The notes under the pieces were generated by a model. It saw nothing but the letters and a program-made list of their open reading frames with translations. It was not told the origin of the DNA and searched no databases. Both the position numbers and the translations under genes were made by a program. This document shows, one piece after another, positions 1 through 64,000 of a stretch of DNA of 64,000 nucleotides. Source of the DNA: Coffea arabica (lineage: Eukaryota; Streptophyta; Magnoliopsida; Gentianales; Rubiaceae); the NCBI RefSeq assembly GCF_036785885.1, contig NC_092323.1:5000501-5064500 (forward strand). Direction: 5' to 3'. The first letter of the stretch is position 1. Every line of letters starts with the position of its first letter.

Positions 1-105
1 CCATATATATCTATATATATATATATATATTGACGCAGGCATTTCCAGAACGTTAGAAGGGGGCAAGAACTGCCCGAAGGTTGAAGAAGCTATTGGCAGC
101 AGCAA

Positions 106-810
106 ATGGAGGCAAAGATCAGCAATAAATCATTATTATTCAGACTCTGTTCTCTTCTCATGGCATCCCTATTCGCCGTCTCTGCTTCCTCTCAACTCAA
201 TGATCCTGGTCAGTGAAAGTAATAACACTTTCTTTCATTGCCAGATTTTTTCCCCTCCTCTCCAGTTTTGTGTGGTTCCGTTGAATAGGGTTTCCTGTTT
301 GTGGCTTGTTTTAGATTGGTACTTCTGGTTTCCCCTGTACGCATGTGGTTGCATCGTGAATTTGGTCAACGGACTGTCCAAATTCCCCAAGATGAGATTG
401 AGAATAGTGGCTAAATTCTCACTTTCGCTTGGGATTTTCTTATTCATCAAACCGTCCATCGAAGATCTGGGAAATGGAACGGGTGCTGGACTCTGGTCTT
501 TGGACATGCGGGAAAGAGTTGTCCGGGAAAAGCTTGGCAGCGGGCTAGTCGTCGCCTCCATGTTTCTGAACTTGCAACTACCGTCTTCGAGACATCTACC
601 AAAAGGCCAAGAAACAAAAGTTGCAAAACTTACTGAACACGGTAATCGCCAACTAAAGAGTTTCATTTCATTTTACAAGCGCGCCCTCGGTTCTGCTGTT
701 CCATGTTTTAACGAGGTTGTTGATTATCATTCTTAACAGGAATGCTCATACTGGTTGGGATTGGTTATGGTCTGTCCCTTCTGTGCCATCAGAAGGAGAT
801 GAAGTTCTAA
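106..810 (+). CDS. Transmembrane protein 220-like (TMEM220 family)
   Basis: Three coding exons, 106-208, 315-641 and 740-810, joined by GT-AG introns, give a 166-residue protein with every junction in phase. The N-terminus has a hydrophobic stretch like a signal anchor (LCSLLMASLFAVSASSQ). Exon 2 opens with the family-type motif DWYFWFPLYACGCIVNLVN, and hydrophobic segments follow at KFSLSLGIFLFIKP and GMLILVGIGYGLSLL, so three to four membrane spans are likely. TMEM220 proteins are small membrane proteins of unknown biochemical role. The ATG at 106 is the only one giving a continuous signal-like start. The next gene, SUVR5, is convergent and its stop lies about 600 bp downstream. The family call rests on remembered sequence; the exon structure is read directly. 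Confidence 0.8.
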
Positions 811-1414
811 TCGATGGAACCATCAGCTTAGATCCTCCCGTAATTAACCAATCCAACATTTTGTAGGGTATTTTTACACTCTGTAAATAACATGATAACT
901 TTTTTATGCTTTACAACACCACCAAGTGATGGTATGAACTGAAGAATCACTCGCTGTATTCTTCACTCGCTACAAGCAACGTTCCTTCAAATGTAGACTT
1001 TCTCGACTTTCGCATATAGCCTGAAATAGATAATGGACACGAGTAGAATGGTAGCAGCAGTCATCAAATACAGTTGATTCGAAAATTGCCAGTCTGATGT
1101 TTTATGACAAAAAAGCTTTCCAACTTTCTGTGCAGGCTGAGCAAGAGGAAAAGGGCCAGAATAAGTGCTCGAAATTGTCTGCTTTAAATTATCAGGGTAG
1201 ATAAAATTTGCTATACCAGGAAAAAAAAAAACAAAAATTCTACAGGTGGGACTTAAACGACGAGCCCAATGCTTCATGCCCATTTCAACAGTTACAGAAG
1301 CAGCAGATACAAATCAGAAAATTTGCCTTTAGCTTTCCTCTCTTGACTTCTCAATTTGAAAAGTCAGAGGCTTCCCACCAGGGGCAGCGTAAGAACAATT
1401 AGCTGGTGAAGCAT
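811..1414. other. Convergent intergenic / 3' UTR space
   Basis: Lies between the stop codons of the TMEM220-like gene (+) and SUVR5 (-). It is probably shared 3' UTR sequence. An A-rich run sits near 1220-1232. A 98-codon open frame on the minus strand (987-1283) ends in a hydrophobic stretch but matches no family I know and is most likely SUVR5 3' UTR. Confidence 0.5.
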
Positions 1415-4400
1415 TTAGTATAAACGACCCCTGCAATTCGCAGCTCCGCACAGGCAAGGGGACCCTTCTCCCGGTAATAATTTATAGCGGTAATCATATG
1501 TCAATTCTTCACCCATGGCAATCTGCTCATAAAGTTTAGGAAAAAGGGTTACAGGAGTCTAACGAGAGGCATAGCATTATTAAGGATCGTTGCAGAACTT
1601 GTTAAGAAAAGCCGTTGTATCAGCAAAACAAAACATTCGTGAAAATCCCAAAAATGACAAAATTTAGCGCAAAAAAGAGGTCAGTCCATGAAAAGGGAGT
1701 GGTCGGGACCAACAGTAAAATAATCATGTCATTAAAACGTCCCCATTTTCACAGGAAACTATAGTCCTCCATTAATATTTTTTCCCCTCATTCAAAGAAG
1801 TAACATCTCCATAATAAGTCACAAGTGAATGGAACATAATCACAGCCTATGATGCAAAACATAACTTTGCTTGTCCCAGCCATCCGAAAAACAAAGATAA
1901 CCACCTTATGAAGAAATCAAATGGTACTTACATCTCGACTGGCGTAGAGACCAATGTGTGCAAGCTGACAATCCATGCTTTCTACAATCACTTGGTGATT
2001 TACAAGATTTGGTGAGCAGCTAAGAGCAACAAGAGATGATAAGTGAGCCACAAGATGGTAAAGCAGCGAAACAACAACTTAGCCTTAAATAATAAATTGC
2101 TCCAAAGTACTACTTCTTAAGTCCTGCTTTTTCCAGATTTAAAGATGAATAACTTGGTACCCTGCAGCTAACATGGATCACAGGTCCTTAAAAGCGCTTA
2201 ACCTAGAGAGCTCGAGGTTACAATTCATCTCTCTTCTACTCTATTACTGCTAAGGATCAAAGGGGGCCAGCAAAAAGCTTGGAAACTAAATCCCTGGAAA
2301 CCGAAGCCCATGTTTCAATTCCTTGCCAAAAACGGGGGAAAAATCCTAATGGCATGAAGTGCCAAATCTCCTTCAGACTTATAAAACTCTACATTCAATA
2401 TAATATTCCTTGAGATCAGGAAGTAGTAATTTCCACAATGGGAATAGATATAAAAGTGGTCAAGAAAAAGGAAAAATAGAATCAGATCATCCAAATCTCT
2501 TGCAGGTCCAACCCCTTAGCTACAACATAATTTTCCACAGCTAAGAAATCAAATGTCTTCCCTCACCTGTGATTAATATACCGTGAAACATTTCCATAAT
2601 TTGTTGTATCAATCACAAAGGAGACCTGCCCTTCAGTCAATCTGCTTATGTCGTTTATTTGAGCATCAATTTCGTATAAAAATCTGCAACTATCATTTCC
2701 GTACCTGGTTCTCCAAATACAACAAAATAATAAGAAAATTACAAAAGGCAAATAAACAAATGAAAAAAAAAGGAAGATAGTGAAGATAAAGCTATCTGTT
2801 AAAGATTCAATACAGAAATCAAACCTATTACGCCTCTCACTTGCTTCTTGCTCATTTATGACCTCCCCAATATACTCGCATACAAAGGTGCCTCGCAGGA
2901 TTGCTTCCCTTGCCCTAACTGCCCAACCCTGTAAACCCAAACAGCAACTTAGCTGATACTCCAAACAATCAGAATCAATGATGCGTTATACCTTCTTTTC
3001 TGTTTTGAATATTTCCAATTTCACTCGAATGCCATTCTGCAAAACCCGGTTCTGACAGGTTTTGCTGCAGCAGCACCTTTGATTGCACTCATAAACAAGG
3101 TAACCCTCCTGACAAATTAATCAAAAAAGGAAGATCAGCAATTACTAGCGCTTAGCAATCACACAGACTCTTCATTTGATCCCAGAGCACCTCAGTCCTA
3201 TAACAAGGGTCAACTGTCAGTGATTTGACCTAAAAATGGATCATTTACATTTAGGTTATCCCTACCAGAAACTACTCTAGAACTAAAAAGTAAGCATTTT
3301 CCCAAACTGTTGATGTTCAAAAGTTACAATTGCAAACTTTTTTGCATGCAACCTCTTATGCCTCACTTTTAAGCTGAAAAAGAACGAATTCAGAAACACA
3401 CATAGGTTTCTCATATAAGTCCAAAACCAGTCATGCAAACACTCATACAACATGCCCAAGTCTCCATGTCTGAACCTCTTGTGAAGTTTATATCCTTCTA
3501 TGGAAATTAGCAAACTGGCTTCTCCACGCACACCTATAGCAATACTTGAATCAGACTCGAGAGAAACATGCTCACTTAACCTGGGTTCCCAATTGTAAAA
3601 TTGATATTTGCGCATGTGTGCCGATACATATCATAGTTAAACCTGATAACTTCTGAATTATCAAGATAGGAGTATAACTTGATATGTCTATCTGATCAGA
3701 CAATCTAGTCTTAATCCATTTACTTCTACCTGATGAAACACGTCAAGTTAACAAAAGTCCACAAATCATGAAAAATTAGCATTGCCAAACTGAATTAACA
3801 CAAATTTTAACAACTCATCCTACTCTATTGCACTCAAAAGCAGGGGAGAAGAGGAAAATGCTAAAAGCATAAGGATAATAGCTAAATTCAACTCAGCAAT
3901 TTCCAACTAGAAACAGCAGGGAAGGCATACAAGACCCAATTATATAAATGCAGGTACTTATGGGGCATGAAACCAAAAATCAAGTACCTCCAAAATGATC
4001 CGACCTCTCTCATCATATGGGAAGCGGCCATGCATTGGTTTGCCATATATGTCTTTTGCATCTTCATAGTCATTATCAAAAAGGTAGACATGATCACAGG
4101 TTACAGGAGAGCAAACTGAATGAGCACAAGCACACCCCAACTGTGAACTCTGCCAACAGAGTATATAGATGAAAAGAGACAGTAAGTACACAAACTTATG
4201 TTTGTCCTGATGTGAGACTTGCTGCAAGAAAAACACCAACTACACTAACAAAAGCAGAAGCATCACATAATTTCTTAGAAATTCCTTCTAAGCAGAAACT
4301 AAATGTTTAGTGATGCGAAGTATCAATATTAAACACCATATCATCAGCACCAGATCTATATGCATCCAGAAATATACTTCTGAAATTAGTATAAAAGGAT

Positions 4401-7400
4401 CCATGATAAAATGATCCAGTTATCTACTTTGTAATCAGAATAAAGGCCCTCAGGAAAACTCACAGTGCAAGGAAGTAAAATCCTCCACCGAAAAGAAGTA
4501 ACACTGGAACTTAATACATACTTTGGAGACCAACAGTCAAGCAGGCATCTTAAAACATACTTGAATATCGTCCTCTTTCCATTTTAAAGACCTACTTCAT
4601 TTTTCCACACTTTTCTTAAATATCTCAAACGTTCACACTCACAAGAAATTTGAAAATGAGATAAGAGAATAAGTATGTTTGCCAACATACATAAAGCATC
4701 AAAATCAGAAAGAAATTGAAAATTAAATTTCTAAAATTACCTCCACTTCAAGACCAATGGATTGATCAAGCAATGGTTTTGTAACATAAGTAAAGCTCTC
4801 CCATGGCAGAGAGTGTGCTGTAATTTGGCCATCAGAGCCATCCGGCATGATATGAAGAGAACCCAAAAGGTTTTCATCCACCACACAAGCTATTGGGACA
4901 GACTCCTTCCCAAAACTTATATCATCACATAAGATAATTCTCTCAGCAGAATCTTGGTTAAAATGTCTGGAGTCAATAACATAGTGACACTCATCCATCG
5001 TCCACTCACTGGACACAGGATTCAAAGGAACCAATGATCTAGATACAACTACATCATCCAAAAGAGGCACTGAAGAAGACAATTGATGTGCACTTTCAAT
5101 CAGCCTACATCCTCTGGGACAAATAAACCCTTCTTGGTGCCAGTTGACTAAAATATTTTGCTCACTGCAGAGTTTTGCTGCTTTTAGGTATATTCGCTCC
5201 GGCAAGGTTCCATATTTTGCCGCTAATGAGGCTTGCAGGCTTACCTTGCAGCAAGCCAAGCGAGCAATTGATAAGATTTCTAAGTTACTTGGTCGTGGTT
5301 TTGTTCTTTTAATCTCTGAAAACAATACCTTTGCAACAGCTGAGCATTGAGAATCTGCCAGTCTACCAAGACTAGCTGCATCAGGCTGAACGGATTGGAC
5401 ATTAAACTTTGCTGCACTGACCAAACTCGTTGCCTGAATGTGTTTCTTCATGTTTTGAGCACTTCTGTTCCTAATCCTATATGACGCTGATCCTATACCT
5501 TTTCTAAACCCAGGTCGAGTGAGTCTTCCTGATTTCAGTTTTTGAGCATAGAGACGAAGGCCTCTCTTTGGGAGGCGAGGATCAGCAGGAGTTGGCCCCA
5601 TATGAGCCGCTTGATGATGGCGGCCCAGATCAGGTAGCAAGTCAAACTTCAAGCCACAGAACCTGCAAATGTATTTCCGGATGCTAGACTGACTCTCCGG
5701 GTTCCGATCATCTACTGCAGCTGACTTCTCTTGACTAGGATTCTGCAGAGTATCATCAACCACAGAAAGATTAGGCTGCTCAACAACACTTGATTGCTTG
5801 AAATTATTAGGATGAACTGATAGTACATGTGACCACAAATCCTCGGGATTCCCAAAATGGCTACTGCATGGAATACACTGGAAAAGCATACATTGTTCAA
5901 CAAATTGCACCCGGTGCCTCTCCTGTACATGTGTTTCCAAGACTTTCTTATTGGTAAAAGAATCCAGACAGATTGCACAAACATAACCTCTAAACAGCCA
6001 CTGAGCTTCTTTCTTATGATGGTCCATCCAGTGCGTACCAAGTGTTTGATCATCAAGAAAATTTTCAGAACAAAGTTTGCACTTTATACTGTTCTCATTG
6101 TTTTGATCATTTTCTACTACCATTGGGACTGTGACAGGTTCATCAAGAGAGGTGGAAGCCTGCAAATTTTCCTTCACGCTGAAGCCCCACAGGCTTTCCA
6201 ACCTTGCCTTTTCACTGCAGACTAACATCAGTAAGAACTGCCCAACTCTAACATCTTTAGAAGCTTCAGATAAGACCCACTGAAATTGGACTTCCTTAGG
6301 AACAGGGTTCCTCAGAGACAGTATACTTTTAAACAACCTATAAAAGAGTTCACAAGCCTGGTGTAAATTCAACTTTTGCTCCATTAAACGGCAGTCTTTC
6401 AGGAGTTCCATGAAAACTTCCTTTGAAATTATCCGACTCTTGCCATTCCTAGCACGTTTTAACCAGCTAGGAATATGTTTTTCACAGTACAAAGAATGTC
6501 GTTTTGGACTTTCTTGGCAAGGTTCGAAGCCATCCTGAGACCATAAACCTATGCAGTGAGCCATCTCCTGGATGCTATAATCTTCCCGTGGTTGCTCAGG
6601 CAAAGCAAGTGAACAGCTTCTGTCGAAGGCTTCTCCACCGATGACTTGGATAGGCTTTACATGCAAAGGAGCTTCATTTCCTCCAGATATTACAATTTCT
6701 TTGCAATCTGTGGTTTCTGATCTCATTGAACTCTCTTCATGCTTTCTTTTGAGCCTATTCTCAGGCAAACTTGAGGTGAGACCTTGGTCATCTTTTGGTC
6801 TATGTTTCTTGCAAAAAGAAGAACCAAGCAAAGAGCGATGTTTACATTTAGTGCCAAGGACTGTAGTACCTTCACACATAGGTGAATCTACAGGTGTAGC
6901 TGATTCAATTTTTGATAAGCTGCCGGAAAAACGGGAGGTTAAATGCACACAACAATAAACATCACCTTCATTCGCCCATCGTACGCATCGCCTTCCTTTA
7001 TGTTCAATGAAAGCTATGCATTGGCGACTCTTACCAACGGCATCTGAAGAACTTACACAAATAGCACCACTTTCAGGAGTCAGTTCCACATTTTTCAACT
7101 GCATGACATCAGAATTTCCAGTTTCAACAACAATCTCAGCCCATCTATCAGCAACAGTACCTGGGGAGATAGGTTGAGCAGTTGCCTCCACAGATACTGA
7201 ATCTTTAGATGGCTCAGAATCCAATGATGCAGTGTTATTGAGATCACCATTGAAAAAAGCAGAGTCAATTTCAACTGCAACGTCCTGATGTGAACTCTGA
7301 ATAACCTGTGCTTGTGAACCATGCATTTCAGCACGACGAACTTCGAGTTTAGGCCTCTTTCTGCTCATTTGAATCCCCACTGTCAATGGACTATCATTGC

Positions 7401-8905
7401 TGGGTTGCTCAAGATCACCACCACTTGAAATTGGATTTGACATTGAAAACCATTTCATCACCTCATGTTTCCAGGTCCTCCACTCAGTGCTCAAGTCAAG
7501 CTGTGCTGTTGCATTTGAAAGCGAGTGCACTTCATCCCAAACAATCGATTCAACCAATTCCTGAAGCAGAAAGATGGTAACCATGGAATGTTGTTACGAA
7601 GCAAGTTTCAAACTTCAATCAGTATTACTGTTGCAAGTAAACAAATAGATACATCCCTGTTGAGTTTCAAATTGGAAAATAAATATTTAGAGGGGAAAAA
7701 AAAAGACAATGAAGAAGGCCATGACATATATGCAAATAAAGCCAGGTATCATGAGTTTAGAGCATTCAGGTAGACAGTGAACAGAATTCCCATTCAGCTA
7801 AGTATAACTCACGGTTTTGCACCATTTCATCTTTGGAGGAGACGCAAGGCATTTGAGAGGGATTTATGCTAACATCATCACAAGTTTTGTCTAAACAAAT
7901 TTTTGAAGCACTATAGGCCAAGACTAAAACTCAAAATGCAAGAAATTGACCAGAATAACAGGATATCAGAGCATTTATTATTAAGAAGCTAATTCTTTTT
8001 TCTTTAAAATGAAAATGACAAGTGTTTTTGGAAACAACTATGTGCCTTCTCGAAAAATAAGACATTGCTGCACAGACTAGCACCACAAGGTAGGATCCTA
8101 CCTCCTTCAATATTTCAACACATTCGGCGCTATTTGCATTCTGACATCGTTGTATCCAAGATGGCAGAGAGTGTTGCAACCAATCTGCGTTGATGCAGCA
8201 CTGCAGTATCATCTGAGACAGTAAAAGCGTAGCCTTTGCATCAGTCTAAAACAACAAAAACAAAGTCCGCACAATAACAGAGCTCAATGTTCATCCTCCA
8301 CATTAAGCATCTCACATATTCTGGCTCTACAGCATAGCACAAGAGTGGAAGGGTAGATCAGCCAAAGTGACTTTTACAACACCACCATGTCAATCTTTTT
8401 CCTCTTGGGCCATAACAAACCAAAAGGAAAATCAATTTACATCTTCTTGAGAACCTTAAACAAAAATGAGAGTCTAGGTTCACAAAATCAGGAAGCATCA
8501 GAACAAAGCATGTAACCCTGGAAATGTTGTTGACATGTATAGTATGAATCCCCATGACAGTAACTAATCCACAATAATCAGTTCAATCAGGTCTGCTGGA
8601 TCACTGTCCAACAATCAAGTTAATAGTTCAACTGCTGGAAAGCAGAGCAGCATATCCATACCAAAGGCAAAAATTCCCAGTTTATGTAACAACATGCGTG
8701 GAATTCCGAGACAGATGCATGGAAACTAACAAAGTGCATATCCGACAAGCATCAGATGAATGTATGGAATTGTCAGGGTACAATTACAAGAATATGTATC
8801 ACACAAGAACATTTTCGACAATAAAACTTGATCTGCAAGATCTGCAGTGCTTGAAAGCACAAGACCTTCCCTTTGTGTGTGTGAAAACATCTACAAGTGA
8901 TTGGA

Positions 8906-8936
<31 letters not shown>

Positions 8937-11092
8937 CACACAGACATAAAAACAAGTTTCACATCTTTCAAACTAACCACGAGGGGTAAGTTTCTTACAT
9001 TTTGAAGTTTCAAAAGCATCTTGCCGAGGTCGCTATAATTCTTACAGCGGGAAGCCTCCAGAGCAAATTCCTTCCAGGCCGCCACATTGCGAGCAGTCTC
9101 AATGAGAGCCTGATATAACTTGAAAGGATCAAATTACAAGCAGAAACTGAGGAAGATCAACAGTAATACGAGGGAAAAAAACTAACTTGTAAGTGCATAT
9201 GGACAAACTAACCTCACTGTGCAGCTGATCAAGTATACTCAACATGCTGACAGCAAGCTTTTGCATAACAAAACGACGTGCAAGAGTCAGATCTTTTACC
9301 ATTTTCATTCCAACCTTGTGTGTCTTATATGCAATGGGCTCTGGAAATTCATTCATTGGACGAACAAGTAGCTCATCTGCCCAAGAATAGTTTCTTGTCC
9401 GGGGAAAGAATATTACAAGATACTTTTTCCTATCATGAGTTGGCTTGGCTTTCAAAGTTGATAAGGGCCAATCCGCTCTTGCACATCTAATTCCTGCCTG
9501 CCACTTCCCTCTCCACTACAGGTGGAAAAAACACAAAATAATCTATACTAAGTAAAAAAATCGAAATAAGTATAATGGAAATAGGATTCTACCTTGAAAT
9601 GAAATATGTTTCGCAGTAAACAAAGCAAACTCGTCAATTCAATAAAAATGAATTCTTGTTTTAATTGAATTGAGTAAAATAAAAAGTTATGGTATGGATG
9701 ACTTGACAATTCCAATTCTAATCGAGCAATCCGGTATATTTTCCACATTCATAGGAGTGTGTCTATGTTTCTTCTTTACGAATATGATATTTTTTGGACA
9801 TTTCTAATAATATCAAGTCTTATTCCTATTTTGGCATTTTTAATTTCTGGAATTTTAGCCCCGATTAGCAAAGGGCTAAACCATACCCTCGAGATATAAC
9901 TTCACAGAACTCCATAACATTTCATACAGACATGAGCATAGCGATGTTCTTAATGACGACTAATAACTTAAATATAAGGCACAGCCAAAAAAATTGTAGA
10001 TAAGAAATAAGCACAGAAATTGCTTCTCCATTCAATTTTACCGTGTCCTCTTTTGTCAGATGCAAGTCCTAGAGTAGCATGGAAGCAACTTGAAATGACC
10101 ATGAGGTAACACACCTTTTTCCCTTCAAAGTTGCAAATGTAGCAACTTAATGAAAGATTCTCATTCAAACAAAAAAGATATTAACAGAACCTTAGATGAT
10201 CACCAACAAAACAGCTTAGATCAAAAGATCTAAGAATTAATGGTTAAAAAGTAAACTAAAGCACCAAAACAAGTTCCATTTAAAAATTCAAATAGTAAGG
10301 TCTTAACAGTTGACTTCTACCAGGTCCAAATCAATGAGAAGTTTAAAATATTGTGTACTTCAACCTATGCCCTAAATTGACACTAGTTATGATTTTAGGA
10401 TAATTTTCTTTTATTTGACACCATTACCAACAGCTACAAATCCCCTAGGATAATCCAAAAAAAATTCTATATCCACATCCCTGCATATAAGAACTAAACT
10501 CATTCCATTAACTTTTATTTCCTGTTTTGATGGATCCAAATGCCCAAACTAATTGTATATGTTTTGAGAGAAATATCAACAGAAACTGTATGGCTCCAAG
10601 ACTTAAATCTCCTTAAATAAAATAAGCAATTACCTTCACCCATACAGCTAAAGACTCATCTCTTTCGTGCCATTTTGATTCCGAAGGCGAGAGTCCTGGC
10701 TCTTGATCTCCACTCGGTTGTCCCCTTTCATATGTATCTAGACAAGTTTCCATCATGTGGTCCTGAGCAATAGACTTCTCATCTTCGGAATCATGAGAAT
10801 CAAAAGAGAACTTCTGGCCATCCATCTCATATGCATAATATGCATCTCCATTATTATTAACTTCTGAAGCAGGCAGTCCCTCAAGACTCCATTTACTTCC
10901 ATCCTCCCTCTCCTCCAGAGGCCCTTCCAAATTAATCTCTAGGTCATCTACTTTAAACTCTGTCGCCTGAACTTCTTCAGGACGTTCTACACGGTTTGAT
11001 TCTCCAGCAAACATAAAGGAGGTTCCAGAACCCTGGTCAGGACAATCAGAGTCTGCAGTGTAGCTTACACCAGAACAAGGAAGGACTTCCAT
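1415..11092 (-). CDS. SUVR5: SUVR5 C2H2 zinc-finger / SET histone H3-K9 methyltransferase
   Basis: Eleven coding exons in transcription order: 10634-11092, 9213-9515, 8999-9109, 8102-8212, 4741-7560, 3988-4149, 2992-3108, 2825-2928, 2567-2704, 1932-2019, 1415-1522. They total 4521 nt, or 1506 residues, in phase at every junction. The order is: acidic N-terminus; [18 protein letters not shown] segment from about residue 154; three Cys-rich C-x-C/C-x2-H repeats (about 509-535, 557-582, 664-690); four C2H2 fingers (about 822-843, 856-877, 890-911, 960-981); pre-SET cysteines from 1269; SET with GWAVRA, NHSCSPN and GEELTYDY; post-SET PCLCG at the end. It matches Arabidopsis SUVR5 along its length. 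That protein is nuclear, deposits H3K9me2 independently of DNA methylation, and binds DNA through its fingers. The start MEVLPCSGV matches the family; an in-frame upstream ATG at 11158 could add 22 residues. Confidence 0.96.
8908..8936. repeat. (GT)n(GA)n microsatellite in a SUVR5 intron
   Basis: Uninterrupted GT repeats run straight into GA repeats, inside the intron between the coding exons at 8102-8212 and 8999-9109. Confidence 0.9.
9545..9876 (+). other. Nuclear insertion of plastid DNA (NUPT): ndhC 5' end plus leader
   Basis: From the ATG at 9765 the plus strand reads [20 protein letters not shown] and continues to ...ILAPISKG, the first 37 residues of plastid NdhC (NAD(P)H-quinone oxidoreductase chain 3). 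Homology stops abruptly after AAAGGGC at about 9876. The roughly 200 bp before the ATG is AT-rich, has no features of its own, and looks like the plastid ndhC leader and spacer. It lies in the first coding intron of SUVR5, antisense to the host gene, and the flanking splice sites are intact. The 3' edge is sharp. The 5' edge (about 9545) is an estimate. It is non-functional as ndhC because only the N-terminal third is present. Confidence 0.9.
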
Positions 11093-14000
11093 GACTCTAG
11101 ACGATAATATTTGAGCCCATGTGGCACCTATAGCATCATGTATTTCCACTAACTTCACATACTAAGCAAACACAATAGCTGGCATCAGCAGGATCAAAAA
11201 TGGAAGTTCAGCCTCACAAGTCAAATAGGTTTAGTTAGTACGTGCTAAGCAATTAATAGAAGTGCTCAATTCATGTAATAAATGATCATGTAAAGTCATC
11301 AATGCCAATTCTTCCACAGGAAAACTATTGCATTACTTTAAATAAAAACTTAAAAAGTGTTTCCATACATTGGACAAAATAACTGCACACCAATTACAAC
11401 TTTGACGACATGGGAAAGAAGGTAACACATCGACGCTGGGCATCATCACACCAACATGCATGAAGAATTGATGTACACAAAGTTGAATGTATCCTTAAAT
11501 CAAACTAATCATGCCAAAAACAACTTGTTGCTACATGACATGAATAAGAAAAGACAACAAATATTTGATTTTATTCTTCAACCATCACGAAGAAGTCAGC
11601 AGGCTCGGGATAGCAAGAAACCAGGGGGAGGGGTGGTTGGGAGTTGGGAAAAAAGAACAAAAATAAATTAAAGAATGGCAACCCAAGTATTTGGTATGAA
11701 GGAAAAGATTTCCTGTGTTTTGCTCCAGACAACGGTAGCTGGACACAGTTTTCAAATAACCGTCGATATCAATCTGTTCTAGTTTTTTTTCCCCAATGAT
11801 TTCGAATCAAATAAACTAAAAAAGGAAATCTGTGTAAGCTTCCCTTGAAGCTCACTTTCCCAAAATAATAACGTAGTCAAGAAGCCCAAACAACTAATTT
11901 CTTATATTTGTCTTCTTTCTTTATGCACTTTTGAAACTCAAGGCTTCTATCTTCATACAGGGATGTGAAGTAAGCTTGGCAGAATGATCTACTAAGTTCA
12001 GGTTAATACAAACTAGTTCAACTTCAAAAGAAGGCACCACTATAAACGTGCTAACAGTCAGATTGTAGCTGTCAGTAGTATAAAAAACATAACCAGATGC
12101 AATACCACAATATCAGCATTCTTTTTCTTAAACTATCAATTAAATCTCATGCCTAATCAATTAATGTTAATAAGACAGGAAAATCATTGCCCAAGACCAT
12201 GAAAACTTATCAAGCCTTTTAACAGACAGCATACTGAAACTAATTAAAATCATAAACAGTTCATAGAGAGAACTGACTTACAATTTTGAGATCCCGTACT
12301 AGAATCAATTGCATGTAAGTAGATGACCACTTAAAACAACTTTATCACCCTCAACCAAAACCAGATTCACATGCCAGCACCTTAACCTATGTCCAAATGG
12401 CAAACCCCACCTCTGGCAATGACTCATTGAGTAAAAATATTTTCCATAAGCTCATGCCATCAAATTTAAGATTTCATCTTCCATAAGCTCATAATTTCTT
12501 TGCAAGTTTCATTCCAATCATCACCAAGAATCAATGTCGTTTCAAAAATACAATAGCCATAATTACCAAACTTCGTAATTCACATTATGAAAGTATTCTT
12601 CCTGTGATCAGACGTGGTACCATCAGAAGATTGTAGAACCTCAAACCTGTGCTGAAAGATCAAATTTTTTTCTTCTACAACTAGATTTGTAAGTTAACCA
12701 TCCAATTTTGATGATGACATGTCAAACCATTTCTTTGAAGAGGGGTTGGCCCATGCGGAAAAAATGTACAAAATATTAAACCAAGCCTAAAGGCTTTCAA
12801 TAAGTTCATCAAATCATCTTCAAGTTGTGGCGTGCATACTGCCAAATAAATGCATAGAAATTAATTCAGCTCACTACTTACAAGTCAACAAGTAAAAATT
12901 CCTTGCAACAAGCAACTAGATGCCATCCATCATTCTGATAGTAGAATAATTACTACTAAAGGAACATTAATCAAGTCCACCATGAGTGAGGCTTAACTGA
13001 TTCTTTTTTTCTTATGTGCTAACAATCAACAAAATTCATAAGAGTCTGCTAGATTTGAGGCTATATACGATTTGAGTCTTATTCATTTATTTTTTGCAGC
13101 TTTTCATCTTAGATCAAGCCCTCCTCATGGCAATGACAACTCGATTGACATATTCAAGCTCGGTGCAGATATTTTAAGTTGCTTCAGCCCTGCCCTAATA
13201 GTTCTAGAGAACACCTATGCAGGGATGCAATCAATTACTTTAAGCATAAACTCATATCAGCATACAAGTTCACACAGGTCATTCAGGCTTCCATAGCACT
13301 GTGCAAAAATTTGGTTCTATGTCCCAATCCCAGGTCACCATGCATTACATTATACCAAAGAAAGTTTATATCAGGCACTAATTAAATATTTTTACTTAAA
13401 AAAAAAAAAATCACAGAACCAAAAATCTAGAGGCTTGATCAATATCTAGCTCAGACTAAAAGCTAACACTTAATGAGGAGTTAAACAAAAAACTGATGAG
13501 CAAACTTTACTTCCCTGCAAGTCTTGTTTCAGATTTTCAATCATTATCTAGAACATTTTCTTACAATCAAGTACTCTCTTATCAGTAAAAACAAATTAGA
13601 AATAGAAATACTCATCAGCTGCACCCCAAGAAACAGTACCAAGAAAATAAATAAATAAACAAATAAAACTATTGTGCCACGCGTAATTTTGCTGAATTTA
13701 CTCCAGAATCATACTGAAAAAACTCCATCACAAAGATCAGTAAATGATAATTTGCTTTTGTCCCAACATACACGTCATAAAACCCCTGCTAATCCCACAT
13801 CAAACTAACAGACGATTTATAACATGTTTATTCTCAGTAAATAAATGATTACAGGCTAGTAAAATATTTAGCTTCAAAATTTGATCTTTCTTTCTCTTCC
13901 ATACAAAACTGCAATCTTTAGCATAGATTCGCAGGGAAGCCACACATACATTCACATATAACACATATAAGAGGAGAAAATGGTAAATTAATTTCAGCTT

Positions 14001-14200
14001 AGGGCAGGCCCCTCCATTACACACAAAGACTGCAGCTTTTCCCAAACAGCAGCAACTGAATCAACAATGCGTACTATTGAAGCCCTTACTACAATTTGTT
14101 ACCAACCATAAAATCCCCAAATCCAAAACCTCAAGAATTGAAACCCTAGATTACAATTGACCCAATTGTCAGCATAACATCCTGGAGAAACATTGGAAGG
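11093..14200 (-). other. SUVR5: SUVR5 probable 5' UTR, 5' introns and leader
   Basis: No coding frame of note. Just upstream of the start codon, reading the minus strand, a splice-acceptor-like TTTGCTTAG at about 11162-11170 precedes the ATG-containing exon, so the leader is probably spliced. A stretch at about 14100-14165 reads on the minus strand as CTAGGGTTTCAATTCTTG, typical of plant 5' leaders, and may be the first exon. Exact leader exons cannot be fixed without transcripts. Confidence 0.4.
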
Positions 14201-15890
14201 AGAGTCGAATCAAGATTCAATTTTTTGTTCACAAGGATCAGCAATGTGCAAAACATGGCTAGACAAATAGTGGGTCCAATTTAAAATCCATGCCCTGAAA
14301 TTCTTGGAGCGAATGTGGTCGATAAATTAGAGAAGAAAATCGAACCAAAAGAAAAGGGTCGTTTTCCACATCTTGGATTTCTATAAAGCCTAACCCATTT
14401 TGGGTAGGTCACGACTCACAAGACATGGCCACAAAATATTTGCTGTACAACAATTGTTGTTACATACACAAGAGTGGCGTATGCATATCTTCGACCTCTA
14501 TAGAGGGGTGACATGCAGGCCTAAAGAAGCTATACAAGTAAAAGATTGGCAGGAAAAAAGAAAGGTGGCAACGGTAATGGTAATGTACCTTGACACAGAA
14601 GATCCCTTTATTATATCTGCAGTAGTAGGATTTGTAATGGGGGGATTTTTATTTATGCGATTGACAAATTAAAAAAAAAAATTGTATCTAGTAGTGGTAA
14701 GGAAATAGATAGATATGGATGGTAAAATTGGTGAGAGTGACCAGATTTTTTAAGATTAGAGGAACGTGATGAATGGACATGTACCAGGTCCAATTGTTGG
14801 AAATTGGAAGGGAATAAATCGAAGCTATTGTACAGCAGAAAGCGATAAAAAGATTAAAAGACCAGAGGGTGTCGAGGCTGGAGGGGGTACGAAGAAAGTG
14901 GCCTGGGGTAATGGTGTTATTAGTCTTTAAATTATAAACCTAGGGGAAGATTTTGTTGTTATGGGAAGGGGGGGATATGCGGGGGTGGGCTACTGGGCTG
15001 TGGTGGGGGTTGGGGCTGCGGGGGAGACGATGTGCGATTCCATAGGCAAGGGCTTAGTTAGAGTAGTTCTGTAACGTGGCGTGGGTCTGTGCCCCTTTCT
15101 TGAATTTTTCTTTCTTTATTTCTTTTTTTTTTAAAGACCTTTTTCTTGAATTTTGCAGCATCCCTGGTTTTTCAATCTTTGTTATCTTCTTCTTTTCTAA
15201 AAGCGCCAAGGTGGAAGGTTGCATTTCAATTTGACCCTACAAAAAATCTAGAAATTTTATTTCTGCGCATTTTTTATTTTTCAAGTTAGAAGAAACTCTA
15301 TCCCTTACATAGGTAAAGAAAAGAGAATTAAGAGATTGAGTTCCAAATTTATTCTTTTAATAATTTCACGTACTTTTAGTCACTTTTTTTTTTTTTTACT
15401 TTTAGTCACTTTTTCTTTAAAAAAAAAAAAAGAGGAAACATACTCTTTCAACGTGATAACATTACATACTTTGAATTTAAAAGCCTTATTTGGCAATTTC
15501 TTTTCAATATTTGTTCTTTTAATAGCAAGCAAAGTTGGAGTAGAAATTAAAATAAATTTCTGGGTGATAAGTTTTCTAATCTAAGGACTTCGATTTTTTT
15601 TCCCAACTTTTGAGGGTTCGAATGAAATTAACCCGTCCGCAAAAAAAAATATTTTTTAAATAAATATGAATAGGAGGGGATTCTCCGCGGGCTGGGCTTC
15701 CGGTTTCGCAGTTTGCGTCGAGTTGCGACGTCACAAGTCAACCACTGCTTTAACTCACGCAATAAAGAAAAGACAAAAGTAGGTGGTTACTGTACAGAAG
15801 GTAAATTTCGATTTTAGGTAATCATCATGATTTGGACTAATTCTCATTTCGCTCTTTACGTTTTAATTTTAACATATTTGACCTTTGTAG
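14201..15890. other. Intergenic, likely SUVR5 promoter side; G-rich tract
   Basis: No gene recognised. The tract at about 14963-14998 has successive runs of three or more G separated by short loops. Long T and A homopolymers occur at about 15121-15134, 15376-15395 and 15415-15432. A 90-codon open frame at 14400-14672 has a hydrophobic end but no family resemblance. Confidence 0.4.
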
Positions 15891-16329
15891 TGGGGCCCAG
15901 ACGTACATCGGCCCCGGGCCACGGACAGCCCAGCCCGACCCACGAGCTCGGACTGGAGGTGCTGGGCTACGGTTTCAGGTCGGCCCATTCGGGCGCTGCC
16001 TCTCAGGCGTATGGGCCTGATGGGCTGCGAGGTCCGCATCCTTAGGCTTGTGTCATGGAGCCCTAGGAGTCACTCACTCCAGTAAGGACTCCTTGTCCTA
16101 CCAGGAAGCTACTACCTGAGCATCTATAAATACTACACAAAAGAGAGGCACCAGGTACGCTATTCATAGCACAATCTCTACTATTTCACTTACAAATCTT
16201 CCTCTGACTTGATCGTCGGAGTTGCTACAGGGGACTCAGCCCCGCAGCTCGCCCGCGTGCAGGTCGGACGATTCAGCTCGCTCCCTAGGCACCCGGTCAG
16301 GTCGGACCTTCACTTCGGCAGTCGCATCA
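15891..16329 (+). repeat. 5' LTR of the gag-only element
   Basis: It begins TGGGGCCCAG and ends GCATCA. A TATA-like TCTATAAATACTAC lies within it at about 16120-16135, plausibly the element promoter. It is nearly identical to the repeat at 17768-18205. Confidence 0.9.
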
Positions 16330-16379
16330 ATTGGCGCCGTCTGTGGGAACACGTTACTTTTCTTCGCGAATCATGCCGA

Positions 16380-17767
16380 AAACAAGGTCTCAGAGGAACG
16401 CGGGTGCATCTAAGGGGAAGGAGCGAAGCGCCCCCCTAAATTCTCATCGGGATCCGAAACCCGAAGGAGCAGGGGCGGGGCCTTCACGGATTCCGCCTGA
16501 ACAGCTGGTGCAAACGGTGGCGGCAAACCTGCCCACCTTCGAAGCGATCGTGGACTACCTCAAAGGGCAGTCGGGAGGTCAATTCGACAAGGAGCCTAAG
16601 GTCCAAGAAGCCGACCTGTCAGAATCCCGAACTGGGAGCCCCAATCACGGGGCCAAGCGGGCGCGTCGGGAACTCACGCGAGAGCAGGTCGAGGTCGTGG
16701 AGCCATCTCACAAGAACTCCCGAACTGAACATCCGGAGCCCGTCCGGGGGCTCTCCCCCCGGAGGGAGCGACAACAGGTACAGGACGAGCTGGACCTGAT
16801 GCTTGACCCGGAGGCGGACAGGTACATTGCTTCCCTCTTTGCGCTTGACATCGAGGAATACCAACTGCCCGCGAAGTTCAAAATTCCAACCATGAAATCT
16901 TACGACGCTACTACGGATCCGGAAGACCACCTGTTCGTGTTCATGACGCAGATGCGCTTACAAACGGCCGCAGATGCGGTCAGGTGCAAGACCTTCCCGA
17001 TGTTCCTAGAAGGAAGGGCTCGGCAGTGGTTCCAGGGACTTCCCCCCAGATCGATTAGTTCTTTCACTCAGCTCGCGCGACTGTTCTCAGCACAGTTCGT
17101 TTCTTCACGAGCCTTCTCCAAAAGCACCGCTCACCTTATGACCATTCAACAAAGGGTCGAGGAATCACTGCGTGAATACATGGTGCGGTTCAATAACGAA
17201 TCCCTCCAGGTCCGCGACCGAGATGACAAGGTGGTCATGGCTGCCTTCATTAACGGGCTACGGAAGCAGAAGTTATACACCGAGCTCGTGGAGCGACCAC
17301 CCAAGTCAGTTCGGGAGATGTTGGATCGAGCTCATGAGAAGGCCAATGCTGAGGAGGCCAATCGCCTGAAGAGCGCACAGGAGAGGCAGAGGGATGACAA
17401 GCGCAGAAGGACAACCGACCAGGGGGACGTGCGACGTGACCAAGGGCGGAAAAGTACCTATGACCACCCGCCTAGAAGCCGACCCTTAGGGGCAGACAAG
17501 CCTTGGACTTCCCTCACCGCCCCCCGAGCTCGGGTCCTCGCGGTGATGGAGCAGGAAGGGCTATCCCGACCTCCCCGGCCCTTGGCCGGGGATAGAAGCA
17601 GGAGAGATCAGAAACTGTACTGTGCGTACCACAGGGATGTGGGCCACGACACTGAAGACTGTCGCCACCTTAAGAAGGAAATTGAAAAGCTGATCCAGAG
17701 GGGTCATCTTGGCCAGTTCGTCCGCGAAGGGCGAACTAATCAGAAGCAAGGAGGATTCAAGCGAGAT
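16380..17767 (+). other. gag region of the gag-only LTR element
   Basis: One long frame with a Retrotrans_gag-type core (about 16900-17330) containing RQWFQGLPPRSISSF and an arginine/lysine-rich segment after it. A Cys/His cluster near 17620-17670 (CAYHRDVGHDTEDC) is of the kind found at the end of Tat-lineage gag. Gag would form the particle and package element RNA. With no polymerase of its own, mobility would depend on enzymes from a related full element. Confidence 0.85.
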
Positions 17768-18205
17768 CGGGGCCCAGACGTACATCGGCCCGGGCCACGG
17801 ACAGCCCAGTCCGACCCACGAGCTCGGACTGGAGGTGCTGGGCTACGGTTTCAGGTCGGCCCATTCGGGCGCTGCCTCTCAGGCGTATGGGCCTGATGGG
17901 CTGCGAGGTCCGCATCCTTAGGCTTGTGTCATGGAGCCCTAGGAGTCACTCACTCCAGTAAGGACTCCTTGTCCTACCAGGAAGCTACTACCTGAGCATC
18001 TATAAATACTACACAAAAGAGAGGCACCAGGTACGCTATTCATAGCACAATCTCTACTCTTTCACTTACAAATCTTCCTCTGACTTGATCGTCGGAGTTG
18101 CTACAGGGGACTCAGCCCCGCAGCTCGCCCGCGTGCAGGTCGGACGATTCAGCTCGCTCCCTAGGCACCCGGTCAGGTCGGACCTTCACTTCGGCAGTCG
18201 CATCA
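17768..18205 (+). repeat. 3' LTR of the gag-only element
   Basis: Direct repeat of 15891-16329 with about three differences. It ends GCATCA before the flanking TAAAAG. The gag frame is open into the beginning of this repeat. Confidence 0.9.
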
Positions 18206-21200
18206 TAAAAGTTCTGAAACTTTTCAAAGTAATTTCATAACTTCATTTTCAGCATCTGCTCTTTTTTTCTTATTATTATGTTACAATTGGCATGCTGCTT
18301 GATATACTAAAGAAGTCAAATATGGTCATATTGGATTAATGGGATCAAATACCATATAACTTAATGTCTATTCAATTAAATTAAATGGTTAACTTTTTTT
18401 TGTCCAATATTACTTTGAAACCAAATCTATGTGCTAGCGAGGACTTCATTTTTAAAAAAAAAAAAAAAACCCCGTCTGGGAGCTTTTTACCAGGACTTGT
18501 GATTTTTTTTTTTGTGACAAAACATCTTACCGTCACTAAATTTTTGCAACAAAAAACTAAAAATACATGCACCAATTAAATGATGCGAACGGTTATTGAA
18601 TTTTATTAGACCATTTCGTGTACATCTCCTCTTCCTCCTCGTAGTAGGTTCATGTGCTTACATTTTAAATTTTTAATAACTAAATAATATATATTTCTGA
18701 TTCTTCTAAAAAAAAGTAACTTTAACTGATTATTCTTTGTAATCGCTTTTCTTGATCAACTTTTGTAAAACATAAAACAAATGAAAATAAGGTCTAAATG
18801 CTAATAAGTGTTTTATTATAGTCAGATGACTACGTGTATATATCTTTTAAATGTTTTATTTCAACGTGATCTTTCATTTTATCGTCAATACAAATACAAC
18901 ATACAAAAGAGAGGTGAAAATATGAAAAACTAGAGAAACAGAAATGAAACGAAGAACACACAAATTCAGAAAAAGAGTAAAAAAGTGATTATAAGACATT
19001 GACATCCAATTGACCCAAACACAAGAATTTAACGACAGCAATGAAGCGGCAACTCTCTTTTTTTTCGCGTTTTTCTTTGGTTTAATTTGACAAAAATGAT
19101 CATGAAAATAGCGTGCCAAATTTTTTTCCATCTACTAACACGCACATTTAGCGACTCTAAAACATTGAAACGGCATCTTAGCCATCCAATTGGAAGTGCA
19201 GAGAAAACAAGGAAGGCATTCCAAAATGTAATGTTCTTTTTTTGGGTAATTTTTTTTTTTTTTTTGTCAGCAACGATGCATTTGCATAATCTACTCTATC
19301 ATAATCTAGGGGGGAGGGGAAGCCTAAGGAGGCTGTGGTAGGGGGCTAGTGGGTATAAAGACCCAACTAGATTATTGGTAATCTTTTTTTGGGGTAATTA
19401 TTGGTAATGTCATGCATATTACACCTTAAAAAGTACTCCCAATGACTGTTTCCTCGTCGAGATGCAACATGTTCAATCAATCAAGGCTCATGAATACAAG
19501 GTATCCCTCCAACAAAATACCCAAACGCTACGCAGAAAGGTAAAAAGAATCATGGACTGGCCTGGCCGGAGGTGTAGGTAACTAAAGTGGCTGGTCATGA
19601 ATAATTACCACGCGATGAGGAGAATGGGCAGGCGGTTTAATGTTGCCCAATCATGATGATTCCATGTTTTAGTTTTACATCAGAAAGCCCTCCGCCCATG
19701 GGCCCTTTGGGGTTTTATACGTTGGACCCTTTTTCAGCAACGAGGAAACGAGTTTGTACCCAAAAGCCAAGGTCAGTAGACTCAGCGAGCAGGCGAGTTC
19801 CTATTCTTTCCAACAAACGTTAAAGGCGAGTTCCTATTCTAGTTCCACCGTTCCTCCAATGAAATGTTGGTTCCCAAAATCCAAGTCACTTCGCAGTTGA
19901 CCATAAAATTCTTAAAAAAAAAAAAAAGCACTAATCACGGAGGCAGATCTAAGATTGGAGACATAAAATATGTATTAGAAGCAGGACATGGGGTTGTAGC
20001 AGCAATGAAAAATTTAATAGTACTCGTAGGATATACGACAGTAGTTGTTCTTGCTGGGGCTGTGCTAATGAGTATCATTGTTGGCTTGGCTTATACCGCT
20101 GATGGCGGCAAAAATTTTACACCGTCCCCATTTGCTGGATGATGAGTGGCCCAAAACTGCAGAAACATAGCAAATATACTCTGATTCTTACTTCCTCCAC
20201 ACGAGTCGGGTTGTAGGAAGTTCTCCAAGTACGAGTTCAACCTTGAACCTATTTCAATTTTCAGCTGGCCGAGTTCAAGAATAAGTTCAAGAAAGTGATA
20301 CAATGATGGATAATCTGATACTAGCATCTCTGTAATGTAACATGTTGTGGGATGAGGTGGGCTGGAGTTGTTTGACTGAAATGAAATCATAAAATAGAGA
20401 GAGTTGTTTGTGGGGGAAATGGGAAATGGGAAATGGGGACAAGCATCGGAGAGGGAGATGCCTTTTTGCAGCCATATATCATTGGCATTGACTCGCTTGT
20501 CCAAATGCCTTTGGAAAGTTCGCTTTTGCTGCTATTTGTGGGGATTCTACGTTTTTCCGAAACCAACGATACCCCTTTTGGTAATCGTTCCCCACGCACA
20601 CTGTCGTCTCGTCTGAGCTATGAGCTATGAGCTATCTCTTCCCATCCCACCTTAGGAGCTGGGCTTAATAAGATACATCGCTGTCGAATGCTGCGCCAAT
20701 GGATGATAGTAATTGATATAAGTTTTTATTTTTTAGTTTTTTGGTTGGAGGAATTAAGTAGAAACAAACTAGTAGAACATTTGTCTGCCAAAACTCGAGG
20801 CATAAATGGTCAGAACTCACTCGTGAGATGAACATCATCAATAGTCACGGATCATGAAGAAAAGCCAAAATCGTCCGGGTCATATTTTTTTTGGAACTAA
20901 TGCATCTTCTATGATTTTGAAACTTCACCTTTTTACTGGAAAGAAAACACAAAAGACTGTTACCTTTTCCAGTACTCCTCCACTTTCTACCACAAACACT
21001 TTCAGTAGTATTGCTTCAACATCATATAAACCTGTAATGAGATATGATTGATGCGTAACATGAAATTTGAATTTGAAAACCGAGACTCAGCTTGAAATCC
21101 GAGCGTTAACGTGGTTGAATTTCTGTCAATTGTTGCTGCCTAAACTCACAGCATGATTATGTTTGCTATAATTTACTAATCATATGCTGTCTTCCTACGG

Positions 21201-24200
21201 AATCCTGGACCAACTAATCTCTGATATATGCACAATAATCAAGCGGATTCACTTGAGTAGGTCTTTCAAAGCAGCGATACGGGTTCAAATTTCAGTTCAG
21301 TTTTTATATTTGTCCCAGATTTGTCTTCTTGTATGGGTTTGGATTGAAATTTGTGTTTGATTTCTTGAAAACATGGCTGCGTGAACTGTTACAGTTAGCA
21401 CGTCATAATTCAATTCAAATGTAGCGTCATTTTGATCTGAGACACAGGGAGACAGAGGGGACACACCAACACAAGGCATCCATGCTAGTAAATCTTGGGT
21501 GGAAAATCTCGGTACCATAATACAGATTACTACGAGTAAAATATTGGGGATCAGTTGTTGGAAATCCACAACTAAGAATTTAATTAATACAGCTCGATTG
21601 ATTCTTCGTGGAACCACCAAGCATGTCTGTCAGGGTTTGATTTTAAGTAGGGGATTCTTCACTTACTCCCAAATTATATAATGTTCTTTACCAAAGACCT
21701 GTTCAACGTTTTCTGTGGCACCTTTGAAGTTTGACATTGGAAAGAATCACCTGAATCACTTCATATAAAAATAAAATAAAAATCTGATAATAAGATAAAA
21801 TAGAAGTTTCATTTGGTTATCCCATTTGACAGCGTCCTCTCAGTCTCAGGCGAGAGAATGGATATGGATCATCAGATTAGGTAAATGAGTCCAAAAACAC
21901 CACCAGTCTCTACTCCCCTTCAAGTAAGCCACTGGTGGATGCTACACTGCCAAGTGATTCTCAACCCTGTTTAACTTGAAGCATTAACAACCATTGTTGT
22001 TGAACAAAGTCAGGAGGGATTTTATCATACATCCAGTCCCTTTTCTCTGTGTGTGTGTTTATCATATATTGATTTGTCTTTTTAATGTTTCAGGGCTCAG
22101 AAACACCTACCACACTGTGTGTCATATTGTAGCTGACTCCCTTCAGGTCTGTACTCTGTAACGGCTGAGCGGCTTTTTTTTTTTCTAAGTCAGCAGGTGT
22201 GGATGACGACAAAAAGAGTGGTCTGGCCATCTTCTTCTTTTGTATCGAGACTGGGAAAGGTCAAGGCTCATGATCCATTTTTTATTGGAGGATTCTATGA
22301 CAAACGTTAGTCTCTTAGATGCTGAAGGACAATGTAGGCATCTCTCAACTAGTTGCCACTCTCTCAGCCCCCTTTGATAAAAAGGAGATTAGACAAAAGA
22401 AACCCCACAAAACCTCAGCTCCTTTCAAGCATCCAATGTTCCCTTTTCTCCACTAATCTTCATCCCTTTTCATGTCTCACGCTATTATTGAAGACTGTCC
22501 TCTTAATTTACTAGAACAATACCCGTTCAATTCTAGTACATTATTTTGTTACAGTTGGATCTATGTGTTTGGATGCCTTGTGTTGTGCGGATGGTAACAA
22601 AATTCGAGAATGATGGGGTTATATCAAAACGAAAAGTTGAATTTTTATTTTTATTTTTTTTACTTTCTCAGATGAAATGAACAAATTGGTTACCACTAAT
22701 GTTGGTCGAAATTTCACATGATTAAAGTAAATACAAGAATGCCTGTGCAAAAGGCGACTTTATCGATACTTTTTTGTTTCAAAACTCGAAGCTAATGCAA
22801 CTAGTTGATTTTCAAAATTTCATTACAACTCTCTTGCATTTCATCATTCCCTCGGTGCCTCGTTGCAAGAACAAAAGTTTTCTGTAACAGAGATTTAATG
22901 GCCCACAAAAAGAAAAAAAAAAGAAAATTATAACGGACTAATGCAAGGAAGTCTGGCACTTAGAAAGATATGTTCTTGATTGACCTGATTCGAGGTTCCA
23001 ATGAAGTGAACCTTACTAAAGCATGATTGAGGAATTAAATTAAGTTCACTAAATGTGGATCACGTATATAAAGAACAAGCATTATGATAACATTAATTCC
23101 ATCTCTAATTCATTTCGGTGGCTCAGGGATAATTGTAGTACTATTTCCTTTTCCCACAAGAAATAATCTCCCCACTTTAGGGTGTATTATGTATTTAATC
23201 TTTGGATAGCTTTTCTTCTGACGACCAAACAAGAGTCAAGAACGTACGTTGACGGGGCTCTTGACTTTCCCTATGGTTACTTTTTCGCTGCCCCTTTTAC
23301 ACTCTTTCAGTTTGCATCAAAATTACCAAACCCCTTTTTCGCCTTGCCCTTGGAATAAGCCCTTTGTAGTTGTACCCCCGTTCTATGTTGGGAGAAGGCT
23401 CGTCACTTCTTAGTTGTTTCTACGTGCTTTTTGATTGTAACGAGAACCATCAAAAATTAAGGAAAAAAAAAAAAGGCCGAAAAGGCTATAAACCATATGA
23501 AGATGACGTTACTCATTTTTTATGCTCCAAGTATTTGTTTATGAAAACACACAATAAAAGAACGGCTGGGTGGGATGGAGTTGGTGTAAGAATAAAAAGT
23601 GCTAAGAAATGCATAAATGGCAGCATGGCCAAAAGGGTGGAGGGACGGTCACCAACTCCCACTAGCCTTGTAGCAAGCTACGGAAATTGTGGGGATTGGG
23701 TTGTTATTGTTTTTATTACTTGTTAAATTGTTAATCTCAGATCCAAGACCGCCACATTTTGTGTTTTTCGTTGTTTCCAAAACAAAATTTGGGTAATTTT
23801 CGAACATCTATAAATTTCGTTTTTCTCAGGCAACGAACGGTTCTCTGTCTATAAATAAAAAAAAAAAGATGACATAATGCAAGAGGGCCAAGGTGACTTA
23901 ATGCGAGCACTCCTTAGTCAAATACTCTACTGTTAACTTCCCAGAGTAAGAAGTAAGAACGGCCAAATACTCTACTGATTGCTTTGCAAAATACTTCTCT
24001 TCCAGCAGCCACCATTTTTACTCCTCACGTAGGACCTTTAGATACCCAACCCAAAATTGAGTAAATACATGTACTTTTTGTCACCTTTTGAGTTTTGACA
24101 ATTGGAGCATGGTCGGAGACTTTCCTCAGCTGAAGAGCGTAAAAACTACCAAAGGCAGACGCTTCTTGCTTCTTTTACCACCAAAAGCTTAAAGCCTCCT

Positions 24201-24300
24201 CCACGCTCCCCCCCCCCCCCCCACTACACCATTGTTATCGGCCCAAAAGCTCGTACTCTTAATTTTCTTCGAGCGTTATAGTTAGAGTTTACAGAGAAGG
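18206..24300. other. Gene-poor AT-rich intergenic region
   Basis: No gene recognised on either strand. There are long A/T runs (about 18453-18470, 19250-19265, 19915-19927) and a run of 15 C at 24208-24222. A 207-bp frame at about 19936-20142 encodes an alanine/valine-rich hydrophobic segment (NLIVLVGYTTVVVLAGAVLM) of unknown nature. A minus-strand frame at 20091-20504 has no recognised domain. The stretch nearest 24300 is probably the promoter and spliced 5' leader of the MIP1-like gene. Confidence 0.5.
24208..24222. repeat. Homopolymeric C tract (15 bp)
   Basis: Uninterrupted run of C just upstream of the MIP1-like gene leader. Length may be affected by sequencing error. Confidence 0.8.
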
Positions 24301-24674
24301 CGTCACTGGTCAAAAAGGGACATCATTTTTTCTTTTAATCTTTGCTGTGTGCAAACCAGCTCTGCGCTTTTCAAACAATCTGAGGGAGTCATATAATTGC
24401 GGGTTGGTAAGTCTAATTCTGCAGCAATGCAGGAAGACAAGTGGGGTTTTTGACCCGAAGCTGAAGTTTCCGAAGACCCCTTCTTGGGATTTTGAGACTA
24501 CAGAAAAATTTTTTTTTGGGTCTTCTAAAAGTCCAATCTTGGGGCCTCTTCTTTGCTCGCTGAGCCTGTGTAAGTGTTTCCTGCAATTTCTGCTCTATTT
24601 TCAATGGCACGTTTATTTATTCTTTGTTATTATTAACGGCAATGGTTAAATCACTTCAAAAAAAATTTGCAGAG

Positions 24675-27600
24675 ATGACTTCTGAAGGGATTGTTGTTGG
24701 TAATTTACACGGGCTGGGAATTGCTACCTCTACACACAAACGTTCAAAGAGGTAGTCTTTAGATTTCTTGATGTCTGCTTCCTTTCACTTTGCTAGTTTT
24801 TTTAATCAGTCTCTTGAAAGAGATCAACAGGGAATTTCAGCATTGTACACTTCATCTCGCTTTGCATTTTAACAAATTAATGAAGGGTGTGGTGGCAAGT
24901 TGAATGGTAAAAAGGGCAATATTTGTACATTGCGTGAATTCTCGAACCTGGGACTCTGGCTTCCGTACTTTTTGCTGTATTTTGCTCTTACTTCTGCTAC
25001 TAGGCGGTTTTTTGACTTTTCCTCCCTGTCAGAAGCCCCAAATTTACATGGATGGAAGGGCTCAATTAGGATTTGTCTTTTGCTTCATTCATGATGGTAT
25101 CTGTAGCTTAATGCTACGTTTAGCGCATATTTCGAGTTGTGGATTTTAACCAGAGCTCAGTTTGCTGTCTTCTTCTGCCAATTTTTTGCTCACTCTTAAG
25201 TCTTTTATACAATGGCAGCTTCCCAGATAAGAAAGGACTTGGGGATGAAAACTTGGATCATTCTGTTGAAGCCTCTCATAGTTTGAAATCGGTAAGCAAA
25301 TTGTCGTACGTGTATTTTCGTGACTCAAGCAACTGTCAAACTATTGGATGATAATCCAGAAAAATTGCTATGTAGAAGGAAAAAATATGAAGTGGAACTC
25401 TTATTCTCATGATTTGGTAAATTTTAAGAGTTATTTCTCTTCCTTTCTGTTATACCTTTGAGGATATGCAAGTCAGAATGGAAGCGTCCCTCCTCCCCCC
25501 CCCCTCACCCCCCCTTCTCTCTCTTAAATGGTATTCTATTTCTCAACAGGATCTGGGGCACTTGGATGACTGTGTCACGAGCAAGAAGAAGCAATCATCC
25601 AATGCTGAAGTCCAAATTTCTTTGAGACGAGAGGTAAAAAAAAAAAAAAAAGAGTATGATAAATGCAAGATATCAATCATATTATTGCCCTATACTTGCT
25701 TGCCTAAGTCTCTGTAAAAAATTTGGGCTTTCAATTTCACTCCACAGTCCCAACTCTGTTCTTGAAGATGACAAGGTCCCTAGAACATATATCCATATGC
25801 CTGCAGCTTGGGTTGTTCTCTAATTTTCCTAAACCCTGCAGATAATGCAGCTGGAGAAAAGGTTACAAGACCAAATGGCAGTTCGATGTGCCTTGGAGAA
25901 AGCTTTGGGTTATAAATGTTCCTCCCACAGCGTAGCAACTGACGTCTTAATGCCTAAGGTAGGGCATTTTGTTCCTTAACTGGTAAAAGGAAATTGTGGT
26001 GTTAGTTGGGAAGACCATGCTATTGTTGTTGTTTCTACTTTCTCTAGCCTTTTGGATTTAGGTTTCTTCCCTTTTGTGATAAAATGGTGTGCTAACATTA
26101 TCCCAGTATTTGTCACAAACTACATGGTTGCAAAACTTAAGTTATTGTTCCTTTGATTTTTCCAGCCAGCCACAGAACTTATTAAAGAAATTGCAGTGTT
26201 AGAGGTGGAAGTTGGGCATTTGGAACAATATCTTCTTTCACTATACAGGAAAGCATTTGATCAGCAAATATCTTCTTTATCTCCATCTGCAAAAGATGAT
26301 AGGGTAAAGTCACCCTTGACTACCCCAAGACGAAGGCGGCTAGAGTTTTCAACATCGGAAATTACGTCAGAGAAGGCAAATCTTTCAGCTCAAGAAAATC
26401 AGTTTGTTTCCAATCCACGGAAAGAAACCAGTTGTTCAGGAGAGGAGAACCCATCAGATTCCAATGTGCATCGTTGTTATTCTACGCTATCTCAAAGCTC
26501 AACTCTATCAACCAAAACTTCTCCTCCTGCAGAGCCATTGGGAAAAGCTCTGCGAGCTTGTCATTCTCAACCGTTGTCCATGACGGAGGTATCTTCTGAC
26601 TTGCATTTTTATGATCAGGCAGGCAACTTAAGTGCATCTTGCATTTTCTTCCACCAGGTGTTTCTTTTTTAGGTTTTATTTTATTTTTATTAGGATGACA
26701 AAATTATTCTGTCCCACCAAAATAGTTTTGTGATATGGAGAACATAGGGAAATTGACAGTAGAGTAAGATTGATCCTTGCAAGCTTGTTGAATGACCACA
26801 CCTAATCAGCAGTGGTTCTGGCCTTTCTGCAGTACGCACAAAATGCTTCTTCAAATGTCATCAGTTTGGCAGAGCACCTTGGTACCCGCATTTCTGATCA
26901 TATTTCAGAGACACCAAACAAAATTTCTGAGGATATGATTAAGTGTATGTCAACAATATTTAGCAAGCTTGCTGATCCACCCCTGACAAATCACGGCCTC
27001 TCATCTCCCACTTCATCCTTGTCATCAATCAGTGCATTTTCTCCAAAGGATCAATGTGACATGTGGAGCCCAGGGTTTAGAAATGACTCATCGTTCGATG
27101 TTCGATTGGATAATCCTTTCCACGTAGAAGGGTTGAAAGAATTTAGCGGACCTTACAGCACAATGGTTGAAGTTCAATGTATATACAGAGATAATGAGAA
27201 ATTGGGTGACATTGAACACCTTTTACAAAATTATAGGTAAGTATACCAATGTGATATTATCATCTCACGGCAGGTTAACTTATGTCTCCCATTCAAACTC
27301 TTTTCCACCATTACAGATTCCGATAACTCTTATTGCCTTCTCATGCTGTAGATCTCTTATTTCAAGATTAGAAGAAATAGAGCCCAGAAAGATGACAAAT
27401 GAGGAGAAACTAGCATTCTGGATCAACATACACAATGCATTGGTTATGCATGTAATACTCTTTATCAGCTAGAAGATCAAAGTTATATTCTTATGTATTA
27501 AACTGTGAACTAAGATTAAATGCTATTCATTTTCTATTAGGCATTTTTGGCTTACGGGATCCCACAAAACAATATGAAGAGAATTTTTCTACTACTGAAG

Positions 27601-28741
27601 GTAAGATTTAATTCAGTGTTTAACTAGACTTGTTTAACATGTTTTGTCTTACCCATCTGCTTAACCCAGGCTGCTTACAACGTTGGAGGTCACATAGTAA
27701 GTGCAGATGTGATACAAAATACAATCTTGGGATGTCGAATGTCACGTCCTGGACAGGTAAATCCTATCTCATATATGGTTATACCATCTTCTGTACCATA
27801 TATTATCGGGGTGGATTCCCTTTTATTCAGTTAAAGAACCTTTCCTAGCAATTGAGGGCATTGTTATATCTCTCATTGAACTTGTATGTAACTTTAGCTT
27901 CTGCTAATTAACTGGTAGATAAGTTAACTGACAAATTTGGACTTTCCTCATAAAGCTTGCTTTCATGTGCAGTGGCTTCGGATGTTACTCCCTTCAAGAA
28001 CAAAATTTAAAGCAGGAGATGAGCGGCAAGCATATGCAATTGAGCGCACAGAACCACTCCTACATTTCGCACTTTGTTCTGGGAGCCACTCAGATCCTGC
28101 GGTAGTTTTCCATTATTTTAAAGGATTTTTATCTACCACAAGCATGGCTTTCCTTGTGCGACGTGCCAAAATCTCTCGGCCTTTTGTGTTGTTTATAATT
28201 TTGTTTTAATGATTACGGAAGGTTAATCCTTGGTGGGTTGTAGAAGGAAATGATAGTGAGGAAGGATAAGTTAATGCATTAATGCTACCTATTGACTGAG
28301 GAAGGATTGAAAAAGTTTTGATGAAGAACATTAGAAGCCGAGTGTCCTTTTCTTTTGCCCTTGGTCCTCACATCCCCTTCCTTCTCGTCTCAATTAAATA
28401 TATCTCAAGAAACTGATTTCAGTGTCATGTGTGTACAGGTCCGTGTTTACACCCCCAATAGAGTAATTCCAGAGCTGGAAGAAGCGAAAGAGGAATATAT
28501 TAGGGCTACCTTTGGTGTTAGGAAGGATCAGAAAATCGTTTTGCCTAAACTAGTAGAGGCCTTTGCCAAGGACTCAGGTCTGTGTCCTGCTGCAGTGCTG
28601 GAAATGATCCAAAAGTCTTTACCGGAGTCTCTGAGGAAAAGCATCAAGAAATGTCAGCTTGGGAAGTCTCGCAAGTGCATTGAGTGGGTTGCGCATAATT
28701 TTGCTTTTCGGTATCTGATAATGAAGGAGCTAGTGAAGTGA
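24675..28741 (+). CDS. MIP1-like protein: leucine-zipper N-terminus plus DUF547
   Basis: Eleven coding exons: 24675-24751, 25219-25291, 25550-25633, 25842-25958, 26166-26588, 26833-27236, 27352-27451, 27541-27600, 27670-27756, 27973-28101, 28439-28741. They total 1857 nt, or 618 residues, in phase at every GT-AG junction. Residues about 79-150 hold a heptad-rich coiled coil (IMQLEKRLQDQMAVRCALEK, then LEVEVGHLEQYLLSLYRKAF) of the ternary-complex-factor MIP1 type. A Ser/Pro-rich linker follows. DUF547 covers about residues 380-520, with EEKLAFWINIHNALVMH and FLLLKAAYNVGGH; the conserved C-terminus ends FRYLIMKELVK. Members are plant proteins of poorly known biochemistry, some found by interaction with MADS-box proteins. 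The ATG follows an acceptor-like TTTGCAG, so a 5' UTR intron is likely. Exon 5 ends at 26588; reading on would hit a stop. Confidence 0.92.
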
Positions 28742-29497
28742 AGCTGTTGTTTGAATAGGCCAACAATGCACAGTTGATCATTGATTTTCAGATCCTTAGC
28801 ATAGTTTTCTTTTATCTCATCATTTCTAGGTACATCCTCATTTTTTTCAACAGCCTGAATCAGACTTTTGTTGTTTTATAAACCTAATCCCAGAATTAAC
28901 CTCAAAAGCCGGCTCTAGGTACATCCTCATTAAAGAGGCCTTTCTTTTTCCTTCATGGTTAGAATCAATCAGGATAGAGGATGGTTTTACACCGCCTGTA
29001 GTTTGTGTAATGTGCATTCAGAGTATGAGTTGCCTCTAGTATCCATCCTAAAAGGCAGTTCCGTCAGTTTGTCCGTGCTTCGGAAGAACTAGTCAGTTTG
29101 ATGTTTTGGCTTGTATAATTTAATGTATAGTATATGTAATTATGGTGCAAATACTGGTTATGGTTCATCTCCATGACCCTCATCACTGCCTGCCTCTGTT
29201 TCACAGAGACTCCAGCGTGTGAAAGAAATCCACTCATTTCTTGAAACCCAGAGCGGTTGTAAACTATAATATTTAATCACGAAGAAGCCAATCAAGTGGC
29301 GTCCAGGCATACATAACAGGACTGCAATATTACGGAGTTTTAACTTTTAAGAGAAGCACACATCTTCAGCAAAGTACGTGATCCGATTAACCATCTAAAA
29401 AGAGGCAGTACATGTAATGAGACAACTTGGATGATAACGCAGGCCAGCATACATCAGACGACTGAATGGTTTCGAAATACAAGCACCCCTGCTAGTG
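28742..29497. other. Convergent 3' UTR space
   Basis: Lies between the MIP1-like gene (+) and the PR-1-like gene (-) and probably holds both 3' UTRs. An 18-bp direct repeat (TCTAGGTACATCCTCATT) occurs at about 28826 and 28914. No other structure seen. Confidence 0.5.
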
Positions 29498-30010
29498 CTA
29501 GTAGGGTCGCTCTCCTACCACGTTTCCGGGTGGATTGTAGAAACAGATGGTTAAACTGGACTGCTGCTTGACACATTGAGCTTGAGCACACCCCAATTCC
29601 AATGAATTCTTCCACACAACCTGGGTGTAGACTCCGCACCGGTGGTCCGCTGCACAAGTATTGTTGGCATGGTCATAGAACTTCTTCTCGGCAACCCAAG
29701 TCCCCACGGCCATGCGAGGTGTCATCGCCAACCCACCAGCCCATAACTGGTTCCCGCCATATTTGCTGGTGGTTAAGTTTGCAAAAGTGCAATTTTGTCG
29801 GTCTCTTTGGTACCTTGCCATTAGACTTGCGGATTTGGCCAGGGCCTCACTCCACTTCAGAGGGGGAACTCCCACTTCGGACCTTGCTTGATTATGCGCA
29901 TCCAGGTATTCTTGACTGGCATTGTTGGATGGCGCCGGAACTTGAGCTGAAGATCCGTGGCCCATGGCTATCAGACTTATTGCAAGTAAAAGCAGTAGGA
30001 ATCTAGCCAT
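29498..30010 (-). CDS. Secreted CAP/PR-1 family protein, STS14-like
   Basis: Single exon, 170 residues. Residues 1 to about 23 are a signal peptide (MARFLLLLLAISLIAMGHGS...AQ). The CAP domain follows with YLDAHNQARSEVGVPPLKWS, WVAEKKFY, then CGVYTQVVW and ICFYNPPGN near the end, with the usual cysteines. It should be secreted to the apoplast; PR-1 proteins bind sterols and act in defence, while the STS14 branch is known from pistils. Two positions of the usual CAP cavity differ: the His of CGHYTQ is Val, and the Glu of the GEN motif is Gly (GGNQLW). This looks like the STS14 branch rather than decay. The chosen ATG starts the signal peptide; an in-frame extension to 30253 crosses the TATA box and is rejected. 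Confidence 0.92.
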   Translation of the reverse strand: MARFLLLLLAISLIAMGHGSSAQVPAPSNNASQEYLDAHNQARSEVGVPPLKWSEALAKSASLMARYQRDRQNCTFANLTTSKYGGNQLWAGGLAMTPRMAVGTWVAEKKFYDHANNTCAADHRCGVYTQVVWKNSLELGCAQAQCVKQQSSLTICFYNPPGNVVGERPY

Positions 30011-30067
30011 TTTCCTCTGAACTCGAGTTCTTGACTTTTTTTTTATTTTTGTATTTTTTTCCCTGGT

Positions 30068-30075
30068 ATTATATA
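30068..30075 (-). promoter_or_regulatory. TATA box of the PR-1-like gene
   Basis: On the minus strand it reads TATATAAT, 58-65 bases upstream of the start codon, leaving a leader of about 30 nt. Confidence 0.65.
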
Positions 30076-31250
30076 GGCACTTCCCCCGGGGGGGATTTTT
30101 CTTATGGAGTGGGTTGGGTTGGGGTAGGTAACTAATTATTAGTGGCATCACGGCGAAGTGAAACCAGATGTGGTGAAATATCACATCACATGTGGATTCT
30201 TCCGCTGAATCAGAATCGCTGATTGGTAAAAAAATGTGTGGCCAATTCACCACCTTCGCTCCCTGCGTAAAAATCCAGCAGCCTGGTGCTTACTAGTTTG
30301 GAGTTTGAACTTTGGGCTCGGAGGAACGACCGATTAATTAATTAATATGTTGGTGTGTCAGATGAAACGAGGTAAATCCATAAATGCTGGTAAAAAATCT
30401 CACTTGCATGAATCCTACTACAAAAAATTGCATATGAAAAAGGCCAGTTTGTTACTAGTCCATATGTAGAAATTTCTTGGCATGGAGTAAAAAAATGCGC
30501 AAACTTGTAGTTGAAACAGGCTCTAAAACAAGTACGGAGTTGATACATATGGGGTACGCAAAAGAGTCCATACTTCAATCTCATCTTGCAAATTAAGAAT
30601 CAGCTCAGAAAGTAAACTGCAACATCAATGGAAAGAGGGTAACAAATATGCAGATCACTTAGTCAAGTGCAATCTGCTGCAGAGATAGGGAGAAGAAATT
30701 TATTAAAATAGACCTCCAGCCTCAATTAGAAATTTGTTAGCCTATGATATGTTATTAGTGTCACTACGCTAAAACTAGTCCAAGTGTAATGGGTCTCCAC
30801 CCTCACATATCACTATAAAAAAAAAAAACCCAAAATAACAGAGCATAAATCTGAAAGAGATTTTATATATTGGCTTATTTGATGGTTTGAAGGATGCAAT
30901 CTCGTACTAAATTAAATTACGAACTATCATGTACGTGTACCTTTTTTTTTTATTTTTTCTCATTGTCAGTCAAATCTAGTAGCATCAGATGTAGTAAAAA
31001 TTTAGACAGTAATTGGAAGGAAGGGGCTGCATGGGTCATTACAATTAAGAATGGAGCTGGATTGACAGGCATGGGAGCGATAACAGAGAGTGGGGTAATT
31101 CCAAGATAGGATCACGTGAAAAGCATCTACCGTATCTGTCTTCAGCAGTGAAGGGAGAGAAACAGACAGTTTCGGTTGACTTTGACGGGCCCAAGTAATG
31201 GGCTTTGATGACCCAACAACTACGAGAGTAGGTGGCCACCGGTGGAAATT
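30076..31250. other. Intergenic region upstream of the PR-1-like gene
   Basis: No gene recognised. Contains the PR-1-like upstream region and AT-rich spacer. Open frames here are short and without family resemblance. Confidence 0.5.
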
Positions 31251-31253
31251 TTA

Positions 31254-32065
31254 GATTGCGTTTGATAAAATTAAAATTTGAAATTTGAAAAATAAAATTA
31301 TTAAATTAATAAATTATTAAATACTAAATTTGATATAGTTAAATGTATGTCATATTAAGTATTAAGTGAATAATTTATCACTTATTTTTTTGAAGTAAAT
31401 TTGTTTAAAAAATTCAGTGCCACTTAATTAGGCCTGTCAAAGGGTCGGATCTAGACCCGGATCCGGATCGGATCCGTGAAATTATTGCGGGTATGGGTAG
31501 GGATTTAATTCCGTTTCCCGGATCCGGATCCGGATCCGTTTTGCCAAACAAAAAAACGGGTCGGATACGGAATACAGTATTCCGGCCCGTATTAGACCCG
31601 GATCCGGATATAAATGAATTAATAATTTAAAAAATATATATTTATCAATATAATTTGATTAGGGTGATGTATTTTAATAAAGTTAATTTGATTTCTTTTC
31701 TTATTTGGTTTTTTCTTTGCATTAGTTAGAAATTAGTTTACAAATATATTTTTTTCTCATTTTTATTAGAAATTATAAATTTTGGTAAATTTGTTCGGGT
31801 AGACCCGGATCCGGATCCGGGACCCGCCGGATCCGGATCCGGAACATAGAATAAAAGACCCGTCGGGTAAACGGGTTGGATCCGGATCCGGCATAGTAAT
31901 TCGGGTCCGGGTCCGGAATAATGAATTCCGGCCCGGACCCGGCCCGTTGACAGCCCTACACTTAATGAAATTAAATATTCTAACTTTTGTTATCAAACGA
32001 ATTTAAATATATTAAAATCTGAATCCATTAAATTTAAGTGTTAAATTGAATTATCAAACAAGGCC
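31254..32065. mobile_element. PIF/Harbinger-like (Tourist-type) MITE, interrupted by a hAT MITE
   Basis: The left end GATTGCGTTTGATAA and the right end TTATCAAACAAGGCC are imperfect 15-bp inverted repeats flanked by TTA on both sides (31251-31253 and 32066-32068). This is the target preference of PIF/Harbinger. After subtracting the inserted hAT MITE and its target copy, the host element is about 274 bp, AT-rich and non-coding, a normal size for this class. Confidence 0.65.
31429..31958. mobile_element. hAT-type MITE with GGATCC-rich ends
   Basis: Left end TAGGCCTGTCAAAGGGTCGG and right end (reverse complement) TAGGGCTGTCAACGGGCCGG are inverted repeats of hAT type. They are flanked by a perfect 8-bp target duplication CACTTAAT at 31421-31428 and 31959-31966. 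Both terminal regions are built of repeated CCGGATCCGGATCC units. The centre is AT-rich. It is non-coding and non-autonomous, and it sits inside an older PIF/Harbinger-like MITE. Confidence 0.88.
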
Positions 32066-32068
32066 TTA

Positions 32069-32896
32069 AACTCTTGTTAAATATAGGTCAAGCGATCAAA
32101 TTTTTTGATCCCTTAGTTGGCATTTTTTTTACAAGATTCAATCCACATCGAGTTTTTTATTGACTCTTTTAAGTCTACCTCTTCCTTTTAGTATAGGATA
32201 GGAGTAAATTTAAAATAGAAATTATATATAAAAAATTCTAATAAAAAATAAGTGGAACTTAATTATCGGGGAGCAGACTTTGATGCTGGGATGAACTTGT
32301 GCTTTGCTGCCCTTGTAAATTGCAAATACGCCAAGATACTGCGTAAAGCGAAGGTCCTTGGGGCCAATCCTGGGTCTAATACATTCCAGAACGTCCAACA
32401 TTCGCTCGTCGTTTAACAACTCCTTAGGAACAGTTGTTTTCGGCCCAAAAAAGTATTACCAAGACAATGCCCATCAGTAATTAGTGGACCGAAGATGTTG
32501 GAGTACCAAGTTGAAGCAAATACTTTGTTGGGTTACCAATTAAAAAAAAAAGAAAAAAAAGAGTCCACCATGGTGTTTACGAGTGGGGTTATTAATTAGA
32601 CCATAATCCCTCCCTATTTCTTAAGTTTTACCCTTCCTTTATTGGAAAACATTAAGAGAGAGAGAGAGTGAGTGATCAAGGCCCACCGAAAGTCTAGCAA
32701 GAGTCTTTGACAATAAAATTACCAAAACAATTTCAACTCGTAAGCGGTATGAGACATAATGATTACTGGTGAATACAGCGTCATCGTAGAATTTCTAAAA
32801 ACAGTCAAAACTCAGTATTAAAAAAGAATTCCTGTTTCGATTTGATGAATAGTTGGCTCATTTCATCGAAAACATTTGCTTACTTCCCCGCTTCAT

Positions 32897-32936
<40 letters not shown>

Positions 32937-32956
32937 GTTTCTCCTAGCACATTGTT
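32069..32956. other. Intergenic AT-rich spacer with (AT)n
   Basis: No gene recognised. An (AT)n microsatellite spans 32902-32930. A short minus-strand open frame at 32222-32419 has no recognised family. Confidence 0.5.
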
Positions 32957-33322
32957 TAGAGTTGTAATCGAATCGAGCTGCTTGCAAGTCATTCAATAAA
33001 AAATTCGATTCAAACTCGAGCAACTCAAGTTCGAGTAGCTCGATAAAACAAAATGAGTCGAGTTCGAATATTCAATAATAAAACTCGAACACTGGTCGAA
33101 CTTTATCGAATTTTTTAATTTTAATGTTTTAAGATATTATTATTATGAAATTATCCTTATGTCCACAAGAGTAATTGAATTTATAAAATATTTTAGATTG
33201 TATGAAAATTTTTGAAAGGCGATAATGTATTTTCACTTAAAATTTGTTAAGAAAAATGAAATCTCCAAATTTTCCTGACTCTGAATTCGATAAAATTCAC
33301 TTTAACTCGAACCTATGCAAGT

Positions 33323-33874
33323 TGAAGAGGTGATTTTCGTCCCGCTGGAGTGAGTCGCCCGAACTGGAGAGGTATTCTTATCTTGGGCCACTCTCTTGGA
33401 CGTGGTCACCTGCTCAGGTAATAAGAGGGGCTGGATCCCCCGGTATAACTCCGAAACTCAAGTTAGTTCGGTTGTAAGGAGGTAGTATAATAGAAGGGAG
33501 TAGTATGTTACCTGAAAATTGGTCCTCCCCTTTCTCAATAGAAATGTTGAGAATTTATAGAGAAAGGATAGGAGAGAGGGACTGCCGGCACGTGTCCATA
33601 AAGATCTGAGATGGTCAGTGCATCCGGTAGACTTGACCGATCTTTATGAGATGTGAGGGGACATCTGTCAGGTTCAGGCGGCGTATCAGAGCAGCCTTCC
33701 CAGGTGTCAGATGTGTCAGGAGTCACATCGTACCTTTCTACAGTTATCAAACACTCAAGCGTCACTTCGGCTAAGATCGTTAGCCGAAGTGGTAACGAGG
33801 TGGGTTCCAAACCAACAGGTCTAGCCGAGGTGGCACTTCAGGAGGCACTCCATAAGCCGAAATGACCATCCTCA
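33323..33874 (-). repeat. 3' LTR of the Ty3/gypsy element
   Basis: It starts TGAAGAGGTG and ends CATCCTCA on the plus strand and is preceded by CAAGT at 33318-33322. It is about 98 percent identical to 42465-43016. Confidence 0.93.
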
Positions 33875-34299
33875 CTAAGCCCCCCAAGCTTCGAGAAGAA
33901 CGAGGTCGTGGTCTCCCGAGGTCGTCACTTCCCGAGGCTAACGAGCGTGTAAAACACGGAACATGGCAAGGACACGTCACGACTGTGTAGATGTGACTGG
34001 GGGAAGGTGAAACGGGGGCTGGTAGCTTTAACGTCGGATCAATACGATCGATTGTCAGGTGAACAATACCTTCATTAATGAGGAGAGAGAGAGCTTTAGG
34101 GAATCCCAAAGATCGCGTCTCTTCGGTTCCCCCCTGTTGCCTATAAATAGGGGTTTCTTTTCACCGTTCCATTCTTTACCGAAATTTGAAATCACCTCAG
34201 AGCTCCGTCTCTTTGCTTTTTCACTTCGGCAATCTTTCTAAACCACGTCTTCTCCGGCAACTTCTTCACTCCGGATCTCCTAAGTAAGTTCACTTCTTC

Positions 34300-36500
34300 T
34301 TTCTGTATTAATGGCTAGAACAGCTCGCACACACAAAGAGACGGTGAGGCCTGACTTCACCGAAGCAGAGAGGCCCGACCCTTCCGAGGAGAGAACTATA
34401 TCCGACGCCGAGGAAGGAGGTGCGGAGGCATCTCGCTGAGCTGAGTCTCCGGAAGAACAGGCCGAAGAGATTGAGGTCGAGCCCGAGGTCTTGTACAATG
34501 ATGACCTCGGGAATGAAGTTCCTAGGGACGAAGGTGTACAGGAGCCCTCCACTCCTCCAAACGTGGCCACGCTAAACTATGGCCAGATGCCGGCCTTCAT
34601 CAGTGCGGTGGACCAAGCTTCCATAGCCGAGGTGATCCGCAAGTACCCGTGGAGGAGGGAGTACAGTATCTACCTGCCGCGCCCACATCAGTCCGCCGCC
34701 CTGTCTCCAAAGGGTAGGGTAGCCATCTACATAGAACAGTTGGAGGCCGGGCTCAGGGTGCCAACTACGAGGTTTCTTCGGGACTGCCTGAGGTACATGG
34801 GGGGTGAGGATTACTCAACTCACCCCAAATGCAATTCGCGTCCTCGTCGGCTTCCAGCTACTCTGCCGACATCAAGAGATAGAGCCGAACATCAACCTCT
34901 TCCGCCGTTGTTATTCACTTAAGAACAGCGGGAGCGAGAATGGGTGGTTCTACTTCGGGAACAAGGTTCCAAGGTTGGTATATGATGCCCCGAGCTCAAT
35001 AAAGGAGTGGAAGAGGAACTTTTTCTTCGTCCCGACTGAGGACTTCCCCAGGGGATTCTGGTGGAGACCTCCCACTTCGGTCAAAGAAACCTCCCCGGGC
35101 AAATTGAAAGAACGCAACTTCCAAAAGTTGACGGGGTCGGGCCTGAAGATTAACTGTTGGGACTTCTCCGAAAGAGTGCTCGTGAAGGGCGAGCTCAGCC
35201 GAGCCTTGATCAGCTCGGACCATCCCGTCCTCATCTCCACTAGGCTTCACATACCTTGTACTTTTCCATTTCTCACTTTCTTGTTCGTTTTCCTTGAATT
35301 CTAACTAACTTCATTTCGTGTTTTGCAGTAATGAAGGTTTCCGACCTAATAACCTCGGGAGAGGTCGAGGTGGCAAAGAGGCCAACCAAAAAGCGCAAGG
35401 ACGCTGGTGAGTCCTCATCCAAGCCGGCTAAGAAGACCACTGCGGCGGCAGGCACTCGCGAACCTGCCGTGGTGATCATAGGCGAAGGGTCGCACACCTC
35501 CGGCACGCCGGGAAGGTCCAGAGCGTCCATTCCAGTGGGAATTCCATCCCATGGGATAATCATAGCCTCTCAACCTCGGGGCCCGGGTCGAGGTGCGACC
35601 GTTGTCCAGGATAACCCCGTCACAGGATCCTCATTATTCAACCTCCACCATGTGCCTTCTCTTGCAACCGGGGAGGACAAAAGGCACTCGGGGGCACATT
35701 GGTGCCCGGAGTGGGAAGTCAATGTCAATGACTGCTGCAAGAATCCCCAAGTCGCACACGAGCTCCTGGTGAATTCGGTTCTGCCACGGGACAACACTTA
35801 CACCAGGAAACTGAATCCAGCAGAGCTGATGCAGAGCGCCGCGGTCTCCTGGGCTTCCACTACGGCATTCTTCGCCGAGATATACCAGCGCTTTGGTCAC
35901 TTCATAGAAACTTATGAGTCACCAGCCGAGCTCCAGAAGAAGATCACCGAACTGGAAGAAAAGCTCAAGGCCACCGAGCTGGAGCGAGACAAGGCCACAG
36001 CGGCAAAGAAGAAGACCGAAGTCGCCAATAACTCCCTCTTGACTGCCCTTAATGAGGAGAGAAACAGGAGAGCTCAGGAGAAACAATCAAACAAGGAGGC
36101 CATCGACCAAGCCGGGGTCACTGCCGTGGTGGCATTCCGGAAGTCAGAATCATTTACTCGAGACCTCGGCGAGCTCACCCGGCCAAGCTTCATGTTCGGC
36201 TATACCTCGGCCATTAAAGAAGCAGCGCCCTTCCTTTCTTCTGAACAGTTGGAGTCCCTCCAAGATGCTCAACATTACAATGAGGACGCCAAGAAACTGT
36301 GCGACCGTATGGCTGAGGGCATCCAAGATGGGAAAGACTTAGCCGAGATCCGTGCTGAGTTCAATAAATGGCTCCAAGAGTTTGATTTAGACGATGAGGG
36401 CAGTGAGGAGAACCAGGCCGGCGGAGGAGATGGACAGCAGGGGACCGAGGCAGAGGGTGAGACTATGGGAGGCCAGAACCCCGGAGGAGGAGATGCTTAG
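34300..36500 (+). other. Antisense coding region of the Ty3/gypsy element
   Basis: Opposite in strand to gag-pol, between integrase and the 3' LTR. The first part resembles the putative gypsy-type transposon domain (Transposase_28-like, pfam04195), with features such as IYIEQLEAGLRVP and GWFYFGNK. The second part, from about 35.3 kb, is a basic KKRK segment then a long coiled coil rich in Glu/Lys/Ala near 35.9-36.1 kb and an acidic, Gly-rich tail. A pyrimidine-rich stretch ending TTTTGCAG at about 35320-35329 looks like a splice acceptor, and splicing of such antisense genes is known in related elements. The region is fragmentary as read. Its function in any family member is unknown to me. 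Confidence 0.7.
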
Positions 36501-36799
36501 AAGCATCTATTTTTGCAATAGGTGGGCCGAGGTCGTAGATAACCTCGGCCATTAGCTCTTGTAATTGGGGCCCGAGGTCATTCACCTCTTGCTTTTCGTA
36601 CTTCAATAAAGTTGGCTTTTTTAGTCTTGCATATTTTTGCCTTCTTTTCAATTGAGTTCAATTTTTTCTTTTAACTACTGTTTTGTCCCCTTATTTGTCA
36701 CTTGTAATGAAATAAGAACGAGTGAGAAATAACTTAAAGAAGTGAGATTTAAGAACACGTACCCTTCAAGGGTAATACAACTTAAGGTTCTTAGTATGC

Positions 36800-38000
36800 C
36801 AAGTTCGGGGCACACGCGAACCATCTCGGTAAGTCAGTTTACAATATCCATTTTGGCTGGACTCAATAACACGGTAGGGTCCCTCCCACTTGGGGTTAAG
36901 TTTTCCCTGGGGTTCAGTTCGACTAACCGAATTCTTCCGGAGTACCAGGTCTCCTGGACTGAACCTTAGGTGTTTGACCCGAGCATTGTAATAACCAGTC
37001 AGGATATTTTTATAAATAGCAACTTTGGCCGCGGCCATATCGCACTTCTCTTCGGCGAGGTCGAGATCAATTCGCCGCTCCTCTTCGTTGACCTTGGCAG
37101 CGTACGCGGCCATTCGCGGGTTGGGAGTGATGAACTCGGCTGGAACGACAGCCTCGGATCCATAAGTTAGAAAGAACGGTGTTTCTTGAGTTGCTGATCT
37201 CGGCGTAGTTCGGTAGGACCACAGCACGCTGGGGAGCTCTTCCATCCATGACGATCCAGCCCGGTGAAGCCTGGTCTTGAGGCCATGGAGGAGAGTTCGG
37301 TTAAAGTTTTCGGCTTGTCCATTTGCCTGAGGGTGTCCCACCGAGGTGAAGTGCTGTTTAATTCCCAAGTTTTCACACCACGTCTTGAAAGGATTGTCCG
37401 CGAACTGTCTGCCATTATCCGAAATGACCACCTGGGGCAAGCCGAAGCGACAAATCACATTTTTCCAGAAAAATTTTTGAACGGCCACTCCGGTGATGCT
37501 TCTCAAGGGCTCCGCTTCGACCCATTTGGTGAAGTAGTCCACCGCTACCACCACGTAGGTATAATCGCCTGGAGCCCTTGGAAATGGGCCGATTATGTCA
37601 GTTCCCCACTGCTCGAAGGGCCACGGCGAGGTGATAGGAATCATAAGATTGGTGGGTTGGTGGTGCTCAGGGGCATGGTGCTGACAAGAAGGGCAGCAAA
37701 TGACCATGACCTGGGCATCTACCCTCATGGTGGGCCAAAAGTACCCAAGCAGCAAAGTCTTTTTCACGAGCATCCTGAAACCGACGTGGGCACCACAGAG
37801 TCCCTCATGAATGTCTTGAAGAATTCTGTCGCCTTCTTCTGGGGTGATACATCGTAGCCATGGGCCGAGGTAGGACCTTTTGTACAAGAGGCCCTGTCGA
37901 AGGGCGTACCGAGCTGCTTTACGCTGAAGTTTGCGTGACTCAGCTCGGTCTTCAGGGAGTTCACCTCGGCTGAGGAATCGGACTAGCGGTCCCATCCAGG
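36800..38000 (-). other. Integrase region of the Ty3/gypsy element
   Basis: Contains the HHCC-type zinc region with CCPSCQHHAPEHH, an rve-type catalytic core beginning near PFEQWGTDIIGPFP and including VISDNGRQF, and a C-terminal segment ending in a GPYRV-type chromatin or DNA contact region. Fossil polyprotein part, downstream of RNase H in gypsy order. Confidence 0.88.
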
Positions 38001-38149
38001 TGTCCCCAGGATAGATGGGATACACCTCTTCCCCTTCGTACCCCGGTTCGGCTAAAACTTCTACAAGGACCGTTTTGTTCAGGTCAGAAAAAGAGGTAGA
38101 AGCGAGCCGGGAGAGAGCATCAGCTCTCCTGTTCTGTGACCGCGGTATC

Positions 38150-39830
38150 CTCTAGATTTCAAAAGACTGGAAGTGTGCTACTAGCTGGAGGACCTTGGAG
38201 AGGTATCGATGCATCACCTCTTCCCTGGCCTCGTATTCGCTTAGTATTTGGCACACGACGAGTTGAGAGTCGCTATAGACCATGATATGCGCGGCCCCGA
38301 GCTTACGAGCTAACTGCAGGCCGGCGATGACTGCTTCGTATTCAGCTTCATTGTTGGAAGCAGCAAAATCAAACCTCAAGGCATACGAACAAATTTCTCC
38401 TTGGGGATCTTCGAGGAGCAAGCCAGCTCTACTACCCTCACTATTGGATGAGCCATCCACATGCAAGGTCCATCGTTGAGGCTCGGCGGTGGACGAGGTG
38501 GTAGCCTGGGTAGTAGCCGGGATGGTCTCATTCACTTCCTCAAAAGTAAGCTCGGCAAGGAAATCCGCGAGAACCTGGGTTTTAATTGCCGTGCGAGGCT
38601 CATAAGATAAGTCGTACTCTCCCAACTTGATGACCCACTTGGTGAGGCGTCCAGAGGCCTCCGGTCGCGATAGGACCTGCCGAAATGGTTGGTCTGTCCT
38701 CAGGCAGACGTGATGGGCCAAGAAGTAGGGCTTAAGCCTACGAGCTGCATGAATTAAGGCCAACACAAGTTTCTCCGCCTGAGTGTACCTGGTCTCCGGA
38801 GCTCGGAGGACTCGGCTTACATAATAAACAGGTGTTTGGACACCTTCCTCCCTTATCAGTACCGCACTTACAGCTTCAGCGGCAGCAGATAGGTACAAGA
38901 TTAACTTGTCCCCTGGGCGAGGTGAAGTGAGTGTTGAGAGGTGGTTGAGGTACTCCTTTAGCTGCTCAAACGCCTGTTGACACTCTTCAGTCCAGTAGAA
39001 GTTGTTGGCCTTTTTCAGGACTTTGAAAAATGGCAATGCCTTGGAGGCTGAATGCGATAGGAACCGATTCAGGGCGGCCAATCGCCCCGTCAACCTTTAG
39101 ACATCGCGGACGCACCGAGGTGGAGACATTTCTTGAATTGCTTTCACCTTGTCTGGATTTGCCTCAATACCTCGCCTGGAGACGAGGTAGCCCAAAAACT
39201 TCCCCGAAGTGACCCCCAGGACACACTTCTTGGGGTTTAGCATCATTCGCGTCTTCCGAAATACTTCCAGGACTTCTTTCAGGTCGGCAAGGAATGTGGA
39301 GGTTGTCCGACTTTTGAGGAGAATATCATCTACGTAGGCCTCAACCACCCGGCCGATCTGAGACTTAAAGGCTTGGTTAACCAAGCGTTGGTATGTGGCC
39401 TCGGCGTTCTTCAGTCCGAAAGGCATGGTGGTGTAACAATACGTGCCTCGGTCAGTGTAGAAGGCAGTCTTCTCCTGGTCTTCCGGACTCATCCCGATCT
39501 GGTGATACCCCTTGAAGGCATCAAAGAAGCAGAGGACCTCATAACCCATTGCTGAATCCTCCAAGGTATCAATCTTGGGCAATGGGTAGCAGTCCTTGGG
39601 ACAAGTTTTGTTGAGATCGGTAAAGTCGACGCACATTCTCCAAGCTCCGGTGTCCTTCTTTACCATGACTGGGTTGGCTAGCCAGGTCGGATACTGGACC
39701 TCCCGAATGATCTTCGCAGGGAGGAGTTTATCCACCTCTTCGCCAACAGCTCGGCTGCGCTCGGGATCGAGGTGCCTTCTTTTCTGCTTGACCGGGCGGA
39801 CTTGGGGGTCGACGTTCAACTCATGTATCA
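38150..39830 (-). other. Reverse transcriptase and RNase H region of the Ty3/gypsy element
   Basis: The reverse transcriptase half shows VDFTDLNKTCPKDCYPLP, the polymerase active-site region AYVDDILLKS and the FLGYLVS motif. The RNase H half shows a connection domain with YYVSR and an RNase H core with LHVDGSSNSEGS and NNEAEYEA, including the usual second RNase H found in Tat relatives. Fossil polyprotein, spread over more than one frame. Confidence 0.88.
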
Positions 39831-39869
39831 TGAGGTGATGCGGGACCCCTTGAACCTCCTCTGCGGCTC

Positions 39870-40660
39870 AAGCAAAGACGTCCCGATATTCTATGAGGAG
39901 GCTCACCATACCTCTTTTGACGGGACTGGGCAATCGGGTACCGACGCGAATCGTTTGATCAGGCTTCGTGGGGTCCAGAGGGAATTCTTCCACCTCATCC
40001 CCAGTCTCCAGCCTCGGGATCTTCTCAGCTCGCTGAGGATCGATGCTATCTATTGAAAGGATACTTGACCTCCTCTCGGGCCTCTCTCCGGATGTGGACG
40101 GGGAGGCTGCTTGTAGAGTGGCGAGGTAACATTCCCGGGCAGCGCAGACGTCGCTGCCGACCTCGGCTACTCCCGCTGGAGTAGGAAACTTAAAACTTAG
40201 GTGATAGGTGGAGTATACTGCCCGCAAAGCATTAAGTGTATGTCGGCCTAGGAGTAAGTTGTATGGGGAGTCAGCCTTGACCACTACGAAGTTGACGGGG
40301 ATGGTTCTGCAGCGGGGGTGACGCCCTATAGTCACTGTCAAAGTCACCATCCCTTCGGGGTGCACAATGTGTCCCCCGAACCCGACAAGAGGGGTTCTCA
40401 CCGGGGCCATGCCCTCCCTGGCCAGTTTAAGGCTCTCAAAGGTACGGAGGTACATGACGTCAACTGAACTCCCCGGGTCAATGTAGACTGTGGAGGCCAA
40501 TTGTGGATTTACTAGCCCGATGGGTACCAAGCATTCAATCCAAAGACCTTTAAGGTCAAGGGTTCGAATCCTGGGGAGGCCCCCCAAGGTACACCAACAG
40601 GGTTTAAAGGGCTCACCCTTAACCCCAAGACGGTGCCGAGGTGGACAAATCCACAATTGG
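39870..40660 (-). other. Aspartic protease region of the Ty3/gypsy element
   Basis: The retropepsin-like motif appears as YIDPGSSVDVMYL in place of the common DTGAS form, followed by a FGGH and a LLGRHTLNAL segment typical of gypsy protease. It sits between gag and reverse transcriptase. An inverted repeat with a tRNA-like B box lies at 40489-40668. Confidence 0.75.
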
Positions 40661-41099
40661 CCTCCACATAGACCTTTTTCACGATTTAGTTATTGGTGAG
40701 GACTTCAATCACCAAAGCTTCATGACTGCTGGAGGCAGCTGGGACGGGATCACTGGGCCCGTAAGTAATCACATCGGACAGGCGAGAGCTCGACTCAGCC
40801 TGATCCGGGTTGGCTTGTCTATAGGTCCTCTTCCGGGAGTTTTGACTATCCCCTCCCGTCGGACCTCCGGCAATGGTGTTGATGACTCCGGCAATATTTG
40901 GTCCATATCCTAATCCTTGACCTGAGGATCCGTCTCCGGGTGGCCTCTTCAACTCCCTAGGATCCTCAGGAGGTCGGCAACTGGTTCTCGACGTCCGCCT
41001 CTCATCTCGGCGTTGGTCATCTCGCTTATCACGTCAATTCTCATCACGCGGATGACCTCCACTTCGGCGGATGAACTGCTTGAGGTGGCCTTGTCTAAT

Positions 41100-42460
41100 G
41101 AGGTTCTCGATCTCCTTTTTGAGGTCGTTGCAATCCTCGGTTTCGTGCCCTATATCCCGATGGTACAGGCAGTAGAGGTTCGAATTCCTCTTATCCCGGC
41201 TGCCGAACATCTTGGGAGGTGCCTTTCCAAGATTGTTTGTTCCATTACGGACAGCACCCGAGACCGGCTAGTGTTCAAAGGAGTCAGCTCGGACTCAGGG
41301 ATAGGTGACTTCCCCTTGGATATCCTGTCGAACACACTACGACGATCTCGGCCAGGGCCTTGGAAGCCACTTCCTGTCCCCACCTCAATTCGGCCAAGCT
41401 CTTTTCCCTTTCGGGGGTCGGTCCTCGGGCGAGCAGCTTGAACCTCCTTTTTCATGCGGTTGAGGTTTTCGGCTTGTATGCCCTTCTCAACCTTTAACCA
41501 CATCTCGTGGAGGGTGCGGGGATATTTCTTGTGAATCCCCGTGTTGAACATCCCGGAAACGAGCCCATGGGTGAAAGCGGCGATGGTGACCTGCTCATTA
41601 GGATCAGGTATCTGCACGCTTTCTTCATGGAACCTCTGAACATACGACCGAAGTGACTCACCCGGGTTCTGCTGCATGTTCAGCAGGTAAGCCGAGGTTC
41701 GGGTCGTAGGTCGGGATGAAATGAACCTATGGAGAAATCTTTCCACCAGTCCTCCCAGGGTTGAGATGCTCCTAGGTTCTAATCCCCAGAACCATTTTCG
41801 AGCTGTCCCCTGGAGGAATACTGGGAAGACTCGGCATATGACGGGGTCAGCGATGCAGTATAAGCGGAAGGCCGAGATGAAGGTATCAATGTGATCCTCG
41901 GGATCACCTCGGCCGTCATAAGACGGTATCGCGGGAAGCTTGAAGTTTGGAGGAAGCCTTTCCTCGTTAATGTCGTCAGTAAAGGGCGGGACCCTCATAT
42001 AATTCACCCCGGGTATTCCCAGGGGCCGAGGTTCTTCCTCAGGTCGTCGCCCCAGGAGACCTCGGGAAAAGGCCTTAGTTAGGGAGGCTACCTTGGAGGT
42101 GGCCTTGGAAAACGCTCGTTTCGACGCACTCCGGCTTAGGCGCCTCCCATCAGACTCCTCTTCAGATGAACCTTCAGGAGATCCATCTGACTTTCTTTTA
42201 GAGGACTCAGCCTTCTGCTTGCCTTGCCTCTTTAAATATCTTCCCAACTCCTTGAAGATGTTGGGGTTCTCGGTTAAAAACTCGGTCATACGAGTGATGG
42301 CTTCTTCGTTTGCGGGCTGGGTCTTCGGAGACTCATGCCCTTCGAAAATATCTTCCTGTTGAGCTGTATTGCTTTGCTCAGCACCAATGGTGAGAGCCTT
42401 CCTGCTCTTAGAACGCGCAGGCTTCATACTCTGATGTCTTCGCGTTCCCACAGACGGCGC
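41100..42460 (-). other. gag region of the Ty3/gypsy element
   Basis: Starts just after the primer site and carries a Retrotrans_gag-type core near 41.5-42.0 kb with RKWFWGLEPRSISTLG and GESLRSYVQRF, preceded by a Ser/Lys-rich N-terminus. It is related to, but clearly distinct from, the gag of the gag-only element at 16.4-17.8 kb. Confidence 0.85.
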
Positions 42461-42464
42461 CAAT

Positions 42465-43016
42465 TGAAGAGGTGATTTTCGTCCCGCTGGAGTGAGTCGC
42501 CCGAACTGGAGAGGTATTCTTATTTTGGGCCACTCTCTTGAACGTGGTCACCTGCTCAGGTAATAAGAGGGGCTGGATCCCCCGGTATAACTCCGAAACT
42601 CAAGTTAGTTCGATTGTAAAGAGGTAGTATAATAGGAGGGAGTAGTATGTTACCCGAAAATTGGTTCTCCCCTTTCTCAATAGAAATGTTGAGAATTTAT
42701 AGAGGAAGGATAGGAGAGAGGGACTGCCGGCACGTGTCCATAAAGATCTGAGATGGTCAGTGCATCCGGTAGACTTGACCGATCTTTATGAGATGTGAGG
42801 GGACATCTGTCAGGTTCAGGCGGCGTATCAGAGCAGCCTTCCCAGGTGTCAGATGTGTCAGGAGTCACATCGTACCTTTCTACAGTTATCAAACACTCAA
42901 GCGTCACTTTGGCTAAGATCGTTAGCCGAAGTGGTAACGAGATGGGTTCCAAACCAACAGGTCTAGCCGAGGTGGCACTTCAGGAGGCACTCCATAAGCC
43001 GAAATGACCATCCTCA
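42465..43016 (-). repeat. 5' LTR of the Ty3/gypsy element
   Basis: Direct copy of 33323-33874, next to the primer site at about 42446-42462 and followed by CAAGT at 43017-43021. Confidence 0.93.
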
Positions 43017-43138
43017 CAAGTCAAACTCAAATTCTACGAACAATGTATCGAACTCGAGTTAAAGTTTCAATAATACTACTTGTTCGAGTATTTATTCTGT
43101 AAGTCGAGTTGAGTTGGAGACGACTCGATTACATCCAA

Positions 43139-46100
43139 ACATTTTTCCGCACTCTCAACTGTCTTGCTCAAACTATGACCCTAAACCTTCATCGGTGATA
43201 GCACTACGCCTCAAAACTTGTGAACGGGTAGCTGGCTCTATTCAATCATGAATTAATTGACCTGGATCCCATCGTTGCCTCCCTGCGGAATATTTTGACA
43301 CGGTAGGTCACCATTCACTTCTTTACACTTTTATCTACAATTGCAGTTGAATAATCCTTCTGCTTACAGTAATTTTTTTTCCGCTTTTTCGTTCTTTTCG
43401 CGGCAATAAAATTGAAGTGCAGCACCCAACAGATGACAATGGACAGGTACTTTTTTGAGTCGAAAAGCAAAACAGAAGACCGATTTTTCTTCGTCTTCTA
43501 AATCAGCGAGTGCGATGCGATCACATATATCCGGAAAATCCTATCCCCGCGTCACGCCTTTATCCATCCAAAGACGACGATGATGATGATGGCATCAAAT
43601 TTGTTAATGTCCTTGTTCACTTTATCAGATTATCGACCTTTTGGCTTCCTCATCGCATCTCAAAAAACCCACAAGTCGTCGATTTTCTTCTTATCTTTTC
43701 CCGTTTAATTCTTGGAGTGACGTATTTGTTCTGCCAAGCAACTGGAATATTCCTGAAATGTTAATTACCTGGAAATTGCCTGTTCACGTGGAACTTGCAC
43801 ATCGAATTACGTGGAAGACAAAATAGCAACTTTCTTTAGCGAAAACTAGAGCTGCTATATAATTGGAAATTTACATGATGCTATGGTGATCTCCTAAAAA
43901 AAACAAAAACAAAAAAATATTGTCCTTTATCATCTTTATCAAATGGCTGTTTGTGGTAATTTTCGTTTCTAATCAGTCAAGCAGCATATTTGTACCTAGT
44001 GAAATCATACAAGATACAACTACAACGGGCAGAATCCTGTTTTAACTTTTTTTTTCATTTGTTGGTCTTTAATTCTCAACCCCTGGCCCTGGGCGGAAAA
44101 GTCAGGGGACTGAACCTGGAGTTATGCCAAGCTATCACTTCCGGCAACTCCCTTTCGGCTAGTGCTACGCTATCAGCTATCTTTATTGTTGACTCAATAA
44201 TACGCAATACACAGTAATGTCAACGCGATTGCTTTATCCGCCTGAAAAAGTCCATACGTCTTTTTCACTTTACCAGCTCTTGTTATTATTGATTTATACA
44301 AGTGCGATGCCGATGAAAAGTGGCTGCAAAAGGCATACTGGTATAATTTTAGAATGCAGACCGGACTTGACTTTTAGCACATGGTTTTTAATTAGGACTT
44401 AATTATACCCCTACAGCGTTATTAACAGTGGGCGGGAAATGAGCCAGAGTCTTGGGTGGAAACTGGAAAGCCAAGGCCGAGGAGCCTTCGATATAATAAG
44501 CAAATTGCAATTGGACGCCATATATATATATATGGAACGAATAATCAACGCTTTAAAGACACCTTTTTGCGACCAGAAAGTATTAGTATAATTATTCTTA
44601 GCGCACTTTCAAACAATGGACCAACTCAGGTGGTGTTGAATATTTTGACGACTGTGGATTTTGCAGTGTTTTATACGTATAAACAGAGAAACTTTTTCGG
44701 AAGCTTGCAATATTTTATGTGTTTGATTTGATGATGCTTTTGCCTTTTCTTTTATGATTGAAGCACCATCTCGTTCTTATGCAGGGGTGATTTAATTTGC
44801 TATTTTTCACGTGCGCCCTTTTCTCAGAAACGTGCCTTTCTCTTCACCTGCGTTGCAGTTTACTGCACAGACTCTATGTCGCTTTTCTTGATTTTTAACC
44901 TTGAACATTGCAGATCCCAAATGTGAGCAACATCGGATTCCCCTAGCTGGCTGGCTGGACTCGTGAATCATGATGATGCGACCCAAGATTATTCCTATCA
45001 GTCCCCTGGGGAAATCAAAATGGGGACCTTGTCTACCAGAAGGACTGCATAATTCGGGGCAAAGCCTGCTGATTAGTTTAGCTTGCAAGTTGCTATCGCC
45101 ATTATAGTCTAATCAGTAGTCTAATCAGGACCATCAACATCCTTCCCCACCGCCCCAAAAAAAAAAAAAAGGCCGTTATTAAAATTGATAAGAGAGGCTT
45201 TCCGTTGTCATATCAACCATGCATGATAGATTCCGTCAACTTCGTTCACCTTGAAGCTAAAAAAAAGGGAGGCTAGCTAGCTTGCTCCAAATGATCTTTT
45301 TTCAAGATCAGTAAAGTTGAGCATAAAATCATTTAGGATAGTTGTTTCAGATTTCAGTAGGTCGTCAAGCACACGAGGCTTCCTTGAATTGATGTACGGA
45401 AAATAAAAAATTCCATGGGAGCTAGGAACAAAGATTTCTTAGAGTCCGATTGAATTGTTTTTTGGAGTTTTTATAAAAAAAAATATACCGTAGTAATTTG
45501 ATGTGCGTAAAGTAAAAAGATGATTGAAAAATGTATTCACAAAAAATTCAGTACTTAAACTTAATGAGTTCAGATTTTAATATATTTAGATGTATGATAA
45601 TAAAAAATAGATTATTTTAATTAATTAAGTGATACTTAACATAATTTTCAAGGCAAAAAAAAAAAAATTTTTTTTCAAAAAATAAATGATAACCTATTCA
45701 CTTACTATCATTTAATGCAAAACATGCTTAAATATTAGGGTTTTAGTACTTAACAATTCAATTGCTTAATAGATTCAAGCTTCAGGTATCAATTTACTTC
45801 AAATTTTATGAAATGTACCCTTAGTTGGTGGTGTTGGTGTAAATTTGTGTTTGGGCATGGTCGAATACCCAAGATATGAGATTTGTCATGGTGACGTTAT
45901 GAAGCGACATGCAGCAACAAACCAAAAATACTTTACAGTTTGGAGTGAGGATTACGCCTCTTCCATTTATTTAGTTACGACTTATAACCAAAGGGGAAGA
46001 TTAGGAAGAAAGAAAGAAACAGGGAAGGGTGAAAGGGAAGAGAGACAGTTTGAATTTATTTGCAAACAAGTTCATCCGAGTAAAAGAATATACATTGCAG

Positions 46101-47532
46101 CGTCGGCCAGGACTTGGTCACTACTTACTACAGTACTGCTGGCAGATCAGGTTCCGATTTCCCGTAGCGTTAAATTATCGATTCTCCTCTTTCCCCCCTT
46201 CTCTTAAAAATTCTATAGTACGAGAAACAGAAGAGCAATCCGCAATCATCATGATGCATGTAGTGAGCGTAGTTCAGAGTACTTGGTTGGACGTACGGGA
46301 CCTTTGGCATCCATAGGTGCAGTTGGTGTATTGGATGATGATGTTTTTGCTATTTATGCATGGGTTTTGTGTCTGCATGAAACGTAACATGGACGCCTAC
46401 AGCTGTAAAGGCCGAATTCTATGATAAGGCCCCCCCCCCCCCCCCCCCCCCCACACCATCGTCAAATGATTCAAATCATCAAAACCAACCTCCTCCCGTC
46501 ATCCTCGAAGCTGCAACGATTTGGAATATTATTATTAGTCTTAGTCTTAGACGATAACCGCGTAGATGGTCTATTTCGAAGTCCCAATAAATTGAATTAC
46601 TAACAAATAATACTACTAATAATTGATAGGATTCTATCTCATTTTATTTGTCTCCTCTCATCTGTCGTATTCGATGGAACCAGAGATTCAGCAGCTGTAC
46701 TGTGTTAGTGATAAACTAGTACGCATCTGAAATCTGAGTAACAGTAAAAGAGCGTCTGTACACGTTTGGAATTTGTCTTCCCATCCCATCGATTATTATT
46801 TATTACAACTTGTCCGGCCGGCAATAGGTTAACGCCAAAGCAATAATGCTCCTAGTCCTAAGGATAATTATATGCTCGTTCCGGCAGATTCTCATTTAGG
46901 TGGCGTAAGTTGCAAAGCCAAGCATATAGTACTACTGTAATGATAAAAGAGGAAGAAGCCAAGCCACCGGCGTCCGGCAATCTTCATCGCGCGAGTAACG
47001 CCTGAAAATAAGGTTGTGTTTGGATTGCATTTTTTTAAATTTTTTACATAGATTTTTTATAAAAAAATTACTGTAACAATTTAATTTGATATATATGAAA
47101 TAAAAAGGTACTTGAAAATATGTTCACAGAAAAGTATACTTTCATTCATTGCTTAACCAAACTAAAAATTTCTAACTAGTGTGCTTAGTAGTATTATATT
47201 CTTTCAAGCAATTATTCCGGAGCGAATTCGAACTGTAGATCTGCAGATGTCAAGTGGAGTATTATTATAAGTTGTCATGTACATCCAAGAGCAAAATTGT
47301 TTGTAGTTAGTTTTACAACCCGAAGAAGAAAGACAACCTACCCTTATTTTTTTCTTTTTTTTTTTTGCTTGTTTTGAAATGAACGAAGACAACCTACTAC
47401 TAAAAAGGCAAAATTCGATTCTAAGTTTCTAATTGCTAACCCCATATCGCCTCGCCTCAACCAAATAAGTATTTACAAAAAAAAAAAAAAACAATAATAA
47501 ATTGAATATCCTACATTTTCCAAAATACCCCT
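43139..47532. other. Intergenic region with MITE remnants
   Basis: No gene recognised. About 45440-45830 and about 47010-47170 share an AT-rich motif family (ATTACTGTAACAATTTAATTTG-like blocks followed by GTTCACA), typical of non-coding MITEs; their ends are not clear. A run of 23 C lies at 46430-46452. Short (AT)n at 44520-44534. Confidence 0.5.
46430..46452. repeat. Homopolymeric C tract (23 bp)
   Basis: Uninterrupted C run in intergenic DNA. True length may be misread. Confidence 0.85.
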
Positions 47533-48018
47533 CTACTCGGGTATCGCACTTAATATCGCCGTGTATTTCCTTCTCCTCCCACCACCGTCGCCTCCTTTCC
47601 TCCCTCTTCTCAACCCATCGTCCCCATAATCTCCCACCTTTCTCGACCGATAATCCTGGCAAGACACCTCCAAGGTCCTCTTCTTCCGACATCCGCATTT
47701 CTCGCCACCGCTATTGCCCAGCGCAGAGCTGGCCTTGACGGCCAATGCCGCCATCTCTTCCGGGAGAAGCCGGTGCTTCAGCCGGTTCAAAGGCAAGGCA
47801 AAATACAGCTGACCCGGTTGAAGCACCTCGTCATCGCTTATGGCGGAAACGACATCGCCAAATTCCATCTCGTCGGAGTTGCATATGAAACAGGCGGGAT
47901 TCGTCTGCAGCACGTAAGAAACCTTAACCGGGTAGGAGAATTCTTGAAGCCTTCCGTCGTGCAGTATTAACTTGGCAGTAGCCACATTCGTGGACTCGCA
48001 AGAACTGCATATGCCCAT
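47533..48018 (-). CDS. DUF4228 (PADRE) domain protein
   Basis: Single exon, 161 residues. It begins MGICSSCESTNVATAKLILH, the signature start of the plant DUF4228 family; Gly2 and nearby Cys make N-myristoylation and palmitoylation plausible. The core continues RLQEFSYPVKVSYVLQTNP, CFICNSDEMEF and LQPGQLYFALPLNRLKHRL, then AALAVKASSAL. The C-terminal 50 residues or so are low-complexity, rich in Arg, Lys and Gly. The family is linked to stress and pathogen responses but its biochemistry is unknown. The first true ATG is at 48018; a GTG codon before it was not used. Downstream to about 47,470 is 3' UTR with an A-rich run. Confidence 0.9.
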   Translation of the reverse strand: MGICSSCESTNVATAKLILHDGRLQEFSYPVKVSYVLQTNPACFICNSDEMEFGDVVSAISDDEVLQPGQLYFALPLNRLKHRLLPEEMAALAVKASSALGNSGGEKCGCRKKRTLEVSCQDYRSRKVGDYGDDGLRRGRKGGDGGGRRRKYTAILSAIPE

Positions 48019-48189
48019 CACGATTTGAGGAGCTTATTATCACTAAAATATAACGCTGGATTCAAAAATGGTGAATCGCCTTTTTTTCAGCAGAACGTGT
48101 TTTACGGGTATTTTGATGGGTGCATGAGAAAAAGTAGTATTTTTAGGCGGGCGGAGACAGATGGGGAGGAGAGTACTTTTTGGGGGCCG

Positions 48190-48197
48190 TATATATA
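48190..48197 (-). promoter_or_regulatory. TATA box of the DUF4228 gene
   Basis: TATATATA about 170 bases upstream of the start codon, within CCTATATATACGG on the minus strand. A CACGTC motif lies further upstream near 48242. Confidence 0.55.
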
Positions 48198-48259
48198 GGT
48201 GGTGGGAATTGATGATTGTATCGTGAAATGGACCAGGAGGCCACGTCAGAATTGTCATC

Positions 48260-51139
48260 TAGCGAGTAGGAGCAAATTGAAAAAGGGTTTCTTTTGTCGG
48301 GTTGTGAGATCAGTGGGGTGGGATGCCAACCTGGAAACATAAGGATGACAGGTTGTATTACTAATCTACTGTGTCCTTCAGCACTGACCCACGTTTTACG
48401 AAGAAAGTAACCTTTTCAGGAACTCCTTTTGCTTTTAGTAGTTTTTTTTTTTTTTTTGGGGTTTGGATCTACGGTAGTAGTAATAATTTGCAGTAAAGTA
48501 AGAGGCTGGATTTTAACCATATCTAGCGTGTTGTTGTAACTTCTCGTTTACATATTCTCTCTCGTATCATCTAATTCATACCTTCTTTCTGTTGATTGAT
48601 CCAACGCATCATAGATTTGCAATGAATAAGAATCCGATTAACAAGGAGTCATTGAATATCTGAACCATGTGATCCAAGCACACACAGGTGCAGAAATTTT
48701 CTTGTTTGTCATAGAGTTATGGTGTACTATATGCTTGTTTAAGTGCATTATATTCATTCTTCAATCAACAAGACCTGAAGAGAACCGGAATAACTGCTGA
48801 ATGCATTCGCACAGAAGTGAGGTCAAAATAGTGAAATTAAGACCAAAGCAAAACCAATTTTTGAAAAGGAGATCAACACGATCGAATTTTTTTTCACACT
48901 CTTCTAGTTCTACTAATTTGTCTCTGCATTTCTTTATAGGAATTTGATTGCCATTTTTGTATACTTTTTTTTGGTGTAATTTCTCAGTGTTTGATAATCA
49001 CATTGAACCCTGAGTAATTTAATTCGAGTACTGTCAAACTCTTTTAGGGCAATTCTCCTTCTAGAGATTCGAATCCGAAATCTCTCGTTGAGTAGATATC
49101 AATCAACTCCTTGCGACAGTCACACCGTTGGTCAATTTTTTTTTTTATACTAGTTGCACGGTAACTAGGATTAAAAATTGATTTGTACCCCAAAAATAAA
49201 TAAATAAATAAATAAATAAAGGGGGTTGAAAGTTGACATCACGTAGGCAGGTCAATGTTTGGGGGTCCGGTGAATAGTTCACGTGAAGTGGAGTGATGGG
49301 CGATGGGAGGGTTAATGGTGGGACTGCAACACCTAACAACCACCAGATTTTCTTGAACAGCGTATCCTGCTTTTTACGCACAAACAATCGACCGCCGCTG
49401 GTAGCACCAGTGGTTGTGTTTTTCTCGAGGGCTATGTTATTATTGACCGATTGCAAGGCGAACCTTGGGCTGACGGCGATGCTTGTAGGTACAAGATTCC
49501 TTTTGGCGGATAATGGAACTACTACCGTCCGTCCGACGTACCCCAGGAAGAATAAAAAGAAAAAATTGTCGGTCCCCCTGTTTTTATGAATTTGGAATTC
49601 TCACAATAGATAGATATGTGGTGCTTGCTTTCTTTGTGCAACAGAGTTCAAGATACGGAAAAGGAAAAAAGAATAAAATACGGTAGGGTTAAACCCCGTA
49701 CAGTATAAGTTATAACCAAAAAGAATGAGCCGACTGTCATTGAAGGAGCCCGAGTCTCTCAAGGTCAGTAAATGTCGGAGATGCGATTTGATCGAGCTAA
49801 ACTTGGTGAGTGAACATAATTTTCAATTATCATAATTTGATTGGCCATAGCATGTAACATAATTTTCAATTATCATTTTATCTCATATACATTAAATCAT
49901 TGAATCCTGAATGGTATATTTTTATATAGAAACTCAAAAAAGTAGCAATTCAATCCGAATTAACGGAGTGGTACCATAGGACACTAAATGGTGTTCATAC
50001 GGGCCTGTAGCTATCTTTTTTTTTTTTATCACAAATTTAGCATTGTATATTTTTTTTACTCTAACATAATTTAAGAGGAGGTTAAAGCGGACGGGATAGT
50101 TACGGGCCAAGAGCCCAATAGACTGTTGGCTGCCCCTGGGTATCTACGATGGTAAAATTCGATCTTCAGGGGAGGGTTGAAAGAGATGTGGCAAGCTGGT
50201 TGAGTCCAAGCGGAGAAACACCTCAGCACATGGATCGGACGTGGTGGGTCTGAGACCAGCAACCCGACATTTGCTGATGTGTTGTGATCCGTTCCTGTTC
50301 CTTTCGGACTCCCGTAGAGGCCTTTTATATTGTCTACTGATCTCATTCATATTTTATTTCTTTCATTTACAAGTCAAACACATGCCTCGGATTTTTTTGA
50401 ATTTGCTAATAGAACCGATTATTCAAGTACCTAAATCTTCTTCTTGTTTTATACTTCCTCCGGCAATTCAATTCCAGGTACGTGCTTACTTGTTTGTGTC
50501 AATTAATTAAAGCGCAAGCGTGCTGCTGGATATGTCTATAGAAGCAACGGTAATTGCTTTTGACATACATGCACTCATCTCAGGTCAACTGTAACACAAA
50601 ATAAACCAGTAATAGCCGCCTCTCCCACTCGTTATCCGGCCACCTCAATAAACTTCGAATGCCAATGGATATATATACATATATATAGCTTATACGAGGA
50701 ACTATTCTTCCTGGTCAGCGTTCGTGAGTAGTGCCAACATAGTAGTAGAGTATTTCGTTTTCTTTTTGATTCATTAACTGTTCCTTACTGATTGACTTTG
50801 ACGTGGATAGATACTTTGGTAGTTGTAAATATCGTAAACCACGATGTAATGTTATGTAATGAGACTAACAAAACAACTTAACGATGTAGTTGAAAGAAAA
50901 CCAGTGGAATGTGTTCTTGTCGGACCAACTGCCATCAGCTTGCATCTATTAACCATGTTCTATTAATCTGCAATGTTATAGAAGAAACTGAAACTGAGAC
51001 CAAACACAACTTAACGGACGAAGAGTGAGAGCAATCGGGCTCAACAGCTGTTCATTATACGATACGGCAAAAACAGGCGAAAGCATTTTCTGTACATTTC
51101 TAATACGACAGACTGCTTTTCTTAAAAGAGTAGAGCTGT

Positions 51140-51170
<31 letters not shown>

Positions 51171-51393
51171 TTGTTATTGCAATCCCGCCACGTATGGCTT
51201 TCCTTTTTTTTTTCTTCCTTAGAAATTGGAGCCTTTCGAGGTACCTGTACATTTGGAGAGGTCAATGTTGAATGTATATTTGGTGAAATGTCTAAGCAAC
51301 AAAATGCCCCTTACTTAGTATAGGACTTCTAATTTCTACGAGATGGCTAAGCCCATCCGTACGTACCAGTATATCTATATCATATAGTAGTAA
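48260..51393. other. Intergenic region
   Basis: No gene recognised. Contains an ATAA tandem run (about 49195-49219), a 19-bp direct repeat ACATAATTTTCAATTATCA at about 49814 and 49857, and a (GT)n(AT)n microsatellite at 51140-51170. The open frames at 49293-49589 and 50071-50346 have no recognised family. Confidence 0.45.
51140..51170. repeat. (GT)n(AT)n microsatellite
   Basis: Fourteen or so GT units followed by AT units. Confidence 0.9.
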
Positions 51394-53922
51394 TTAAAAG
51401 GAAGCCAAAAGCCAAAGATTGAAGAGAGACGAAGCTAACGACAAAAACCAAGACAAAAATGCCATAGCAGCAGATAACTGATACCGGCCACATATTTTTG
51501 CGCTGCAGAATGAGCCGCCAGAAACCATCAACAGATCTGTTACACCAGCGGACGAACAGGATGCAGCTAACGATAAAAAACATAGTACCTGTGGGAAAGA
51601 ATTCCGCACATCTTCTTCAGTAGCTCAATCAGTGAGTCAAAAAAAAAAAAAAGTAAAGAAATGGAAGAAAGCAACATACCCAATCTCCCATCACAACAAT
51701 TGACATTATTCCTGGCTGACGAGAAGGCCGTTTAACGAATACAGAGAATGCATCCACCATTGCCAATGTTAGACTCCAAGGAATGACTAAACCCATGATT
51801 GTTACCAAGAAACTGAAAATTTAAAAACAACAATGAAACTGAAAGCCCACTCAGTCTTATACGACTTTGATGACTCTGCATTGCAACATTCACACTCAGA
51901 TACTCTTCAACTTTAGACAATTTTATGCCGCAAACTACCAAGGAGAGGACAAGCCTAAAACTGGAATCATCTTTTGCAGTCGACTACTAAAAAAGAGCTG
52001 CTTTATAGCAATTGCAAATCCAAATAGCAGGAACACAGTAATACTACTTGTTTTGTTTGCATTTCTAGATCAAATTATGAGTGATTTGTTCAAACAATGC
52101 CCAGAAAACAAGCTAGAAGCCTTTCTTTTACATTTTTATTTCTGTTCAGGTGCTGTTTCTCTAGGAAGAAACTCTGTGTGCTTCAGAAAATTTGAAGTTC
52201 AATACTTTTCTGGCATTCAGTCAGACTGCAATCTAAAATTCATGGATTTCAGGGTCAAACTGACTTTGAGCAATGCACTAGCTGAAGGAAAAGATAAAAA
52301 CAGCAGTAAGCAGCATTTTTCCCATAAACAAGTCAAACCCTAAGAGAAACAATTAAAAACACGAACAAAGGGGAAGCTGAAGATCACGGGAATGGCCCTC
52401 ACTAGTCCTCAATTTAGAATTGTGACAAACAAGGCAAATTGCATGCCCGTGCACCACCGGAATTCCCAACTTCTCCCTGAAGTAAACACTGGGCACTTGA
52501 AACTAACGTCCTATTAAAATGTAACTTGTCGAGTAATTACTGATAGCCCTGTTCAGTTCAACCTACGGTTCACCTCAACATTGGAAAAGGGATAATGGTA
52601 TATTAATTCACAATTAAATGACATAGATACAATTGAACTTCTAAGAACACACTCATGAGATAATCCCGAAACTCCTTCAGATTTTCCACTTCTACACAAC
52701 AATGTGATTGAGAATAATCATCTGGGCCAAAATCATGCAGTAAATATGTTAGAGCACTCAATGGCACCCAACTCTGCGCAGCCACTACTCCCTGATGCAC
52801 TGATTAGAATAATCAGATACCCGACTCATTAGACAAGTTAACATTTGTTTCGTCCCCCTGAGATCCCCTAACAAGTTAACAAAAATTTGATTCTATTGAT
52901 ATCGTGAAAAGTTTTACCAGCCAATGACATATCTTGCAGCATCTTGAAACAGTGAATTGACTAAAAAATCTTTAATTATGTCGAGCGCAAACAACTGTTA
53001 GTCTCAATGTTTGAATAATCAAAGTTAAAGCCTCTGCCTTGAGACTCTTCAACCGGATGTCGAGCTGATGACTTTTGATTAGACTATTGCAAATGAATTG
53101 CGTGAAAGCCACTAATAACTTCCACGAAAACTTCTTGAAACTAATGGCATTAATTTAATCTCATACAAAAGATGGATCGAAGGAACCAAAATTCTAGCTA
53201 ACTACTTGTGCCTATTCCAACAGTTTCACCACCAAAGGGTCACCCATGCAATGCATCATTCCACGGTCCTCTCTAGTTCCCCCTCTATTCTTCTTCTTCT
53301 TTGGGGCGGTCTTTGAAAGATTAAACAGAGGGTTGGTTGGTGGGGTTGAGTGCTTTGTATTTGGCTAGAATTAGTAGTATTCTGACTTCTCGGGGGAGGG
53401 GTCCCCTGAGTTGTCAAACCTGAACAGTCAGACAAAATTCCCTAGTCTACCCAACATAAAACCGAAAAAACAAAAATGCTTAATCATCACCACCAGAATC
53501 CAGTCTTTTCCAAAGCTACAAATTGCAATTCACTCTGAATTATGATAATCAAAAGCATAGACATCGACGCAGAGACATCCAAAAAGATCTCCAATTATAC
53601 ATGATCACTGAGAATCCCGAACTTTAATTCATCAAACTACAATTGGCTGGGAAATAAAAGAGAAATGAGGAAAAAATGGTGAGAAAATAACTAAACACTC
53701 GATCAAGAGGAAAGGGGAGAAATGAAAAAAAAATTAAACAAGAAGAGAAGATGGGACATGGAAATCCAGTAAAAGAAAGAGTGAGAAATACCAGAAGGCA
53801 GTGTAGCTGTAGAACTCGACATCCAAACACATGAAAAGCAGAGAAGCAATAGAGAAGATGGCCTGTCCTAATCTCAAAGCCAAGCTGGCACTCGTCCCTA
53901 AAGCCCCCGGCAATTCATCCAT
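51394..53922 (-). CDS. CASP-like protein, 5C subfamily
   Basis: Three coding exons, 53792-53922, 51680-51812 and 51394-51588, give 152 residues in phase. The start MDELPGALGTSASLALRLGQ is the family signature of CASPL5C proteins, followed by four membrane spans: IFSIASLLFMCLDVEF, CFLVTIMGLVIPWSLTLAMV, WVLCFLSLAAACSS-like, and LSAAMAFLSWFLSLAS with NLWLLASF at the C-terminus. The loop before the last span has the usual CGRYQLS. CASP-like proteins are plasma-membrane scaffolds related to those that position the Casparian strip; this subfamily has no settled role. The 1.98-kb second intron, 51813-53791, holds no recognisable gene. The first exon is preceded by a (CT)n-rich leader. Confidence 0.93.
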
Positions 53923-54254
53923 ATGATCCCCAGCAATATTTGATTTGTCAAAACCATGACTGAATTCTCCGCATGGACATGGGAGCCTTCCACCTTTATG
54001 TCGAATACGCAAACCGTAAAAGCACACTACTAGTACAATTTGGCTTCACAAATGAGTTCCGACAACAAACTACTGAAATATTTTCACATGCGGGAGGGAG
54101 GGTTTTCGTTTTCTTGAATTGGATATCTTGACGGGACGAATTAGTTGTTCTGTCGGAAAGAAAAGAAAGAAATGGTGGTGATCAGCGTTTACGGAGGAGA
54201 AAGGAGATGATGTGGACACAATTGGTGGAAGGACTCTTCTCACTCTCTTCTGAG

Positions 54255-54289
54255 TCTCTCTCTCTCTCTCTCTCTGGTTTTTCTTTTTC

Positions 54290-54332
<43 letters not shown>
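54255..54332. repeat. (CT)n and (AT)n microsatellites upstream of the CASP-like gene
   Basis: CT units at 54255-54275 and a long AT run at 54296-54332. On the minus strand the CT run is GA-rich and lies in the leader or promoter. Confidence 0.9.
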
Positions 54333-54337
<5 letters not shown>

Positions 54338-54775
54338 TGCTTTCCTTTTCATTTATTTTATTGCTGGGAGGCTCTTTTATTTGTATATTTTAAAGATAAT
54401 TGCAGAAATGATTCCTCATCCTCCAAAATTTGAAATGATTTGATTTTGTCCTCAACAAATCCAAAAGCTAACAATTAGGTCGGAAAATCCCATCTTTTTG
54501 CACCAAAATAAAATATTGTACTCACATCATTAATAAATTTGTTAATTATTTGATGCGACAAAGGAGGTCAGTACAATAAAGGCAATGTATGCATCATATG
54601 CTCTTTCAATTTCCTTCTTTCGACCCTACAAATGGATGCCGCTTTTTCATTCTTACCCCCGTAACTAATTTAGTACAATTGTAATAAAAGAATTTTAATA
54701 TGCTAAGAACAATAATACTGTGTCAATTTAAATACTCCCAAGAGAGTAAGAAGAGAGAGCAGAATTAGTGAATGT
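54333..54775. other. Intergenic spacer
   Basis: AT-rich, no gene or repeat recognised. It ends at the first target copy of the retroposon. Confidence 0.4.
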
Positions 54776-54791
54776 GAGGGCGCCTGGTTGT

Positions 54792-55065
54792 TGGGGGGTC
54801 AAAAAAAAGCCAATTCTTAGGAAAAGGTCAAGAGACAAATTCCTGTAAGGGTAGTTATACTGGGTTTCGTGGGGGGTCGTCACTTCTTAGTAGCAGTGGA
54901 CCTACTGGCTTGCCCTTGTGGGGTTGCCATCCCACATCGATTCTTGGGGGGGTTTGGGGTTGGATTTATAAGTCCCTGGGAGGACCTCAAAAGTTGCCGG
55001 TTTTTGAGGTTTCTTTTGGGATTAGATTTATTAATCTAACTTTCGTAAAAAAAAAAAAAAAAGAA
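54792..55065 (+). mobile_element. SINE-like retroposon with A tail, USE and TATA motifs
   Basis: A 274-bp insertion is flanked by a perfect 16-bp direct repeat GAGGGCGCCTGGTTGT (54776-54791 and 55066-55081) and ends in a run of about 17 A (55046-55062). Both are marks of LINE-driven retroposition. Inside lies ATCCCACATCG (about 54930-54940), identical to the plant snRNA/7SL upstream sequence element. TTTATAAG follows about 25 bp later, a spacing like that of plant Pol III snRNA promoters. I see no clear tRNA A or B box, so the SINE family is unassigned; it may be a retroposed non-coding RNA instead. Confidence 0.75.
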
Positions 55066-55081
55066 GAGGGCGCCTGGTTGT

Positions 55082-55715
55082 AATATTTTTAATTTTCATA
55101 AAGTTTCAAGGGCCGAGCCACGCGCGAAAATTGACATCCAGAGGCTCCGGAGCTTGACAAGTCATAAGTGGGCCCGACGACGTAGCTGGTTACCTTTGGC
55201 TTGTGTTGCCAATTCGACTCGACTTTTCTTTTCTTTTCTGTGTGGAAGAATTTGATGCTTTTATTGAGTAGTAGCTCGAAATTAAAACACACCGGGAGTG
55301 AGTGGGAGACGGATGGTGGATTATTTCCTTCAAATCAAATCAAATCAAATCAATTTGGCATGCCGATGCGCGTCGTCATGTTTTCTGGTCTAAAAAATTA
55401 ATTAAAGCCTAAATTAGATTGTTTAAAAGTCCCCGCCCCCACCAACAAATAATCCTCTTTCCTTTTTTTTTTCTCTCTCTGTGTCTAATTCTTTATCTAT
55501 GATGAGACAGAGAGAGTTACGTGTAATTTGGGGGGTGAGTAGTATTAGTTTTGGCATTCACGACGTTATCTGAATTGTTTAGTATTTTGGAGAACCGAGA
55601 GAGAGAGAGAGACGGAATCCAGTGAGATCCGGCTATCTGCGGTTGCGACGTCGCGGGAGCATTCTTTACTCCTCAACCGAAGCTTTTCTTTTGGGATTAG
55701 GGTATTTGTTTGTAG
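55082..55715. other. Intergenic spacer
   Basis: No gene recognised. A short AATCA tandem run lies near 55335-55351 and a GA run near 55600-55612. Confidence 0.4.
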
Positions 55716-56780
55716 GGTTAATTACAGTTTATCCTCTTGAACTTGATCCGTTGTAACACTTTGCCTCCTTGAACTTTAAATAAATATACTTTGCCCTCTC
55801 TATTGACTAGTCAAATGCTAATGATTAATTATCCATCCAAAAATGTAATAAAATGATGTTAATGCTCTTACATAAAAGTTCTAGAATAATACTATCCTTT
55901 TAATCGGAATATAAAACATTTTATTAGAAAAAACACAAAGTCATATGATTTAAAAATTTTTTAAAAAATAAAAGATGGTATTAAACCAAAGAATTGAAAA
56001 ATTGTATTATGGAGAAAAAAAGAATTTAAACTTCCTAAAACATCTGCATGAGTTTTTCATCGCTTATCTCTCTTCCTTTAAATTATAAAATTGTATTATG
56101 GAGAAAAAAAGAATTTAAACTTCCTAAAACATCTGCATGAGTTTTTCATCGCTTATCTCTCTTCCTTTAAATTATAAACGGACTAATTTTGATAATTTTC
56201 ATTTACTTTGTAGCTATCACAAGATTTTCATGATTCAATAAATGCTATTTGGTAATTTTATATCACATTCATACCTTACTTTGTATTATATTTGCATTCT
56301 ACATTAAAAAAATTGAAAATTCTCTAATACATTTTTCAATACATTTTTATTTTTATCTCATATAAAACACATAAGAAAGTGGCACAATAAAAAATATAAG
56401 CAAATAATTTTCATTCCAAATGCACTAAATAACTTTATTTCATTAAAATAAGTATTGCTATTGGCATTGAGATAAATACATTGAGTTGGTTAGACTTCTT
56501 TCTATGAATTATCTAATTCATTTTAACACTAAAAGATCGAAATACATGGTGTAATTGTGTTTAGATGCATTTAGCAACTATTAAAGAAATATGTATTTAT
56601 TATGTTATAATTATTATGTGCGTTTAAGGATTAGCCAGGGATATTTTGATCATGAAAAAATATAACTTCATCTTAACCTTGTCAAAAAGTTGACCATAAG
56701 GGATAAAGTGTATATATTTGAAGTTGAAGGGGCAAAGTGTTACAAGGGTCCAAGTTTAAGGGAGCAAAGTGTAAATAGTC
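55716..56780. mobile_element. Non-autonomous TIR transposon, MULE-like
   Basis: About 80 bp at the left end (TTACAGTTTATCCTCTTGAA and on) recurs inverted at the right end (TTACACTTTGCTCCCTTAAA and on, read from the right), with GTTGTAACACTTTGCC-type blocks in both. The 1.06-kb interior is AT-rich and non-coding and contains an 89-bp perfect tandem duplication. Target duplication not identified; ends are approximate. Confidence 0.6.
56001..56178. repeat. Perfect 89-bp tandem duplication
   Basis: 56001-56089 and 56090-56178 are identical head-to-tail copies, starting ATTGTATTATGGAGAAAAAA and ending CTTTAAATTATAAA. They lie inside the TIR element. Confidence 0.92.
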
Positions 56781-57952
56781 CAAGGAGACGATACTTTTAT
56801 CAGCTTCTATTACATTTGGTTTTCTCTATCATATCCAAATAAATACTGGCTCTGTTTCTATTATTCAGTATTTGAAACACAAAGCTTTTATTGCAATTCT
56901 TTATAGTCCATGTCCTTATCCTGCATTTGTACCTTAATTTTTACTGAGCTCTACCTACCTAATTAACGAGTTAATCCCCAACTCTTTGATCATATATGTG
57001 ACAAATAATTTAGTACTCCATTATATATATCCAAGACTTTTACAAATTGCGGAGGAGAGTTTTGTTCGTAAAATTCCCCCCGGGGGGAAGGGACGTGCTA
57101 CAAAACGTGGCTATCTTTCTTTTGCCTGTTGTATTAATTCATATTCCCACTCGCTCGTATTTTCGCTTTATCAGCATCCACTCCACAAACTTTTGATTCT
57201 TAAGACTAATTCATTCAAGTCTTGATGCGTATATCACAATCTGAAAATTGGTGTTCAACTCTTCATTCAAGTCCATCATATCAAACAAAGCTTACAGAAG
57301 TTGTCATAGTTATAGAGGTCGTATCTTCAAAATCTCAAGAAATAATTCTTTTTTTCTTCACGAGAGCCGTAAAGTAAGAGTTATGTTTGTAACTTTCGAA
57401 TTACCACTAGAATCCGTTTCTAGTTTGAAAACTACACATTACACAACAATCCCCCAAAACTCATTTCGTACCCAAATGTTTACTCAGGTTTTCCTAATTA
57501 ATGAGTTACTCCCCAGCAGTTTGATCAGTAGTATTATGCAAGACTTTTACAAATTACACGGAGGAGGAGTGTCGTTTGTACAATTGCACTGACAAGCTTG
57601 CTATCGCTATTGACATGCTTGTTCTGACGTTTGATTCAGTTTCATTACTGTTCAGTCGAAATTCCATACAAACTTGGTTAAATTTCCTTTACTGTTGTCA
57701 TCTCCCTAGCATTCTGGAAGTCTATCAATTCTAACATGTAACATCTCGATGCAGAGTTGAATTTGAAACCCCCCCTTTTTTTTTTACCGGAAGAAACATC
57801 ATCATAATATACAAGCAGGATAACTGTCTCCACGTTTCTATGGTGGGTTTTTTGGGGGAATGTTCAGTGGGATATGGATTACCTTAAAAGCGTTACAGCA
57901 AAACTCAATACGAAGAAATGAGTACATTAATTGATGCTCAAGACCCTCTCTA
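56781..57952. other. Intergenic / psbO 3' UTR
   Basis: No gene recognised. The last 200 bp or so before 57953 are likely psbO 3' UTR. Short open frames at 56986-57225 and 57248-57592 have no family resemblance. Confidence 0.45.
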
Positions 57953-59907
57953 TCATTCAAGTTGAGCATACCATATTCCTTGGATTTTTACTTCCTTGGG
58001 GGCCTTTGATCCCAAGTCAGTGTCAGATGGCTGAACGCTCTCAAATACTCCAATCACTTCTCCAGTTTCAGGCTTGCTCTTGGTTACGCTCAAGGTGATC
58101 TTCCCTGATGAAGATGAAACGTTCTTGATGTTTTCCTTCACAAGTTCCTCCTCGTCTCCTCTGCCTCCAGCAGGCAATGCAACTGCACTGTCATAACCGG
58201 TAGATCCACCCCTGCCCTTTGGGTCAAGGAAGGATGAACCTCTGTATGATGGCACGAGAAATTCACCGCTGAAGCTCTCTGGTTTGCCTGAAGCAACTAG
58301 CTGTTTGATGGTGAAGAGGAATGGCACGCGCTCACCCCCGGGAAGCTGAACTGTAACTGCAGCATAGTCGATTCCATCCTTTTCGACAAATTTTATTGTT
58401 CCATCAGTATTTACTTCAAAGGGTCCTTCAATCTCATCAAGGGTGTAGGTTAGGCGGGTCATGAGCTTGGTCTTTTGGAACTCTGGGGGTGCATTCTTGT
58501 TAGCACCCTCAGCCTTCACAGTGAAGGAAGTGGGCTCCAAGCACAGCTTTTTGGCATCGTATTTGCCGGGCTTGAAGGCAAATTTGTCAACACCGCCATC
58601 AATGGTTGGGCACTGATTTGCAGTTCCAGTCCCCTTTACTTCGAGGTATGTCTTGCTCTGGATTTCATCATAGGTAAGCCTTTTTGGCACTCCCTCAGCG
58701 TTTGCTCCCTAATGACCCATCAGTAAGTCACATTTTTCGAGTTAGTCATGCTACTAGAATAGATGGCTCCCAAAATGATTGTAAGAAGAAAAAAGGGATG
58801 TCCTCAATCACACACAGTATAGATGACAACATTCCGGAAATGAATTCTGCAAATTTAGAATTTTAAAGACCAATCTTAACGAGATTGCACTCTAAGTGTC
58901 AGTTCTTCACGACTTCCTTTTGTTTTATCTTTTGCAGTTTCATTTAAAGCTTTGGTCACTCCAATGCATTCAACAAAATTGTATAAATATATCAAGCTGC
59001 AAAAACATCTTGTCACTATCCACCCTATTCTTATAGCTGAGCGAGCCATGTAAGCTGTCCCCTGTAAAACCAGGGACAAGGATTTTCTCTTGCACATCAC
59101 AAACATACATGCTACATGTCCTACGCTATTTCTTCTTGTTATTTGTGGTTATTAATAGTATCTTCTCATCCAGAGTCAAACGTGGTCGTTGCTTTTCCAG
59201 GTAGTATCTGATATAACGTCCATTCTTTTCTGAAGCTAGTTGTACAAACAATTTCACAAACTTCAAATGCTTATTTCACAAACTAGTTGTACAAACAATT
59301 TGTGTGAAAGGCTGAAATTCAGATAGGGAAAAGTGCTTCTGATGTGGATGATATGAATGGTTACATCTGTCCAATTTACAAACTTCAAATGCTTATGAGT
59401 GTCTTGACAAAAATAAGGAGCTGGTGGCAGTGATCACTAGTATTAATTTTCAGAATCTTGTCACGCAACATTCTCCAAATCCTCCTTTAGCTAGCCTAAT
59501 TTCAACTTCTTGTCAGTACATGCATGCTATACTAAGGACATCTGACTCTATTGAACAATTGTTAGCATCTCAATACACTCCTGCTATTGTTAATTCACGA
59601 TCACAGTCGGTTATACTTACAAATCATGTTTAAAATGGAATCGTGGTAAATTATCAAGGCTACCTACCGAGACAACGAGGGCAGAAGTGGCCAGAGCGAA
59701 GCCAGCAACCTTAGCTGCATCAGTGCACTTCTGAGCCAAATCCTTGAGATCAGCTTGAAGAGAGCAAGTTAGCCTCGCCGAAGATTGTTCGACTCCGAAA
59801 GCCTTGCTAAGGTTTGGAGAAGATCTCAGCTGGACGTTGTTTCGGGATGCAACACCAACCTTGGCAGGTTGCATGAGGGTAGCGGCTGCTTGTAGTGAGG
59901 CTGCCAT
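57953..59907 (-). CDS. PSBO: Oxygen-evolving enhancer protein 1 (PsbO, 33-kDa)
   Basis: Two exons, 59668-59907 and 57953-58708, give 331 residues, the usual precursor length. Residues 1 to about 84 form a bipartite transit peptide: a Ser/Ala-rich stroma-targeting part, then a thylakoid lumen signal with [17 protein letters not shown] and the ANA processing site. The mature chain starts [20 protein letters not shown] and contains [29 protein letters not shown], the [20 protein letters not shown] motif and GRGGSTGYD near the middle, ending in [10 protein letters not shown]. It is a lumenal extrinsic subunit of photosystem II that stabilises the manganese cluster. The mature protein looks intact. 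The intron lies just before the processing site and holds short internal repeats. Confidence 0.98.
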
Positions 59908-60044
59908 TGTCTTCTTTCTCTGTTCTTGATGATTACTCTGCTCCTATCCTATGCCCCCCTGAATCGCCCTTACAAAGTAAGCAATAGGAAATGATCTGTG
60001 TGGGAGAAGAAGTACAAAAATATTTTGGTGGCTTTGCTCTGAGT

Positions 60045-60068
60045 AAGATAAGAGATAGGATAAGGTCT
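60045..60068 (-). promoter_or_regulatory. GATAAG (I-box-like) cluster upstream of psbO
   Basis: AAGATAAGAGATAGGATAAGG contains two GATAAG cores about 140-155 bp upstream of the psbO ATG. I-boxes are common in promoters of light-responsive photosynthesis genes. No clear TATA box was seen. Confidence 0.4.
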
Positions 60069-60084
60069 TCTTTCATTGGTTACT

Positions 60085-60957
60085 CTGATCTAATGTTACT
60101 GGATTTATGACTTGCCACCTGGCAAACTTGGTGTTTTGGATAAAGATACCAACTCCTGCAATCAGGCTGGACGTTGAATGACAGCCACGTTTTTGTTTGA
60201 TTTCTATAGCCAAAATCAAAAGGAGAAGAAATGCAACAACGAGAAAACAAAGCGAAAAAACCACTGAGCTTGTTTCAATGGCCACCAAAGAGGGATTTGA
60301 TTTAAGTTTCTTTTTGAGTTGTAGGTGAAGGTTTAAACTCCATTTGTAATAAAAAAAATTTAAGAGTGGTGCCAAAATATTCGTTTGATCTAATCAGATC
60401 TATATATCTATTAATTTCTAATACACAAGTTTTTTTAGTCGCCTTCTTTTGTACATTAGGATAGAAAAAGTTATATAATTATTATCGTCGTCGAAAAAAA
60501 AAGGAAAAAAATTTGTTGGTTTCCCAAAATAAATTAAGAAAACAAAATCTTGTTATTCACTTTTTCGTGGTGGAGGAATTTGGGCATAGATGCCTGGGAG
60601 CCGGAAAGGTGAAGGTCAGATTGTATTCGGCTGGGGATAAAAATCTCATCTAATTCTATATTATGCTTTTTGGTGTTTTCATCTATAACTTGTGAAAACG
60701 GTTTTTATCTGTCATTATGTGAATTCCTATCAATGGGAGTGCTGAACTTATTAAAGAATTATAATTCTTATTGAAAGTCAGAAAATGGACAGGAGAGCAA
60801 GCAAGCTGCATAGGGTAAACAACTTATTAAAGAAATGATTACTTATTGAAAATCACAAAATAGTCTGGAGAGAAAGTAAGATATATAGGGCAAAAAAGAG
60901 AGAGAGAGAGAGAGGAGAAAAGTAAAATATATGATAGGGTAAACAAAACAGTGACAA
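60085..60957. other. Intergenic / psbO upstream region
   Basis: No gene recognised. A (GA)n run lies at about 60898-60915. Confidence 0.4.
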
Positions 60958-61031
60958 TGGCCCATGCAGGTCTCGAACCTGCGACCTTCGCGTTATTAGC
61001 ACGACGCTCTAACCAACTGAGCTAATAGGCC
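60958..61031 (-). tRNA. tRNA-Ile (anticodon AAU)
   Basis: The minus strand reads GGCCTATTAGCTCAGTTGGT at the 5' end, anticodon loop GCTAATAAC, T-arm GCAGGTTCGAGACCTGC, and 3' acceptor strand pairing ATGGGCC with discriminator A. 74 nt, full cloverleaf, no intron. The A box (TAGCTCAGTTGG) and B box (GGTTCGAGACC) are canonical. This is the nuclear-type plant tRNA-Ile(AAU), read as inosine at the wobble position. Confidence 0.97.
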
Positions 61032-61538
61032 ATGCGATGTGGTTAATCAAATTTATTATTCTAGCTTTCGTTTGCCATTATCCATCGCCACACCTCAAAA
61101 CCAAAACAGAAACATACTGAATAACAAAATTGCAGTTCAGTGTTTTAGTTACATCATAATGTTGAGTTAATTTATAATTTGAGAAACTTTTCTACTACTA
61201 AGCATCATGATACCAAAAACGTATGCTATAACACATAATTCCTATATTTTCAAATGTGTTAATGTCCAATATTACTATTACCTATGCTTCAAATTTATTA
61301 CTATAAACGATCAGCAAGCCTCTTTGCCTCATTTACACAATTCTATAAACATAAGAACATGAAACAATGTTGGGAAGTTCTCTAGTTAATTTATGGCAAA
61401 TCAAACTACTAAAAAGGAGATTGTAAAATATGAGCTACTTTCCATTTCTTGCTTCGCGTGTCCAATTTATTTGAGTCGATTAATAGCAAGTACTGTGATT
61501 TCCCAATGCACATAAAGCTTGGAACTTGCACTGCATAC

Positions 61539-61578
<40 letters not shown>

Positions 61579-61634
61579 AAACCTAAAAATTTATTTACTG
61601 TACTGTATTTCATAGCAAAGTATTGTGATAATTC
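61032..61634. other. Intergenic spacer with (AT)n
   Basis: No gene recognised. An AT microsatellite spans 61541-61571. The PLATZ-like gene's upstream sequence is presumably here. Confidence 0.4.
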
Positions 61635-62473
61635 ATGATGTCCAGTGGAATTGATCAACCGCAGTGGTTGACCCCCGTTCTCCAATCCGTAACGTTCTAC
61701 AATGATTGTAGAATATCAGGCCATTCTCGGAAGGTAATCTACTGCATAACTTGTATGGATGGACCTATTTGCGACAAGTGCTCATATCTTTCTCACAATG
61801 GCGCCACGAAACCATACGAGTAAGATTCTTCTTTACATTGATATTTTCTTCTTAATGTGATCTGTACCGAGTTACCTTAATGTTATATAGTTGTTGTTAT
61901 TATAGGTTTTTAAAGCATCGTATGGAGTGTCTATCCGAGCTAATCATATCAGGAGATATATGGATGTTTCTGGCATACAGCCCTTTTTAATTAACTCCCA
62001 CCAAATTTTCTTCCTACATTCAAGAGGAAAAAGCATGCTCCAAGTGTGCGATATGCAAAGGACACGTTAAAGGGTCACAATATAAATTTTGTTCGATTGC
62101 CTGCAAAGTAAGGATTATTTTGGAAATATTATTGATATGCCGTTGTTTTAAATATGCTATACACAAAAATTATTTGTTTCTTTGCAGGTTGGATTTGGAG
62201 TTGAACCCATCGACCTTGATCCTGTTGATCAAGCTTCAGAAAAGCCTTCAATTGATCGGCCTTCAAATAGCACCATAAAGCCTTCAATCGGAGTTGAACC
62301 CCATTAATCCTGATCCTGTTGCTCAACCTTCAGAAAACATAATAAAGCCTTCAATTGATCAACCTTCAAATGCCACAATAATACCCTCAAATGGTACGAA
62401 AGAAGGCGAAGTCTCCACCAGTAGAAGGAAAAGGAGAAGAAAAGGGATACCTCATAGATCTCCCCTGAAGTAG
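61635..62473 (+). pseudogene. PLATZ-family zinc-binding protein, degraded
   Basis: Exon 1 (from 61635 or 61638 to 61820) encodes DQPQWLTPVLQSVTFYNDCR then YCITCMDGPICDKCSYLSH, the PLATZ N-terminal zinc motif. After an intron with acceptor near 61949, RYMDVSGIQPFLINSHQIFF matches the next family block. The following CSKCAICKGHVKGSQYKFCS lies in another frame. A third exon from 62189 holds two copies of a VEP-DPV-Q-S-KPSID segment, the second shifted by one base. The normal family C-terminus KRRRKGIPHRSPLK closes at about 62473, again off frame. At least two frame changes separate homologous blocks, so it is most likely a pseudogene. Unannotated introns or base-call errors are less likely alternatives. 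Intact PLATZ proteins are nuclear, AT-rich-DNA-binding regulators. Confidence 0.65.
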
Positions 62474-62514
62474 TTGGTTGAATTGTGGTCACTACAGTTA
62501 ATCCTTTATATTTA

Positions 62515-62795
62515 GGAAAATTTGCCAAATTGGTCCCTAACATTTACCAAAAACACTTTTTTAGTCCCTGACATATAAAATCAGCCAAAATGCTCCTTCA
62601 CATTTAAATTGTGAGCCAATTTGGTCCTATTGCTCGTTTTTGCTCGTTTCTCCGGCTAAAAATAGCACGTCCCTCTCACGTTGTCATATTTTTAGGGGCA
62701 AAACCGGAAACACATTTCATTACCGGTTGAAAGTAAAAGGATAGGGGACCACCACCAAAATACACATTTTACCTTTGGCTCTCAAATTACCCTTT
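62515..62795 (+). repeat. Left terminal inverted repeat of the Pack-MULE
   Basis: Contains in order ATTTGCCAAATTGGTCCCT, TTTTTAGTCCCTGACATATA, GCCAATTTGGTCCTATTGC, AAAATAGCACG and TTTGGCTCTCAAATTACCC, each recurring inverted at 63590-63869. Confidence 0.9.
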
Positions 62796-62802
62796 ACTCT
62801 CT

Positions 62803-63252
62803 ATGGAGCCACCGGAAAACGACGCCGTGGCTATTGCATCAGCTGAGAAAATCATCCTCCGCTGGGACTCCACAGCCTCCGAGGACGCCAGGGACAGAAT
62901 GATCTTCGACGGCGATCGATATGAGATCGACAAATACTTCCAAGCCGTGGATGAAATCCAACGGTCAATGGAATCCGCCAGCATCTCAGACGACTCTGCT
63001 AAGGCCAACAGCGCGATCCAGATCACCATGGCCCGCCTGGAAGACGAGTTTCGCAATATTATCATTGCTCAAACTTCCCCTCTCGAAGCCGACACTCTGA
63101 CCGATCCCAGCTCTTGTTCCTTCCGCTCCATCGCTTCTATTGGCAGCAGCGACGGCCACTTGAGCTTGCTGCCGCCGCCGCCGCCGTCCCTGCACACCGA
63201 GGAAGACGACTTCACCGAGACCAACTTGGCAAGTTTGGTAAAGAAAATGTGA
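62803..63252 (+). CDS. Captured EXO70 N-terminal fragment, open frame of 149 residues
   Basis: The ATG at 62803 lies just inside the left inverted repeat. The frame begins MEPPENDAVAIASAEKIIL and runs through RWDSTASEDARDRMIF, EIDKYFQAVDEIQRSM and IQITMARLEDEFRNIII, the conserved N-terminus of plant EXO70 exocyst subunits. A Ser-rich loop and a proline run (LLPPPPPSLH) follow, ending at a stop at 63250-63252. Full EXO70 is about 600-700 residues, so roughly 500 C-terminal residues, including the membrane-lipid-binding end, are missing. The part retained corresponds to the N-terminal coil that joins the exocyst core. It may be an inert transduplicate or may be expressed from the repeat. EXO70 paralogue type not assigned. 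Confidence 0.8.
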   Translation: MEPPENDAVAIASAEKIILRWDSTASEDARDRMIFDGDRYEIDKYFQAVDEIQRSMESASISDDSAKANSAIQITMARLEDEFRNIIIAQTSPLEADTLTDPSSCSFRSIASIGSSDGHLSLLPPPPPSLHTEEDDFTETNLASLVKKM

Positions 63253-63589
63253 TCCTTCCAGGAAACTTAGCCTTTCTTTTCGTGTGATTCCTTTGCCTAA
63301 AAGGGGCGGCTCAAGCATCATGTATGGAAGGTGCACAAAGTATTCAGGATGCCACAAAAAACTTCACTCATTCAGCGAAATCTTCTCGCCAGATCAGGGC
63401 ATAAAGCTTGTGAATTCTCCATTTTCCAATCTAAGGGTGACCATTCACTCTTAAGTTGAATTGTCCAATTTTCAAGATTGATTATAACAAAATTGTCCAT
63501 TCACTCTCAAATCACCTTTGGCTCCATATGCTTGTTAATTTGGGGATGCAAATAGGGTTTCTTGAAAGGGTAATTTGAGAGCCAAAGGG

Positions 63590-63869
63590 AAAGGGTAATT
63601 TGAGAGCTAAAGGTGAAATGTGTATTTTGGTGGTGGTCCCCTATCCTTTACTTTCAACAGGTAATGAAATGTGTTTCCGGTTTTGCCCCTAAAAATATGA
63701 CCACATGAGAGGGGCGTGCTATTTTTAGCCGGAGAAATGAGCAAAAACGAGCAATAGGACCAAATTGGCTCACAATTTAAATGTGAAGGAGCATTTTGGC
63801 TGATTTTATATGTCAGGGACTAAAAAAGTGTTTTTGGTAAATGTTAGGGTCCAATTTGGCAAATTTCCC
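63590..63869 (-). repeat. Right terminal inverted repeat of the Pack-MULE
   Basis: Inverted counterpart of 62515-62795, ending CCAATTTGGCAAATTTCCC before the 9-bp target copy. Confidence 0.9.
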
Positions 63870-63878
63870 TTATATTTA

Positions 63879-64000
63879 CTTGGTTTGTTAATCCTTTATA
63901 TTTACTTGGTTTGTTAATCCTTTATATTTACTTGGTTTATCCTTTTATAGTTAACAATCATTTTGTTCTGGTTATTATCTGATGATTTATTTCTTCTAGT
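63879..64000. other. Flanking sequence, short tandem repeat
   Basis: About three units of TTATATTTACTTGGTTTGTTAATCC-type sequence (23-25 bp each) follow the element. No gene seen in the remaining bases. Confidence 0.6.

Follow-up and report, generated by a model that had tools for sequence, protein, structure and literature searches.

The window, i.e. the whole stretch of 64,000 nucleotides of Coffea arabica DNA analysed here, contains several genes and mobile sequences besides the element under study. A minus-strand region (2566-7593) that resembles SUVR5 combines a piece of a SET domain with a long exon encoding C2H2_3rep zinc fingers. A retrotransposon gag domain is found in a plus-strand frame (16289-17893), and separate minus-strand frames (36769-39867) encode a reverse transcriptase followed by an integrase, which is the Ty3-type order; a long frame at 41150-42547 (minus strand) may be the gag gene of the latter element. 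An 89-bp tandem duplication with 100% matches (55998-56178) is either very recent or an assembly effect. Closer to the element, an exon encoding an almost full-length MSP domain (photosystem II manganese-stabilising protein) is located at 57956-58708 (minus strand), with a candidate first exon recognised by eye further upstream (~59660-59910), and a tRNA-Ile (AAT) gene (60957-61032, minus strand) lies near a copy of a PLATZ gene. The genes present, such as those for the manganese-stabilising protein and PLATZ, are those of a plant host.

The PLATZ copy (61635-62473, plus strand; ATG at 61635 or 61638) is situated upstream of the element and on the same strand as the frame carried by it. Its domain matches are split over two frames, which overlap at 62021-62037 with no evident intron between them, and the frame leaving the domain stops at ~62307 if spliced at the visible GT and AG. 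The likely tail is found near 62300 in a different frame again, and the stretch ending at 62473 in this other frame presumably corresponds to the usual PLATZ C-terminus. Because the domain changes frame without an evident intron and the tail lies in yet another frame, the copy is probably a pseudogene, barring sequence errors. Its end is separated by 32 bases from the target-site duplication of the element.

Structure and insertion site of the element

The element has a length of 1355 bp (62515-63869). Its left terminal inverted repeat (62515-62795, plus strand, 281 bp) starts with GGAAAATTTGCC, and its right terminal inverted repeat (63590-63869, minus strand) comprises 280 bp. Alignment of the two arms yielded 280 ungapped columns with 6 transitions and 3 transversions as well as one 1-bp gap (K2P 0.033), and a BLAST comparison of one arm with the other returned an E-value of ~1e-131. 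When the 64-kb window was searched for extra copies of the arms (BLAST, E<=0.01), none was detected but a 24-bp piece within the element. The arms are flanked by a target-site duplication, TTATATTTA, whose left and right copies occupy 62506-62514 and 63870-63878, respectively; as the bases flanking the two copies are unlike, the match is exactly 9 bp. The preliminary description of the locus had placed the element at these same coordinates, which proved exact to the base once the window had been read and the two arms aligned, and the inverted repeats of ~280 bp and the perfect 9-bp duplication that it reported were both recovered.

The left arm contains a TATAAA box at 62574, 229 bp 5' of the ATG of the captured frame, and a single short upstream ATG frame (62590-62607). 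An identical box is found on the minus strand of the right arm (63805-63810), both boxes facing inwards. The inner end of the right arm is spanned by a 25-bp tandem duplication (2.2 copies, 63563-63618; repeat finder), which is limited to this arm and is perhaps a trace of capture or gap repair. This tandem-duplicated inner arm recalls the MULEs with multiple long terminal inverted repeats (PMC3310237), but that class, as described there, requires arms of at least 50 bp, whereas the unit seen here measures ~25 bp and occurs on one side, which places the element outside it.

The insertion target was a 26-bp tandem array, called by the repeat finder at 63866-63938; the first four bases of the array as called are the end of the element. 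Once the element had been taken out along with one of the two duplication copies, the joined flanks yielded three identical 26-bp units in register, which is the empty site predicted by a 9-bp staggered insertion. The possibility that the 9-bp duplication is an artefact of the adjoining tandem repeats was rejected, because the ends of the element are set by the arms and the array continues in register across the joined flanks.

The captured EXO70 fragment

The interior carries an open frame of 149 codons (62803-63252, plus strand), whose ATG sits 7 bases past the left arm. A Pfam search assigned an Exo70_N domain (PF20669) to residues 11-87 (62833-63063, plus strand), with the match covering positions 2-81 of the 83 in the model at 51.4 bits (cut-off 23.9; E 1.3e-13); it is nearly complete and far beyond chance. 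Five sequences were returned when the frame was compared with the PDB (E<=10), one of which is convincing, namely the Exo70 family protein 7pp2_A, aligned with residues 8-98 (E 5.7e-05), the other four being weak. EXO70A1 (4rl5_A, E 0.33) was rejected as support, since it is outranked by a viral chain that is unrelated (8ydl_A, E 0.034). An N-terminal EXO70 fragment that is open for 149 codons, as initially proposed, is thus borne out. The length of the frame is by itself only mildly unusual: when the interior was dinucleotide-shuffled 1000 times, 25 of the shuffled sequences also reached 149 codons.

At 0.55, the G+C content of the frame exceeds that of the arms (0.39) and of the window (0.41). 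The values for its three codon positions (0.52, 0.44 and 0.70) show a coding-like periodicity, which fits any recent capture but also a constrained gene. When the first 141 residues of the frame were compared with viral contigs and with prokaryotic genome contigs, 12 and 60 pattern matches were obtained, respectively, with 0 confirmed in either case, as expected for a plant gene.

At ~63231, the G+C content falls from 0.57 to 0.40, and the EXO70 coding part probably ends at this point, in which case the last ~7 codons of the frame may lie outside the EXO70 coding sequence. The A+T-richer interior beyond the drop (63231-63563) is without Pfam match: two short peptides from this region gave none at E<=10, one of them also lacking a PDB match, and a scan of all six frames revealed no further Pfam match. 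A second captured gene in this region is thus not supported by the Pfam searches of the peptides and the six frames.

The vicinity of the boundary was also inspected with a view to the reading that a longer gene uses the frame as its 5' exon, which would be spliced to sequence within or past the element. A donor-like site (ttg|GTAAAG) is located at 63238, near the G+C drop at 63231, together with a GC-type donor at 63229; acceptor-like sites follow downstream, both in the element (63253-63261) and beyond it (63940-63950 and 63990-63999), and the window stops at 64000. Such short motifs are, however, frequent by chance, as illustrated by the 11 GTRA sites found with a loose scan in 62803-63869, whereas the strict donor pattern is matched at one site (62611). 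An EXO70 intron may begin at 63238, and an intron in the EXO70 donor itself could account for this site. Moreover, the frame lies wholly between arms that are flanked by a target-site duplication, and since the empty site reads as an uninterrupted array, an ancestral host gene lacked such an exon. A chimeric transcript formed after insertion is possible yet unsupported, and we consider the spliced-exon reading highly improbable.

The N-terminal region of the fragment is strongly acidic. Residues 1-83 include 20 acidic and 9 basic residues and have a net charge of -11.5 at pH 7, corresponding to a net charge per residue of -0.138 (-0.125 over residues 1-100). The fragment may resemble EXO70D (subclade D), and EXO70D has been linked to autophagy. 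The loose pattern [WFY]xx[LIV], which describes the ATG8-interacting motif, matches the frame 3 times; 2000 shuffled versions average 1.4 matches, and 15.6% of them attain 3. The motif count being within the shuffle range, it was not accepted as evidence for an autophagy decoy acting via ATG8-interacting motifs. In PMC12626893, the N-termini of Exo70II proteins are described as negatively charged on average, with subclades E and H as exceptions that have lost the charge. The N-terminal helix of the fragment is likewise negative, a comparison that concerns the sign of the charge, and the captured EXO70 gene was, to judge from this charge, probably of the acidic Exo70II type.

Classification and persistence of the open frame

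Scanning all six frames of 59050-64000 against Pfam (E<=0.1) revealed no transposase domain, with the sole matches being Exo70_N and, outside the element, PLATZ. MULEs have been delimited by terminal inverted repeats of at least 50 bp together with a target-site duplication of 9-11 bp (PMC3310237) or, for the duplication, 7-11 bp (PMC4858842). The arms described here (281 and 280 bp) are 96.4% identical, the duplication is exactly 9 bp long and its removal restores the empty site, a host-gene fragment is present (PF20669, E 1.3e-13; 7pp2_A, E 5.7e-05) and the scan of 59050-64000 was free of transposase domains, all of which supports the earlier assignment as a Pack-MULE. Judged by these sequence features, the element is real, well-preserved and Pack-MULE-like in each criterion tested, and ordinary in kind. 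Long arms, a 9-bp duplication, a G+C-rich gene fragment and the lack of a transposase are shared with the Pack-MULEs of rice, maize, Arabidopsis and tomato; according to PMC3310237, captured sequence is G+C-rich in rice and maize, and the minor size peak of tomato MULEs (1300-1400 bp) takes in the 1355 bp of the element. The captured gene is the only respect in which it differs from known Pack-MULEs.

A literature search restricted by licence retrieved no report of EXO70 inside a MULE. In the excerpts obtained, an EXO70 gene is named only among the host genes of a sugarcane clone (PMC3418495), Exo70 only as an NLR-integrated domain (PMC5819176) and Exo70A1 only in an expression section (PMC6593362). 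The cereal NLR receptors with integrated Exo70 domains (PMC5819176) likewise carry an Exo70 piece outside its own family, but the element is without an NLR partner and its likely mover is visible.

The locus is very probably explained by capture of the 5' end of an EXO70 gene by a Mutator-like element that is non-autonomous, was moved in trans and has since most likely been inert. An element without a transposase of its own would have acquired the 5' end of the putative donor gene and would then have been mobilised by a transposase supplied from elsewhere, inserting into the 26-bp tandem array just past the end of the decayed PLATZ copy, the position at which it is found today. After insertion, it may have been weakly transcribed from its arms or by read-through and was perhaps silenced via arm-derived small RNAs, with the frame presumably having stayed open so far through youth and not through selection.

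If the arms were identical at insertion, their divergence implies ~0.0165 substitutions per site per lineage. With assumed substitution rates, the age of the element amounts to ~1.3 to 6.6 million years, a range that is indicative only. Neutral decay of the frame was simulated with 4000 replicate runs for each setting, the present sequence rather than that of the donor serving as the starting point; indels were introduced at an assumed 0.15 per substitution, with 80% of them frame-breaking (between the arms, a single gap accompanies 9 substitutions). At 0.0185 substitutions per site, which is slightly above the value implied by the arms, the frame was still open in 78% of the runs when only substitutions were allowed and in 29% when the assumed indels were included; at 0.0107 substitutions per site, the corresponding figures are 87% and 48%. 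Simulated neutral decay thus often leaves the frame open, so that its openness, which the preliminary description had offered as a hint of function, does not provide evidence of selection. It would be even less surprising if the arms had already differed at insertion, because the element would then be younger. When the assumed indels are included, the simulated probability that the frame stays open through neglect is only ~0.3, which leaves room for constraint. A function of the fragment is unproven and, on present evidence, unlikely.

Possible effects on EXO70 and wider meaning

One way in which the element could act is by yielding small RNAs through which the donor EXO70 gene is repressed. 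Captured sequences in the Helitrons, Pack-MULEs and Sireviruses of maize have been characterised as reservoirs of siRNAs that act on donor genes (PMC13317346), although this review passage speaks of the maize elements as a class. The inward-facing TATAAA boxes of the two arms (62574, plus strand; 63805-63810, minus strand) might permit convergent transcription and thus give rise to antisense RNA of EXO70. When folded as one RNA, the element reached a minimum free energy of -713.5 kcal/mol, a value that has no shuffle baseline at such a length, and the predicted fold consists of a long stem formed by the two arms with EXO70 as the loop. It had been suggested that transcription of the inverted repeats could give small RNAs against EXO70, but a single hairpin puts the arms rather than EXO70 in the stem, whose products would match the arms. 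With EXO70 in the loop, small RNAs against it would need convergent transcription from both arms or secondary synthesis, and we regard repression of the donor gene by this route as unlikely.

The fragment might also act as a protein. Expressed from the arm, the small protein would bind exocyst subunits through its N-terminal helix and compete with full-length EXO70, an idea that accords with the presence of the Exo70_N domain without the membrane-binding end and with the TATAAA box at 62574, 229 bp before the ATG and with one short upstream ATG frame. Such competition, as put forward in the preliminary description, has a precedent inasmuch as overexpression of MpExo70I residues 1-70 arrests growth in Marchantia, but overexpression of the MpExo70II helix (residues 1-83) leads to a mild growth defect only (PMC12626893), and the fragment is acidic as in Exo70II (-11.5 over residues 1-83). 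The published effect, moreover, came from induced overexpression, and the Arabidopsis proteins belonging to the negative subclades B, C, D and F are diffuse and not at the cell plate (PMC12626893). According to the same paper, negative N-terminal charge accompanies dissociation from the exocyst, and charge reversal in MpExo70II failed to restore Exo84 binding, which indicates that charge is not the whole story. The notion that an isolated EXO70 helix can compete therefore stands for the overexpressed MpExo70I helix, whereas for the present fragment, being like the negative Exo70II members, it loses most of its force and appears very unlikely.

There is, finally, a very slight chance that the frame is translated from a promoter in the arm and under selection, its free acidic Exo70II helix being a decoy that sequesters, away from the exocyst, a partner of that EXO70 paralogue. 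If this were true, a transposon would have made a regulator for a specialised EXO70 pathway.

Pack-MULEs are abundant, with more than 3,000 in rice (PMC13317346, PMC4858842), so that a single new one matters little in itself. The element is nevertheless a clean example, since its tandem-array target allows the empty site to be reconstructed from one sequence, and the recent work on the N-terminal charge of Exo70 leads to the concrete prediction that the fragment would have at most a weak disturbing effect on the exocyst.
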